A stretch of DNA of 64,000 nucleotides, from contig NZ_JACIEK010000006.1 of NCBI RefSeq assembly GCF_014196835.1, positions 124,001 through 188,000 of the forward strand, written 5' to 3'. Both the position numbers and the translations under genes were made by a program. Source of the DNA: Aureimonas pseudogalii (GTDB lineage Bacteria; Pseudomonadota; Alphaproteobacteria; Rhizobiales; Rhizobiaceae). Below are positions 1-64,000 of this stretch, in pieces. The stretch's first letter is position 1; every line of letters starts with the position of its first letter. Under the pieces are notes generated by a model. It had not been told where the DNA came from. It was given only the letters and a program-made list of their open reading frames with translations, and made no database searches.

Positions 1-124
1 AGACGAGGTCGTACATTTCGCGTGAGAAGAAGAAGGTGCCGAGGTTCCAATCGTGCGAGGCGAGAACGAACCACGCGACGAGAAACGAGATCGGCGCGAA
101 CCAGAGGCCGAGCAGCCAGCGCAT
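1..124 (-). CDS. DUF6105-like small membrane protein, 3' end beyond window
   Basis: The reading frame starts at the ATG at 124 and is open to the left window edge, giving 41 residues that begin MRWLLGLWFAPISF. The N-terminus is one hydrophobic segment (about residues 3-24), followed by a polar stretch ending in SREMYDLV. This pattern resembles the DUF6105 family of small Hyphomicrobiales membrane proteins; I recognise the pattern but cannot confirm it. The ATG shares one base with the stop of the upstream membrane gene (TGATG), so the two are probably translationally coupled. The function is unknown and the C-terminus is not visible. Confidence 0.6.
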   Translation of the reverse strand, partial: MRWLLGLWFAPISFLVAWFVLASHDWNLGTFFFSREMYDLV

Positions 125-651
125 CAGACTTCGCCCGCCGAAGTGTCCGGCGTCTTCATGTACCGGTCTTGACGCTCCCGAGGGATCGAGGCCTCGATCT
201 CCAGCAACGCCTTGCGGAAGGCGAGATCATCCTCCTCGTCATCGGGCGCATGGACGACCGTATCGAACCCGAGCGCGAGAAGGCTGAGCGCCACCGACCA
301 GAGGGCGAGGTCGATTCGATCGAAGACGTTGGCGAAGGGTTCTCCGAAGAGGAGACCCGCAACCACCATGCTCGTCGCGATGCCGATGCCGCCGAAGGCC
401 AGAACCTCGCCCATCCGAACGCGCCGCTCGTCGGCCGTGTTGAGCATGGCGAGGGCGCACGCCAGCAGCGCGGCCGTCCCGAGCATGACGACGGCGATGA
501 AGACGCCGCGCATGCCCTGCCCGGCGGGCGCTTCGAGCGCATGCCCCAGCAGCGTCGACTTCCCTGCAAGGCCAGCCAGTTCCGACAGGCCGGTGACGCC
601 GAGGAAGCCCAGCCACAAACTCAACGCGAAATTCGTCGGCAATCTTGCCAT
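124..651 (-). CDS. Hypothetical four-helix membrane protein
   Basis: This encodes 175 residues with four hydrophobic stretches (about residues 8-30, 46-70, 82-103 and 114-130) and an acidic cytoplasmic-looking tail rich in Asp and Glu (PDDEEDD). I do not recognise a named family. It is followed by the DUF6105-like gene with a one-base overlap and is divergent from pyrB. The reading frame is supported by hydrophobic periodicity and by coupling to its neighbour. The plus-strand frame through the same bases is Arg-rich and looks like a shadow. Confidence 0.65.
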   Translation of the reverse strand: MARLPTNFALSLWLGFLGVTGLSELAGLAGKSTLLGHALEAPAGQGMRGVFIAVVMLGTAALLACALAMLNTADERRVRMGEVLAFGGIGIATSMVVAGLLFGEPFANVFDRIDLALWSVALSLLALGFDTVVHAPDDEEDDLAFRKALLEIEASIPRERQDRYMKTPDTSAGEV

Positions 652-807
652 GGTCGCACCCTCGCCAGCGTTAACAAATCGTAAACGCCAAACTCCGCGT
701 TTCGGCTGCCGCTCGCAACGGAAAGACTTTCTTAGGGTTAACGAGCGCTGCGTAGCGCTCTGCCGCCGCTTGTGAGGAGGACCGGTTTCTCCTATAGGCG
801 GACCTCG

Positions 808-1764
808 ATGTCAGCGCCCTCTCCCACTCCGTCCGCCGCCCGTCGACACCTTCTCGGCATTGCCGGTCTGTCGCTTCCCGACATCCATGGTCTGATGGAT
901 CTTGCCGAGAGCGAGGTCGCCGTGAGCCTCGGGCGCGACAAGAAGAAGGCGGCCCTCAAGGGGCGCACGCAGATCAACCTGTTCTTCGAGGCCTCCACGC
1001 GCACGCAGGCCTCGTTCGAGCTGGCCGGCAAGCGTCTCGGCGCCGACGTCATGAACATGTCGGTGGCGAACTCTTCGGTGAAGAAGGGCGAGACGCTCAT
1101 CGACACCGCGATGACGCTGAACGCGATGCGGCCCGACATTCTCGTGGTGCGCCACCACGCCGCCGGCGCCGTCGCGCTGCTGGCGCAGAAGGTTGGCTGC
1201 TCGGTCGTCAATGCTGGCGACGGCGCGCACGAGCACCCGACGCAGGCGCTGCTCGACGCCCTCACCATCCGGCGACACAAAGGCCGTGTCGCGCGCCTCG
1301 TGGTCGCGATCTGCGGCGACGTCCTTCACAGCCGGGTGGCGCGTTCCAACATCCTGCTGCTGAACGCCCTCGGCGCCGACGTGCGCGTCGTCGCCCCGTC
1401 CACCCTGCTGCCCGCCGGCATCGAGGAGATGGGTGTGCGCGTCTTCCGCCGCATGGAAGACGGGCTCGCGGGCGCCGACGTCGTGATGATGCTGCGGCTG
1501 CAGCGCGAGCGCATGGAGGGCTCGTTCGTGCCCTCGGTGCGCGAGTATTTCCGCTTCTTCGGCCTCGACGCGCAGAAGCTTAGCCACGCCAAGCCCGACG
1601 CGCTGGTGATGCATCCGGGCCCGATGAACCGCGGCGTCGAGATCGCGTCGGAGATCGCGGACGGGCCGCAGAGCGTCATCGAGGAACAGGTCGAGATGGG
1701 GGTCGCCGTGCGGATGGCCGTGATGGAATGGCTGATCGGCGACCATTCGGAGGCCTCACGATGA
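808..1764 (+). CDS. pyrB: Aspartate carbamoyltransferase catalytic subunit
   Basis: PyrB condenses carbamoyl phosphate with aspartate to carbamoyl-aspartate, the committed step of pyrimidine synthesis, in the cytoplasm. The 318-residue product has the carbamoyl-phosphate loop STRT (about residue 63), HPTQ in the hinge region and the C-terminal [10 protein letters not shown] aspartate-binding signature. The ATG at 808 is preferred over an upstream GTG at 772 because family members begin shortly before the RRHLLGI segment. However, the best Shine-Dalgarno-like GGAGG (776-780) is far upstream, so the start is not certain. The stop overlaps the pyrC' start as ATGA. It is the first gene of a long plus-strand chain. 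Confidence 0.96.
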
Positions 1765-3080
1765 GCGCCCAGCGTCCCGTCATTGTCGAGAACGTCCGGA
1801 TCCTCGACCCCTCGCGCGGCCTCGATGCGGCAGGAACGCTCATCGCGATCGACGGCGTGATCGCGGCATCCGGACCCGACGCCCTGAACCACGGCCGGCC
1901 CGACGATGCGGAGATCGTCGACGGCCGCGGCCTGCTGCTCATTCCCGGCCTCGTCGATGCGCGCGTCTTCATCGGCGAGCCCGGCGGCGAGCACCGCGAG
2001 ACGATCCGCTCGGTCGGCCGGGCCGCGGCCGCGGGCGGGGTGACGTCGATCCTCACCATGCCCGACACCGATCCGGTGATCGACGACGTGGCGCTGGCGC
2101 AGTTCGTGATGCGCACGGCGCGCGAGACCGCGGCGATCAACGTCTTTCCCTCGGCGGCGCTGACGAAGGGGCTGGCGGGGCGCGAGATGACCGAGATCGG
2201 CATCCTCGCCGAGGCCGGCGTGCCCGCCTTCACGGACGGTCGGCGGACGCTCGCGAACAGCGGCCTGATCCGCCGCATCATGACCTATATCCGCGACTTC
2301 GACGCGCTGTTCATGCACGAGACGCAGGACGCCGATCTCACCGGCGCTGGCGTGATGAATGAAGGCCTTCTCGCCTCGTGGCTGGGTCTGCCCGGCATCC
2401 CTTGCGAGGCCGAGGTCATTCCGCTCGAGCGCGACCTGCGCCTCGCCGCGCTGACGCGCTGCCGATACCATGCGGCCAAGCTCTCCACCGCGCTGTCGCT
2501 GGCCGCGATGCGCCGGGCGAAAGTCGAAGGCGTGCATGCCACGGCGGGCGTGTCGATCAACCACCTCTCGCTCAACGAGAACGACATCGGCGAGTACCGG
2601 ACCTTCTTCCGTCTGTCGCCGCCGCTGCGCTCGGAGGACGATCGGCAGGCGATGATCGACGGTCTGGCCGACGGTACGATCGACATCATCGTCTCATCGC
2701 ACGACCCGCAGGATGCCGACGGCAAACGCCGGCCCTTCGCCGACGCGGAGGCCGGCGCCATCGGGCTGGAAACGCTGCTGCCCGCCGCCTTGCGGCTGCA
2801 TCACTCCGACCGCGTGCCTCTGGCGCGGATCGTCGAGGCGATGACGACGGCACCCGCCAAACTTCTCAAGCTCGATCGCGGCACGCTGCAGGTCGGGCGC
2901 CCCGCCGATTTCGCGCTGGTGGATCTCGACGCGCCGTTCCTGTTCGACAAGTCGCGCATCCGCTCGCGTTCCAAGAACACGGCCTTCGAGAACGCTCGTT
3001 TCCAGGGCGAGGTCGTGCGGACCGTGGTCGCCGGGCGGACCGTTTTCGGTGGCGACCCAACGGAAGGCGAGAGGCGATGA
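1761..3080 (+). CDS. pyrC: Dihydroorotase homologue with degraded metal site (PyrC'-type)
   Basis: This is a 439-residue amidohydrolase-fold protein of the class I dihydroorotase family. The ATG at 1761 overlaps the pyrB stop. The family signature PGLVD-x-H-x-H is here PGLVDARVF, so both metal-binding histidines are absent. The later H-x-x-H-[LIV]-S-T segment reads YHAAKLST, losing a second ligand, and the catalytic DHAPH motif is SSHDPQ. The helical GLET segment is kept. In pseudomonads such degenerate PyrC' chains are inactive but needed for PyrB assembly; the overlap with pyrB suggests the same structural role here. A catalytically intact pyrC should lie elsewhere in the genome. Confidence 0.9.
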
Positions 3081-3691
3081 GCGAGTTTCAGGGCTTCTTC
3101 GCCGAACCCCTTCCGCTGCTGGTCGCCTTGATCGGCGGCTATCTTTGCGGCACGATCGCCTTCGGCCTGATCCTGACGAAGGCGTTCGGCCTCGGAGACC
3201 TGCGGTCCATCGGCTCGGGCAATATCGGCGCCACAAACGTGCTGCGCACCGGCAACAAGAAGGTGGCCGCGCTGACGCTGCTCGGCGATCTCCTGAAGGC
3301 GACGGTCCCCATCCTCATTGCGTGGCGCTGGGGCGCATCCGCGGCGGCCGTAGCGGGGTTCGGGGCGTTTCTCGGACACCTCTTTCCGGTCTGGCTCGGC
3401 TTTCGCGGCGGCAAGGGCGTCGCGACCTATATCGGCGTCCTCCTCGGCTTCGCGCCGGTCGGCGTCCTCGTCTTCGCCGCGGTCTGGCTCGGCATGGCGA
3501 AGCTGTTCCGCTATTCCTCGCTCGCGGCGCTCACGGCCACGCTGGTGGTGCCCATCGCCTATCTCGCGCTCGGTGACTCGCTCGCCGCGGCGTTGACGGC
3601 CCTTCTCACAGTCTTCGTCTTCATCAAGCACGCGCCCAACATCGCGCGCCTGCGCGCCGGCACGGAAGGCAAGATCGGAGCGAAGGGCTGA
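3077..3691 (+). CDS. plsY: Glycerol-3-phosphate acyltransferase PlsY
   Basis: PlsY transfers acyl groups from acyl-phosphate to sn-glycerol-3-phosphate in the inner membrane, starting phospholipid synthesis. The 204-residue protein has five predicted membrane helices and all three cytoplasmic motifs: GSGNIGATN (about residue 40), [10 protein letters not shown] (about 110) and KHAPNIARL near the C-terminus. It starts by ATGA overlap with pyrC' and is followed two bases later by dprA. Length and motifs are normal. Confidence 0.96.
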
Positions 3692-3693
3692 CG

Positions 3694-4821
3694 ATGCCGC
3701 CGAGGCGTGGCGCACCGCTGGGAGATGACGAACGTGTCGCACGCCTTCGCCTGATCCGCACCGAGAACGTCGGTCCCGTGACCTTCGCCGGCCTGCTGCG
3801 CCGCTTCGGCAGCGCAAGTGCGGCGCTCGATGCGCTTCCGGATCTCGCCGTGCGCGGCGGAACGCGGCATACACCGCGGATCCCCTCGCAGGACACTATC
3901 GACGCGGAACTTGCGCTCGCAGCCCGCTTCGGCGCCCGGTTCGTCTGCTGGGGTGAGCCCGACTACCCTCCGCTGCTGCGCGAAGCCGACGCGGCGCCGC
4001 CCGTTCTCGCCGTCATGGGGGCTCTCGCCCCGTTGCAGCAACCGGCGGTGGCGATCGTCGGCGCCCGCAATGCGTCTGCCGCCGGAGCGCGGCTGACGGC
4101 GATGTTCGCCCGCGAACTCGGCGAAGCCGGTCATGTGATCGTCTCCGGCCTGGCGCGGGGCATCGACACCGCCGCCCATGAGGCCAGCCTGCCCACCGGC
4201 ACGATCGGTGTCTTCGCCGGCGGGCTGGACAAGCCCTATCCGCGGGAGAACAAGGCGTTGATGCGCCGCATCGTGGATGGCGGCGGCTGCCTCGTCACCG
4301 AGATGCCGTTCGGCTGGGAGCCGCGCGCCGCCGACTTTCCCCGCCGCAACCGGGTGGTCGTCGGTCTGGCGGCGGGCGTCCTCGTGGTCGAGGCGGCGCT
4401 GCGTTCGGGTTCGCTCATCAGCGCGCGCCTCGCCGGCGAACTCGGCCGCCTCGTCTTCGCGGTGCCGGGCTCGCCGCTCGACCCGCGCGCCGCCGGCACG
4501 AACAGGCTGCTGAAGGACGGCGCGACGTTGACGACCGAGACCGCCGACATTCTGGAAGCGCTGTCGCCGCTCGATCCGCGCGCGCGCCGCTCGCATCCTG
4601 CGCCGGTGGAGGACGAAATCGCCGACGAGCCGGACCACGAGCCTGCGGATCGCGACCGGCGTCGCATTCTCGACGCCCTCGGCGCGACGCCCACGAGCCT
4701 CGAGGACATTCTGGCGCAGAGCGGCGCGGACCCGGCCGAGCTGCAGACCGTACTCCTCGAACTCGACCTCGCCGGACGGCTCGAGCGCCATGCCGGTGGC
4801 CGTGTCGCACTGCTTTCCTAG
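3694..4821 (+). CDS. dprA: DNA-processing protein DprA (Smf)
   Basis: DprA binds incoming single-stranded DNA and loads RecA during natural transformation. The 375-residue product has a short N-terminal helical region, then the Rossmann-like DprA core with VAIVGARNAS (about residue 112), VSGLARGIDTAAH, the RRNRVVVGLA segment and SGSLISARLA, and a C-terminal winged-helix-like region (about 315-375). It begins two bases after plsY and ends 141 bases before topA. This gene is common in bacteria not known to be competent, so presence alone does not prove transformation. Confidence 0.95.
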   Translation: MPPRRGAPLGDDERVARLRLIRTENVGPVTFAGLLRRFGSASAALDALPDLAVRGGTRHTPRIPSQDTIDAELALAARFGARFVCWGEPDYPPLLREADAAPPVLAVMGALAPLQQPAVAIVGARNASAAGARLTAMFARELGEAGHVIVSGLARGIDTAAHEASLPTGTIGVFAGGLDKPYPRENKALMRRIVDGGGCLVTEMPFGWEPRAADFPRRNRVVVGLAAGVLVVEAALRSGSLISARLAGELGRLVFAVPGSPLDPRAAGTNRLLKDGATLTTETADILEALSPLDPRARRSHPAPVEDEIADEPDHEPADRDRRRILDALGATPTSLEDILAQSGADPAELQTVLLELDLAGRLERHAGGRVALLS

Positions 4822-4962
4822 ACCCTTCGGCAGTGGCTCCTGCGAAGGCACCACGGGACGGCCGGGGTTGACCGCCGCGCTCCGGCTGTCCATGTGAACG
4901 AAGACAATTCCCGGCACGGCGCCGTTCGGCCGCCCCTGCCCGCTCCCCAGGACCAACGCCTC

Positions 4963-7731
4963 ATGGATCTCGTCATCGTCGAATCGCCGGCCAAAGCGAA
5001 GACGATCAACAAGTATCTCGGCAGCAACTACAAGGTGCTGGCGTCGTTCGGTCACGTGCGGGATCTGCCGGCGAAGGATGGTTCGGTTCGCCCGGACGAG
5101 GACTTCTCGATGGACTGGGAGGTCGACAAGCCCTCCCAGAAGCGCCTGAGCGACATCGCCACCGCCCTGAAGTCGTCCGATCGCCTGATTCTCGCGACCG
5201 ATCCGGATCGCGAGGGCGAGGCGATCTCCTGGCATGTGCTGGAGGTTCTGAAGCAGAAGAAGGTGCTGAAAGACAAGCCTGTCAGCCGCGTCGTCTTCAA
5301 CGCCATTACCAAGAAGGCCGTGCTCGACGCGATGGAGAACCCACGCGAGATCGACGTGCCGCTGGTGGACGCCTATCTGGCGCGCCGCGCGCTCGACTAT
5401 CTCGTCGGCTTCACGCTGTCGCCTGTGCTGTGGCGCAAGCTGCCCGGCGCCCGCTCGGCCGGTCGCGTGCAGTCTGTGGCCCTGCGCCTCGTCTGCGATC
5501 GCGAGGCGGAGATCGAGCGCTTCAAGACCGATGAATACTGGCAGATCGCCGCCAAGCTCTCGACGCCGCGCGACGAAGAGTTCGTGGCGCGGCTGACCTC
5601 GTTCGAGGGCGAGAAGCTCGGGCGCCTGTCGATCGGCAACGAGACGCGCGCCTTCGAGATCCGTGACATGCTGAACGGCGCCTCGTTCCAGGCGGCGAGC
5701 GTCGAGGCCAAGCCGACGCGCCGCAATCCCGGCCCGCCCTTCACCACCTCCACCCTGCAGCAGGCGGCCTCCGCCAAGCTCGGCTTCAACGCCTCGCGCA
5801 CCATGCAGGTGGCGCAGCGCCTCTATGAGGGCATGGACATCGGCGGCGAGACCGTCGGTCTCATCACCTACATGCGAACCGACGGCGTGCAGATGGCGCC
5901 GGAGGCGATCGACGAGGCGCGCGCCGCCATCGGCAAGACCTTCGGCGCGCGCTTCGTGCCCGAGAAGGCGCGCCTCTACACGACGAAGGCGAAGAACGCG
6001 CAGGAGGCCCACGAGGCCATTCGCCCGACGAGCTTCGACCGGCACCCGAAGGACATGGAGGCCTTCCTCGACCGCGACCAGGCACGGCTCTACGACCTCG
6101 TGTGGAAGCGGGCGATCGCCAGCCAGATGGCGTCGGCCGAGATCGAGCGCACGACGGCCGAGATCACCGCCGAGAACGGTGGACGCCGTGCGACGCTGCG
6201 GGCCACCGGCTCGGTGGTGCGCTTCGAGGGGTTCCTCGGCGCCTATCAGGAACATCGCGACGATTCGAAGACGCCGGACGCAGCAGCCGCCGCCGAGGAG
6301 GAGGACGATGCGGCTCGCCTGCCTGAGATCGTGGCGCGCGAATCGCTGAAGAAGCGCGCCGTCGAGCCGACGCAGCACTTCACCGAGCCGCCGCCGCGCT
6401 TCTCGGAAGCCTCGCTGATCAAGCGCATGGAAGAACTCGGCATCGGCCGTCCTTCCACCTACGCCGCGACGCTCAAGACGCTCGAAGACCGGCAGTATAT
6501 AGTTCAGGACAAGCGCAAGCTCTTCCCGGATTCGAAGGGCCGGCTGGTCACGGCCTTCCTGCACAATTTCTTCGAGAAGTACGTCGAATACGATTTCACG
6601 GCCGATCTCGAAGGCAAGCTCGACGGCATATCGGCGGGCGAACTCGCCTGGAAGGACGTGCTGCGCGAGTTCTGGACGGATTTCTCGGCGCAGGTCGACG
6701 GCACCAAGGAACTGCGCGTCACCGACGTGCTCGACGCCCTGAACGAGGAACTGGCGCCGCTCGTCTTCCCGGATCGCGGCGACGGCTCGAACCCGCGAGC
6801 CTGTCCGCGCTGCGGCGAAGGCAAGCTCAGCCTCAAGCTCGGCAAATTCGGCGCCTTCGTCGGCTGCTCGAACTATCCCGAATGCGGCTTCACCCGTCAG
6901 CTCGGCACCAACCTTCAGGCCGAAGGCGTCGAGGGCGACGGCTCGAACGAACCGAAGACGCTCGGCGTCGATCCCGATTCCAGCGAGCCGGTGACGCTGC
7001 GCTCCGGTCGATTCGGACCTTACGTCCAGCGCGGTGACGGCAAGGAAGCCAAGCGCTCGTCGATCCCGAAGGGCTGGCAGGTCTCCGACATCGACTTCGA
7101 TAAGGCGATGCAACTCCTCTCGCTGCCGCGCGAGGTCGGTTTGCATCCCGAAACCGGCAAGCCGATCCTCGCCGGGCTCGGGCGCTATGGTCCGTTCCTG
7201 CAGCACGACGGCGCCTATGCCAACCTCGAGACGATCGAGGACGTGCTGACGGTTGGCCTCAACCGGGCCGTGACCGTGATTGCCGAGAAAAAGGAACGCG
7301 GTGGCCGCGGTCGCTCGACTCCGGCAGCACTCGCGACCCTCGGCGAGCACCCAGCCTTCGGCGGTGAGATCACGGTGCGCGAGGGCCGGTTCGGGCCTTA
7401 CGTGAACGTTGGCAAGATCAATGCGACCTTGCCGAAGAGCAAGGACCCGGCGTCGGTGACGCTGGAAGAGGCGATCCAGCTTCTGAACGAGCGTGCCGAG
7501 AAGACCGGGACGACGCCGAAGAAGGCTTCGGCCAAGAAGCCCGCCGCCAAGAAGACGGCGACGAAGGCGAAGGCCAAGGGCGATGCGGCGGAAGGCGAGG
7601 CCACGCCGGCGAAGAAGCCGGCGGCTCGACGTGCACCGGCCAAGGCTGCAGCCGCACCGGCGCCCGCTCCGAAGGCGCCGCCAAAAACCGAACTGATCAA
7701 GGCCCCGAAGGCCAAGGCCAAGGCAGACTAG
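4963..7731 (+). CDS. topA: DNA topoisomerase I
   Basis: Type IA topoisomerase that relaxes negative supercoils. The chosen ATG at 4963 opens directly with the Toprim motif VIVESPAKAKTI; a GTG at 4894 would add 23 residues without family support. The chain of 922 residues shows the Toprim acidic motif DPDREGEAISWH, the active-site tyrosine in LITYMRTDG, a four-cysteine zinc finger (CPRCG with CSNYPECG), further C-terminal Top1 repeats (each with a GRFGPYV-like segment) and a Lys/Ala/Pro-rich tail of about 80 residues. The basic tail resembles histone-H1-like extensions seen in other high-GC bacteria and probably aids DNA binding. Confidence 0.97.
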   Translation: MDLVIVESPAKAKTINKYLGSNYKVLASFGHVRDLPAKDGSVRPDEDFSMDWEVDKPSQKRLSDIATALKSSDRLILATDPDREGEAISWHVLEVLKQKKVLKDKPVSRVVFNAITKKAVLDAMENPREIDVPLVDAYLARRALDYLVGFTLSPVLWRKLPGARSAGRVQSVALRLVCDREAEIERFKTDEYWQIAAKLSTPRDEEFVARLTSFEGEKLGRLSIGNETRAFEIRDMLNGASFQAASVEAKPTRRNPGPPFTTSTLQQAASAKLGFNASRTMQVAQRLYEGMDIGGETVGLITYMRTDGVQMAPEAIDEARAAIGKTFGARFVPEKARLYTTKAKNAQEAHEAIRPTSFDRHPKDMEAFLDRDQARLYDLVWKRAIASQMASAEIERTTAEITAENGGRRATLRATGSVVRFEGFLGAYQEHRDDSKTPDAAAAAEEEDDAARLPEIVARESLKKRAVEPTQHFTEPPPRFSEASLIKRMEELGIGRPSTYAATLKTLEDRQYIVQDKRKLFPDSKGRLVTAFLHNFFEKYVEYDFTADLEGKLDGISAGELAWKDVLREFWTDFSAQVDGTKELRVTDVLDALNEELAPLVFPDRGDGSNPRACPRCGEGKLSLKLGKFGAFVGCSNYPECGFTRQLGTNLQAEGVEGDGSNEPKTLGVDPDSSEPVTLRSGRFGPYVQRGDGKEAKRSSIPKGWQVSDIDFDKAMQLLSLPREVGLHPETGKPILAGLGRYGPFLQHDGAYANLETIEDVLTVGLNRAVTVIAEKKERGGRGRSTPAALATLGEHPAFGGEITVREGRFGPYVNVGKINATLPKSKDPASVTLEEAIQLLNERAEKTGTTPKKASAKKPAAKKTATKAKAKGDAAEGEATPAKKPAARRAPAKAAAAPAPAPKAPPKTELIKAPKAKAKAD

Positions 7732-7740
7732 GACGACACG

Positions 7741-10014
7741 ATGGCACGACGGGCGAAACCGACCTCGGACACTCGCTCGCTCAGCCGGGAAGCGGTTCTG
7801 CGCTTCGTGGCGGAGAACCCCGACCTAGCCACCAAGCGCGATCTCGCCGACGCCTTCGGCGTGAAAGGCGAGGCTCGCGTCCTCCTCAAGGACATCATCG
7901 CCGACCTGCAGGCCGAGGGCGTGCTGCAGGGCAGCCGCAAGCGCTTCTCGCAGCCTGGCGTACGTCCCGCCGTCTCGCTCGTCGACATCCGGGCTCGCGA
8001 CGACGACGGCGGCCTGCTCGGCGATCCCGTGGATTGGAACGAGAGTGAACTCGGTGCCCGTCCGCGCTTCCGCATCGCTTCCACCGGCCCGTTCTCCGCG
8101 GCCGGCATCGGCGACCGCGTGCTGGCCGAACTCGACTACGAGGCCGCCGGCGGGCCCAAGGCCAAGGTCGTCCGCCTGTTGGAACGCAAGGGCGCGCGGA
8201 CTCTCGGCGTCTTCCGGGCGACGCCGGGCGGCGGCGGTCGGGTGGAGCCGGTGGAGCGGCGCCAGCTCGAATACATCGTGCAGCCTGGCGACACGCGCAG
8301 CGCCAAGGACGGCGATCTCGTGGAGGTCGAGCCGCGTGCAAAGAGCCGGTCCGGCCTGCCGCAGGGCAGCGTTGCCGAGGTGGTGGGCTCGCTGCGTTCG
8401 GAACGCGCCATCTCGACGATCGCGCTCCACGCACATTCGATCCCGCACGTCTTCCCGAAGGCGGTGCTGGACGAAGCCGAGATCGCCGGTCCCGCGACGA
8501 TGGAAGACCGCGAAGACTGGCGCGACCTGCCGCTCGTGACCATCGACCCCCGCGACGCCAAGGACCATGACGACGCAGTCCACGCCCGCCCGGACGACGA
8601 TCCGTCGAACCCCGGCGGCCATGTCGTGACCGTCGCGATCGCGGACGTCTCCTGGTACGTGCGGCCCGGCACCCGGCTCGACGCGGAGGCCAAGCTGCGC
8701 GGCAACTCGGTCTACTTCCCCGATCGGGTGGTGCCGATGCTGCCCGAGCGGATCTCCAACGATCTCTGCTCTCTTCGCGAGAAGGTGGACCGTCCGGCCT
8801 TGGCAGTGCGAATGGTGTTCGACGCACGAGGCGAGAAGCGACGCCACGAGTTCCACCGCATCATGATGCGCTCGCACGCCAAGCTCGCCTATCAGGACGC
8901 GCAGGCGGCGATCGACGGCACGCCGAACGAGGTGGATCCCGGCATCGTCGAGACCGTGCTGCGTCCGCTCTGGGTCGCCTACGCCGCGCTGAAGCGCGGG
9001 CGGGCCGAGCGCCAACCGCTGGAACTCGACCTGCCCGAGCGCAAGATCGTGTTGACGCCGGACGGGCAGGTCGATCGCGTGACGATCCCCGAGCGGCTCG
9101 ACGCGCACAAGCTCATCGAAGAATGCATGATCCAGGCGAACGTCGCCGCGGCCGAGGCGCTGGAACAGAAGCGCCAAGCGCTGATCTACCGCGCGCACGA
9201 TGCGCCCTCGATGTCGCGCCTGGAATCGCTGCGCGACTTCCTGCGCACGCTCGACCTGCCGCTCGCCAAGAGCGGTGCGCTTCGTCCGGCGCATTTCAAC
9301 GGCATCCTCGCGGCGGTGAAGGACACCGACCACGAAAGCCTCGTCAACGAGGTGGTGCTGCGCTCGCAGAGCCAGGCGAGCTATTCGCCGGAAAACATCG
9401 GGCATTTCGGGTTGAACCTGATGCGCTACGCGCATTTCACTTCGCCCATTCGCCGCTACGCCGATCTCGTCGTGCACCGCGCGCTCGTCACGGCGCTCGG
9501 GCTTGGCGCCGGCGGCCTCAGCCGCGAGGAAGAGGACCAACTCGAGCAGACGGCCGACGAGATCAGCCGGGCGGAACGGCGCGCCATGGCCGCCGAACGC
9601 GACACGGTGGACCGGCTGATCGCGCATCATCTGGCCGAACGCGTCGGCGATGCCTTCGATGGCCGGATCGCGGGCGTCACGCAGGCTGGACTCTTTGTCC
9701 AGTTGCCGGCCTTCGGCGCGGATGGTTTCATCCCCATCTCGACACTCGGCGCAGACTATTACCACTACGACGAGATCGCGCATTCACTGGTCGGCGAACG
9801 CAGCAAGCGCGGTTTTCGCCTTGGAGACAGCGTCGAGGTGAAGCTGGTGGAAGCCATTCCGCTGGCAGGCTCGATGCGGTTCGAGATGCTGACCGAGCCG
9901 CGCGAACTCCCGGCGTCGAACGCCTCGTTCCACAAGGCGGGCCGTCGCAGCGTGAAGGCGTCGCGCCCCGGCCGAAGCGGTGGGCCCGGCGGAAAGAACA
10001 GGAAGAGACGATGA
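7741..10014 (+). CDS. rnr: Ribonuclease R
   Basis: 3'-to-5' exoribonuclease of the RNB family that degrades structured RNA in the cytoplasm. The 757-residue chain has an N-terminal winged-helix-like and cold-shock region, the RNB catalytic core with the acidic cluster TIDPRDAKDHDDAV (about residue 265-280), the HFTSPIRRYADLVVH motif, and a C-terminal S1 domain (about 635-720) followed by a basic tail. It starts nine bases after topA and overlaps the DUF983 gene as ATGA, so all three are probably co-transcribed. Confidence 0.97.
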   Translation: MARRAKPTSDTRSLSREAVLRFVAENPDLATKRDLADAFGVKGEARVLLKDIIADLQAEGVLQGSRKRFSQPGVRPAVSLVDIRARDDDGGLLGDPVDWNESELGARPRFRIASTGPFSAAGIGDRVLAELDYEAAGGPKAKVVRLLERKGARTLGVFRATPGGGGRVEPVERRQLEYIVQPGDTRSAKDGDLVEVEPRAKSRSGLPQGSVAEVVGSLRSERAISTIALHAHSIPHVFPKAVLDEAEIAGPATMEDREDWRDLPLVTIDPRDAKDHDDAVHARPDDDPSNPGGHVVTVAIADVSWYVRPGTRLDAEAKLRGNSVYFPDRVVPMLPERISNDLCSLREKVDRPALAVRMVFDARGEKRRHEFHRIMMRSHAKLAYQDAQAAIDGTPNEVDPGIVETVLRPLWVAYAALKRGRAERQPLELDLPERKIVLTPDGQVDRVTIPERLDAHKLIEECMIQANVAAAEALEQKRQALIYRAHDAPSMSRLESLRDFLRTLDLPLAKSGALRPAHFNGILAAVKDTDHESLVNEVVLRSQSQASYSPENIGHFGLNLMRYAHFTSPIRRYADLVVHRALVTALGLGAGGLSREEEDQLEQTADEISRAERRAMAAERDTVDRLIAHHLAERVGDAFDGRIAGVTQAGLFVQLPAFGADGFIPISTLGADYYHYDEIAHSLVGERSKRGFRLGDSVEVKLVEAIPLAGSMRFEMLTEPRELPASNASFHKAGRRSVKASRPGRSGGPGGKNRKRR

Positions 10015-10457
10015 CCGACACCCCCGCCACCGCCGCCCGGATCGAGACCCATCGGTCTGTCGAGCCTGGAGCCGGCGAGCGGAGGAACCTCTGGCGATCC
10101 ATCGGCCGCGGCCTGCTCATGCGGTGTCCGCATTGCGGAGAGGGCAAGCTCTTTGCGGGGTTCCTGACGAGTGTCGAAGCTTGCTCGGTCTGCGGCGAAG
10201 AGTTTCATCATCACCGCGCCGACGACCTGCCGCCCTACCTCACCGTGTTCATCGTCGGCCATCTCGTGGTCGCGCTCTTCATGGGCGTCGAGGAGGTGAC
10301 GGTACTGCCGCTTTGGGCTCATCTGGCCATCTGGATCCCGGTGACGCTCGTTCTCTCGCTCGTGCTGCTGCGCCCGCTCAAGGGCGCGACGATCGGCCTG
10401 CAATGGGCCATCCGGATGCATGGCTTCGGCGAAGCGCCGGCCGGGGCCGATCACTGA
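10011..10457 (+). CDS. DUF983 family membrane protein
   Basis: This 148-residue protein has two CxxC pairs near the N-terminus (MRCPHCGEGKLF and ACSVCGEEF), which look like a zinc ribbon, followed by two hydrophobic helices. This is the layout of DUF983. The position directly after rnr with an ATGA overlap is common in Hyphomicrobiales. The biochemical role is unknown. Confidence 0.9.
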   Translation: MTDTPATAARIETHRSVEPGAGERRNLWRSIGRGLLMRCPHCGEGKLFAGFLTSVEACSVCGEEFHHHRADDLPPYLTVFIVGHLVVALFMGVEEVTVLPLWAHLAIWIPVTLVLSLVLLRPLKGATIGLQWAIRMHGFGEAPAGADH

Positions 10458-10459
10458 CG

Positions 10460-11197
10460 TTGGTTCGCCTCGATCGCTCGACGCCGACCCCCGAACCGGC
10501 GGGACGAGCGGCTCAAGCCGTGCGCCCCCGCGATGCCGCTTCGCTCGTGGTTTACGATGACCGCTGCAATCCACCGCGTTTCCTCATGGGACTTCGAAGC
10601 GCTCGCCATGTCTTCATGCCCGGTCATCTCGTGTTTCCCGGAGGCAAGCTCGAAACGTCGGACGCGCATCTTGCCGCGGATCTTTGCAGACGGGCGTCGT
10701 TCGCTCGTCGAACGGCTACCACTTCGTCCCCGGCCCCGCTCCGTGACATCGCGCTTGTGCTCGCCGCCATTCGCGAGACCTTTGAAGAAACCGGCGTGAT
10801 GATCTGCGAGCCCGCTCGCTTCCGGTCGCGGGCGCCCTTCTGGCGAGATTTCGCGCAACGCGGCGTTCGCCCTGCAAACCGGCAGCTGGTGCCGATGGCA
10901 CGCGCCGTCGCGCCCGAAGGGTTCGTGCGCCGATACGACACGCGGTTCTTTCTGGTGTCACGGGGCTATGCCATGCAAGCCATTGCGACACCCCCGACGG
11001 ACGAGTTCGACATGGTGGAGTGGATGACCGCCGACGAGGCCGCCTGCTTCCCGCTGATCGAGGTAACGCGCGCCGTCCTTGCGCAGGCCGCCGCGTGGAT
11101 CGAGACGGGGCGGTTCGATCGCTTCCGCCATCCCCTCACCCGCCTCCGCCCCCATGTCGGATCGACGTTCGGCGAGCAGGCCCCCCGATGGACATGA
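10460..11197 (+). CDS. NUDIX hydrolase with long insert in the Nudix loop
   Basis: The protein of about 245 residues contains the Nudix core RETFEETGV, the REx2EExG part of the box, while the upstream Gly-Gly element (FPGGKLE) lies roughly 45 residues earlier instead of the usual short spacing. This resembles the NUDT7/8/19-like group that acts on CoA esters, but the substrate is not known. There is no in-frame ATG near the expected start. TTG at 10460 follows the DUF983 stop by two bases, and GTG at 10520 is an alternative. The 3' end overlaps the MFS gene. Confidence 0.85.
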   Translation: MVRLDRSTPTPEPAGRAAQAVRPRDAASLVVYDDRCNPPRFLMGLRSARHVFMPGHLVFPGGKLETSDAHLAADLCRRASFARRTATTSSPAPLRDIALVLAAIRETFEETGVMICEPARFRSRAPFWRDFAQRGVRPANRQLVPMARAVAPEGFVRRYDTRFFLVSRGYAMQAIATPPTDEFDMVEWMTADEAACFPLIEVTRAVLAQAAAWIETGRFDRFRHPLTRLRPHVGSTFGEQAPRWT

Positions 11198-12387
11198 GCG
11201 ACACGATGGACGGCATCGGGCCGGACGACCGCGATCTCCAGCCGATCGATCGCTTGGGCATCGCAGCCGCCATCGCATCGATCACCGCCGTCGGCGTCGC
11301 GCTCGGCCTCGGGCTGCCACTGCTCAGCGTCATTCTCGAGCAGCGCGGCACGTCGCCGACGATGATCGGCGTCAACACTGCCGTCGCCGGCCTGGCTTCG
11401 CTTCTGGCCGCCCCGCTCGTCACGCCCATCGCGCGCCGAATCGGCGTCCACACGACGATGCTCGTCTCCATCGTCGCGGCCGGCCTCGCCGCGATCGGCT
11501 TCTACGTCTTCGTCCCCCTGTGGACCTGGTTTCCGCTCCGCCTCGTCTTCCATTTCGCGATCACTGCGATGTTCGTGCTGTCGGAATTCTGGATCAACGC
11601 CGCCTGCCCGCCCGGTAGGCGCGGGCTGATTCTCGGGATCTACGCCACCGTCCTGGCCATGGGGTTCGCCCTCGGGCCCTTCCTGTTTTCGGTGGTTGGC
11701 AGCGCCGGCTTCCTCCCGTTCGGCATCGGAGCGGGCGTGATCTTCGCCGCCGCCATTCCACTGTTCCTCGCCTGGAACCGGGAACCGAAGATCGAATCGA
11801 GCAGCAGCGGCTCGTTCCGTCGCTTCATCTTCGCCGTTCCGGCGGCGACCGGCGCCGTCCTCGTCTTCGGCGCCGTCGAATCAGGCGGGTTTGCCCTCTT
11901 CCCGCTCTACGGCCATGCGCATGGTTTCTCCGAGGCGGGCGCGGCGCGGCTCCTCACCGTCATCGGCCTCGGCAGCGTGCTGATGCAGATCCCCATCGGG
12001 CTTCTCAGCGATCGCGTGCCCGATCGCCGATGGATGCTGCTGGCTTTCGCACTCGTGGGGCTCACTGGCGCGCTGGCGCTGCCCTGGCTGATGGAGAGCT
12101 GGTGGCTCGTGGCGGCGACGCTGTTCGTCTGGGGCGGCGGCGTGGCCGGCCTCTACACGGTGGGGCTGGCGCATCTCGGCTCACGCCTGTCCGGCACCGA
12201 ACTTGCCGCGGCCAACGCGGCATTCATCTTCTGCTACTCGCTGGGCATGCTCGTCGGTCCCCAGATGATCGGCGGTGCGATGGATACGCTGGGGCGCGAT
12301 GGCTTCGCCTACGCGCTGGCCCTTCTCTTTGCCGCCTACCTCGTTCCCATCGGCATCCGAACCGCTCGAAGCGCCCGCCGCTCTTGA
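11194..12387 (+). CDS. MFS transporter
   Basis: A major-facilitator protein of about 397 residues with twelve predicted helices. It has the loop after helix 2 (ARRIG) and a corresponding mid-protein loop (SDRVPDRRWM). The ATG at 11194 overlaps the NUDIX stop as ATGA; an ATG six bases earlier (11188) is equally possible. The arrangement resembles YcaD/CsbX-like drug or sugar exporters, but no substrate can be assigned. The last codons overlap the promoter proposed for rpmG. Confidence 0.88.
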   Translation: MSDTMDGIGPDDRDLQPIDRLGIAAAIASITAVGVALGLGLPLLSVILEQRGTSPTMIGVNTAVAGLASLLAAPLVTPIARRIGVHTTMLVSIVAAGLAAIGFYVFVPLWTWFPLRLVFHFAITAMFVLSEFWINAACPPGRRGLILGIYATVLAMGFALGPFLFSVVGSAGFLPFGIGAGVIFAAAIPLFLAWNREPKIESSSSGSFRRFIFAVPAATGAVLVFGAVESGGFALFPLYGHAHGFSEAGAARLLTVIGLGSVLMQIPIGLLSDRVPDRRWMLLAFALVGLTGALALPWLMESWWLVAATLFVWGGGVAGLYTVGLAHLGSRLSGTELAAANAAFIFCYSLGMLVGPQMIGGAMDTLGRDGFAYALALLFAAYLVPIGIRTARSARRS

Positions 12388-12411
12388 CTTGAGCGCGGCG
12401 ATGCGTAGTGT
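12384..12411 (+). promoter_or_regulatory. Candidate promoter of rpmG
   Basis: TTGACT (12384-12389) and TAGTGT (12406-12411) are separated by 16 bases and lie about 160 bases upstream of rpmG, overlapping the end of the MFS gene. The -35 fits the alphaproteobacterial housekeeping consensus well and the -10 moderately. Confidence 0.45.
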
Positions 12412-12572
12412 CCGCGCCAAGAGACGGGCCATGTTCTGTGCGCCCGCCTGGTGTCGTGCCGGTTGCGGTTCGAGACCGTATCGACCCAATCGATCTCCTG
12501 CTTGCCCAGCGCGAAGTCTGTCCGGCTCACCGCGAAGCGCAGGACGTGATTTCGCCAGACGGATGGAAGACT

Positions 12573-12740
12573 ATGGCCAAGGCTACAACGATCAAGATCA
12601 AGCTGCTCAGCACCGCTGATACCGGCTTCTTCTACGTCACTACGAAGAACAGCCGTACGATGACCGATAAGATGGTCAAGACGAAGTACGATCCGGTGGC
12701 TCGCAAGCATGTCGAGTTCCGCGAGGCGAAGATCAAGTAA
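12573..12740 (+). CDS. rpmG: 50S ribosomal protein L33
   Basis: A 55-residue basic protein starting [13 protein letters not shown] and ending FREAKIK, matching the full length of the non-zinc-binding L33 type: the CxxC pairs of the zinc form are absent, as usual in alphaproteobacteria. A GGAAGA ribosome-binding site lies just upstream of the ATG. It stands alone between its own candidate promoter and a Rho-independent terminator. Confidence 0.97.
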
Positions 12741-12770
12741 GGTCTGCCGTCTTCGCGACGACGAAGAATC

Positions 12771-12793
12771 CGCCGCCTCCGGGCGGCGTTTTT
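12771..12793 (+). terminator. Rho-independent terminator of rpmG
   Basis: A seven-base GC stem (CGCCGCC with GGCGGCG) with a four-base loop is followed by five T residues, about 30 bases after the rpmG stop. Confidence 0.85.
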
Positions 12794-13169
12794 GCGTCTC
12801 GCGTCTCCGTGGATCTCGGCCGCACGACGATACGTCGGCACCACGTTCACAAACGAAAACGAGCCGCGGCTCAGCGGGAGCGCGGCTTCGAAGATCGACT
12901 TGGGGAAATGGCGCACAGGTTAGCGAAGTGGCCGGCCGGCAGGCCAATCGCGGCGCGAGGACACCGCATATGACCGGCTGCCGACCGACCGCCCCACGGG
13001 ACCCAGGAGATGCGGCGGACCTGAGCATTCCATGGGGAAACTGAAACCAGGTGCTTGCCTGTGTCTCGAACCCTTCGAATCGACGTTCGCCGAGAATCGG
13101 TTTCAGCGCAACGTCGAAGCCTCAAATTGCCTGTGATCTTTTCATGAATGGTTAAGGGCGGGCGCCCGT
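12794..13169. other. Non-coding stretch between rpmG and pleD
   Basis: No convincing gene is seen here. It contains a perfect 12-base palindrome (12861-12872) and a nested inverted-repeat structure at 13041-13106, listed separately. The short frames crossing it lack ribosome-binding sites and family features. Confidence 0.5.
13041..13106. other. Nested inverted repeats, possible three-way-junction RNA
   Basis: CTGAAACC (13041-13048) is complementary to GGTTTCAG (13099-13106). Between them lie two further arms: CAGG/CCTG (13048-13051 with 13058-13061) and TCTCG/CGAGA (about 13063-13067 with 13091-13095). Together they could fold as an outer stem with two arms. The strand of any transcript is unclear; on the minus strand it would lie in the 3' region of pleD. 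Confidence 0.3.
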
Positions 13170-14534
<1,365 letters not shown>

Positions 14535-14540
14535 GGCAAC

Positions 14541-14912
14541 TCACTTGTCCCCGAGAAACGACTTGATGGTCTCGATGAAGCGAACCACCGATATCGGTTT
14601 GGAGATATAGGCCTCGCACCCGCCTTGCCGAATCCTCTCTTCGTCGCCCTTCATGGCAAAGGCCGTGACGGCGATCACCGGAATCGATCGGAGTTCCGGA
14701 TCGGCTTTCAACTGCCGCGTGACGTCGAGTCCCGAAATTTCGGGCAATTGGATATCCATGAGGATCAGATCGGGGCGGGTTTCTCGCGCGAGATCCGTCG
14801 CCGTCAATCCGCTGCGCGTTTGAACCGTGCGGTATCCGTGAGCCTCGATGAGGTCGCGAAACAGCTTCATGTTCAGTTCGTTGTCTTCGACGATCATGAC
14901 GGTCTTGGTCAT
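14541..14912 (-). CDS. divK: Cell-cycle response regulator DivK
   Basis: Single-domain receiver of 123 residues starting [16 protein letters not shown], with acidic pocket ED at 9-10, phospho-acceptor Asp53 in [13 protein letters not shown], and the conserved Lys in YISKPIS. In the asymmetric-division pathway DivK acts between PleC/DivJ and the DivL-CckA-CtrA relay. The ATG at 14912 is the family start; an upstream extension of the frame has no support. It lies directly upstream of pleD. Confidence 0.96.
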
Positions 14913-15029
14913 ACTCGCTACCCCACTGACAGACCCCATGTCGGCTGGACCCCAGCTTCCATTTCCAAGACCTAGCGCAATTTGATTTAAGAAATGGGGA
15001 ATCAATCCGGATATGGTTAGGAGAGCGGC

Positions 15030-15332
15030 ATGACGGTCAGCGACGGCACGGCTGGAACCGACGAGGCGGCCAGCGGGGTGGCCATTGACGCGCTCAGCTA
15101 CATCGCGAGCGAGCCCCTTCTCTTCAACCGCTTCCTGCGGTTGACCGGTCTGGAACTCGAGAACATTCGGCAAGCCGCGGGCGAACCCCTGTTTCTTGCC
15201 GGCGTTCTCGACTTCGTCCTGAACGACGAGAAGACGCTCGACGATTTTGCGGCTTACGCGAACATTCCGCCGCAGCGTGTCGCCGCTGCCCGACGAACGC
15301 TGGCTCCCGAACAATCGGACTTCCCGTTTTGA
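15030..15332 (+). CDS. DUF3572 family protein
   Basis: A 100-residue mostly helical acidic protein with the family's typical segment [20 protein letters not shown] and ending QSDFPF. A GGAGAG ribosome-binding site precedes the ATG. It is divergent from divK-pleD, a constant neighbourhood in Hyphomicrobiales. The function is unknown. The stop overlaps the next gene's TTG start. Confidence 0.9.
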
Positions 15333-15994
15333 TCGCCGCTTCCGTCACCGTCGGACCGGATGTCACCAGCCTTCCCCAGCAGCACGACGCCCTCGTCGTT
15401 CTCGATATCGACGAAGTGGTGCTGCATTTCATCGCGCCCTTCTGTGATCTCCTGGCCGAGCATGGCGCGCAGTTGCATTTCGACAGCTTCAAGCTGACCG
15501 GCAACGTCCGCTCCCTCTCGACCGGCGCAGCGCTCACCGGCCATTCGCTCGATGGCATCACCGCGCAGCTCTACGCCGAACAGGCGCGGCGCCAGTCGCC
15601 CGTCGATGGCGTCGTGCAGGCGGTCGAGCGTCTGTCCGAGATCGCCGACGTCGTGTTCCTGACGGCGATGACGCCGTCTTTCTACGAGCAGCGGCGAGCC
15701 TTGCTGAACAAGGTAGGACTCCGCGCTCCGATGATTGCGACCGATCGTCCCAAAGGCGCGTTTCTCGCCGAGATGCGCAAGCGCTGGCGTGGCCCCATCG
15801 CCTTCGTCGACGATCTGCCGCCCAATCTCGTCGGCGTTCGCCGCAGCGCGCCGGACGTCCATCTCGTTCACCTAATGGCCGATCCGCGCTTCCGCCAGCA
15901 TCTTCCCCCGCTGCCGTCGGGCGCCCGATCGGCAGTCGACTGGCCCGAGGCGGAAGCGATCCTCCAAGCCATCGTTCTTGGCGACGAACGGTAG
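15329..15994 (+). CDS. HAD-like protein of unknown function
   Basis: The 221-residue product has an N-terminal HAD-like motif [10 protein letters not shown] (the DxDx[TV] nucleophile pattern), a threonine-containing motif II candidate VVFLTAMT, and an acidic pair in AFVDDLPPN that fits motif IV. This suggests an aspartate-based phosphatase or phosphotransferase fold. The start is inferred as TTG at 15329, overlapping the DUF3572 stop (TTGA); no ATG or GTG is better placed. The substrate is unknown. It converges on dnaE. Confidence 0.75.
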
Positions 15995-16042
15995 AGCAGC
16001 CCCGCCCGGCCCTCGACGGCCCCGAGAGACGCCATCTCGCTG

Positions 16043-19513
<3,471 letters not shown>

Positions 19514-19673
19514 GGCAGATCCTCAACAGTTCCGGCGGCCGCTGCGCCACTACCCTTCTGCAATAGGCGCGCCGGTGGACCTTCGCCAGCTTGCTACACC
19601 ATACCGCACGGACTCTCCCCGCTCTTTTGCGTGTGCGACCACAGTCACATTCGGGAGGGCCAAAACGTGATGC

Positions 19674-19757
19674 TCAGACGATATGAAGCAGCAGGGCAAA
19701 GCCGGCGACGAAGACCGACACTGCCGTGAGAGAGGCAACTTCCTTGAGAATCAGCAT
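19674..19757 (-). CDS. 27-residue predicted membrane peptide under LexA control (SidA-like candidate)
   Basis: A short frame starting at ATG 19757 encodes MLILKEVASLTAV followed by a hydrophobic run ending LLLHIV. It is essentially one transmembrane helix with a short charged N-terminus. A GGAG ribosome-binding site lies six bases before the ATG. Upstream are two perfect GAAC-N7-GAAC LexA boxes and a TTGACA -35 element. Caulobacter SidA, a 29-residue SOS-induced inner-membrane division inhibitor, has the same size, topology and control, but I cannot claim sequence homology. It lies between lolD and dnaE. The coding call rests on the ribosome-binding site, hydrophobicity and SOS boxes. Confidence 0.6.
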   Translation of the reverse strand: MLILKEVASLTAVSVFVAGFALLLHIV

Positions 19758-19760
19758 GTC

Positions 19761-19775
19761 GTTCTCCGTTCGTTC
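19761..19775 (-). promoter_or_regulatory. LexA box, start-proximal
   Basis: A perfect alphaproteobacterial LexA site, GAAC-N7-GAAC on the minus strand. It covers the ribosome-binding site of the 27-residue gene and lies 20 bases (two helical turns) downstream of the second box. Confidence 0.7.
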
Positions 19776-19780
19776 CTTGC

Positions 19781-19795
19781 GTTCTCTTTTTGTTC
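19781..19795 (-). promoter_or_regulatory. LexA box overlapping the promoter -10 region
   Basis: A second perfect GAAC-N7-GAAC site with an A-rich spacer. It lies 15 bases downstream of the TTGACA -35 element, so bound LexA would cover the -10 region. Confidence 0.75.
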
Positions 19796-19815
19796 CAGAA
19801 CGAGGCCGGTGTCAA
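19787..19815 (-). promoter_or_regulatory. SOS promoter of the 27-residue peptide gene
   Basis: TTGACA on the minus strand (19810-19815) is followed after 17 bases by an A-rich hexamer (19787-19792) that lies inside a LexA box. The -35 matches the consensus exactly and the -10 is weak. Confidence 0.5.
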
Positions 19816-19895
19816 TCAGGAGAAACGAAAGAAGAACGGATGGTCAAAAAGACGGTGGCGTATCTTAGGTTGGTCGGGAAGCTCGCGCGCGATCT

Positions 19896-20588
19896 TCAGG
19901 CGACGATGTGATCGACGATCTTGCCGTCCCGGAGCGTCACCGCTCTGTCCATGCGCCGCGCCAGATCATGGTTGTGGGTGGCGATCAGCGCGGCCACGCC
20001 GGACTGGCGCACGAGCGCGGTCATTGCGTCGAACACGTAGCTCGACGTCGTCGGATCGAGGTTTCCGGTCGGCTCGTCGGCGAGGAGAACGTATGGGTTG
20101 TTGGCCACCGCGCGGGCGATGGCGACCCGCTGCTGCTCGCCGCCCGACAGCTCGGACGGGCGGTGGCGTACGCGCGGGCCGAGCCGCATGTAGTCGAGCA
20201 GCTCGCGTGCCCGCTCTGCCGCCACCTTGTGCGTCAGACCGCGAATCATCTGCGGCAGCATGACGTTTTCGAGCGCCGAGAACTCCGGCAGGAGATGGTG
20301 GAACTGGTAGACGAAGCCGATCGTGTTGCGCCGCATATCGGTGCGGCCGGAATCGTCCAGCGCGCCGCAAGAAGCCCCGTTGATCACGACGTCGCCGGCA
20401 TCGGGCTTTTCGAGAAGGCCGGCGATGTGAAGCAGTGTCGACTTGCCGGCACCCGAAGGCGCGACGAGTGCCACCATCTCGCCGGCGTCGATGCGCATGT
20501 CGGCGCGGTCGAGAATCGTCAGGCGTGATTCGCCCTGCACGTAATGGCGCTCGACCTGGTCGAGGCGAAGAGCAATGGTCTCGGTCAT
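19896..20588 (-). CDS. lolD: Lipoprotein-releasing ABC transporter ATPase LolD
   Basis: ATPase of the LolCDE machine that extracts lipoproteins from the inner membrane. The 230 residues carry Walker [10 protein letters not shown] (43-51), with Ala in place of the first Gly, the signature LSGGEQQR, Walker B VLLADEP and the switch histidine in ATHNHDLA. The ATG overlaps the stop of the permease gene as ATGA, so the pair is coupled. Confidence 0.95.
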
Positions 20589-21892
20589 TCGTATCGAAGC
20601 GCCTCGACGGGATCCAGCTTGGACGCCTGCCAGGACGGCAGGATCGTGGCGAGGAACGACAGGCCGACCGCCATGAGAACGACGGTCGCCACTTCGCTCG
20701 TATCGATTTCGGCCGGAAGGCGGGACAGGAAGTAGATTTCTGGCGGGAATATCGGAACACCAGAGAGCCACGAGAAGAACTGCCGGAGGTTCTCGATGTT
20801 GAGGCAGAAGACGGTGCCGAGAACGAAGCCCGCAAAGGTTCCCGCCAGCCCGATCGACGCACCCGTGATGAGGAAGACGCGCATGATCGAGGCCCGCGTT
20901 GCCCCCATGGTGCGCATGATCGCGATGTCGCGGCCCTTGTCCTTCACCAGCATGAAGAGGCCGGAGATGATGTTCAGCGCCGCCACGAGCACGATCAGCG
21001 TCAGGATGATGAACATGACGTTGCGCTCGACTTCCAGCGCCGAGAAGAAGCTTTCGTTCTGCCGCTGCCAAGTGAGCGTGTAGTTCGGGCGCTCCGCCGC
21101 CGTTTCGATCGTGGGCTGAAGGGTCTGGACGCTGTCGGGATCGTCGACGAAGATCTCGATGGACTGTACCTGTCCTTCCGACGCGAAGAAAAGCTGCGCC
21201 TCTGCAAGCGGCATGTAGACGTAGGCCGCATCGTACTCGGACAGGCCGATCTCGAAGATCGCCGTGATCGGGTAGGCCTTGACCCGCGGGGTCACGCCGA
21301 GCGGCGTCACGTCGCCCTGCGGCGAGACGAGCGTGATGTTATCACCGAGCCCGAGGCCGAGCTGTTCGGCCAGCCGGCTGCCGATCGCAACGCCCTGGCT
21401 CGTGTCGAAATTGGCGATGGTGCCCTGCCGGACGTTATCGGCCACCGGCTTCAGCTTTTCGAGATCGCCGCCCCGAACGCCCTTGACCAGCGCGCCGGTG
21501 GACGCCGAGTTGGCACCGGTGGCGAGCACCTGCCCCTGGACGAGCGGCATCGTGTAGGAGACGCCCGCGACCGTCGCGATCTTGGCGGCGACGGAATCGA
21601 AGTCGGTGAGCGGTCGGTCGATCGGCTGCAGGATCACGTGACCGTTGACGCCGAGAATACGCGTCAACAACTCGGCGCGGAAGCCGTTCATGACAGACAT
21701 GACGATGATGAGCGCGGCGACGCCGAGCATGATGCCGACGAAGGAGAAGCCGGCGATGACCGACACGCCGGCGTCACGCCGACGCGAGCGAAGATAGCGC
21801 CCGGCGATCATCCACTCGAAGCGGGAGAACGGACGGGTCGCCTGCGGTCTCGCCGCTCGGGCGTCCGGTGCGGATGGCAACGCTGGGGTCAC
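20585..21892 (-). CDS. lolE: Lipoprotein-releasing ABC transporter permease LolC/E
   Basis: The 435-residue membrane subunit has one N-terminal helix (about residues 38-65), a large periplasmic MacB-like domain (about 70-285) and three C-terminal helices. The single lolC/E-type gene next to lolD is usual in alphaproteobacteria, where one permease probably forms the homodimer; the C/E name is therefore arbitrary. The GTG start overlaps the proS stop by four bases. Confidence 0.93.
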
Positions 21893-23211
21893 GCGGCGAG
21901 CCGGCGAACAACGTCGGTAGCGGGCAGGGTCTCGCGCTCGCCGCCGGCGCGGTGCTTGATCTCCACCTCGCCCACCTTGGCGCCACGCGGGCCGACGATC
22001 ACCTGCACCGGCAGGCCGATGAGATCCATCGTGGCGAACTTCGCCCCCGCTCGGTTGTCCTCGTCGTCATAGAGCACGTCGTGGTCGGCGGCCTGCAGTT
22101 CGGCGTAAAGCGTCTCGCACACCGCGTCGCAATCGGCGTCGCCGGGCTTCATGTTGACGATGCCGATGTCGAACGGCGCGACGCCCTTCGGCCACACGAT
22201 GCCGGCCTCGTCATGCGACGCTTCGATGATCGCGGCGATGAGGCGGCTCGGTCCGATGCCGTAGGAGCCCATGAAGACCGGCGTCTCCTTGCCGTCCGGC
22301 CCGGTGACGACGGCCTTCATCGGTTCGGAATACTTGGTGCCGAAATGGAAGATGTGGCCGACCTCGATGCCGCGCGCGGCGACGCGATCGCCCTCCGCGA
22401 CGTCGGCCCAGGCGGCCTCGTCGTGCATCTCCTCCGTCGCCGCATAGGGTGTCGTCCAGCGATCGACGATGCCCGCCAGCGAGGCGGCATCGGCGAAGTC
22501 GATGCCTTCGCCGGGAACCGCCAGGTCGAGATAGTCGCGGTGGCAGAAGACCTCGCTCTCGCCGGTCGAGGCGAGAATGATGAACTCGTGGCTGAGCTTG
22601 CCGCCGATCGGCCCGGTGTCGGCACGCATCGGGATCGCCTTCAGGCCCATCCGCGCGAAGGTCCGCAGATACGCCACGAACATGCGGTCGTACGCGACCT
22701 TCGACGACTCGTAGTCGAGGTCGAAGGAGTAGGCGTCCTTCATCAGGAACTCGCGCGAGCGCATCACGCCGAAGCGCGGGCGCACCTCGTCGCGGAACTT
22801 CCATTGGATGTGGTAGAGATTGAGCGGCAGATCCTTGTAGGAGCGCACGTAGGACCGGAAGATGTCGGTGATCATCTCCTCGTTCGTCGGGCCGAACAGG
22901 AGGTCGCGCTCGTGGCGGTCCTCGATGCGCAGCATCTCCTTGCCGTAGTCGTCGTAGCGCCCGCTCTCTCGCCAGAGATCGGCCGACTGGATGGTCGGCA
23001 TCAGCATCTCGATGGCGCCCGAGCGGTCCTGCTCCTCGCGCACGATCTGGGCCACTTTATCGAGCACCCGTTTGCCGAGTGGCAGCCACGAGTAGATGCC
23101 GGAGGTCTGCTGGCGGATCATGCCGGCCCGTAGCATCAGCCGATGCGAAACGATCTCGGCCTCCTTCGGCGTCTCCTTGAGGATGGGCATGAAGTAGCGA
23201 GACAGACGCAT
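21889..23211 (-). CDS. proS: Prolyl-tRNA synthetase
   Basis: Class II synthetase that charges tRNA-Pro. The 440-residue length marks the short form lacking the editing insertion domain found in E. coli ProS, typical of alphaproteobacteria. Motif 2 ([26 protein letters not shown] region), motif 3 GIGPSRL and the C-terminal anticodon-binding domain (about 345-440) are visible. It is the first gene of the proS-lolE-lolD unit. Confidence 0.97.
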
Positions 23212-23449
23212 GGAGACCTACGAAATGGGAACGCGAAAGGGTCGGCTCGGAAACGATAAGGGGCTTCTTAACCGTTCGGGACCGGCAAGGAAAGGAACCG
23301 TCGGTCGGCCGTACGAGGACGGAGCCGACGCTCCGCCGAGACCACCACTGTCGGCTGTAGAAATATGAGGCGTCGATGCCATAAAAACGTCACCGAAGCC
23401 GCGAATCGGGTCGACAACCCCGGCGTTTCCGTCTTAGGGTCCGGTCGTC

Positions 23450-23596
23450 AAACAGCGTCGGAACGACGTAGAATGCGGTCGATCTTGTCTGGGAGGACGC
23501 GGTCTTCGGCGCGCAACAAGCGCAGCCCCGGACAAGTCCGGTGGAAGATCCGGATCGACCATCTCGAATGCGGGGCGCGAGCCCCGCATTTTTTTT
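23450..23596 (+). ncRNA. Unidentified structured small RNA with terminator
   Basis: This 432-base gap between proS and the DUF1467 gene has no convincing coding frame, but the plus strand can form an ordered series of stems. They are a 5' hairpin CGTCG-GAA-CGACG (23456-23468); an outer stem GGTCGATC/GATCGACC (23477-23484 with 23553-23560); an inner ten-pair stem (23484-23493 with 23527-23536) closing a GCGC-AACAA-GCGC hairpin; then a strong terminator. A possible promoter is TCGACA (23411-23416) with TTAGGG (23434-23439) at 17-base spacing. It does not carry the conserved cores of SRP RNA or tmRNA. 6S RNA or a rhizobial trans-acting sRNA are possibilities I cannot test here. Confidence 0.55.
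23567..23596 (+). terminator. Strong Rho-independent terminator, plus strand
   Basis: A ten-pair stem AATGCGGGGC/GCCCCGCATT with a GCGA tetraloop is followed by a run of eight T residues. The T run exists only in the plus direction, where no protein gene precedes it, so it marks the end of a non-coding transcript. Confidence 0.88.
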
Positions 23597-23643
23597 GCTC
23601 AGTTCGCGTCACTGGCCGGATGATCACCTCGTTCGGGCGTCGA

Positions 23644-23922
23644 TCAGGTTCCCGGTACGATATGCGGAAAGCTGCCCGGTCCGACGCCGACGATCTCCGT
23701 CACGACGTAGAACAGCGCGAAAACGGCGGACGCCGCGAGCGTGTTCATCGCGACGATGCGCCAGAAGCGGAAGCGGGCCGGCGCGCTGTGGGCGGTGCCC
23801 AGCACCACCTCGCCCTCGTCGATCTGCGAGCGCATACCGATGGGTAGCACCGCGAATAAGACGGTCCACCAGATGACGAAGTAGATCGCGATCCCCGTGA
23901 CGATTCCCATGAGGCGTCCCAT
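23644..23922 (-). CDS. DUF1467 family membrane protein
   Basis: This 92-residue protein has two hydrophobic helices (about residues 7-28 and 57-78) separated by a polar loop with RSQIDEG. That is the DUF1467 pattern, and the gene sits between proS and rnj as it usually does in Hyphomicrobiales. The function is unknown. An internal ATG twelve bases downstream is an alternative start. Confidence 0.88.
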   Translation of the reverse strand: MGRLMGIVTGIAIYFVIWWTVLFAVLPIGMRSQIDEGEVVLGTAHSAPARFRFWRIVAMNTLAASAVFALFYVVTEIVGVGPGSFPHIVPGT

Positions 23923-24008
23923 CGTTGGGTGGCGGCGAAAGCGCCGCCACCATCTTTACTTTGGATAACGAACCGGGCGGCAAGACGGCCGTCGGTTCGT
24001 CGTCGGGC

Positions 24009-25667
24009 TCAGGCCCGCGTCACGAACACCGTCACAGCCGGCTTCTTACCCCAGGCATCGTTCGCCTCGCCCCGAACCGCGCGACGCACGGCCTCGCGCA
24101 CGAGCTCCAGATCCTTCCGGCGACCGCGTGGGATGCTTTCCACGGCACCGGCAGCGGCGTCGATCAGGACCTCCGACATCTCCTCGCCGGTTTCGTCCTT
24201 ACCGGGAAGACCCATGCAGACGACCTCGGGATCGACGTCGAGCTCAAGCTTGGCGCTGAGCTCGATCAGCACCGAGACCTGTCCGGCGAAGGACAGGCGT
24301 CGGCGCTCGTTGATACCCATCTGCTCGGCATTGCCGATGAGGTAGCCGTCCTTGTAAAGGCGCCCGACCGGAACCTCGTCGATGACCGTGGCCGCACCCG
24401 GCGCCAGCCGCACCATCTGGCCGTTGCGCAGCGACACGACCTCCGGCACGCCTTGCTCGCGCGCGAACTGCGCGTGCGCGCTGAGATGTGCGGGTTCGCC
24501 GTGGGCGGGCACCGCGATCTTCGGGCGGACCCATTCGTACATCTGCTTCAGTTCGTTGCGCCGGGGATGGCCCGACACGTGAACCAGCTTGTCGTGATCC
24601 TCGATGATCGTCACGCCGCGCTCGATCAACCCGTTCTTGATGTCGTTGATCGCCTTCTCGTTGCCTGGGATCGAACGCGACGAGAAGATCACCGTGTCGT
24701 CCTTCGACAGGGCGACGGTCGGATGCTCGTCGCGGGCCAGACGCGCGAGCGCCGCACGCGGCTCGCCCTGGCTGCCGGTCAGCACGATCACGGCCTTGTC
24801 GCGCGGGATGTAGCCGAAATCCTGCTCGCCGACGAAGGGCGGCAGTCCTTCGAGATAGCCGAGTTCGTCCGCCACGTCGGCGACGCGCTTCATCGAGCGC
24901 CCCATCAGCAGCACCTGCCGACCCGCCTCGTCCGCCGCCTTCGCGATCGAACGGATGCGACCGACATTGGACGAGAACGTCGTGATGGCAACGCGCCCCT
25001 TGGCGGACGCGATGATCTCCTGCAGCGACTGGGTAACCTGCCGCTCGCTCGGCGAAACGCCCTCGCGCATGGCGTTGGTCGAGTCGCAGATCAGTGCCAC
25101 GACGCCCTCGTCGCCGATCGCGCGCAGCCGTGCCTCGTCGGTGGGATCGCCCAGCGCCGGCGTCGCGTCGATCTTCCAGTCGCCGGTGTGGACTACCGTG
25201 CCGAGCGGCGTGCGGATCGCCAGCGCGACTGGCTCGGGGATCGAGTGCGTGACGTTGACGGCCTCGATTTCGAACGGGCCGACCTTGAACGTCTCTCCCG
25301 CCTTGAAGAGCGTGACCGGCACCTTTGCCGCGCCCGGCTCGCCTTCACGCTTGGCCTGAAGCAGCGCCGCCGTGAAGGCCGTCGCATAGACCGGCGCCTT
25401 CAGGCGCGGCCAGAGATCGAGCACGGCACCGTAGTGGTCCTCGTGCGCATGCGTGATGATGATGCCCTTCAACGCGCTCAGCCGCGCCTCGATGAAGGAG
25501 ATGTCGGGGAAGACGAGATCGATGCCCGGGAAGTCCGGGCCGGCGAACGACACGCCGCAATCGACGATGATCCACTCCCGGTTTTCGGACGGCCCGTAGC
25601 CGTAAAGGGCGAGATTCATACCGATCTCGCCGAGGCCACCCAGTGGCACGAATACCAAATCGTTCAA
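24009..25667 (-). CDS. rnj: Ribonuclease J
   Basis: Metallo-beta-lactamase/beta-CASP ribonuclease with endo- and 5'-exonuclease activity in RNA maturation and decay. The 552 residues show the zinc motif THAHEDHYGA (about residue 76), VHTGDWKID, the beta-CASP block, and PAHGEPAHLSAHA. The start is TTG at 25667, preceded by GGAAAG; no better codon is near the conserved FVPLGGLGEIG. It follows birA closely. Confidence 0.96.
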   Translation of the reverse strand: MNDLVFVPLGGLGEIGMNLALYGYGPSENREWIIVDCGVSFAGPDFPGIDLVFPDISFIEARLSALKGIIITHAHEDHYGAVLDLWPRLKAPVYATAFTAALLQAKREGEPGAAKVPVTLFKAGETFKVGPFEIEAVNVTHSIPEPVALAIRTPLGTVVHTGDWKIDATPALGDPTDEARLRAIGDEGVVALICDSTNAMREGVSPSERQVTQSLQEIIASAKGRVAITTFSSNVGRIRSIAKAADEAGRQVLLMGRSMKRVADVADELGYLEGLPPFVGEQDFGYIPRDKAVIVLTGSQGEPRAALARLARDEHPTVALSKDDTVIFSSRSIPGNEKAINDIKNGLIERGVTIIEDHDKLVHVSGHPRRNELKQMYEWVRPKIAVPAHGEPAHLSAHAQFAREQGVPEVVSLRNGQMVRLAPGAATVIDEVPVGRLYKDGYLIGNAEQMGINERRRLSFAGQVSVLIELSAKLELDVDPEVVCMGLPGKDETGEEMSEVLIDAAAGAVESIPRGRRKDLELVREAVRRAVRGEANDAWGKKPAVTVFVTRA

Positions 25668-25751
25668 TGCAGATGCTTTCCTTGGATCGGCCGTCCCTCA
25701 GGACACCGAAATCTCCGACTCATGACGAAGCGGTGAGTCGATCCCGCGAAT

Positions 25752-26537
25752 TCAGAGCGGCGCGGCGGACGGCGACGACGACGTGCCCGCTGCCAGAAGA
25801 AACAGGTCGCCGGCGGAGAAGACCTGCCGCCGACCGCCGGGAAGAGCGAGGACGAGCCGCCCCACCGGATCGAGTTCCTCGAACACACCGTCCGCGACCT
25901 CGCCGCCCGGTAGATTGATGCGACACGGCTGGCCCAGCCCCACCGCGTGCGCGAGCCACTGCTTTCGAACGGCATCGAAACCTCGGCCGCGATCCCAGAG
26001 GTCCAAAGCCTTCTCGACACCGTCCGCCAGCGGCGCAAACGCATCGCTCGCCGTGCCTCGATAGCCCTCCCGGCGAAGGCCCGTGACGGCATAAGGCGCG
26101 TCGTCCGGCCAATGCTCGATGTTGATGCCGCATCCCAGCACCACCAGCTGACTTTCGCCCGCAGGCTTCTCGCTCTCGATCAGAATCCCGACCGTCTTGG
26201 CGCCGCCGACGAGGATATCGTTCGGCCATTTGATGCGAACGCGATCTCCATCAATGCCTGGCAGCTGCGCGATCCCGTTGCGCAGACCGACTGCGGCCAC
26301 CAGCGGAATGTTGGCGAGATCCGCGATCGGCGCGGGATCTCGAACCAACAAAGACGCATAGAGATTGCCGCGCTCCGACGACCACGCCCGGCCCCGCCGA
26401 CCGCGACCGGCGGACTGGCGTTCCGCGGTCACCCATAAAGGACCGGGGTCGCCTGCCCGCCCGGCTTCGAGAGCCAAGGTGTTCGTCGAGCCTACTTCGT
26501 CGAATGCCAGATGCCTGCGCGGGCCCGCTCGCTTCAA
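25752..26537 (-). CDS. birA: Biotin--[acetyl-CoA-carboxylase] ligase
   Basis: This attaches biotin to the carrier protein of acetyl-CoA carboxylase. The 261-residue chain has the biotinyl-AMP loop GRGRRGRAW (about residue 43), KWPNDILV and GCGIN motifs, and a C-terminal SH3-like domain. It lacks the N-terminal DNA-binding domain of E. coli BirA, so it is a ligase only. The start is inferred as TTG at 26537, twelve bases after the nuoN stop. Confidence 0.92.
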   Translation of the reverse strand: MKRAGPRRHLAFDEVGSTNTLALEAGRAGDPGPLWVTAERQSAGRGRRGRAWSSERGNLYASLLVRDPAPIADLANIPLVAAVGLRNGIAQLPGIDGDRVRIKWPNDILVGGAKTVGILIESEKPAGESQLVVLGCGINIEHWPDDAPYAVTGLRREGYRGTASDAFAPLADGVEKALDLWDRGRGFDAVRKQWLAHAVGLGQPCRINLPGGEVADGVFEELDPVGRLVLALPGGRRQVFSAGDLFLLAAGTSSSPSAAPL

Positions 26538-26548
26538 TGCCGACCGCC

Positions 26549-27994
26549 TTAGAAGAACGTTCGAGCGGCCGCCGCCGCCGCCGCGAAAAGCGGACCGGCG
26601 AGCAGGATATAGACCGGGAAAACGAGCAAGGTCGCCACGCCGACCACGAACCGGATCGACAGGGTCGCAGGCTCGAACCCGACGCTCGGCTCGTCGAACC
26701 ACATCACCTTGACGACGCGGAGATAGTAGAAGAGGCCAATCGTCGAGGCCACGACGCCGATCACCGCAAGCGGAACGAGACCCGCGCCGACAGCCGCCGA
26801 GAAGACGTAGTACTTGCCCCAAAAGCCGAGCAATGGCGGCAAGCCGGCGAGCGACAGCATGAGCGTCGTCAGCGCGACCGCCAGGATCTTGTTGGTGCGC
26901 GACAGACCCGCCAACTCATAGACGTCCTCGATCATGCCGTCACGACGGCGCATCGACAAGATTACGCCGAAGGTGCCGAGCGTCATGGCGACGTAGGTCG
27001 CCATGTAGATGAGAACGCCCTGAACGCCGGCCTCGGTTCCGGCAGCGAGGCCCACGAGCACGTAGCCCATGTGTCCGATCGACGAATAGGCCATCAGACG
27101 CTTGATGTTGCGCTGGCCGATGGCTGCGAAGGCACCGAAGAGCATGGAGGCGATCGAGAGGAAGACGATGACCTGCTGCCAGTCATGCGTCAGCGGTCCG
27201 AAGCCCTGCACGGTGAAGCGCGTCAGCAACGCCACCGCCGCCACCTTCGGCGCGCCCGCCAGAAGCGCCGTCACCGGCGTCGGCGCGCCCTCGTAGACGT
27301 CGGGTGTCCACATATGGAACGGCACGGCCGAGATCTTGAAGGCGAGGCCCACGAGCACGAAGACGAGACCGATGAGCAGGCCGATCGAACGACCCTCGCC
27401 GCTCGCCACCGCGGCGGCGATGGCCTGGAACTCGATCTGCCCGGTGAAGCCGTAGACCAGCGACGCGCCGTAGAGCAGCATGCCCGAGGACAGCGCGCCG
27501 AGAACGAAGTACTTGAGACCCGCCTCGGTGGACTTCACCTGATCGCGCGCGATCGCGGCGATGACGTAGATGGCGAGCGACTGCAGTTCGAGGCCCATGT
27601 AGAGCGCGATGAGATCGCCCGCCGACACCATCACCATCATGCCGATGGTGCAGAGGACCACGAGAACAGGGAACTCGAAGCTGTCCAGACGCTCGCGCGC
27701 CATGAAGCTGCCCGACATGAGGAGCGCCGCCGCCGCCGAGACGAGCACGAGCGTCTTCATGAAGCGCGCGAACGGATCGAGAATGACCGACCCGCCGAAG
27801 GCGACGCCGCCCGGCGCCACGAAGACGAGCCAGAACGCCGCGAAGAGCATGAGCCCAACCGCGAGCGCACTGACCGTTCCACCGCTGCCCGGACCCCGGA
27901 AGGTGCCGAACATCAGCAGCAGCATCGCGCCCACCGCCATGATGAGCTCCGGCCCGACGATCGGCAGACTCTGTGCTACGAACTGAGAAAACAT
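26549..27994 (-). CDS. nuoN: NADH-quinone oxidoreductase subunit N
   Basis: Antiporter-like membrane subunit of complex I, 481 residues, about fourteen helices, with the conserved Lys and Pro-containing helices of the Mrp-antiporter family ([10 protein letters not shown] and [12 protein letters not shown]). It is the last nuo gene, followed by birA and rnj. Length is normal. Confidence 0.96.
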
Positions 27995-28015
27995 CGGATC
28001 GGCCCGCCTCTTCGA

Positions 28016-29524
28016 TTACTGTGCCGACGCGACGCTAGACGCCGCCTCGATGGCAGCGGTGTAGCTGCCGAGAAGCTGGTCGACCGACGCGGTGGTGACG
28101 TTGAAGACCGGCATGGGGTAGACGCCGAAGAAGACCGTCAGTACCGCCAGCGGATAGAGCAACACCTTCTCGCGCGGCGTCAGATCGAGGATGGTCTTCA
28201 GGCTCTCCTTGTCGAGCGCCCCGAGAATGACCCGGCGGTAGAGCCAGAGCGCGTAGGCGGCCGACAGGATGACGCCGGTCGCCGCGAAGATCGCGACCCA
28301 GGAATTGGCCTTATAGACGCCCGCTAGCGTCATGAACTCGCCGATGAAGCCGCTGGTGCCGGGAAGTCCGACATTGCCCATCGTGAAGAGCAGCATGATG
28401 GCGGCATAGGCCGGCATGCGGTTCACCAGACCGCCATAGGCGGCGATGTCGCGGGTGTGCATCCGGTCGTAGACCACGCCGACGCAGAGAAAGAGCGCAC
28501 CCGAGATCAGGCCGTGGCTCAGCATCTGGAAGATCGCGCCCTGAACGCCCTCCGGGTTCGCGGCGAAGATGCCCATCGTCACGAAGCCCATGTGGGCGAC
28601 CGACGAGTAGGCGATGAGCTTCTTGATGTCCTCCTGCATCAGCGCGACCAGCGATGTGTAGATGATCGCGACGACGGAGAGCGTGAAAACGAACGGTGCA
28701 AAGTCGGCCGACGCCAACGGGAACATCGGCAGCGAGAAGCGCAGGAACCCGTAGCCGCCAAGCTTTAGAAGGATGCCCGCCAGGATCACCGATCCCGCCG
28801 TCGGAGCCTCGACGTGGGCGTCCGGCAGCCAGGTGTGGACCGGCCACATCGGCATCTTCACCGCGAAGGAGGCGAAGAAGGCGAGCCACAGCCAGGTCTG
28901 CATCGACGCCGGGAACTGGTAGGCGAGCAGCGCCGGGATCGAGGTCGTTCCGGCCGTCCAGAACATCGCCATGATGGCGACGAGCATGAACACCGAGCCG
29001 AGGAAGGTGAACAGGAAGAACTTGTAGGACGCATAGACGCGCCGCTTGCCGCCCCAGACGCCGATGATGAGGAACATCGGGATCAGCGAGCCTTCGAAGA
29101 AAAGGTAGAAAAGCACGATGTCGAGCGCACAGAAGACGCCGATCACCAGCGTCTCGAGCACGAGGAAGGCCATCATGTATTCCTTCACCCGCACGGTGAC
29201 GGAGTCCCGGCTGGCAAGGATGCAGATCGGCATCAGGAAGGTCGTGAGGATCACGAACAGCATCGAAATGCCATCGACACCCATCCGGTAGGAGATCCCG
29301 CCGGTGAGCCACTCGAACTCCTCGACCATCTGGAAGCCGGCGACACCCCTATCGAATCCGCCCCAGATAAAAAGCGACAGCAGGAAGTTGAAGACGGTCA
29401 CGAGCAGCGCGACGTTGCGAATGTTGCGCCGAGCCAGTTCACCATCGTCCCGCGTGAAAAGGATGATGACGACACCGACGAGGGGCAGGAACGTGACGAG
29501 CGATAGGATCGGCCAACCGGACAT
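28016..29524 (-). CDS. nuoM: NADH-quinone oxidoreductase subunit M
   Basis: Antiporter-like proton-pumping subunit of complex I, 502 residues with about fourteen helices. Motifs include [20 protein letters not shown] and [14 protein letters not shown]. Its ATG overlaps the nuoL stop by one base (TGATG), indicating coupling. Confidence 0.97.
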
Positions 29525-31521
29525 CAGAGCATTCCCCAGAACATCATGAAGGTGACGAGCGCTGCGACGCCGATCAGCATGACGAACGCGTAGTGGTAGA
29601 GGTAGCCTGTCTGCAGTTGAACCACCCGGTTGGTCACGTCGAGCACGCGGGCCGAGATGCCGTCAGGCCCAAGCCGGTCGATGACCGCGCCGTCGCCTTT
29701 CTTCCACAGGAAGCGGCCGAGCCACTTGGCTGAACGGACGAACAGGAAGTCGTAGAGCTCGTCGAAATACCACTTGTTGAGGAGGAACTGGTAGAGGCCC
29801 GGGTTGCGCGCAACCATTTGCGCAGGCCTCTCGGGCGAGCGGATGTAGAAGATGTAGGCGAGCGCGAAACCGATGATCATCATGATCGTCGGCGAGTAGA
29901 CGACCAGGGTCGGCACCTCGTGGGCCTCGTGCAAGATGTGGTTCTCCGGGCCGGCGAAGAGCGCGCCGCTCCAGAAGGCGTCGTAGGAGCCGCCGAGGAA
30001 GAACGGGTAGAAGACGAGGCCGGCCAGAAGCGCGCCGACGCCCAGTACGTAGAGCGGCACCAGCATAACCGGCGGCGACTCGTGGACATGGTGCATCACC
30101 TCGTGCGAGGCACGCGGCTTGCCGTGGAAGGTCAGGAAGACGAGGCGCCACGAGTAGAAGCTCGTCAGCAGGGCCGCGATCACGGTCATGATGTAGCCGT
30201 ACATCGCGAAGGCGTTCTCCCCGGCGAAGGCGCTCTCGATGATCGCGTCCTTCGAGTAGTAGCCCGCCGTAAACGGAAAGCCGGTCAGCGCCAGCGTGCC
30301 GATCATCATCATCGCGTAGGTCTTCGGGATATGCTTGCGAAGGCCTCCCATGTTGCGCATGTCCTGCTCGCCATCCACCGCGTGGATCACCGAGCCGGCG
30401 CCAAGGAACAGCAGCGCCTTGAAGAAAGCGTGCGTGAAGAGGTGGAAGACGGCTGCACCGTAGGCGCCGACGCCAAGCGCCACAAACATGTAGCCGAGCT
30501 GCGAACAGGTCGAATACGCGATGACGCGCTTGATATCGTTCTGCACCAAGCCGATCGTCGCGGCGAAGAAGGCCGTCGTCGCACCGATGAAGGTGACGAA
30601 GGTGAGCGCCGAATGGCTGAGTTCGAAGACCGGCGACATGCGCGCCAGCATGAACACGCCCGCGGTCACCATCGTGGCCGCATGGATCAGCGCCGACACG
30701 GGCGTCGGCCCCTCCATGGCATCCGGCAGCCAGGTGTGCAGGCCGATCTGGGCCGACTTGCCCATCGCGCCCATGAAGAGCAGCAGGCAGATCGCCGTCA
30801 TCGCGCCCGCGGCCGAGAGCGAATAGCCAGCGAACTGCAGCACCGGCGCGGCATGAGTTGCCGCCTCGCCCGCCGCTTCCACATGCTCGCCGCCCATCGT
30901 GGCCAGCATCTGCCCGGCACCGGCGAAGATCGTGTCGAGATTGACCGAGCCGAAGACGACATACAGGCCGAAAATGCCGAGAAGGAAGCCAAAGTCGCCG
31001 ACGCGGTTGACCACGAAGGCCTTCATCGCCGCAGCGTTGGCGGAGGGCTTCTTGTACCAGAAACCGATCAGCAGATAGGACGCCAGACCAACGCCTTCCC
31101 AGCCGAAGAACATCTGCACGAGATTGTTGGCGGTGACCAGCGTCAGCATGGCGAAGGTGAAGAGCGACAGGTAGGCGAAGAAGCGCGGGCGCGAATCGTC
31201 GTGGTTCATGTAGCCGATCGAGTAGACATGCACGAGCGCCGACACGGTGTTGACCACGACCAGCATGACCAGCGTCAACCGATCAATCCGGATCGACCAG
31301 GACACGTCGAGATCGCCCGCCTGCATCCAGTGCAGAACGGTGATGCGCAGCGGCTCGCCGTCACCGAAGCCGAACGACAGGAACCCGATCCACGACAGCA
31401 CCGCAGCGAGAATGAGCAGTCCGGACGTGACATATTCCGACGCTTTCGCGCCGATGGCACTTCCGAACAGCGCCGCGACGAGGAAGCCGATCAGAGGCAG
31501 AAGGACGATCAGAGTGTACAT
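29524..31521 (-). CDS. nuoL: NADH-quinone oxidoreductase subunit L
   Basis: The largest antiporter-like subunit of complex I, 665 residues, with the long C-terminal lateral helix that lies along the membrane arm. Motifs include [44 protein letters not shown] and [14 protein letters not shown]. It sits between nuoK and nuoM. Confidence 0.97.
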
Positions 31522-31529
31522 CGTCGCAC

Positions 31530-31838
31530 TCAGCCTTTCATCGTATTGACGTCATCGACGGCGATGGAGCCGCGATTGCGGAAGAACACAACGAGGATCG
31601 CGAGACCAATGGCAGCCTCTGCAGCAGCCACGGTCAGGATGAACAGCGCGAAGACCTGGCCGGCGAGATCGTTGAGGAAGGCCGAGAAGGCCACGAGATT
31701 GAGATTGACCGCGAGAAGGATCAGCTCGATCGACATGAGGATCGTGATGATGTTCTTGCGGTTCATGAAGATGCCGAAGACGCCGGTCACGAAGAGGATC
31801 GCGGCGACTGTGAGAAAGTGTCCGAGGCCGACTGCCAT
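31530..31838 (-). CDS. nuoK: NADH-quinone oxidoreductase subunit K
   Basis: Small three-helix membrane subunit of 102 residues with the conserved buried glutamates in [13 protein letters not shown] and [11 protein letters not shown], which take part in proton transfer. It is spaced a few bases before nuoL. Confidence 0.97.
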
Positions 31839-31859
31839 GTGATGTTCCTTCGCTGCGCC

Positions 31860-32477
31860 TCAGACGCCCTTGCCGGTCTCGACCTTGACGACCTCGATCG
31901 CCGTCTTCGGATTGCGGGCCACCTGCGTCGGGATCGACTGGCGCTTCAAGCCCGGCTTGTGACGCAGCGTCAGCACGATCGCGCCGACCATCGCAACGAA
32001 GAGGATCAGGCCCGCCATCTGGAAGAAGAAGACGTATCGCGTGTAGAGCACCGCGCCGAGCGCCTGAATGTTCGACATCGTTTCGAGCGGCGGGGTCGGC
32101 AGCACGGTCGAAGCGGAGAGCTGCGGATTGTAGTAGCTGCCGGTCACGGCGATGATAAGTTGCGCGAGAAGCACGGCCGCGATGATCGCGCCGATCGGCG
32201 CATATTCCAAAGCGCCCTGCTTGATCCGTCCAAAGTCGAGATCGAGCATCATCACCACGAAGAGGAACAGGATCGCCACCGCGCCGACATAGACGACGAT
32301 CAGGATCAGGGCGAGGAACTCGGCACCTGTCAGCAGGAAGAGCCCGGCGGCGCTGACGAAGGCGAGAATCAGGAAGAGCACGGAATGGACCGGATTCCGC
32401 GACAGGACGACCATGATCGCGGCGCCGACCGTCACCAGCGCGAAAACGTAGAAGAAGAAGGCTTGCAGCCCCAACAT
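31860..32477 (-). CDS. nuoJ: NADH-quinone oxidoreductase subunit J
   Basis: Five-helix membrane subunit of complex I, 205 residues, with the glycine-rich VYVGAVAILFLFVVMMLD segment that forms the pi-bulge region. A gap of about 100 bases separates it from nuoI, and I see nothing recognisable in that gap. Confidence 0.96.
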   Translation of the reverse strand: MLGLQAFFFYVFALVTVGAAIMVVLSRNPVHSVLFLILAFVSAAGLFLLTGAEFLALILIVVYVGAVAILFLFVVMMLDLDFGRIKQGALEYAPIGAIIAAVLLAQLIIAVTGSYYNPQLSASTVLPTPPLETMSNIQALGAVLYTRYVFFFQMAGLILFVAMVGAIVLTLRHKPGLKRQSIPTQVARNPKTAIEVVKVETGKGV

Positions 32478-32579
32478 GTCGGGCTCCCCTGAACGAACGC
32501 TATCGGGCGGCGACGGACGATGTCCGCGCCATTCCGGTCTAAAGTCGAATGCGCCCCCATCGAGGGCGTCACGGGCGGA

Positions 32580-33071
32580 TTAGCGGTAAGGCGCATCCAG
32601 CGCAATGTTGCGAGCGACTTCACGCTCCCAACGATCGCCGTTGGCCAGCAGCTTTTCCTTGTCGTAGTAGAGCTCCTCGCGCGTCTCGGTCGAGAACTCG
32701 AAATTCGGGCCTTCCACGATCGCATCGACCGGGCAGGCTTCCTGGCAGAAGCCGCAATAGATGCACTTCACCATGTCGATGTCGTAGCGCACCGTGCGCC
32801 GCGTTCCGTCGTTGCGGCGCGGCCCGGCTTCGATGGTGATGGCCTGTGCGGGGCAGATCGCCTCGCAGAGCTTGCAGGCGATGCACCGCTCCTCGCCGTT
32901 CGGATAGCGGCGCAACGCATGCTCGCCGCGGAACCGCGGGCTCACCGGGCCCTTCTCGAACGGATAGTTGATCGTCGATTTCGGAGCGAAGAAGTAGCGC
33001 ATCGAGAGCCCGAAGGCTTTGACGAACTCCAACAGGAACAATGAACGGATGGATTGGGTCAGCGCGGTCAT
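32580..33071 (-). CDS. nuoI: NADH-quinone oxidoreductase subunit I
   Basis: Peripheral ferredoxin-like subunit holding clusters N6a and N6b. The 163 residues show two four-cysteine motifs, [12 protein letters not shown] and [12 protein letters not shown]. It passes electrons to NuoB. It follows a small membrane-protein gene instead of nuoH directly. Confidence 0.97.
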
Positions 33072-33077
33072 GAGCGT

Positions 33078-33296
33078 TCAGCCTGCGAGGTTCGAGGCGA
33101 CGAGGGGGCCAAGAAACCAGCCCGCCACGGGAAGAAGAATGAGTTGCAGCACGCGAATCAGCGCCACGATCGATCCGGCGCCTCGCGTCCCGTCCCGGCG
33201 TGCCGTGTCACCCGCACGGCCGAGCACGACGTAGTCGGCGAGACCTAGGACGAGACCGGCACCGGCTCCGATGAGAGACGCGAACAGCGGTGTCAC
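33078..33296 (-). CDS. Small membrane protein inserted between nuoH and nuoI
   Basis: A 72-residue frame starts with GTG at 33296, overlapping the nuoH stop by four bases (GTGA), and ends six bases before nuoI. It has two hydrophobic stretches (about residues 5-24 and 45-65) separated by a charged loop with [13 protein letters not shown]. This is not one of the fourteen standard complex I subunits and I do not recognise a family. The tight coupling on both sides argues for a real gene, perhaps an assembly or accessory factor. Confidence 0.6.
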
Positions 33297-34339
33297 GCGT
33301 TGCCCCAACCTGTCAGCTGCAGCACGAAGGCGACGATCACCACCATGGCGAGGGAGATCGGCAGGAAGACCTTCCAGCCGAGGCGCATCAGCTGGTCGTA
33401 GCGGTAGCGCGGCACGAAGGCCTTCACCATCGCGAACATGAAGAAGCAGAGCGCGACCTTCAGCAGGAACCAGATGACGCCGGGTACCCAGGTGAACGGG
33501 ACGAACGCGAACGGGGGCAACCAGCCGCCGAGGAAGAGGATCGTCATCAGCGAGCACATGAGGGTGATCGCCGCGTACTCCCCGAGCATGAACATCATAT
33601 ACGGTGTCGAGCCGTACTCGACCATGAAGCCGGCCACGAGCTCGGACTCGGCTTCGGGAAGATCGAAGGGAGGCCGGTTCGTCTCGGCCAGCGCCGAGAT
33701 GAAGAAGATCACGAACATCGGGAAGAGCGAAAGCCAATGCCAGTCGAGGAAGCTCGACGGCAGACCGACCATCGTTCCCGGACCGTCGATCTGCGCCATC
33801 ACGATGTCTGTGAGGTTCAGAGATCCGACGCAGAGCAGGACGGTGACGATGACGAAGCCGATCGAGACCTCGTAGGACACCATCTGCGCGGCCGAGCGAA
33901 GCGCACCGAGAAAGGCATATTTCGAGTTCGAGGCCCAACCGCCCATGATCACGCCGTACACTTCGAGCGACGAGATCGCGAATATGTAGAGAATGCCGAT
34001 GTTGATGTTGGCGATCACCCAGCCGTCGGCCACGGGAACCACCGCGAATGTGGCCAGTGCCAAGGTGACGGCCACGAGCGGTGCCAGCAGGAAGACGACC
34101 TTATCGGCCGAAGCCGGAATGACCGGCTCCTTCAGCACGAACTTCAGAAGATCGGCGAAGGACTGGAAGAGGCCGAACGGGCCGACCACGTTGGGGCCGC
34201 GCCGCATCTGCACCGCCGCCCAGATCTTGCGATCGGCCAGCAGGATGTAGGCGATCAGCACGAGCAGAACCACCAGGAACAGGAGGCTTTGCGCGATGAT
34301 GACGATCGCCGGCCAGATGTAGAACCAGAAGATATCCAT
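33293..34339 (-). CDS. nuoH: NADH-quinone oxidoreductase subunit H
   Basis: Membrane subunit at the junction with the peripheral arm, forming part of the quinone channel. The 348 residues have eight predicted helices, the [18 protein letters not shown] motif and the conserved [11 protein letters not shown] loop. It lies between nuoG and the small membrane gene. Confidence 0.97.
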
Positions 34340-34354
34340 GGGTTCCAGACGCCC

Positions 34355-36430
34355 TTACTCGGCCGCTTCAAGATGCTCGGGCCGGGCGAGCTTTGAGCAC
34401 TCGGCCATGACCTTCGACGCACGGGCGATCGGATTGGTCAGATAGAAGTCGCCAAGGCGCGATCGGAAGCTCTCGCCTGTCAAACTGCCTGCCCGATCCG
34501 CCAGATGGGTGATCGCCGCCGAATCGGCAGGCGTCAACCCGCGAGAAGCCAACACGGGAATCGTCGCCACCAGATCCCGGCGCAGCGCCGCCAGATTGTC
34601 GAACGGCAAGGCTTTGCCGAGCGTCGCCGACAGGGCACGGAAGATCGCCCAGTCCTCGCGCGCATCGCCCGGCGGGAAGGCCGCGCGCGACCCCGTCTGA
34701 ACACGTCCCTCGGTGTTGACCCAGGTTCCCGACTTCTCTGTGTAGGCTGCAGCTGGAAGAACGACGTCGGCGCGGTGTGCGCCACGGTCGCCATGCGTGC
34801 CGATATAGACGACGAACGGTCCGCCGTCGATTTCGATCTCGTCCGCCCCGAGATTGAAGAGGACGTCGACAGCGCCCGACGCCATCTCGGCCGCCGTCTT
34901 GCCGTCTTCGCCCGGCACGAAGCCGATGTCGAGGCCGCCGACGCGCGACGCCGCGCTATGCAGCACGTTGAACCCGTTCCAGTCGTCGGTGACCGCGCCG
35001 ATCTCGCGGGCCAGCGCGGCGACCGAGGCCAGCACGTCGGCGCCGTTCGCACCCGAGAGCGGTCCCTGCCCCACGATGATCATCGGCCGTCTGGCGGCCT
35101 TCAGCGCATCGAAGAACTCTCCGTTCGCGCCTTCGATGTCGGCGAGCGTCTGCGGACCTGCGCCGAGATACGTCACGGCGTAACGCAGATCGACGGTCTC
35201 GCCGATCATGCCGACCGGAAAGTCGCCGCGCCGCCAGCGCTTGCGAATGCGGGCGTTCAGAACCGGCGCTTCGAAGCGCGGGTTGGCGCCGATGATGAGG
35301 AGCGCGTCGGCCTCGTCGATGCCGGCGATCGAGGTGTTGAACAGGTAGGATGCGCGACCGTCGGCCGGATCGAACTTCGCCCCGTCCTGTCGGCAATCGA
35401 GGTTGGCGGAGCCGAACTGTCCCATCAGGCGCTTCAGCGCCCACATGTCCTCGACCGAAGCCAGATCGCCCGCGATCGCGCCGACACCGGTTCCGGGCAC
35501 GCCGGCCACACGCGCCTTAATGGCGTCGAAGGCTTCCCCCCAGCTCGCGGCCTGCAGGCGGCCGTCCTTGCGCACGAAGGGCCGATCGAGCCGCTGCGTG
35601 CGCAGACCGTCCCAGACGAAGCGGGTCTTGTCGGAGATCCACTCCTCGTTGATCAGGTCATTCGTGCGCGGCAGGATGCGCATCACGTCGCGGCCGCGCG
35701 TGTCGACGCGGATCGACGATCCGACGGCGTCCATCACATCGATGGTCTCGGTCTTCGTCAGCTCCCAAGGCCGTGCCTGAAACGCGTAGGGCCGGGAGGT
35801 CAGCGCGCCGACCGGGCAGAGATCGATGACGTTGCCCTGCAGTTCGGAGGTCATCGCCTGCTCGAGATAGGTCGTGATCTCGGCGTCCTCGCCGCGGCCC
35901 ACGAGACCCAATTCGGAAATGCCGGCGACCTCGGTCGTGAAGCGAACGCAGCGCGTGCAGTGGATGCAGCGCGTCATGATCGTCTTGACCAGCGGGCCGA
36001 TGTACTTGTCCTCGACGGCGCGCTTGTTCTCCGTGTAGCGCGAGGAATCGACGCCGAAGGCCATCGCCTGATCCTGCAGGTCGCACTCGCCGCCCTGGTC
36101 GCAGATCGGGCAATCCAGAGGATGGTTGATCAGCAGGAATTCCATCACGCCCTCGCGGGCCTTCTTCACCATCGGCGTGTTGGTGAAGATCTCCGGCGCC
36201 TCGCCGTTCGGTCCTGGCCGCAGATCCTTGACGTTCATGGCGCAGGATGCCGCCGGCTTGGGCGGTCCGCCCTTCACTTCGACGAGACACATGCGGCAGT
36301 TGCCGGCGATCGACAAACGCTCATGGAAGCAAAAGCGAGGGATCTCGGCGCCCGCCTCCTCCGCTGCCTGCAGCAGCGTGTAGTGGTCGGGAACCTCGAT
36401 CTCGTTGCCGTCGACTTTGATCTTTGCCAT
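34355..36430 (-). CDS. nuoG: NADH-quinone oxidoreductase subunit G
   Basis: The large iron-sulfur subunit of the peripheral arm, 691 residues. The N-terminal 2Fe-2S domain ([15 protein letters not shown]), the His-Cys3 cluster segment ([18 protein letters not shown]) and the 4Fe-4S segment ([10 protein letters not shown]) lie within about 220 residues. They are followed by a degenerate molybdopterin-oxidoreductase domain. The extra N7 cluster cysteines of E. coli type are not apparent. It starts one base before the end of the pentapeptide gene region. Confidence 0.96.
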
Positions 36431-36431
36431 G

Positions 36432-36749
36432 TCAGTTGCTGCCTCGTGCAGGCTTCGCCGCCCCGTGAGCTGCGAAAAGTTCGGCGACGTCGATGCCGTT
36501 GATGGTCAGCCCTCCGATCGCAGCATCGTTAAAGCTGGCATTCGTCAGGTCGACGTTGGTGAAGCGAGATTCGGTGAGATCGGCGTTCGTCACGACGAGG
36601 TCGGTGAGTTTCACATCGCCGAATTCGCATCCCGACAGATCAACGTTCTGAAAGCGAGTCTGAGACAGATCACAGTCGGAAAACAGCGAACTTGATACGT
36701 TCGCCTTCTCGACGGTGATGATCTCCTCGCGACCGACGATCTCGACCAT
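36432..36749 (-). CDS. Pentapeptide-repeat protein between nuoF and nuoG
   Basis: This encodes 105 residues with a central run of A(D/N)Lxx-like five-residue repeats (about residues 20-85; for example [17 protein letters not shown] and [14 protein letters not shown]), which form a right-handed beta-helix. The ATG at 36749 has GGAG upstream and begins four bases after the nuoF stop. It is not a standard complex I subunit. Pentapeptide proteins act as DNA mimics or scaffolds; its place in the operon suggests a complex I-linked role, which is inference. Confidence 0.82.
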
Positions 36750-36753
36750 CAGT

Positions 36754-38061
36754 CTACTCCGCCGCCTGCAGGACGGGCCGCCGGTCGAGGTCCGCATTGC
36801 GCGAGAACTCGTCGATGCGGCGCTCGATCTCCGCGCGGAAATGTCGGACGAGGCCCTGGATCGGCCAAGCCGCAGCGTCGCCGAGCGCGCAGATCGTGTG
36901 GCCCTCGACCTGCTTGGTTACATCGAGCAACATGTCGATCTCACGCTTCTGCGCGTTTCCGACCACCATGCGCTCCATCACGCGCCACATCCAACCGGTG
37001 CCCTCTCGACAGGGCGTGCACTGGCCGCAACTCTCGTGCTTGTAGAAATAAGCGAGCCGCGCAATGGCCCGTACGATGTCGGTGGACTTGTCCATGACAA
37101 TGACGGCGGCGGTGCCGAACGAGGACTTCACCTCGCGCATGCCGTCGAAATCCATCAGCGCGTCCACCATCTGCTCGCCGGGAACGAGCGGGCAGGACGA
37201 GCCGCCGGGGATGACCGCCAGAAGATTGTCGTAGCCGCCGCGAACCCCGCCGCAATGCCGGTCGATGAGCTCGCGGAAGGGAATGCCCATGGCCTCTTCG
37301 ACCGTGCACGGGTTGTTCACGTGCCCGGAGATCGAGAACAGCTTGGTGCCGGTGTTGTTGGCCCGGCCGATGGCGCCGAACCAGGCGCCGCCGCGACGCA
37401 GGATCGTCGGTGCGACCGCAATCGACTCGACGTTGTTCACCGTCGTCGGGCAGCCGTAGAGGCCCATGTTGGCCGGGAACGGCGGCTTCAGGCGCGGCTG
37501 ACCCTTCTTGCCCTCGAGGCTTTCGAGCAGCGCGGTCTCTTCGCCGCAGATATAGGCGCCGGCGCCGTGATGGACGTAGATGTCCATGTCCCAGCCGCAC
37601 TTGTTGTCGCGACCCAGAAGGCCGGCTTCATAGCATTCGTCGATGGCGAGCTGCAGCGCCTCGCGCTCGCGGATGTATTCGCCGCGGACGTAGATATAGG
37701 CGACATGCGCACCCATCGCGAAGGAGGCGATGACGCAGCCCTCGACCAGGGTGAACGGGTCGTTGCGCATGATTTCCCGGTCCTTGCAGGTACCAGGCTC
37801 CGACTCGTCGGCGTTGACCACGAGATAATGCGGGCGCTCGCCGACTTCCTTCGGCATGAACGACCACTTGAGGCCGGTCGGGAAGCCGGCCCCGCCGCGC
37901 CCGCGCAGACCCGACGCCTTCATCTCGTTGATGATCCAGTCGCGCCCCTTCTCGATCAGCCCCTTGGTGCCGTCGAAATGGCCGCGCCTCATCGCGCCCT
38001 TCAGGCTCTTGTCCCGAAGGCCGTAGATGTTGGTGAAGATGCGATCCTGATCCTGCAGCAT
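36754..38061 (-). CDS. nuoF: NADH-quinone oxidoreductase subunit F
   Basis: NADH- and FMN-binding subunit holding cluster N3. The 435 residues contain [13 protein letters not shown] (NADH/FMN region, about residue 63) and the cluster motif [12 protein letters not shown] (about 350). The ATG at 38061 with GGAG seven bases upstream starts [11 protein letters not shown] as in the family; a TTG at 38079 overlapping the nuoE stop is less likely. Confidence 0.97.
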
Positions 38062-38075
38062 GTTCGCTCTCCGCC

Positions 38076-39239
38076 TCAATCCAACTTGCCGGCGTCGTCG
38101 CCGACCGGACGCTTCGGCGGCGCGCCGCCCTCGGTCGTGTCCGAGGTCCCGACGCGCTCGCTATCGAGCGTGTCCTTCGCACCGCTTTCGCGGTTCGACA
38201 GATCCTGACCTGCCGGCGCCGTCCGCTTCTCGTCGCCGACGAACTTGCGCTCGTCGACAACTGCGCTCTCCGCCGCTTCGCCCTTGTCGGCCAAAGGTCC
38301 GTCCGATCGAGGCTTGCCGTCGAGCGAACCCGACGCCGCGCCGAACTCGGCCTCGTCGCGTTCGACTTGTCCGGTCGGCCCCTGCTTCGTTCCGCCCGTT
38401 TCGCCGGAACCCTGTCGCTCGGCTCCCTCGGCCGGATTTCCCTTCGTCTCGGCAGTCTGCGCGACGCGGGACTCCGACGCGCTGGCCTTGCCGGGCACCT
38501 CGATGCGAGGATCGGTCTCGGCTGCGTTGGTGTCGACACGGCCAGCCTGCGAGGGTGTCGCGGCACCATCCACCGGAGCCGAAGACGACGGCCGGGTTCC
38601 GCCGGCATCGCCGACGTCGTCATCATCGCCGAACGTGTTGAGCGTCGTCAGCCCGCTGGCCGGCACCGAGAGATGACGGTCGATCTGCGGACCCTTGCGT
38701 ACCGATGCGCCCTCGCCCTTGTCGAACGCCTCGATGATCTCGGCCAGACGCTCGCCGGTCAGATCCTCGTAGGTGTCCTTGAAAATCATCACCATCGGCG
38801 CATTCACGCAGGCGCCCAGGCACTCGACCTCTTCCCAGGATAGCGTGCCGCTCTCGTTGAGATGGAAAGGCTCGGGATGAATGTGCTGGCGACAAACGTC
38901 CTTCAGCGCATCCGAGCCGCGAAGCATGCACGGCGTCGTGCCACAAACCTGAACGTGAGCGCGCCTACCCACCGGCTTGAGCTGGAACTGCGTATAGAAG
39001 GTGGCGACCTCCAGCACGCGGATCATCGGCATGCGCAGCTTGTCGGCGACGTGCTCAATGGCAGCCTTCGTCACCCAGCCATCCTGCTCCTGCGCCCGCA
39101 TCAGAAGGGGGATGACGGCCGACTGCTGGCGACCTTCTGGATATTTGCGGATCACGGCTTCAGCCCATCCGGCATTCTCTTCCGAGAACGCGAAAGCCTT
39201 CGGCTGGACGGACTCTTCCGCAAGACGTCTGACGGACAT
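38076..39239 (-). CDS. nuoE: NADH-quinone oxidoreductase subunit E with long disordered tail
   Basis: The thioredoxin-like 2Fe-2S subunit (cluster N1a), with cysteines in [10 protein letters not shown] (about residue 98) and [10 protein letters not shown] (about 140). The family core ends near residue 190. A further tail of nearly 200 residues follows, rich in Asp, Glu, Gly, Ala, Ser and Pro, low in hydrophobics and presumably disordered. Extended NuoE tails occur in alphaproteobacteria but this one is long and doubles the protein. Confidence 0.95.
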
Positions 39240-39394
39240 CGGACCTCGATTTCAGAACGGTTCCAGCATTTCCATGCTGCGGCGCGTTCTAACATAGACT
39301 GCACAAAACGCCAGCGACCGGCGATGCGCCGTACACTGTCGGACAATGGCCCTATCGAGCCCGCCCGTCTCGCAACCGAGACGTGCGTATCGAA

Positions 39395-40585
39395 TTAGCG
39401 ATCGACCTCGCCGAACACGATGTCGCACGATCCAAGAATAGCCGAAACGTCCGCGAGCATGTGGTTGCGGCAGAGGAAATCCATCGCCTGAAGATGGGCG
39501 AAGCCAGGCGCCTTGATCTTGCAGCGATACGGCTTGTTCGTACCGTCGGCCACGAGATACACGCCGAACTCGCCCTTCGGCGCCTCGACCGCCGCATAGA
39601 TCTCGCCCTCGGGAACGTGGAAGCCCTCCGTGTAGAGCTTGAAGTGGTGGATCAGCGCCTCCATCGAACGCTTCATCTGCCCGCGCTTGGGCGGCACGAC
39701 CTTGCCCTCGGTCGAGGAGATCGGCCCTGCCCTGTCCTTGCCGGCCAACCGCTCGAGGCACTGCTTCATGATGTAGGTGGACTGGCGCATCTCTTCCATG
39801 CGGATGAGGTAGCGGTCGTAGCAGTCGCCGTTCTTGCCGATGGGAATGTCGAATTCCATCTGGTCGTAGCACTCGTAGGGCTGCGACTTGCGCAGGTCCC
39901 ACGCCGCGCCAGACCCCCGCACCATCACGCCGGAGAAGCCGAGAGCCCATGCGTCGTCGAGATCCACCACGCCGATGTCGACGTTGCGTTGCTTGAAGAT
40001 GCGATTCTCGGTCAGCAACTCGTCGATGTCGGCCAATGCCTTCAGGAACGGGTCGCACCACGCTCCGATGTCGTCGACCAATTGCGGCGTCAGATCCTGA
40101 TGGACGCCGCCAGGACGGAAATAGGCTGCATGCAGTCGCGCGCCGCTGGCGCGCTCGTAGAAGACCATCAGCTTCTCACGCTCCTCGAAGCCCCAAAGCG
40201 GCGGGGTCAAGGCACCGACGTCCATCGCCTGCGTGGTGACGTTGAGAAGGTGCGAGAGGATGCGGCCGATCTCGCAATAGAGGACGCGGATCAACTGCCC
40301 GCGAATCGGCACGTCGACGTCTGCCAGCCGCTCGATGGCGAGGCAGAACGCGTGTTCCTGGTTCATCGGCGCGACGTAGTCGAGGCGATCGAAATACGGG
40401 ATCGCCTGCAGATAGGTCTTCTGCTCGATCAGCTTCTCGGTGCCGCGATGCAGCAGGCCGATATGCGGATCGACCCGTTCGACATTCTCGCCGTCGAGTT
40501 CCAGCACGAGACGGAGCACCCCGTGCGCCGCCGGATGCTGCGGGCCGAAATTGATGTTGAAGTTGCGGACGTCGATCTCGGCCAC
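39395..40585 (-). CDS. nuoD: NADH-quinone oxidoreductase subunit D
   Basis: The 49-kDa subunit that shapes the quinone pocket, 396 residues. It has [21 protein letters not shown], including the quinone-site His, and ends [12 protein letters not shown]. The start is GTG at 40585, three bases after the stop of the GFA gene. The gap of about 155 bases to nuoE holds nothing recognisable. Confidence 0.97.
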
Positions 40586-40588
40586 GGG

Positions 40589-41017
40589 TCAGGCCCCTTG
40601 TTCGTTTGCGAACTGCGCCATGACCTCGGCACCCGTCCGCTTTCGTGTCTCGTTCGCGAAGGCGTAGTGATCCGGCTTATCGTCCACGAAGATCTCCTCC
40701 ACAAAGACGAAGCCGGACAAGTCATCGAAGGCCTGCAGGGCGACCGCAGTTGCCGAACCGTCCTGAAGGCGCCAAATCAGGCTCGACCCGCAGTTCCGGC
40801 GGAACAGCCGCTCGCCATAGTCCGACGACTGGTAGATGCCGAGCGTCGCAGCGGACTGGAACGTCACGCCGTCGCCGCACGGCACCGCCATGAAGACGCC
40901 GCCGCTCCAGCGGCGACACATCGAACAATGGCAGGCGTCCATTTCCTGGCGCAGCGGCGACGCTTCGAAGCGGACGCTTCCGCAGAGACAACCGCCGGTT
41001 CGCACGGACCCGGACAC
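40589..41017 (-). CDS. GFA-fold zinc protein between nuoC and nuoD
   Basis: A protein of 142 residues of the GFA/CENP-V family (glutathione-dependent formaldehyde-activating-like fold). The zinc motifs GGCLCGSVRF and CHCSMCRRWSGG are intact. The third motif, usually FCxxCG, reads FRRNCG, so one expected cysteine is replaced by Arg. The GTG at 41017 begins eight bases after the nuoC stop. It is not part of the standard complex I set, and the substrate is unknown. Confidence 0.85.
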   Translation of the reverse strand: MSGSVRTGGCLCGSVRFEASPLRQEMDACHCSMCRRWSGGVFMAVPCGDGVTFQSAATLGIYQSSDYGERLFRRNCGSSLIWRLQDGSATAVALQAFDDLSGFVFVEEIFVDDKPDHYAFANETRKRTGAEVMAQFANEQGA

Positions 41018-41025
41018 CGCCGACC

Positions 41026-41619
41026 TCAGTTCGCCTTCGCCTTCTCGTCGCCGGGCAGCACGTAGTCCGTACCCTCCCACGGCGACAGGAAGTCGAAATT
41101 GCGGAACTCCTGCCGAAGCTCGACCGGCTCGTAGACCACCTGCTTCAACTGCTCGTCGTAATGAACCTCGACGAACCCCGTGAGGGGAAAGTCCTTGCGC
41201 AGTGGATGGCCTTCGAACCCGTAGTCGGTGAGAATCCGGCGCAGGTCGGGATGCCCGGTGAAGAGAATGCCGTAGAGATCGTAGGCCTCGCGCTCGAACC
41301 AGTCAGCGCCCGCGAAGACGCCGGTGAGAGACGGTACGGGCGCGTCTTCGCCCGTACGAACCTTGATCCGGACTCGATGGTTCAAGCGGGGGGACAGGAG
41401 ATGGTAGACCACCTCGAACCGATCCACCCGCTGCGGGTAGTCCACGCCGCAGATGTCGACGAAAGACTTGAACTGGCACTGCGGATCGTCGCGCAGGAAC
41501 GTCGCGATCTCGACGATGTCGGCCGCCGCGACCACCAGGGTCAGCTCGCCGAAGGTCGTCGTGCTCGACAGAAGCTTGGCGCCCAGCGATTCGGCGAGGA
41601 ATTCAGACAGCTCGTTCAT
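41026..41619 (-). CDS. nuoC: NADH-quinone oxidoreductase subunit C
   Basis: The 30-kDa subunit of complex I, 197 residues, with the signature [22 protein letters not shown] region and the C-terminal [15 protein letters not shown]. The ATG at 41619 begins [13 protein letters not shown] and is eight bases from the nuoB stop. It is separate from nuoD, not fused as in E. coli. Confidence 0.97.
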
Positions 41620-41626
41620 CCCGCCC

Positions 41627-42184
41627 TCAGCGCTCGATCGTTCCGAGACGACGGATCTTCTTCTGCAGAAGCAGCACGCCGTACAGCAGAGCCTCCGCGG
41701 TCGGCGGACATCCGGGAACGTAGATATCAACCGGCACCACACGGTCGCAGCCCCGTACCACCGAATAGGAATAGTGGTAGTAGCCGCCGCCGTTGGCGCA
41801 GGAGCCCATCGAGATAACGTAGCGCGGCTCCGGCATCTGGTCGTAGACCTTGCGCAGCGCCGGGGCCATCTTGTTGGTCAACGTTCCCGCCACGATCATC
41901 ACGTCGGACTGACGCGGCGAGGCGCGCGGCGCGAAGCCGAAGCGCTCGCCGTCATAGCGCGGCATGGACATCTGCATCATCTCGACCGCGCAGCAGGCGA
42001 GACCGAACGTCATCCACATCAGCGAGCCTGTGCGCGCCCACTGGATGAGATCCTCAGTCGAGGTGACGATGAAGCCCTTGTCGGCCAGTTCGTCGTTGAC
42101 GTCGGTCACGAACGGGTCGGCAGCGGGCGCGACCTGGAGATCGGATCGGGAGGCGAAGGGTGTCGACACGGGGCTCAATCCCAT
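41627..42184 (-). CDS. nuoB: NADH-quinone oxidoreductase subunit B
   Basis: Subunit carrying cluster N2, the electron donor to quinone. The 185 residues contain the tandem cysteines [10 protein letters not shown] and the further cysteines in GSCANGGG and [13 protein letters not shown]. The ATG at 42184 lies ten bases inside the end of nuoA. Confidence 0.97.
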
Positions 42185-42540
42185 TCCAGGGCACCTTTCT
42201 TCCATTCGTATACGAAGCCGATCGTCAGCACGCCGAGGAACACCATCATTGACCAGAGGCCGGCCCATCCGAGCTCGCCGAACGATGCAGCCCAAGGGAA
42301 CAGGAACGCCACTTCGAGATCGAAGATGATGAACAGAATCGACACGAGGTAGAATCGGACGTCGAACTTCATGCGAGAATCGTCGAACGCGTCGAAGCCG
42401 CATTCGTAGGCGGATAGCTTCTCGTCGTCCGGTGCCTTGAAGGCGAGCAGGAACGGCGAGACGAGCAGTGCCAGCCCGATGAAAAGCGCGACACCGACGA
42501 AGATGACGATGGGCAGGTAGGATCCCAGAAGCTCGTTCAA
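42175..42540 (-). CDS. nuoA: NADH-quinone oxidoreductase subunit A
   Basis: Three-helix membrane subunit with the [32 protein letters not shown] loop and helix typical of the family. TTG at 42540 is preferred because GGAG lies nine bases upstream and the product then starts at the family position (NELLGSYLP). An ATG at 42576 would add 12 residues. It is the first gene of the nuo operon. Confidence 0.92.
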
Positions 42541-42684
42541 AGCCAGCGTCTCCGCATCGCCCGCCCCACAGACCATCGGCTGCGCAAGGACATGGACGTG
42601 TCAGTTCGGGTTGCAGTCGAAACGTCGGACCGGAAAGGCTTCGGCACCGACCGACGGCCACGCGATCCTTCGCTGTTGCGGCGA

Positions 42685-42713
42685 GGATTAGACTCTTCCT
42701 AAGAACGACGCAA
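42685..42713 (-). promoter_or_regulatory. Candidate promoter of the nuo operon
   Basis: On the minus strand TTGCGT and TAATCC are separated by 17 bases, about 140 bases upstream of nuoA. The match is moderate, and no other promoter-like pair was obvious in the 270-base gap. Confidence 0.35.
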
Positions 42714-42850
42714 GGCGACAGACTGACCCGCGCCCGCCCTATTGTCGCGTATCGTCCAGCCCGATCGTTGGCTCCGCAGCGCGCCGCATCGATGCAGAAA
42801 TCGCGCGATTTGGCTCTATCAGCTCGCCAAATAAGGAAGTGCACCAAGAA

Positions 42851-42927
42851 TGGCGCGAGTGACGGGGCTCGAACCCGCGACCTCCGGCGTGACAGGCCGG
42901 CACTCTAACCAGCTGAGCTACACCCGC
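42851..42927 (-). tRNA. tRNA-Asp (GTC)
   Basis: A 77-base cloverleaf: acceptor GCGGGTG paired with CACTCGC, discriminator G and encoded CCA, anticodon loop CTGTCAC (anticodon GTC), and T-loop TTCGAGC. It is almost identical to the copy at 43026-43102. Confidence 0.97.
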
Positions 42928-43025
42928 GCACTTTTCCTTCGCCTGAGCGAAGTCTCGCCTCGATCCCTAAAAGGGATTTTTGTCACAATCATCTTCTCAA
43001 CGGTCAATTTGACCAATCGAAAAAA

Positions 43026-43102
43026 TGGCGCGAGTGACGGGGCTCGAACCCGCGACCTCCGGCGTGACAGGCCGGCACTCTAACCAACTGAGCTACACCC
43101 GC
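43026..43102 (-). tRNA. tRNA-Asp (GTC), second copy
   Basis: The same 77-base structure as its neighbour, differing at one D-loop position. Both copies are minus strand, 98 bases apart, and were probably produced by tandem duplication. Confidence 0.97.
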
Positions 43103-43301
43103 GCTTGGTGCCGTCGGCGTTTCCGTCGGCGGCATGGTTGGTCGTTTACGGGCTGCCCCTACCCCTGTCAACCGCCATTTGTCACAGGCCGGAAAACGTC
43201 TGGAGAGCGGGGTTTCGACGGTCTCTCTCACGACTGCGCGCGTGATCGAAGGGCGAATCGGGACGTCGCACTCGTCCGCCTTCTTCTCAGCGAACACCGG
43301 C

Positions 43302-43329
43302 TTGCGTTCCGCCCTCGCCTCGCCTATTG
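43302..43329 (+). promoter_or_regulatory. Promoter of tRNA-Val
   Basis: TTGCGT (43302-43307) and CTATTG (43324-43329), 16 bases apart, end 11 bases before the tRNA-Val gene. This is the right place for a stable-RNA promoter. Confidence 0.5.
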
Positions 43330-43340
43330 GCTTGCCCGTC

Positions 43341-43416
43341 GGGCGATTAGCTCAGTTGGTAGAGCGCCTCGTTTACACCGAGGATGTCGGCAGTTCGAGC
43401 CTGTCATCGCCCACCA
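43341..43416 (+). tRNA. tRNA-Val (TAC)
   Basis: A 76-base cloverleaf: acceptor GGGCGAT paired with ATCGCCC, anticodon loop TTTACAC (anticodon TAC), T-loop TTCGAGC, encoded CCA. Confidence 0.97.
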
Positions 43417-43623
43417 TTCCCCGCATGGATTCAGCTCTATCATCTGCTTCATGGCTCACGTGTCCTGAACATTGGCCGCTTTGGTCGCTATCCTGAGATT
43501 GGCGTTACGGAAGGCCGAGAGCTCTTCCGTCCGCTTGCCAGGATTGCGTGAGCTATCGTTGCGCCGAACGATGGACGAACGCCGTTGGCCCTCCATTTCC
43601 TTCCGCAGAGTTAGGAGAACGTC

Positions 43624-43998
43624 ATGGCGCGTCTGCTCGTTTTGGGAATGGTTCTCGTCGGTCTCACTGGCTGCGTGTCGGAGGGGCCGATCTACGGTTA
43701 TGGCGGCTATTCCCCCTACCCGGCCCCCATCGGTCGCATCGATGGTTACCGCGGGCCGCGGGTCTACGACGGCCCAGTCTATGCTCGCGATTCGCTATAC
43801 CGGGCCGGACCCCGCTATGTCCGGCCGCCGATCTACCGCGACGGGCCACGCTACGATCGTCGCGCTGCCTACCGCGAGCGTCGCCTGGAGCGTCGGTTTC
43901 ACGACGGGCCGCGTTTCGATCGCGGACGGTATGACGACCGCCGCCCCTACCGCTACGGACCTTCCTATCGAGGTCCAGATCGCTACGAGCAATACTAG
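43624..43998 (+). CDS. Small Tyr/Arg/Gly-rich lipoprotein
   Basis: A 124-residue product with a lipoprotein signal: hydrophobic MARLLVLGMVLVGLTGC with lipobox LTGC (Cys17). The mature part is strongly enriched in Tyr, Arg, Gly, Pro and Asp, with YRGP, YDGP and YRDGP-like units, and is probably disordered and basic. An AGGAG ribosome-binding site lies six bases before the ATG. No family is recognised; the composition resembles short surface-associated proteins of Hyphomicrobiales. Confidence 0.8.
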   Translation: MARLLVLGMVLVGLTGCVSEGPIYGYGGYSPYPAPIGRIDGYRGPRVYDGPVYARDSLYRAGPRYVRPPIYRDGPRYDRRAAYRERRLERRFHDGPRFDRGRYDDRRPYRYGPSYRGPDRYEQY

Positions 43999-44060
43999 GC
44001 CTTCGTCCGCGACGCTTCGGCGTCAGCTTTCCGAATATCCGTGAATGCCGAGGTTCTTCG

Positions 44061-44255
44061 ATGCCGATCGCGATCGAAATCCCGTCCGAAGTCGAACGTG
44101 CGTTGGACGACTACGCGGCTGCCAACGCGATGTCGTCGCGCCAACATGCGATCGCGTCGATCCTGTCAGCCTACCTCGAGCAGTCGGGCCATCTCGGCCG
44201 GACACCCGAACACGGGACGCGGCCGGAAGACCTGACCACAGCGAACGACGACTGA
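44061..44255 (+). CDS. Small unknown protein, possibly ribbon-helix-helix-like
   Basis: This encodes 64 residues. The N-terminal MPIAIEIPSEVERALDDYAA followed by SSRQHAIASILSAYLEQ has the strand-helix-helix look of ribbon-helix-helix DNA-binding proteins. The C-terminal 17 residues are polar. GAGG lies about ten bases upstream. There is no adjacent toxin-like gene, so an antitoxin role is not supported. It converges on the polysaccharide cluster. Confidence 0.55.
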   Translation: MPIAIEIPSEVERALDDYAAANAMSSRQHAIASILSAYLEQSGHLGRTPEHGTRPEDLTTANDD

Positions 44256-44291
44256 TCGCCTCGTCCTCGAAATCGTTTCGGCAGCCTGTGG

Positions 44292-45611
44292 TCAGAGCGT
44301 TCGCGGATGCGCCAGCCGCGTGACCGAACAGTCCATGCAGGCCAGCGTTCGCGACGACTGTGCGAGCAGCCACGCGGTGATGGTGAAGGATAGCGCCGTC
44401 GCGAACACGGCGCCCATCAGGCCGAAGGACGGGATGAGGGCGAGGAAGCCGGCGGCGCGAAGGGCGATCGAAAGAGCCATGATCGCGAGGTAGCGCCCCT
44501 CGTGGCCCGTCAGCATCAGGACGGAGGCGGATGGACCAGCGGCCGCGGCGGCTGCGGTGCCGACCGAGAGCACGATCAGCGCTTGATAGTAATCGGCATA
44601 GTCCGGGTTGAAGGCGGCGAGCAGCCAGCGCCCGCCGACGACAAGGCCGAGCAGACCCACCGCGATCATCAGAGCCGTCATCGCCGCGACGGAATTGAGG
44701 AGGCTTGCGAGAGCCGCCCGGTCCTTGCGGAAGTGCAGGTCGGGAATGTGCCGCGTGGAAAACATATTAAGAGCGTCGGAGGCCGTTGCGAAGGCGTTCG
44801 CAAGACGTGTCGTCACGAAGTACGCGCCCGCCACCGAGGGGCTCAGCAACCACCCGATGAGCAGCACGTCGAGATACTGGTTGGCCGCCTCCAGCATCGA
44901 GGACAGCCAGAGCTTCCAGGAGCGCGGCGCCCATGAGCGCAAATCCAGTTGCGGCGCGGCGGATCCGAAACCGGGTCGCGCCGAAAGGACTCGCTGCATC
45001 GACGCCATGTGGACGACGAGTGCGATGGCGAGGCCTGCCGCGAAGAAGGTGAAGGTCCAGAGGAGATCGGCCCGACCGCCGCTCCACCAGCAGAAGGCGA
45101 GAAACGCTACGGGCGGCAGCGATGCCGCGATGTTCGCGTAGCCGTCGCCCCGCCCGACTCCGACGGCCGAGCGCACGAGATGCGAGGTGTAGAGGACGAG
45201 CGTCAGCAGCACGGCATAGGCGGCGACGGGCCACACCGCCGACCCGACGTCGCCGACCACCGCCACGAAGCCCAAGCCGACGAGCAGGGCACCCATGCCG
45301 CAGACCGCGGTGCTGAAGAACAGCGCGCCTTTCAGAAGGCCCGCGTCGCGCGTCGCGCCGTACTCGCTCCAGGATCGCATCACCAGCATCTGCTGGCCGA
45401 AGGTGGCGGCGACGCAGCAGAGGCCCGCGGCGCTGAACAGCAGCGAATAGGTGCCGAAGTCGTGGGCGCCGAGCAGCCGAGCCGCGAGGAAAATCAGAGC
45501 GAAGTTGAAGGCGATGATGCCCGCCTTCAACAGCACGACGCCGACGATGCCGCGAATGGCGGGGCGACGAGCCCAGTCGGCGGCACGGTCGGCGAGAAGC
45601 GTGAGGGTCAT
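44292..45611 (-). CDS. Polysaccharide flippase (Wzx/MOP superfamily)
   Basis: The 439-residue membrane protein has about twelve helices and the layout of the MOP/Wzx flippases, which move undecaprenyl-linked repeat units to the periplasm. The ATG at 45611 starts MTLTLLADRAADWARR. It is the last gene of the minus-strand polysaccharide cluster, 47 bases after the GNAT gene. The substrate cannot be told. Confidence 0.85.
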   Translation of the reverse strand: MTLTLLADRAADWARRPAIRGIVGVVLLKAGIIAFNFALIFLAARLLGAHDFGTYSLLFSAAGLCCVAATFGQQMLVMRSWSEYGATRDAGLLKGALFFSTAVCGMGALLVGLGFVAVVGDVGSAVWPVAAYAVLLTLVLYTSHLVRSAVGVGRGDGYANIAASLPPVAFLAFCWWSGGRADLLWTFTFFAAGLAIALVVHMASMQRVLSARPGFGSAAPQLDLRSWAPRSWKLWLSSMLEAANQYLDVLLIGWLLSPSVAGAYFVTTRLANAFATASDALNMFSTRHIPDLHFRKDRAALASLLNSVAAMTALMIAVGLLGLVVGGRWLLAAFNPDYADYYQALIVLSVGTAAAAAAGPSASVLMLTGHEGRYLAIMALSIALRAAGFLALIPSFGLMGAVFATALSFTITAWLLAQSSRTLACMDCSVTRLAHPRTL

Positions 45612-45658
45612 GGTCGCTCGTTCAAGTGGGAGACGGGCCGGACGCGCCGGCCCATCGT

Positions 45659-46831
45659 TCAGCGGACCTGCGGAACGAAGCGCCGGAGAAGGTTCTTGAC
45701 GGGCTTGGCACGGTGATAGACCTGCGACACCGTATGACCCGCAAGGCTGCGCGCCAGCGTGAGATTGTAGATCGGCGTTTCCTCGACTCGGAACTGCGAC
45801 TTGTAGCCCGTGTTGCCGAGGCCCATGTCGAACAAGCGATGGCCTTCGTCGAAGCGCTGTCGGATCATCTGATACAGGATCTGAAGACCCGGCGAGAACT
45901 TGTTGAGTTCGCTCGTGTCCGACGCGGTGACGACGGCATGGAAGACGCCGTCGCCCGCGGGCCCGAAGAGCATCGCCACGGGCTTTCCGGCGATGCGGCT
46001 GACGTAGGTGACCGCCTCGCCGCTGGCGGCGCCCTCGATCGCGAAGCCGAGATAGAAGTCGTAGTAGGCATCGCGAAGGAAGAGATCGTCGTCGAACTTT
46101 CCGGTGCGAACGGTGCGGGCGAACGCGAACGCTTCGCGGATCTCGACCTCGCTCGTGGCGGCGCGGTGCTCGTAGGGCCCGATGTCGCGCTCGATCTGGC
46201 GCGCCAGTCGGTTCAACTCCTTGGAGAACTTCTTCTTCAGCGTACGGCGGCGCCATTCCTCGAAATCGTCGCCGATCTCGCTGTGGAACGCCGCGTTCTC
46301 ATTGAGCGTCTGCTGCCCTTCGGGAAACAGCCGCCGAATGTCGAGCCCATCGGCGCGGATCTTGCGAAAGATCAGCAGACTGCCGGGAACGAGAAGCGCA
46401 CGCAGCCGCGCCCGCACGTCCGGGTCCGCCGCCAGCCGTTCGAAGGCGTCCGTGGAGGCGACCACGCTGTTGTAGTCGCAGACGCCGAAATCGGCGGGCT
46501 GGACGATGGTGATGCCCATCTTGCGCTGAAGCATGAAGGGCAGCACGGCGAGAAGCTCGCCGGTTTGCCGCTCTCGGACGACGATCGTGAGGGCTTGAGC
46601 GCCCACGGCCGGCGCGAGCTGGCGATGCAGGCGATCCATCCAGAGGGGGGACTGGAACGCCGTCGCCGCGGAGCCCGCGAACAGCTGGCCATAGGCCGGA
46701 GACAAAAAGTCGAAGTTCGGCTCGACCTCGATCGTCGCGTCCGAAACGGCGGGGACGCGATCCAGCCGAAAGGCGTTCGCCAGCGTCGCGGGCCGAGTCG
46801 CCGCCTCGGGCGTCGCGGCGTAGAGGCTCAT
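45659..46831 (-). CDS. GNAT acyltransferase of the CelD/FemAB-like type
   Basis: The 390-residue protein resembles the large Acetyltransf_6 (CelD/BcsL-like) GNATs found in polysaccharide and PEP-CTERM loci, with YVSRIAGKPVAMLFGPAG and the late GLGNTGYKSQF segment. These relatives attach acyl or aminoacyl groups to sugars or peptides. The ATG overlaps the stop of the upstream cupin/JmjC gene (ATGA), suggesting the two act together. Confidence 0.8.
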   Translation of the reverse strand: MSLYAATPEAATRPATLANAFRLDRVPAVSDATIEVEPNFDFLSPAYGQLFAGSAATAFQSPLWMDRLHRQLAPAVGAQALTIVVRERQTGELLAVLPFMLQRKMGITIVQPADFGVCDYNSVVASTDAFERLAADPDVRARLRALLVPGSLLIFRKIRADGLDIRRLFPEGQQTLNENAAFHSEIGDDFEEWRRRTLKKKFSKELNRLARQIERDIGPYEHRAATSEVEIREAFAFARTVRTGKFDDDLFLRDAYYDFYLGFAIEGAASGEAVTYVSRIAGKPVAMLFGPAGDGVFHAVVTASDTSELNKFSPGLQILYQMIRQRFDEGHRLFDMGLGNTGYKSQFRVEETPIYNLTLARSLAGHTVSQVYHRAKPVKNLLRRFVPQVR

Positions 46832-47763
46832 CGGTAGAACTCGACACCGTGCGGCGACGTCGGATCGACCCGGAATCCCCTCGTCTTCACCACTTCGCCC
46901 TGGGTCTCGCGACCGAGCTTCTTCCAGGCAAAGGCCGAGGCCGCTTTGGGGTAGACGCCGAGGCCGGTGGTGCGGGTGGAGGGATTGCCGACCTTCAGCG
47001 TGCGGCGCATCACGCCGTTTCCGTAATGCACGGCGTAGGCGTTCCAGATCTCCTTCGTCCAGTGCTCCATGGTCACGGAGATGTTGAGGCAGTCGTGGTT
47101 CTCGACGCGGTGCGGCGCGTAGAGCGGCCAGGTCAACATCTCGCCCGGCGTCAGATCGATCACCGATGCGTATTCGTCGAACCAGGGCTTGTAGAGCACG
47201 TCCTCGTCGGTCTCGCGCAGCAGGATCTTCTCGATGCTCGACGGCGGAATGAAGACGTCCGTGGCCGGGTAGAGGAAGACCCGCTTGGCGCCCGAGATCT
47301 GCCAGAGCGACTGGCCCTGGATGTCGGCGTGGTAGTAGACCTGCGCGTTGGGCGAGGACACGAGCACGCCGATGTTGCGCTTCGAAGTCTTGAGGCCGGG
47401 AACGCGCGCCTCGAACTCGGCGAAGACGCGGTCGAGCAGTGTGCGGTATTCCGGATCGAAGTCCATGACGCGGCGGATGTTGAGCCACATCCGGCCCTTC
47501 TCGATGGCCTCGATGACCTCAAGGCCGCTGCAGTCGCCGATCTCGCCGTGGATCTTTTCCGAGCGCGTCTTGTCGAGGCCCATCGAGAGGATGCCGTAGT
47601 GATCGCGCGGGCAGCGCTCGATCAGCCGCCCGAGCGCCTCGCGCGTGAACAGTCCGGTCTCGGCCAGCCGGTGCTGCAGCTTGATCGTGTGGTGGCCGAA
47701 CAGCTGCGCGTGGCGGGGCTGCCAATCCGCGAGCAGATCCTTCGTGGGGGCCATGGAATTCAT
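46828..47763 (-). CDS. JmjC/cupin-fold oxygenase-like protein
   Basis: The 311-residue protein has the iron-binding pattern of Fe(II)/2-oxoglutarate oxygenases: HxD at His145-Asp147 (YYHADIQG), a likely 2-oxoglutarate Lys160 (GAKRVFLYP) and the distal His218 (APHRVEN). This fits the cupin-8/JmjC group. It overlaps the GNAT gene downstream. The substrate is unknown; hydroxylation of a polysaccharide substituent or of a protein are both possible. MAPTKDL at 47754 is an alternative start. Confidence 0.78.
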   Translation of the reverse strand: MNSMAPTKDLLADWQPRHAQLFGHHTIKLQHRLAETGLFTREALGRLIERCPRDHYGILSMGLDKTRSEKIHGEIGDCSGLEVIEAIEKGRMWLNIRRVMDFDPEYRTLLDRVFAEFEARVPGLKTSKRNIGVLVSSPNAQVYYHADIQGQSLWQISGAKRVFLYPATDVFIPPSSIEKILLRETDEDVLYKPWFDEYASVIDLTPGEMLTWPLYAPHRVENHDCLNISVTMEHWTKEIWNAYAVHYGNGVMRRTLKVGNPSTRTTGLGVYPKAASAFAWKKLGRETQGEVVKTRGFRVDPTSPHGVEFYR

Positions 47764-47943
47764 CGTGATCCTCCGATCGTTCGTACCGGTGGCTGACGGA
47801 GGCGGGCAAGGCCCGGCCTCGACAGGCGAGGAAAGTTAATAAGCGCTGAATGGACAGTATCAGAGTTCGGCGACGGGCGCCGTGATCTGCCGAGACTTCA
47901 TGGAAGTGCAGTTAACGTCTCGAAAGCTCGGCAAATGCGAAGA

Positions 47944-49353
47944 TCAGGACGCTGCAGGCCGGGAGAAGCGCCCGCGAAGAGCCGGCGGCAGAAGGACGAT
48001 CAACGTGGCGAGGACGAGGCTGGCGAAGGCGAAGACGCCGCCGACCAGGACCATGCTCGGTCGGGTCGATTTCAACGGCGGCACCGCGGGCGAGACGATG
48101 CGCACGTCGTTCGAAGTCATCAGCCGCTGCTCGTCCACGGACTTGTACTGGGCGAGATACTGCTCGTAGATCTGCCGGTCGGAGGCGGCCTGCCGTTCGA
48201 GATCGGACAACTGCACCTGTGCCTGATCGGTCTTGCCCGCCTGCCCGACGAGTTGCGCCAGACGGCGTTCGAGGCCGCTCTGCTGCTGCTCGGCGACGTC
48301 GAACTGCTTGCGCAGCGACAGGCCCACGAGGCTGCGTTCGGTGTCGATCTGTCGGTCGAGCGCGCGCAGCTTCGAGCGCAGGTCGACGATCCGCGGGTGG
48401 CGGGCGCCATAGGTCTGCGTGAGCTCGGCCAGGGTGCGCGAGAGATCCGCCTGCTCGCGGCGCAGAAGCGTCAGCTCGCTCGTCGCGGCATCGCCGCCGG
48501 CGGTCGGCGACGCAAGGTTTTCGGCCCGCGCCCGGGCGGCGTCGGTGGCGGCCCGGGCGACTGTGAGTTGGGCTCCGAGTTCGCCGATCTCGCGCTGCGC
48601 CAGCGTGCTGTTGGCGCCGACATCCACCATGCCCGAGCGCACCTTGAAGGCGGCTACGGCCTCTTCCGACCGCCGAAGGTTCGTGCGCAGGCCGTCGAGC
48701 CGCCCGGACAGCGAGGCCGCGGCGCGCGATGCGGCGGTGTTCTGCGAAGCGTTCTCGCTCGTCACGAAAGCCTCGGCGACCGCGTTGGCGTAGAAGGCCG
48801 CCCGCTCGGGATCCGACGACTTGTAGGAGATGTCGACGAGATAGGTCGCGCCCCGTCGCTCCACGGTCAACCGGTCACGGAAGGCCTGCAGTTGGCTGCG
48901 CGGGTCGAGCGTTCGTTCGTTCACCAGTTCGGGATCGGCCGTCACGTCCAGGCCGGACACGACGTTCGAGAGGAACCCGCTCGACTGCACGACCTGCACC
49001 ACGCTCTCCAGCGTCTGGGCGTTGCCGCCGATGCCCGGCAGAACCTCCTGCGTCGGCGCCACGCGCTGCTCGCGCGGATCGACGAGGACGATCGCCGTCG
49101 AGCGGTAGGGAAACGGCACGAGGCGGAAGGCCACGACCGAACCCGCCAGCAGCAGCAGCGTCAGCGCGATCAGCGCGGGCGAGTAGCGAAGCAGATGGCG
49201 GGCCATGGTGGATGGCGCGAGCAGGCCGTCGCCGGTTGCCCTCTCGTCGGCGCGCGGCCGCGACGGCACGTCGAGCCGCGCGACCACCGGTCGCGAAGCC
49301 GCGCTACGCCCCGCGAGGCGGCCGATGTCCGGATTTTCCCAGTCTGGTCGCAT
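47944..49353 (-). CDS. Chain-length determinant / GumC-like exopolysaccharide co-polymerase
   Basis: Wzz/GumC-type inner-membrane protein of 469 residues: N-terminal cytoplasmic segment, first helix about 57-78, long periplasmic coiled coil (about 180-410), second helix about 440-460, and a short basic C-terminus. It lacks the fused tyrosine-kinase domain of Wzc. It controls polymer length and export. It stands between the GH5 gene and the JmjC gene. Confidence 0.9.
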   Translation of the reverse strand: MRPDWENPDIGRLAGRSAASRPVVARLDVPSRPRADERATGDGLLAPSTMARHLLRYSPALIALTLLLLAGSVVAFRLVPFPYRSTAIVLVDPREQRVAPTQEVLPGIGGNAQTLESVVQVVQSSGFLSNVVSGLDVTADPELVNERTLDPRSQLQAFRDRLTVERRGATYLVDISYKSSDPERAAFYANAVAEAFVTSENASQNTAASRAAASLSGRLDGLRTNLRRSEEAVAAFKVRSGMVDVGANSTLAQREIGELGAQLTVARAATDAARARAENLASPTAGGDAATSELTLLRREQADLSRTLAELTQTYGARHPRIVDLRSKLRALDRQIDTERSLVGLSLRKQFDVAEQQQSGLERRLAQLVGQAGKTDQAQVQLSDLERQAASDRQIYEQYLAQYKSVDEQRLMTSNDVRIVSPAVPPLKSTRPSMVLVGGVFAFASLVLATLIVLLPPALRGRFSRPAAS

Positions 49354-49423
49354 GGTTCGACCCTCGTTCGATGGCGGTTGTGGGAGCGCCGCGCCCGAAT
49401 GGGTTTCGGTCGCCCCGGGGTAG

Positions 49424-50620
49424 TCAATTCATGCGGCCGATTGAACCGTCCGGCCGTTGGCGCGACCCCGCAGACCGCGGCTCGGCGAGGCCGCCGCTCA
49501 GCGCATCGAGAACCCCGGCATCGAGCCGGCCGGTGGATTTGTCGGCGAGGCCGAAGCCGTCCTCGAAGTCCCAGTGCGTCCATCCCATGCACCGGCTGGC
49601 CGCGGCCTTCGCCACGGTGGACAGCCAGGCGAGCCGTGCCGCGCGCGGCGCACCGCCCGAATAGACACCAAATTCGTTGACGATCACCGGTGCCCCGGTG
49701 CGGTGCGACCACGCGGCCATGGCATCGAAGGCTCGATCGACCGAAGCTTCGGTCCAGCCATCGAGAAGCGAGTTCGAGAGCACGATCCGTGCCGCCGACT
49801 CGCCGCGCGCGTCGAGATCACGCAGGATTCGCGCCATGGCAGGATCACCCTCGGGGCTGGGATAGGGCAGCCCTGCGAGAACCCCGAGCGTCTTGGCGTC
49901 CACCCAGTCCGCGCTTTGATGGGTGAAGGCGAAGGGGTCGTAATAGTGGATGGCATAGACGACGTTGGCGTCGTCCAGCGGCATCATGGCGTCCAGCGCC
50001 TCGTGCCGTTGCGGGCCGAACGGCGCGGCGACGATCGTGTGGTGCGGCAGCAGCGTGCGAACGTGCCGGGCCAGGCGGGGAAGCTGATCTCGCCAGACCT
50101 CGAAGCTCGTCGGCGGCTCGTTCAGCAGCTCGGCGAAGGTCTGGCTCGCCGCAAACCGACCGACGATCGGTGCGAGATCGGTCCAAAGCGCCATGACGGC
50201 ACGGAGCGCCGCCTCGGGATCGCGATCGTAGAGATCGGCAAGGCGGGCGCCGGGATGCAGGTCGACCGAGACGGAGAAGCCCAGCTTTTGCAACTCGGCG
50301 ATTTCCTCCGAAAGCGCCGCCAGATAGCGCTCGGCGCCCTCGTGTTCCCCCCCGAAGCGCTCGTCGTCGATGGGCAGGCGGATGTGCGACATGCCCCATT
50401 CGCGCAGCGTCGTCAGCGTCCGGCTCCGTGGGATGGTCGCGGTGCCGTCCTCATCCCAGTTCGGCAGGTTCACGCCGGCCCGTAGCGCCGCGATTGCCGC
50501 GGGATTGGCGAAGGGTCGGGTCGCAGCGCAGCGATCGCGATCCGTCGCGTCTCCCGCAGCGATGGCGGGGCTCACGGCGACGAGGCCGGCGAGCGCGAGG
50601 GGAAACGCGAAGGCGCGCAT
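49424..50620 (-). CDS. Secreted glycoside hydrolase family 5 protein
   Basis: A 398-residue cellulase-like (GH5) enzyme with a signal peptide (about 1-22, cleavage after AIA). Catalytic residues are visible: acid/base Glu168 in ELLNEP and nucleophile Glu316 in IVNEFGVY; the core includes HIRLPID and YAIHYYDPF. In exopolysaccharide clusters such enzymes trim or release the polymer. It begins nine bases after the WecG-family gene. Confidence 0.9.
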   Translation of the reverse strand: MRAFAFPLALAGLVAVSPAIAAGDATDRDRCAATRPFANPAAIAALRAGVNLPNWDEDGTATIPRSRTLTTLREWGMSHIRLPIDDERFGGEHEGAERYLAALSEEIAELQKLGFSVSVDLHPGARLADLYDRDPEAALRAVMALWTDLAPIVGRFAASQTFAELLNEPPTSFEVWRDQLPRLARHVRTLLPHHTIVAAPFGPQRHEALDAMMPLDDANVVYAIHYYDPFAFTHQSADWVDAKTLGVLAGLPYPSPEGDPAMARILRDLDARGESAARIVLSNSLLDGWTEASVDRAFDAMAAWSHRTGAPVIVNEFGVYSGGAPRAARLAWLSTVAKAAASRCMGWTHWDFEDGFGLADKSTGRLDAGVLDALSGGLAEPRSAGSRQRPDGSIGRMN

Positions 50621-50628
50621 CGAGGCGG

Positions 50629-51465
50629 TCAACGCGAGTTCACGAAGAGCTGCCACAGCGCGGTTCCGTTGGTGCGGATGTAGCGAGGGCCGAGACGGAG
50701 CGGCTCTTGCCAGGCGCGGAACGCCCATTCGAAGCCCGTCGCCTGCATCCAGTAGGGCGCACGGGGCCGGTCGCCGGAGAGAAAGTCGAACAGGCCGCCG
50801 CAGGTCTTCACAACCGAGATGTTGGTCAGACGATCGAGATTGCGCAGGATGAAGCGCTGCTCGAGCGGAACGCCCATACCCACCCACAGGATGTCGGCGC
50901 GGCTGGCGTTGATCTCGTCCACCAAGTCGGCTTCCTCGTCGGGTCGGAAGTAGCCGTTTCGCCGACCGGCGAAGACCAGCCCCGGGTGAAGACGCTCCAT
51001 CGCCTCGACGGCCCGCTCGTTGACGCGCTCGGTCGCGCCCAGGAAGTAGAAACTCAGCCCTTCGGGAACGCAGAGTCTGGCGACGTCGTGGATCAGGTCT
51101 GTCGTGGCGATCCGCTCGGGCAGCGGCGTGTCGGTGAAGTAGCGGGAATAGAACACCATCGGCATCCCGTCCGCCAGGATGTGGTCGGCCTGCTGGAAGT
51201 CGCGGTAGATCTCGGAATCACGGCTCCAGAGGGCAATCACTTCGCCGTTGGACGACGTCGAGTAGAAGGGCCGCTGCATGCTCTCGCGGTGCGCCAGAAC
51301 GTGCGACACGAACCCCCGTGCCACCGCCTCGCGTCCGGCGATGGTCACCGGAAGACCGCCGAGATTGACGGTCGGCCAGTTGGCCAGCGCATGGGGATCG
51401 AGAGCCGCCCTGCGCCGCAGAGGCTTGGCGGATGCCACATCCAGATTCTGTTCGATGAAACCCAA
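50629..51465 (-). CDS. WecG/TagA/CpsF family glycosyltransferase
   Basis: The 278-residue product has the family core: STSSNGEVIAL, ADGMPMVFYSR, FLGATERVNERAVEAM, WVGMGVPLEQRFIL and VVKTCGGLFDFLSGDRPRAP. Relatives transfer N-acetylmannosaminuronate or related sugars to lipid-linked primers. The start is TTG at 51465 with GGGAG about eight bases upstream. Confidence 0.92.
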   Translation of the reverse strand: MGFIEQNLDVASAKPLRRRAALDPHALANWPTVNLGGLPVTIAGREAVARGFVSHVLAHRESMQRPFYSTSSNGEVIALWSRDSEIYRDFQQADHILADGMPMVFYSRYFTDTPLPERIATTDLIHDVARLCVPEGLSFYFLGATERVNERAVEAMERLHPGLVFAGRRNGYFRPDEEADLVDEINASRADILWVGMGVPLEQRFILRNLDRLTNISVVKTCGGLFDFLSGDRPRAPYWMQATGFEWAFRAWQEPLRLGPRYIRTNGTALWQLFVNSR

Positions 51466-51618
51466 CAGTTCGCTCCCGCGACTTGCTTACGACACTCCGC
51501 AGCGAACTATGGGGTAAAGCAATGGGCAGCGATCACAACCTGGAAGTTAAGAACTGGTTAATACCTAGAAGGCCTGACCCGCCTCAATGATGCTTGATTA
51601 AAATGATACGGATTCGCT

Positions 51619-53115
51619 TCAATCCGGCCGATAGAAACGATCGGCGAGCGTTGCCATCGACCGAACCTTGGGGCGAAGGATACAACCGTCGATGACTTCG
51701 AGACGCGCGGCCTTGTTCAGCGTGTGGAGCTTTCGCCCCGGCCAATGTGTTCCGGGGCGAAGGATCGTCTCCACCGTCTGCGAGAAACCCTCGACGTCCA
51801 GCCGATCGACGCACGCCAGCCCGAGCGCCGCACCGTAGCCGTCGGTGCAGTCCTGCACCGGACGCATGAGCTGCCCGCCGATCCGCACGAATTGCCCCGC
51901 CGGCCGCGCCGTCGCAGGATCGATCAGCAGCGGATTGCCGGCATGGGCTTGCCAGGGGCCGAACGGATCGGGCGCGTGCCAGATCGACAACGTGTCGGAA
52001 TAGCCGCCCGTGTTCGGCCGAGTCACGGCGAACATCCACCAGCGGTCGCCATGCTCCACCAGCGTCGCATCGGCCGCCTCGACCCCGGAGAGAAGCTGCG
52101 CGTGCCGCTCCCAGCGATGCGGAAATTCTACCGCACGGTACACCGCCACGTCGCGGCAGGCCGACGATTCCGGGATCATGAAGATCTCGCCGTTCCGCTC
52201 GAAGAGGAAGGGATAGGACAGGTGCCACGCCTCCTCCAGCACCGGCGTCACCGGACCCGGCACCCCGTCCACGATCTCGGCGAAGGAGATGATTCCCTTG
52301 CCGGTGCGGTGGTCGAGGTCCTCGAAGAACAGGAAGTGCCGCCCCTGCCAGACGATCGCGAAAGGGTCGGCATAGAAGCGGTGGCCGGGGTCGGGCAGCG
52401 CTGTCCAGCGCGTGCCCCCGAGATCCCGACGGCTCCAGACGTCCTCGTCCGTCAGCCGCCAGCCGATGCGCCAATGCGGGGCGTGGCAGCACAGGCGATA
52501 GAGCGCGCGGGCCGAACGCGATGCCAGTCCCCGCGCCAGCGACTTCGCGGCGCGCGCGGGTCCGATGGCGTCCGCTGCACGCAGCGAGGCTGCGGCGCGC
52601 GAAGGCGGTGCCGGACGCCGGATCGCTTGCTCCAGAAGCAGCGCCGTGCGTGAGCCGATCGAATCGAGACCGGCGAGAAGGCAGTCGGCGGTTTCGAGAG
52701 ACGCCGTGCCGGACGACAGGGCGACGCCGCCCGCGACGTCCTCGATCACGATGGGCGGCGACACCCCCGCCAGCAACGCGTCGAAGATCGCGAGATCGCC
52801 GAGGCCGCCGGCGAACCGAGGCCGCAGCACGAGGCGTGCGGGCGAGACCGTGCGCTCGCGGCCGAGCAGCAGCGCCACGTCGGCGATTTCAGCATCGCCG
52901 TTTGTAAGACCTTCGGCAGGAAGGCGGCGGTGGCGCCGCGTCTGCCGGCGATAGACGATGTCCTCCAGCGCCAGGAGCGTCGCAACCACCGAGGGCAACG
53001 GCTCGCCGCCGCCCGACCGACGAACGCGGACGTCATGCGTCATGGCGAGTTCGTCGGCGAGACGCCGCATCCAAGGGTAGAAGCCGTCGGCATCGACGAC
53101 GAGATCGACGATCAT
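51619..53115 (-). CDS. Beta-propeller glycosyltransferase-like protein
   Basis: The 498-residue chain has an N-terminal part of about 200 residues that is poorly recognisable (formyltransferase/GT-like). Its C-terminal part (about 205-498) has repeated W/F-rich blades (RFYADPFAIVWQGRHFLFFEDL, LSYPFLFERNGEIFMIPES, WWMFAVTR), typical of the GH43-like five-bladed propeller found next to glycosyltransferases. Its ATG overlaps the GT4 stop (ATGA). The activity is unproven. Confidence 0.75.
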   Translation of the reverse strand: MIVDLVVDADGFYPWMRRLADELAMTHDVRVRRSGGGEPLPSVVATLLALEDIVYRRQTRRHRRLPAEGLTNGDAEIADVALLLGRERTVSPARLVLRPRFAGGLGDLAIFDALLAGVSPPIVIEDVAGGVALSSGTASLETADCLLAGLDSIGSRTALLLEQAIRRPAPPSRAAASLRAADAIGPARAAKSLARGLASRSARALYRLCCHAPHWRIGWRLTDEDVWSRRDLGGTRWTALPDPGHRFYADPFAIVWQGRHFLFFEDLDHRTGKGIISFAEIVDGVPGPVTPVLEEAWHLSYPFLFERNGEIFMIPESSACRDVAVYRAVEFPHRWERHAQLLSGVEAADATLVEHGDRWWMFAVTRPNTGGYSDTLSIWHAPDPFGPWQAHAGNPLLIDPATARPAGQFVRIGGQLMRPVQDCTDGYGAALGLACVDRLDVEGFSQTVETILRPGTHWPGRKLHTLNKAARLEVIDGCILRPKVRSMATLADRFYRPD

Positions 53116-54257
53116 CGAGAACGCCCCTCCGGCAGAACGGCCTCGACGATCATCGCCTCGTAGGCGTCGATCATCGCATCGAGCGAATAGCTTTCGGCGA
53201 GGCGCCGACCTCGCGCGCGAAGCGCTTCGGCCCCCTCGGGACGCGCGAGAAGCGCTTCGACCGCGGCGGCGAAGTCGGACGTGCGCGCGGTGTGGACGAA
53301 GGCCGCCGCCGGCGCGCCGTCCACCGCCAGAACCTCGCGCAGCACGGGAATGTCGTTGGCGACCACGGGCACGCCGGCCTGTGCGGCTTCCACCGCCGCG
53401 AGGCCGAAGGTCTCGGCGGCGGTCGTGAAGACGAAGAGGTCGAGCGTTCGCAGAAACGCTCCGATTCGCGAGGCCGGGAGTTCGCCCACCGTGTGGAACC
53501 GGTCGGCGACGCCGAGTTCGCGCGCCAGCGCAGCCAGCCTCGGCGCGTCCGGACCCTGCCCCGCCACCGCCAGATGCACCTCCGGCAGCGCGGGAAGAAT
53601 GCGGATCGCATGGTCTATCTGCTTCAGCGGATGAAGGCGCGAGACGCAGCCGATGATCGACGCCTCCACTGGCAGTCCGAAGGCGAGGCGCGCGCCGGCC
53701 TGAGCGAGCACCGTCGTCTTGGCCTCGAAGCCGTGCGGCACGTGCGTGATGAGGCGGCGGTAGCGCTCGGGGTATGCAGCGTAGTCGCGCGCTAGATCGT
53801 GCGAGTTGACGGTGATGCGGTCGTAGATCCGAGCAAGGCCGAGCGCGCGGTCGAGTTGGCGGACGACGCCGTTGACGGTCGCGCGCGCAGAAACGTGGTT
53901 GGCGATGACGTGCGGCACCCCGGCGAGCCGGGCGGCGGGCGCCGCGAGCACGTTTCCGTAGTGCTGGAAGGTTAGCACGACGTCCGGCCGCACGCGGCGG
54001 ATGGCGGCGCGAAGCCGTAGGAGGAAGCGAGCGAAGCGCCAAGCCCCCGCAGGGCGCTCACGCGACACGAACACGACGTTGGGCAGCGCGTCCGATCCAT
54101 CGGTAACCCTGTAGAAAAACAGGTGGTGGACGTCGTAGCCGCGCGCGCGCAGCCCTTCGCCGACGAGGCGCGAGATTTCCTGCGCGCCGGCGTTTTCGGC
54201 CTGGGTCTGGACGAAGAGCAGTCGTGGCCGCGCCGGCGTCTGGGAGAGCTGGTTCAT
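53112..54257 (-). CDS. Glycosyltransferase family 4 protein
   Basis: A 381-residue GT-B fold enzyme with the nucleotide-sugar motif ETFGLAAVEAAQAGVPVVA (E-x7-E, about residue 301) and the second-domain start GCVSRLHPLKQIDHAI. It probably transfers a sugar from a nucleotide donor to a lipid-linked repeat unit at the cytoplasmic face. It lies two bases after the polymerase gene. Confidence 0.93.
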   Translation of the reverse strand: MNQLSQTPARPRLLFVQTQAENAGAQEISRLVGEGLRARGYDVHHLFFYRVTDGSDALPNVVFVSRERPAGAWRFARFLLRLRAAIRRVRPDVVLTFQHYGNVLAAPAARLAGVPHVIANHVSARATVNGVVRQLDRALGLARIYDRITVNSHDLARDYAAYPERYRRLITHVPHGFEAKTTVLAQAGARLAFGLPVEASIIGCVSRLHPLKQIDHAIRILPALPEVHLAVAGQGPDAPRLAALARELGVADRFHTVGELPASRIGAFLRTLDLFVFTTAAETFGLAAVEAAQAGVPVVANDIPVLREVLAVDGAPAAAFVHTARTSDFAAAVEALLARPEGAEALRARGRRLAESYSLDAMIDAYEAMIVEAVLPEGRSR

Positions 54258-54259
54258 GG

Positions 54260-55765
54260 TCAAAGGCCGTTCGTGCGAAAGGTCGCGCCGTGAATGAGGC
54301 CGCAAAGGAGGAGCGGCAAGCCGATCGCAAGCGGCGAGAACAACGCCTCTTCCTGGAAGAGGCCGTTGAAGACGATCGCCAGCAGCGCGAAACCGACCGC
54401 GAGATGCAGCGGATCGCGCGTGCGCGCGGCGATGAGGGTCGTGCGCCATGCGAGCCAGACATAGACGCCAAGGAGGAACGCGGTGGAGAAACCCATCTGG
54501 TAGAGCAGCACGCCGACGGCGCTCTCCATCGCGAACGGCGTGCGTCCGGCGGCCTGATACTCCGGCCAGTTCAGCGTCGCGAAGTCGATGTTGAGATTTC
54601 CACCCGCGCCGAGGCCATGGCCGATCGGAAACTCGAGAAAGTTGAAGACGCCGCCCATCAGGCCGAGCACGTGGAAGTCGCCGATCTGGCGACCGACGAC
54701 GATGCCGACGGCGGAGTAGACGACGAGCAGAGCGACGAGGCATCCGAATGCGAGGCGGGTGCCGAACAGCCGGGACAGAACCCAGCCGAGACCGGTCGAT
54801 GCAACCACGATGATGGCGCCCTTGACGCTGGTCAGCACGAGAAGCGGCACAAGCGCCGCGGCCAGGACGTAGCGCGCCGTGAACAGGGCATAGACGCTGA
54901 GGAAGGCCAGCGCGTAGCCGAAGCTGATCGCGTGCATGTTGGGGCCGAAGAGGCGGGACAGCTGGATGTCCAACCCCGCCAGCAGCGGCGTGTTGAAGAG
55001 CGTGATCCGGAACGTGTCGACCAGCCCGAGCATGACGACGCCCGTTTCTGCCGCCTGCTTGTCCCAGTAGGAGGTGACCGTCGCGTCGGCCATCGACAGC
55101 GCCCAATAGGCTTCGCCTTGGGTGAAGCGCAGCCATTCCGCCCGAAACAGCAGTTCGACATAGCCGCACCCGGCCACCAGCGCCGCGAGGATGGCGATGA
55201 CGGTCTGCAGCCGCAGCGTCTCGCGGCGCATGGCGATCAGCGCGATCTGGTAGAGCAGAAGCCCCGTCGCGACGTTGCGCAGGTAGATCACCGCCGAGGA
55301 CGGGCTGGAGACCATGCCGATCAACAGGTAGAGCCCGATCGCACCGAGCGCCGCGCTGGTCACGAGGAGGTGGCGATCCGTCGCCGCGCTGAGGCCCCGA
55401 AACCGGATCCAGTGTTCCCCATAGGCCAGCGGCCAGATCGTGGCGAGCATGAGGAAGCTGTAGGCCCGCGCGAGATCGAAATCGCCGACGGTGATCTCGG
55501 GCGAAGCCAACGACACGACGAGGTTCTGAAACAGCGCCGCAGCCAGCAGCATCGTGACGGCGAGCGCCCGGTTGCCGAGATAGGCCGCGGCCGAGATCAC
55601 CACCGTCCCGCCGATGGCGATGGCAGGATGCACTGTATGCGCGAACACCGCGAAGGCGACGATTGCGAGCGCCGCGCCCGCGATCGCGACGCTTCGCAAC
55701 AGCGCCCGCGCTCCCTCCCCGACATCGAGATGCGAGGTCCGCACCGGATTCATCCCCTCGACCAT
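54260..55765 (-). CDS. O-antigen ligase/polymerase-like membrane protein
   Basis: A 501-residue membrane protein with about twelve helices and a periplasmic loop region (LNIDFATLNWPEYQAAGRTPFAMESAV). That loop is followed by GVLLYQMGF, as in Wzy polymerases and WaaL ligases. It probably polymerises the repeat units of this cluster. The ATG overlaps the acyltransferase stop by one base. Confidence 0.85.
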   Translation of the reverse strand: MVEGMNPVRTSHLDVGEGARALLRSVAIAGAALAIVAFAVFAHTVHPAIAIGGTVVISAAAYLGNRALAVTMLLAAALFQNLVVSLASPEITVGDFDLARAYSFLMLATIWPLAYGEHWIRFRGLSAATDRHLLVTSAALGAIGLYLLIGMVSSPSSAVIYLRNVATGLLLYQIALIAMRRETLRLQTVIAILAALVAGCGYVELLFRAEWLRFTQGEAYWALSMADATVTSYWDKQAAETGVVMLGLVDTFRITLFNTPLLAGLDIQLSRLFGPNMHAISFGYALAFLSVYALFTARYVLAAALVPLLVLTSVKGAIIVVASTGLGWVLSRLFGTRLAFGCLVALLVVYSAVGIVVGRQIGDFHVLGLMGGVFNFLEFPIGHGLGAGGNLNIDFATLNWPEYQAAGRTPFAMESAVGVLLYQMGFSTAFLLGVYVWLAWRTTLIAARTRDPLHLAVGFALLAIVFNGLFQEEALFSPLAIGLPLLLCGLIHGATFRTNGL

Positions 55766-56871
55766 CAGCGGGCGCCGTAGACAAGCGCCGCGCAACGCGG
55801 CGCGACGCGGTAGAGGATCGTCCGCACACCGACCGCGACGCCGATCGCCGCGAGCGGAGCGAGCAGCCAGAAGAGCGGATAGGATCCGACCGTGCCGAAC
55901 CGTTCGAACACCAGCCAGAAGGCCAGCAGGATCGGCGCGTGTGAGACGAAGACGGCGAAGCTCACGGACGAGGCCGCCGCCAGACGGCGTGCCGCGGGGT
56001 GATCGACCACCGCTGCGGTGAGCGGCCAGACCAAGAGCGGCGCCAGTGCCGTGAACCCGCGGATGTCGGCGAGATATTGCGTGCCGATCAACGTGGCGCC
56101 AAGGACGAGAAGCCCGAAGCAGACCGGCCAGAACCGGTCGAGGGCGGTGAGGTCCCAGCGCCGCGTCGCCGCGAGGCCGCCGAGATAGAAGGTGATCGCC
56201 ATCGTGTCGCGCGTGACCAGCAGCCCGTCGAGATCGGGGTAGAAGACGAGCGTCACGGCGGCGAGGCCGAACCAGGGCGCACGCCGAAGCGCCATGCCGA
56301 AGAGCGGCGCCAGGAAGCTGAGGACGATAAGATCGCGGAGGAAGTAGAGCGGGTAGTTCACCGGCTGCGCGGTGAGGCCGAGCGTCATGTCGATCCAGTT
56401 CGCGAGGTCGAACGGATAGGCGGGCGCGACGAAGGCGTGGCCGGTCAGGTGTCTCGCCTCGACGACATAGAGCGCGACGACCAGCGGCAGATTCCAGACC
56501 ACCAGCGGCAGGAGGATGGTCCGTGACTTGCGCGAGACTAGGTCGCCCCAACGCCGATCGAGGCCGGAGCGAAACAGGAGATAACCCGAGATCGCGGTGA
56601 GCACCGGCACCGTGACGCGAAAGAGGCCGTCGCACAGGATCGAGCGGATGAGCGCGAACGCACCGCTCCGCGGATCGGCAAATTCGCCGGGCACCGGCAC
56701 ATGAATGAAGACGATGACGCAGATCAGACAGATCCGTAGCAGCGCGATCCGCCGAGCTACGGACGGGTCGGAGGCCGCGGGGCGGGGCGCCGTAACTTGC
56801 CGAAGCCGGAGTTCGGACCCGCCCGACTGCCGAGCGCCGTGGGCGTGGCGAAAACGGAACGCTCGAAGCAA
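55765..56871 (-). CDS. Acyltransferase 3 family protein (OafA/WecH type)
   Basis: The 368-residue membrane protein has about ten helices and the family hallmarks: an early charged helix (RICLICVIVFIHVPVPGE) with a conserved His, and RKSRTILLPLVVWN. It likely adds O-acetyl or similar groups to the polysaccharide. The start is TTG at 56871 with AGAGG upstream, so the exact N-terminus is uncertain. It is the first gene of the polysaccharide block. Confidence 0.88.
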   Translation of the reverse strand: MLRAFRFRHAHGARQSGGSELRLRQVTAPRPAASDPSVARRIALLRICLICVIVFIHVPVPGEFADPRSGAFALIRSILCDGLFRVTVPVLTAISGYLLFRSGLDRRWGDLVSRKSRTILLPLVVWNLPLVVALYVVEARHLTGHAFVAPAYPFDLANWIDMTLGLTAQPVNYPLYFLRDLIVLSFLAPLFGMALRRAPWFGLAAVTLVFYPDLDGLLVTRDTMAITFYLGGLAATRRWDLTALDRFWPVCFGLLVLGATLIGTQYLADIRGFTALAPLLVWPLTAAVVDHPAARRLAAASSVSFAVFVSHAPILLAFWLVFERFGTVGSYPLFWLLAPLAAIGVAVGVRTILYRVAPRCAALVYGAR

Positions 56872-57035
56872 TATGTCGCCTCTCGGACTGCAGCGGTGGC
56901 GAAGAAGTTTCGTCTGATAGACGATATCGCAGCCCGCGTGCAGGATAGACGAACAAACGGTTAACGCGGCCGACCCATGGCCGGCAAAGTTCTCCGGTCA
57001 CCCACGATCACGAGGCGCCGTCTGCGGCTGCCGGA

Positions 57036-57731
57036 TCAGACGGTCAGATGCTTGTGCACCTCGGGATCGTCGAGATCGGCGCCGACGCCTTCGAAGACGA
57101 TCTGGCCTCGATCCATGATGTAGACCTTGTCCGCCAGCTCCCGGCAGAAATCGAGATACTGCTCGACCAGCAGCACCGCGATGCCCGCCTCCTCCTTGAG
57201 GAAGCGGATGGCGCGGCCGATATCCTTGATGATCGAGGGCTGGATGCCTTCCGTGGGCTCGTCCAGCACCAGGAGGTTAGGCCGCATCACGAGCGCGCGG
57301 CCAATGGCGAGCTGCTGCTGCTGGCCGCCGGAGAGATCGCCGCCGCGCCGCCCGAGCATGGATTTCAGCACCGGGAACAGCTCGTAGACATGATCGGGAA
57401 CGGTGCGATCCGCGCGCTTCAGCGGCGCGAAGCCGGTCTGCAGATTCTCCTTCACGGTGAGCAGCGGGAAGACCTCCCGCCCCTGCGGCACGAAGCCGAT
57501 GCCGCGCCGCGCCCGGCGATAGGGCGCCTCGCCCTTCAGGTCGGTGCCGCCGAGCGCGATCTCGCCGCGTCGGATGCCCTGCTGGCCGACGATCGCCCGC
57601 ATCAGGCTCGTCTTGCCGACGCCGTTGCGCCCGAGGACGCAGGTGATCTCGCCCTTTTTCGCCGAGAGCGAGACGCCGCGCAGGGCTTGCGCCGCGCCGT
57701 AGTAGAGATCGACGTTGGATACGGTCAGCAT
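57036..57731 (-). CDS. urtE: Urea ABC transporter ATPase UrtE
   Basis: The second ATPase of the urea importer, 231 residues, LivF-like. Walker A GRNGVGKTS (about 34-42), signature LSGGQQQQLAIGRAL, Walker B LLVLDEPTEGIQPS. It is preceded by urtD with two bases between. Genes urtA-E run in one direction. Confidence 0.95.
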   Translation of the reverse strand: MLTVSNVDLYYGAAQALRGVSLSAKKGEITCVLGRNGVGKTSLMRAIVGQQGIRRGEIALGGTDLKGEAPYRRARRGIGFVPQGREVFPLLTVKENLQTGFAPLKRADRTVPDHVYELFPVLKSMLGRRGGDLSGGQQQQLAIGRALVMRPNLLVLDEPTEGIQPSIIKDIGRAIRFLKEEAGIAVLLVEQYLDFCRELADKVYIMDRGQIVFEGVGADLDDPEVHKHLTV

Positions 57732-57733
57732 GC

Positions 57734-58597
57734 TCAGCGCCCCAGATAGACTTCGACGACGCGCGGATCGGCCGAGACCTGATCGAGCGGACCTTCGGCG
57801 AGGACGTGGCCCTCGTGCAGACACGTCACCTTCACGCCGAGCGCGCGCACGAAATGCATGTCGTGCTCGACCACCACCACCGAGCGCGTCTCGGCGATCT
57901 CGCGCAGCAGTAGCGCGGTCTCCTCGGTCTCGGCGTCGGTCATGCCGGCCACGGGCTCGTCCACGAGCAGGAGTTCGGGGTCCTGCGCCAGCAGCATGCC
58001 GATCTCCAGCCACTGCTTCTGGCCGTGGCTGAGATCGGCGGCGAGCGTGTGGCGCTTGGGCCCGAGTCGCGTCGTCGCCAGGATCTCGTCGATCTTCGCG
58101 CGCTCCTGCGCGCCCTTGCGATGCAGCAGCGCGGTGAAGATCGATCGGCTGCCGGTCATGGCGAGGCGCAGGTTGTCTTCGATCGTGTGGCTCTCGAAGA
58201 CGGTGGGCTTCTGGAACTTGCGGCCGATGCCCATCGAGGCGATGTCGGCCTCGTCGTGCTGGGTGAGGTCCGTGGTGCCGTTGAAATAGACGTCGCCGGA
58301 ATCGGGCCGCGTCTTGCCGGTGATGATGTCCATCATCGTGGTCTTGCCGGCGCCGTTCGGGCCGATGATCGCCCGCATCTCGCCCCGCGCCACCACCAGC
58401 GACAGGTCGTTGATCGCCTTGAACCCGTCGAACGTCTTGTTGACGCCGTCGAGGTAGAGAAGCGTCTCGCCGCGCGGCGGGCGCAGCTTCGCCTCGGCCT
58501 CGGCGCGCTCGGCTCTTTGCGTGGCGAAGGGATGCGGTGAGACGCGCGTAGGCGCGAAGGCTGTCGGTTCGAAGCTCGTCGAGTTCATCGGGCTCAC
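57734..58597 (-). CDS. urtD: Urea ABC transporter ATPase UrtD
   Basis: LivG-like ATPase of 287 residues with Walker A GPNGAGKTT (about 78), signature LSHGQKQWLEIGMLL and Walker B LLLVDEPVAGMT. The LSHGQ form of the signature is typical of UrtD. GTG at 58597 overlaps the urtC stop; ATG at 58588 is an alternative. The N-terminal 45 residues are a low-similarity extension. Confidence 0.94.
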   Translation of the reverse strand: MSPMNSTSFEPTAFAPTRVSPHPFATQRAERAEAEAKLRPPRGETLLYLDGVNKTFDGFKAINDLSLVVARGEMRAIIGPNGAGKTTMMDIITGKTRPDSGDVYFNGTTDLTQHDEADIASMGIGRKFQKPTVFESHTIEDNLRLAMTGSRSIFTALLHRKGAQERAKIDEILATTRLGPKRHTLAADLSHGQKQWLEIGMLLAQDPELLLVDEPVAGMTDAETEETALLLREIAETRSVVVVEHDMHFVRALGVKVTCLHEGHVLAEGPLDQVSADPRVVEVYLGR

Positions 58598-59757
58598 TCC
58601 GCAGGGTTGGCGACGGGGGTTACGACACCGGTCTCGTCGGCGCCCTTCTCGGCGCGGGCGGCGCGGCGGCGGTCCCCAAGCGCCGACCAGCCGTGGTCGA
58701 TCGTGCCGACGATGCCGCGCGGCAGGAACAGGGTCACCACCACGAAGAGACCGCCGAGGATGAAGAGCCAGGCTTCGGGCGCCGCGGCGGTGAAGTAGCT
58801 CTTGCCGCCGTTGACGAGCAGCGCGCCGATCACCGGCCCGAGGATCGTTCCACGCCCGCCGACCGCCGTCCAGACGACGACCTCGATCGAGTTGAGCGGC
58901 GCGAACTCGCCGGGATTGATGATGCCGACCTGCGGCACGTAGAGCGCCCCGGCGACACCTGCCATCACGGCCGAGAGCGTGAAGGCGAAGAGCTTCACGT
59001 GCTCGGCCCGCCAGCCGAGAAAGCGCGTGCGGCTCTCGGCGTCGCGCACCGCGACCATCAGCAGCCCGAGCTTCGATCGCGTGATCGCGCCGACCATCAG
59101 CACGAAGCCCGCGAGGATGACGGCGGTGGCGGCGAAGAGCCCGGCGCGCGTGGTGCCCGCCTGGATCGGAAAGCCGAGGATCTCCTTGAAGTCGGTCAGG
59201 CCGTTGTTGCCGCCGAAGCCCATGTCGTTGCGGAAGAAGGCGAGCAGCAGCGCGTAGGTCATCGCCTGCGTGATGATCGACAGGTAGACGCCGGTGACGC
59301 GAGAGCGGAAGGCGAAGTAGCCGAAGAGGAAGGCGAGCAGACCCGGCACCAGGACGACCATCAGCGCCGCGAACCAGAACTGGTCGAAGCCGAGCCAGAA
59401 CCAGGGCAGTTCCTTGTAGTTGAGGAACACCATGAAATCGGGCAGCACGGCGTTGCCGTAGGTGCCGCGCGAGCCGATCTGGCGCATCAGGTACATGCCC
59501 ATCGCATAGCCGCCGAGCGCGAAGAACGCACCGTGGCCGAGCGAGAGGATGCCGACGTAACCCCAGACGAGATCAAGCGCCAAGGCGAGGATCGCATAGG
59601 CCAGATACTTGCCGAGCAGCGGCATCATGTAGTCGGGAATGCGCAGCGCGTGGCCGGCGGGCAGCCAGAGGTTGGAGAGCGGCACGAGCACGGCGGCGGC
59701 CAAGAGCGCGATTGCCAGCCAGACGACGCGGGGGCCGAGGAAGCGGGCGGTGATCAT
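58594..59757 (-). CDS. urtC: Urea ABC transporter permease UrtC
   Basis: LivM-like permease of 387 residues with about ten helices; the family segment GHGAFFALGGYAMGMYLMR and the GRGTILGPVIGALLV loop are present. The ATG overlaps the urtB stop (ATGA). It forms the channel with UrtB. Confidence 0.95.
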   Translation of the reverse strand: MITARFLGPRVVWLAIALLAAAVLVPLSNLWLPAGHALRIPDYMMPLLGKYLAYAILALALDLVWGYVGILSLGHGAFFALGGYAMGMYLMRQIGSRGTYGNAVLPDFMVFLNYKELPWFWLGFDQFWFAALMVVLVPGLLAFLFGYFAFRSRVTGVYLSIITQAMTYALLLAFFRNDMGFGGNNGLTDFKEILGFPIQAGTTRAGLFAATAVILAGFVLMVGAITRSKLGLLMVAVRDAESRTRFLGWRAEHVKLFAFTLSAVMAGVAGALYVPQVGIINPGEFAPLNSIEVVVWTAVGGRGTILGPVIGALLVNGGKSYFTAAAPEAWLFILGGLFVVVTLFLPRGIVGTIDHGWSALGDRRRAARAEKGADETGVVTPVANPAE

Positions 59758-61409
59758 GCGTCGACGAACCTTCCCTTGAGGGCGAAGAGCCCGCGCGGCT
59801 TCTTTTGGATGAAGAGGATGATGAGGACGAGCACCACGATCTTGCCGAGCACGGCGCCGGCATAGGGCTCCAGCAGCTTGTTGACGATGCCGAGCGACAT
59901 GGCGCCCACCAGCGTGCCCCAAAGGTTCCCGACCCCGCCGAACACGACCACCATGAAGCTGTCGATGATGTAGCCCTGCCCGAGGTCGGGCGAGACGTTG
60001 TCGATCTGCGAGAGCGCGACGCCCGCCATGCCGGCGATGCCCGAGCCGAGCGCGAAGGTCATCGCGTCCACCATCGGCGTGCGGATGCCCATCGCCGCGG
60101 CCATCTTCCGGTTCTGCGTCACCGCGCGCATCTTCAGGCCCGCCGAGGTGCGGTTCAGTGCGAAGAGCAGCGCCGCGAAGACGGCCAGCGCGAAGACGAT
60201 GATCCAGAGCCGGTTCCAGGTCACCGACATCAGCCCGACGTCGAAGGAACCGGACATCCACGAGGGGTTGCCAACCTCGCGGTTGGTCGGCCCGAAGATC
60301 GTGCGGATCGTCTGCTGCAGGATCAGCGAGACGCCGAAGGTCGCGAGCAACGTCTCCAGCGGCCGGCCGTAGAGGAAGCGGATGAGCCCGCGCTCCATGA
60401 CGAAGCCGACGAAGCCGGCGACGAGGAAGGCGAGCGGCAGCGCTAGAACGAGCGAGTAGTCCAGCCATTGCGGGGCGTGGTCGCGCATCGTCTGCTGTAC
60501 CACGAAGGTCGTGTAGGCGCCGAGCATCACCATCTCGCCATGCGCCATGTTGATGACGCCCATGACGCCGAAGGTGATGGCGAGGCCGATGGCGGCGAGC
60601 AGCAGCACTGAGCCGAGCGAGAGGCCGTACCAGACGTTCTGGATGGCGGCCCAGAGCGAGATCGTCTGCGCGATGCCCGCGACGCCGGCCTTGGCGGCGG
60701 CGGAGACGGCAGGATCGGCATTTGTTTCCAGGCTCGCCAGCACATTCTGCGCCGAACGGTCGCCGCGTCCGACGAGGGTCTGGATCGCCGCGAGCTTGTC
60801 GTCGCTCCCGGCGTCCGACCGGATCATGGCGACGGCACGGGCCTCGGCGAGCTTGGTGCGGATGGACGCCACCTCCTCTTTTGCGAGCGCGGCGTCGAGC
60901 ATCGGCAATTGCGCCGGTTCGGCGTTTTCGAAAAGCGAGGCGGCGGCACCGAGTCGGCGCGCGGGATCGGGCGAGCCGAGGGTCAGCGCGCCCATGGCGT
61001 CGGCGACGAGCGTGCGAATGGAGTTCTTGACGCGGACCTTTTCGAGCGCCGCCTTCGGCTGCTCGCCGAGATCGGCGCCGGTCAGCGGGTCGCTCACCGC
61101 GACTGCGGTGCCCTCCGCCGTGCCGATGACGACGCGGTTGTCGGTCTTGCCATAGTAAAGGTTACCGTCCGCAAGCGCGTTCAGCGCACGGGCGACCTCG
61201 GGATCGCCGGTGGCGGCGAGCGCCTTGATGGTGGCCTCGGTGTCGTCGAAGCTCTTCTTGCCGCCGAACTGCTGGATGAGCGCGGCGGGGTCTGCGGCCT
61301 GCGCCCAGCTTCGCCCCGTCGTGGCGAGAAACGCACCCGCGACGAGCGCGATCACCAGCAACAAAGTTTCGAGGAAACCACCGAGGGTTTGGCGCAGAGA
61401 GATCGTCAT
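59754..61409 (-). CDS. urtB: Urea ABC transporter permease UrtB with N-terminal extension
   Basis: A LivH-like permease of 551 residues. The C-terminal part (about 245-551) is the permease core with GVMGVINMAHGEMVMLGAY and NRKMAAAMGIRTPMVD. The first 240 residues carry a signal-like hydrophobic start and an Ala-rich helical extension, predicted to be periplasmic, as is usual for UrtB. It lies downstream of urtA after a strong hairpin. Confidence 0.94.
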   Translation of the reverse strand: MTISLRQTLGGFLETLLLVIALVAGAFLATTGRSWAQAADPAALIQQFGGKKSFDDTEATIKALAATGDPEVARALNALADGNLYYGKTDNRVVIGTAEGTAVAVSDPLTGADLGEQPKAALEKVRVKNSIRTLVADAMGALTLGSPDPARRLGAAASLFENAEPAQLPMLDAALAKEEVASIRTKLAEARAVAMIRSDAGSDDKLAAIQTLVGRGDRSAQNVLASLETNADPAVSAAAKAGVAGIAQTISLWAAIQNVWYGLSLGSVLLLAAIGLAITFGVMGVINMAHGEMVMLGAYTTFVVQQTMRDHAPQWLDYSLVLALPLAFLVAGFVGFVMERGLIRFLYGRPLETLLATFGVSLILQQTIRTIFGPTNREVGNPSWMSGSFDVGLMSVTWNRLWIIVFALAVFAALLFALNRTSAGLKMRAVTQNRKMAAAMGIRTPMVDAMTFALGSGIAGMAGVALSQIDNVSPDLGQGYIIDSFMVVVFGGVGNLWGTLVGAMSLGIVNKLLEPYAGAVLGKIVVLVLIILFIQKKPRGLFALKGRFVDA

Positions 61410-61471
61410 CGGTCCCGTTCCCCGTCGCGAAGGCCCGAGGCCGGCGCGATTGCGAGATGATCGAAGGAAGC

Positions 61472-61502
61472 GGGCGGCCCGACCCGTGGGGTCGGGCCGC
61501 CC
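61472..61502. repeat. Perfect 14-base inverted repeat between urtA and urtB
   Basis: GGGCGGCCCGACCC and its exact complement flank a three-base GTG loop, 45 bases after the urtA stop. There is no T run, so it is not a classical terminator. Such hairpins downstream of binding-protein genes usually stabilise the first cistron and lower expression of the following ones. Confidence 0.8.
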
Positions 61503-61548
61503 TGATGCGGAGGTCTGCCTCAAGTGACGCAGGCCGAAAGCGCTGGGC

Positions 61549-62856
61549 TCAGTTGGCCGCGGCCTGCGTGCCTGCACCGCCGCATTTGCCGGTCGCGGTG
61601 TTGAAGTTTCCGCAGGACATCGGAGCCCGCCAGTCAGCGATCAGGGGCTTGGACTCCGGCAGGAAGTCGGACCACTCGTCGCCGAGCACGAGGCCAGGCG
61701 TCTCGTAGACGACCTCGAACTGGCCGTCGTCCTGGATCTCGCCGATCAGCACCGGCTTGGTGATGTGGTGGTTGGCGCCCATGGAGGCGTAGCCGCCGGT
61801 GAGGTTCGGCACGGACACGCCGACCATCGCGTCGATCACCGCATCGGGATCGATCGTGCCGGCCTTCTCGACCGCCTTCACCCACATGTTGAAGCCGATG
61901 TAATGGGCTTCCATCGGGTCGTTGGTCACGCGCTTGTCGTTCTTGGTGAACTCCTTCCACTTGGCGATGAACGCCTCGTTCTCGGGTGTCTCCACCGACT
62001 GGAAGTAGTTCCAGGCGGCCAAGTGGCCGACCAGCGGCTTGGTGTCGATGCCCGCGAGCTCCTCTTCGCCGACCGAGAAGGCCATGACCGGCGTCTGCTC
62101 GGCGGTGATGCCCTGGTTCGCAAGCTCCTTGTAGAACGGCACGTTGGCGTCACCGTTCACCGTCGAGACGACGGCCGTCTTCTTGCCGGAGGCGCCGAAC
62201 TCCTTGATCGCGGAGACCTCGGTCTGCCAGTCGGAGAAGCCGAACGGGGTGTAGTTGGTCTTGATGTCCTCGGGCTTCACGCCCTTGGCCTGCAGGTAGG
62301 CCTCGAGGATCTTGTTCGTGGTGCGCGGATAGACGTAGTCGGTGCCTTCCAGCACCCAGCGCTCGACGCCCTCGCCCATCAGGTAGTCGACGGCCGGAAT
62401 GGCCTGCTGGTTCGGCGCGGCGCCCGTGTAGAAGACGTTGCGCTCGGACTCCTCGCCCTCGTACTGCACCGGGTAGAAGAGGATGGAGTCGAGTTCCTTG
62501 AACACCGGCAGGACCGACTTGCGCGACACGCTCGTCCAGCAGCCGAACACCGCCGAGACCTTGTCCTGCGCGATCAGGCCGCGCGCCTTCTCGGCGAAGA
62601 GCGGCCAGTCGGACGCGGGATCCACCACCACCGCTTCCAGCTTCTTGCCGAGCAGGCCGCCCTTGGCGTTCTGCTCGTCAATGAGCATCAGCATGGCGTC
62701 CTTCAGGGTCGTCTCCGAGATCGCCATCGTGCCCGACAACGAATGGAGGATGCCGACCTTGATCGTGTCGTCGGCAGCGAAGGCCGAGGCACCGGAAGCG
62801 ATCATGGCTCCCGCATAGGCGCTCAAGAGCCAGCCGGCTTTCGTGGAAAGTCGCAT
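61549..62856 (-). CDS. urtA: Urea ABC transporter substrate-binding protein UrtA
   Basis: Periplasmic urea/short-amide binding protein of 435 residues with a signal peptide (about 1-28). The family core is VGILHSLSGTMAISE, FYPVQYEGEESERNVFYTGAAPNQQ and GGYASMGANHHITKPV. The ATG at 62856 is preceded by a GGGGAA site. It is the first gene of the urt operon, separated from urtB by a stable hairpin. In relatives the operon is nitrogen-regulated. Confidence 0.96.
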   Translation of the reverse strand: MRLSTKAGWLLSAYAGAMIASGASAFAADDTIKVGILHSLSGTMAISETTLKDAMLMLIDEQNAKGGLLGKKLEAVVVDPASDWPLFAEKARGLIAQDKVSAVFGCWTSVSRKSVLPVFKELDSILFYPVQYEGEESERNVFYTGAAPNQQAIPAVDYLMGEGVERWVLEGTDYVYPRTTNKILEAYLQAKGVKPEDIKTNYTPFGFSDWQTEVSAIKEFGASGKKTAVVSTVNGDANVPFYKELANQGITAEQTPVMAFSVGEEELAGIDTKPLVGHLAAWNYFQSVETPENEAFIAKWKEFTKNDKRVTNDPMEAHYIGFNMWVKAVEKAGTIDPDAVIDAMVGVSVPNLTGGYASMGANHHITKPVLIGEIQDDGQFEVVYETPGLVLGDEWSDFLPESKPLIADWRAPMSCGNFNTATGKCGGAGTQAAAN

Positions 62857-62937
62857 GGGTGGTTCCCCTCGATCGAGATGTGTTGCGGCGCACTCGCCGC
62901 TGCCGGGGACCATCGGCCGGAATGTGAACGAGTGGTA

Positions 62938-62953
62938 TACGTCAAATGACGTA
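62938..62953. promoter_or_regulatory. Perfect inverted repeat in the urtA/permease divergent region
   Basis: TACGTCA and TGACGTA are separated by two bases, giving a 16-base operator-like site. It lies 82 bases from urtA and 61 bases from the permease start, a good position for a dimeric regulator of one or both divergent units. The regulator is unknown. Confidence 0.5.
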
Positions 62954-63013
62954 GGCCAGGGCCGTGTCGGATCGGCTATGGGAACCGGCGAGTCGCGCTT
63001 TTTCCCTGGCAGG

Positions 63014-64000
63014 ATGCGAAGGACCGACATGGCAGGACGGCAGCGCATTCTTCCCGTCCGGCGCGAGTACAATCGCTGGGTCGCCAACCAGACGCTCGAA
63101 GACTACGCGCTGCGCTTCACCGCCAAGTCCGCCCGCCGCTGGACGGCGCCGCGGGTCTCGCAAACGGCGATCGGCGCGATCTCCTTCCTGGCGCTCGAAG
63201 CCGTGGGCGGCGCGATCACCCTCTCCTTCGGCTTCACCAACGCCGCCGCCGCCATCCTCGTCGTCGGCCTCGTGCTGCTCCTCACCGGCATTCCGATCAG
63301 CCACTACGCGGCGAAATACGGCGTCGACATCGACCTCCTCACCCGCGGCGCCGGCTTTGGCTACATCGGCTCCACCATCACCTCGCTGATCTACGCCACC
63401 TTCACCTTCATCCTCTTCGCGGTGGAGGCCTCCATCATGACGGCGGCGCTCGAGCTGGCCTTCGGCATCCCCGTCTGGCTCGGCTACATCATCTCGGCCG
63501 TGGCCGTGGTGCCGCTGGTGACGCATGGCGTCGCCTGGATCAGCCGGTTCCAGCTCGTCACGCAGCCGATGTGGATCATCCTCAACATCCTGCCGGTGGG
63601 GTTCATCCTCTGGCAGGACTGGGGCTCCCTTCACGCCTGGGTGAACTTTCCCGGCCTCCACGACCCCGCCGGCACCAACAGCCTCGACATCCTCAAGTTC
63701 GGCGCCGCCGCCTCGGTGATTCTGGCGCTGATGCCGCAGATCGGCGAGCAGGTGGACATCCTGCGGTTCCTGCCGGCGCAGAAGGGCCGGCCCTCGCGCT
63801 CCTGGTGGTTCGCGCTGTTCTCGGCTGGTCCCGGCTGGATCGTGCTCGGCGCGCCGAAGCTCTTCTTCGGCTCGTTCCTGGCGGTGCTGGCGCTGCGCTC
63901 GGGCGTCGCACCCGAGCACGCCTCGGAACCCGCCTATATGTACGACATCGCCTTCGGCTTCGTGCTGCCCTCGCCCGTCGCCGCAGCGGTGCTGACGGCG
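63014..64000 (+). CDS. NCS1-family permease domain, truncated by window end
   Basis: An open frame of 329 residues to the window edge with no stop. It starts MRRTDMAGRQ at ATG 63014 (ATG at 63029 is an alternative). The sequence REYNRWVANQTLEDYALRFTAKSARRW, then many helices with GGAITLSFGFTNAAAAI and DIDLLTRGAGFGYIGST, is typical of the NCS1 transporter-like module. In Hyphomicrobiales this module often forms the N-terminus of hybrid histidine kinases next to urt genes. Whether a kinase follows cannot be seen. It is divergent from urtA. Confidence 0.85.
   Translation, partial: MRRTDMAGRQRILPVRREYNRWVANQTLEDYALRFTAKSARRWTAPRVSQTAIGAISFLALEAVGGAITLSFGFTNAAAAILVVGLVLLLTGIPISHYAAKYGVDIDLLTRGAGFGYIGSTITSLIYATFTFILFAVEASIMTAALELAFGIPVWLGYIISAVAVVPLVTHGVAWISRFQLVTQPMWIILNILPVGFILWQDWGSLHAWVNFPGLHDPAGTNSLDILKFGAAASVILALMPQIGEQVDILRFLPAQKGRPSRSWWFALFSAGPGWIVLGAPKLFFGSFLAVLALRSGVAPEHASEPAYMYDIAFGFVLPSPVAAAVLTA

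What the first reader, a model, noticed from the sequence alone, without database searches (positions are those of the whole stretch)
19674..19815. SOS-controlled 27-residue predicted membrane peptide, an analogue candidate for Caulobacter SidA
A tiny single-helix reading frame with a GGAG ribosome-binding site is preceded by two perfect GAAC-N7-GAAC LexA boxes exactly 20 bases apart, one on the promoter and one on the ribosome-binding site, with a TTGACA -35. SidA (29 residues, SOS-induced, inner membrane, division inhibitor) was described in Caulobacter; small size means such genes are missed by standard annotation in other orders. The gene sits between lolD and dnaE on the same strand. That two exact boxes occur together by chance is unlikely. 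Function as a division inhibitor is inference.
Basis: partly seen in the sequence, partly recalled or inferred. Interest (0 to 1): 0.8.

Follow-up and report, generated by a model that had tools for sequence, protein, structure and literature searches.

The report
SOS-controlled membrane micropeptide beside dnaE
A tiny, overlooked membrane-peptide gene, apparently switched by the DNA-damage repressor LexA, sits just before the main DNA polymerase gene in this bacterium and many relatives, and it may be a widespread cousin of the Caulobacter division inhibitor SidA.

Summary
In detail: a 27-codon ORF (19757-19674, minus) lies behind two exact GAAC-N7-GAAC boxes 20 bp apart. It is a real gene family. 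A profile finds it in 320 of 394 genomes of the window's family and in other families of the order. An exact LexA box lies close upstream in 140 of 154 loci read, against 22 in 790,178 background positions. Close pairs show 194 synonymous to 72 non-synonymous changes. The promoter box is the ancient part; the second box is a local feature. dnaE follows in 108 of 118 loci. Upstream of dnaE elsewhere in the class, 18 of 129 loci carry the box, each followed by a small hydrophobic ORF, 15 with lolD behind. Published locus numbers are consistent with sidA lying beside dnaE in Caulobacter, so SidA may be a positional relative, not only an analogue. Division arrest through FtsW/FtsI/FtsN is the best mechanism but is inferred.

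The parts
19810..19815 (-). TTGACA, -35 element
   Evidence: Sequence. TTGAC or a variant lies within 30 nt before the box in 87 loci, most often 9 or 20 nt; in the window it is 20 nt.
19781..19795 (-). promoter LexA box GAACAAAAAGAGAAC, over the expected -10 region
   Evidence: An exact box at this kind of place in 140 of 154 homologous loci.
19761..19775 (-). second exact LexA box GAACGAACGGAGAAC, over the ribosome-binding site
   Evidence: Two exact boxes 18-20 bp apart in 15 of 102 loci.
19764..19767 (-). GGAG ribosome-binding site
   Evidence: Sequence.
19674..19757 (-). 27-aa ORF MLILKEVASLTAVSVFVAGFALLLHIV, predicted single membrane helix
   Evidence: codon test; Kyte-Doolittle 17-residue maximum 2.3.
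19896..20588 (-). lolD (ABC transporter ATPase), upstream neighbour
   Evidence: annotated as ABC transporter ATP-binding protein at the same place in S. meliloti.
16043..19513 (-). dnaE (DNA polymerase III alpha), downstream neighbour
   Evidence: annotated dnaE at the same place in S. meliloti.

Best explanation
A LexA-repressed gene for a single-helix inner-membrane micropeptide, the window's member of a family that lies between lolD and dnaE. LexA bound over the -10 region keeps it off; RecA-driven LexA cleavage switches it on. The peptide enters the membrane and, as SidA does in Caulobacter, holds the FtsW/FtsI/FtsN septum machinery inactive until damage is repaired. Supported here by sequence: coding, conservation, LexA operator, hydrophobic helix, position. 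Inferred: induction, membrane insertion, target, division arrest. Possible, not proved: common descent with SidA.
For: Coding and conserved: 320 of 394 family genomes, 194 synonymous to 72 non-synonymous changes, one Phe and one Asp/Glu in 72 of 72 aligned rows. LexA box in 140 of 154 loci. The four weak genomes without a lexA match also lack the peptide. Hydrophobic and not amphipathic (hydrophobic moment shuffle p 0.81). SidA is a 29-aa SOS-induced inner-membrane inhibitor that interacts with FtsW (PMC4211646 passages); sidA is CCNA_02004 and numbering puts dnaE close by; dnaE is listed as reported SOS-regulated in C. crescentus (PMC3323433 section 8).
Against: No experiment. SidA's sequence could not be compared. 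The profile finds no member in 288 other class genomes, and only 6 of 15 class peptides beat 99% of their own shuffles; 9 do not, one of them (L276) the sister of a scoring one. Eight genomes with lexA gave no peptide match, and G051 has a peptide match but no lexA over the cut-off. Clustering of conserved positions on one helix face is not significant (p 0.07).
Confidence: 0.6

Rival explanations
1. A TisB/DinQ-like SOS-induced membrane peptide that depolarises the membrane and slows growth, restrained by an antisense RNA (type I toxin-antitoxin).
For: Size, single helix and LexA control match DinQ, a 27-aa SOS-controlled membrane peptide that depolarises the membrane when overexpressed (PMC3567139 passages).
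Against: dinQ and tisB have several or processed transcripts and antisense RNAs; here the box is usually 35-60 bp from the ATG, leaving little leader for that. No amphipathic pattern. Conserved place and wide single-copy conservation are unlike a mobile toxin. An antisense RNA was not searched for.
Confidence: 0.15
2. A real SOS membrane peptide with another target, such as a transporter, a protease or the envelope stress machinery, and no role in division.
For: Nothing computed here points to FtsW/FtsI/FtsN; the link rests on SidA by size, control and place.
Against: Position shared with the inferred sidA locus.
Confidence: 0.15
3. A leader ORF whose job is to control dnaE: the LexA-controlled promoter is dnaE's own and the peptide is incidental or an attenuator.
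For: dnaE follows in 108 of 118 loci; no terminator was found between the two by the simple scan; dnaE has been listed as SOS-regulated in C. crescentus.
Against: Amino-acid-level selection. Seven loci keep box and peptide with no dnaE in the 1.5-2.5 kb held. Read-through to dnaE in addition to a peptide function is not excluded.
Confidence: 0.08
4. Chance: an unselected ORF beside chance boxes.
For: Single exact boxes are common in this genome; two antisense frames of the core are also mostly open (21 and 10 of 145 interrupted).
Against: Conservation of ORF, box and place and the codon test.
Confidence: 0.01

Closest known systems
SidA of Caulobacter crescentus (CCNA_02004)
   Same: Tiny LexA-controlled inner-membrane peptide (29 aa), small and easily missed; numbering consistent with a place beside dnaE.
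   Different: SidA's letters were not available, so sequence kinship is untested; division inhibition is shown for SidA and only inferred here.
DidA of Caulobacter crescentus
   Same: DNA-damage-induced single-helix membrane protein acting on the FtsW/I/N complex.
   Different: 71 aa and SOS-independent, induced through DriD; here LexA boxes.
YneA of Bacillus subtilis
   Same: SOS-induced single-helix inhibitor whose membrane helix suffices for going to the divisome, with an FtsW interaction (PMC13396833 passages).
   Different: Has a LysM domain that the paper's model needs for blocking synthesis; the peptide here has almost nothing outside the helix.
DinQ and TisB of Escherichia coli
   Same: SOS-induced single-helix peptides; DinQ is 27 aa.
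   Different: Type I toxin-antitoxin loci with antisense RNA and transcript processing; here a short leader and no known partner.

Membership tests
SidA-type SOS division inhibitor | very small peptide with one membrane helix | tested here: met
   27 aa, Kyte-Doolittle maximum 2.3; prediction only.
SidA-type SOS division inhibitor | LexA-controlled promoter | tested here: met
   Exact boxes in the window and in 140 of 154 loci. Binding not measured.
SidA-type SOS division inhibitor | same genomic place (beside dnaE) | tested here: inconclusive
   Met for the family here (108 of 118); for sidA itself only inferred from locus numbers.
SidA-type SOS division inhibitor | sequence similarity to SidA | not testable with these tools
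   SidA's sequence was not reached; the 2011 paper is not held and no genome known to be Caulobacter was identified.
SidA-type SOS division inhibitor | binds FtsW and stops division | not testable with these tools
   Needs experiment.
TisB/DinQ type I toxin | processed or long structured leader | tested here: not met
   The box is usually 35-60 bp from the ATG, so the leader is short if transcription starts at the boxed promoter; start sites were not mapped.
TisB/DinQ type I toxin | antisense RNA antitoxin | not tested
   No search for an antisense transcript; Rfam gave no family at this place.
leader peptide of dnaE | always followed by the regulated gene | tested here: not met
   Seven loci keep box and peptide without dnaE in the DNA held.

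The most novel reading that the evidence does not exclude
SidA is not a Caulobacter oddity but the local member of an ancient alphaproteobacterial SOS micropeptide locus, lolD-peptide-dnaE, missed because the ORF is tiny and its LexA box was credited to dnaE. It would be the SOS division inhibitor of rhizobia and their kin, and its linkage to dnaE may let one LexA-controlled transcript couple division arrest with replicase supply.
Probability: 0.5. Interest if true: 0.85.

Novelty: new member of a known kind. Interest (0 to 1): 0.75.

Why it matters
In the ten paper searches made here I found no gene named for SOS division arrest in rhizobia. This gives one small place to delete or overexpress in a laboratory strain such as Sinorhizobium meliloti, where the same ORF and boxes lie between lolD and dnaE. 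It may turn SidA from an isolated case into a family whose conserved residues can guide FtsW-binding work, and it suggests that a LexA box assigned to dnaE belongs to a small gene in front of it.

Tried and rejected
NCBIfam and Pfam searches of three members gave no family over a cut-off (one NCBIfam match at E 0.15, far below its cut-off). The composed query gave no match in phage records; plasmid records matched only five large replicons of Sinorhizobium and Shinella, and the window peptide itself none. The genome contigs pattern scan gave five stretches, none from the order, so no names. The class-wide profile search gave no match besides the window's genome; looking by place upstream of dnaE did. 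Helix-face clustering of conserved positions was only suggestive. Structure prediction was not run: the peptide is below the 30-residue limit.

Rows kept and dropped. Three profile hits with no box and no dnaE (L029, L095, L099) are taken as chance: kept in the denominators 105 and 118, dropped from the codon set and from the 102. A5 was built after leaving them out, so lean slightly towards boxed loci. Four loci missed the core pattern and are not in the codon set. That pattern requires Asp/Glu and Phe, so their invariance in the 145 is by construction; the invariance quoted is from the 72-row alignment. L155 was read at a wrong offset and counts as a miss. Of 42 order-level matches outside the window's family, ten were read for a box besides L155: nine have an exact box within 80 bp, L148 does not. 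Of 238 class genomes with a DnaE match, 129 upstream regions were read (29, 100); L196 and L217 were read at a wrong offset and L277 is only 250 bp. How often a small hydrophobic ORF follows an arbitrary box was not measured. Loci of close relatives are not independent.

Full report
What is there. On the minus strand a 27-codon ORF (19757-19674) follows TTGACA (19815-19810) and two exact GAAC-N7-GAAC boxes, 19795-19781 and 19775-19761, the second covering the GGAG ribosome-binding site. lolD ends 138 bp before the start codon and dnaE starts 160 bp beyond the stop. Single boxes are unremarkable here (4 seen, mean 2.2 in shuffles; 154 in the genome), but the exact pair at this spacing occurs once in 5.0 Mb. 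The genome's own lexA has GAACACAAACGGAAC just before its start, so the motif fits this organism.

The gene is real. tblastn finds it in 20 of 20 other genomes of the genus at E<=1, two of them weakly. A profile finds it in 320 of 394 genomes of the family at E<=0.001, 89 of 109 genera, and in 61 of 397 genomes of the order at E<=0.01, 19 of them in the window's own family. In 40 disjoint close pairs there are 194 synonymous and 72 non-synonymous single-base codon changes where 25% synonymous is expected without selection (p about 2e-59); changes by codon position are 99, 25 and 257. None of 145 core sequences has a stop in frame; frames +1 and +2 are interrupted in 84 and 56, while the antisense frames are interrupted in 21, 10 and 120, so openness alone would not prove the frame. 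One Phe and one Asp/Glu stand in all 72 aligned rows.

LexA control is conserved. An exact box lies upstream in 97 of 105 loci, in 17 of 19 further loci within 80 bp and in 26 of 30 weaker family members: 140 of 154. Background: 22 in 790,178 positions. Of the 14 misses, seven have a one-mismatch box (L019, L076, L094, L113, L116, L179, L182), five none (L029, L095, L099, L181, L187), one has it 162 bp away (L148) and one was mis-indexed (L155). Among 102 loci two exact boxes 18-20 bp apart occur in 15, with 20 bp only in the window; 44 have a single box with a mismatched neighbour 11 bp away and 14 have two overlapping at 11 bp. Of 51 family genomes with weak or no earlier match, 12 give no peptide match at E<=0.1: four of these have no lexA match, eight do; and G051 has the peptide without lexA over the cut-off.

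Position. dnaE follows on the same strand in 108 of 118 loci, lolD precedes in 78 within the limited DNA held, both in 75. Named records show it in Sinorhizobium meliloti Ak57 (proline--tRNA ligase, lipoprotein-releasing permease, ATP-binding protein, peptide, dnaE) and in Shinella sp. PSBB067. Both records are labelled plasmids but are 3.7 and 4.6 Mb. No feature is listed over the ORF in S. meliloti, but that gene table is incomplete, so 'unannotated' is provisional. Seven loci (L107, L110, L120, L138, L139, L145, L157) keep box and peptide with no dnaE in the 1.5-2.5 kb held, so the peptide does not depend on dnaE.

Beyond. The profile finds nothing in 288 other genomes of the class sample. 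By place, 129 of 238 upstream regions of dnaE were read: 18 have a forward exact box, 16 of them outside the order and two in family f42 of the same order. In all 18 a small ORF with a hydrophobic stretch follows (17 by filter; L193 by eye); some have only GTG or TTG starts or several possible starts. lolD lies upstream in 15 of 18. In the 100-locus part, a box in either orientation occurs in 19 and the reversed-motif control in 1. Several peptides share a charged pair followed by small residues near the start, but only 6 of 15 beat 99% of their own shuffles against the profile. So the arrangement is shared; homology at this distance is likely for some and unproved for the rest. Two genomes with this locus (G903, G1006) have HfaD holdfast matches below the cut-off (of 14 control genomes only Caulobacter rings), a hint that they belong near Caulobacter.

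SidA. PMC4211646 (passages) gives SidA as a 29-aa inner-membrane SOS division inhibitor that interacts with FtsW. sidA is CCNA_02004 (PMC10769358, one passage); CCNA_02005 is a nucleoside hydrolase (PMC3667746, one passage); dnaE is CC1926 and recN CC1983 (PMC1839093, passages); recN is CCNA_02062 (PMC12700426, passages). With the offset near 79, dnaE falls within a few genes of sidA, most simply CCNA_02003; this is inference from numbering, not a map. PMC3323433 (sections 7 and 8 read) lists dnaE among genes reported SOS-regulated in C. crescentus, which would fit a box that belongs to a small gene in front of dnaE. The SidA paper and the 2004 LexA-regulon paper are not held. Ten paper searches gave no report of this peptide that I recognised from listings and passages; the main text of the S. 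meliloti small-proteome paper holds neither 'SOS' nor 'LexA', and its supplements were not searchable.

Mechanism. LexA over the -10 region, and in the window also over the ribosome-binding-site DNA, keeps the gene off; damage frees it and a short-leader mRNA is made. The peptide is a plain hydrophobic helix with a charged pair near its N-terminus, small residues and a conserved Phe, and no amphipathic pattern, which suits helix-helix docking better than pore formation. In YneA the membrane helix is necessary and sufficient for going to the divisome and is modelled on FtsW, while a LysM domain is given the blocking role (PMC13396833 passages); the same paper's low-confidence models put SidA on FtsW too. 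I therefore place division arrest first, a depolarising toxin or another target behind it, and a dnaE leader last.

Noticed in passing
L229, L235, L239, L240, L262, L269, L271, L285, L289 (upstream of dnaE): Nine class loci have a GTTC-N7-GTTC box only 58-90 bp before the DnaE match, where no peptide fits between box and dnaE: in these taxa dnaE itself may be LexA-controlled.
   Followed up: partly
L126 6611-6650, L127 7707-7746, L128 2280-2319: Three Sphingomonadaceae contigs carry repeated GAAC half-sites about 150 bp before an unrelated longer ORF with a hydrophobic start: possibly another SOS-controlled membrane protein (L127 was not read).
   Followed up: partly
L061 3946-3980 and L063: In Sinorhizobium three GAAC half-sites stand in a row at 11-bp steps, two overlapping LexA boxes.
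   Followed up: no
window 12925-13039 (-) and 23448-23595 (+): Rfam matches to the small RNAs EcpR1 (Atu_C6) and ar9; EcpR1 is described as modulating the rhizobial cell cycle (abstract in the listing).
   Followed up: no
L138, L139, L145, L157, L107, L110, L120: Genera in which the peptide and box stay while dnaE is not next door, in some with other genes downstream.
   Followed up: partly
G336 (L095): One genome gives several profile matches; the one read has a longer frame without a LexA box and is probably chance.
   Followed up: no
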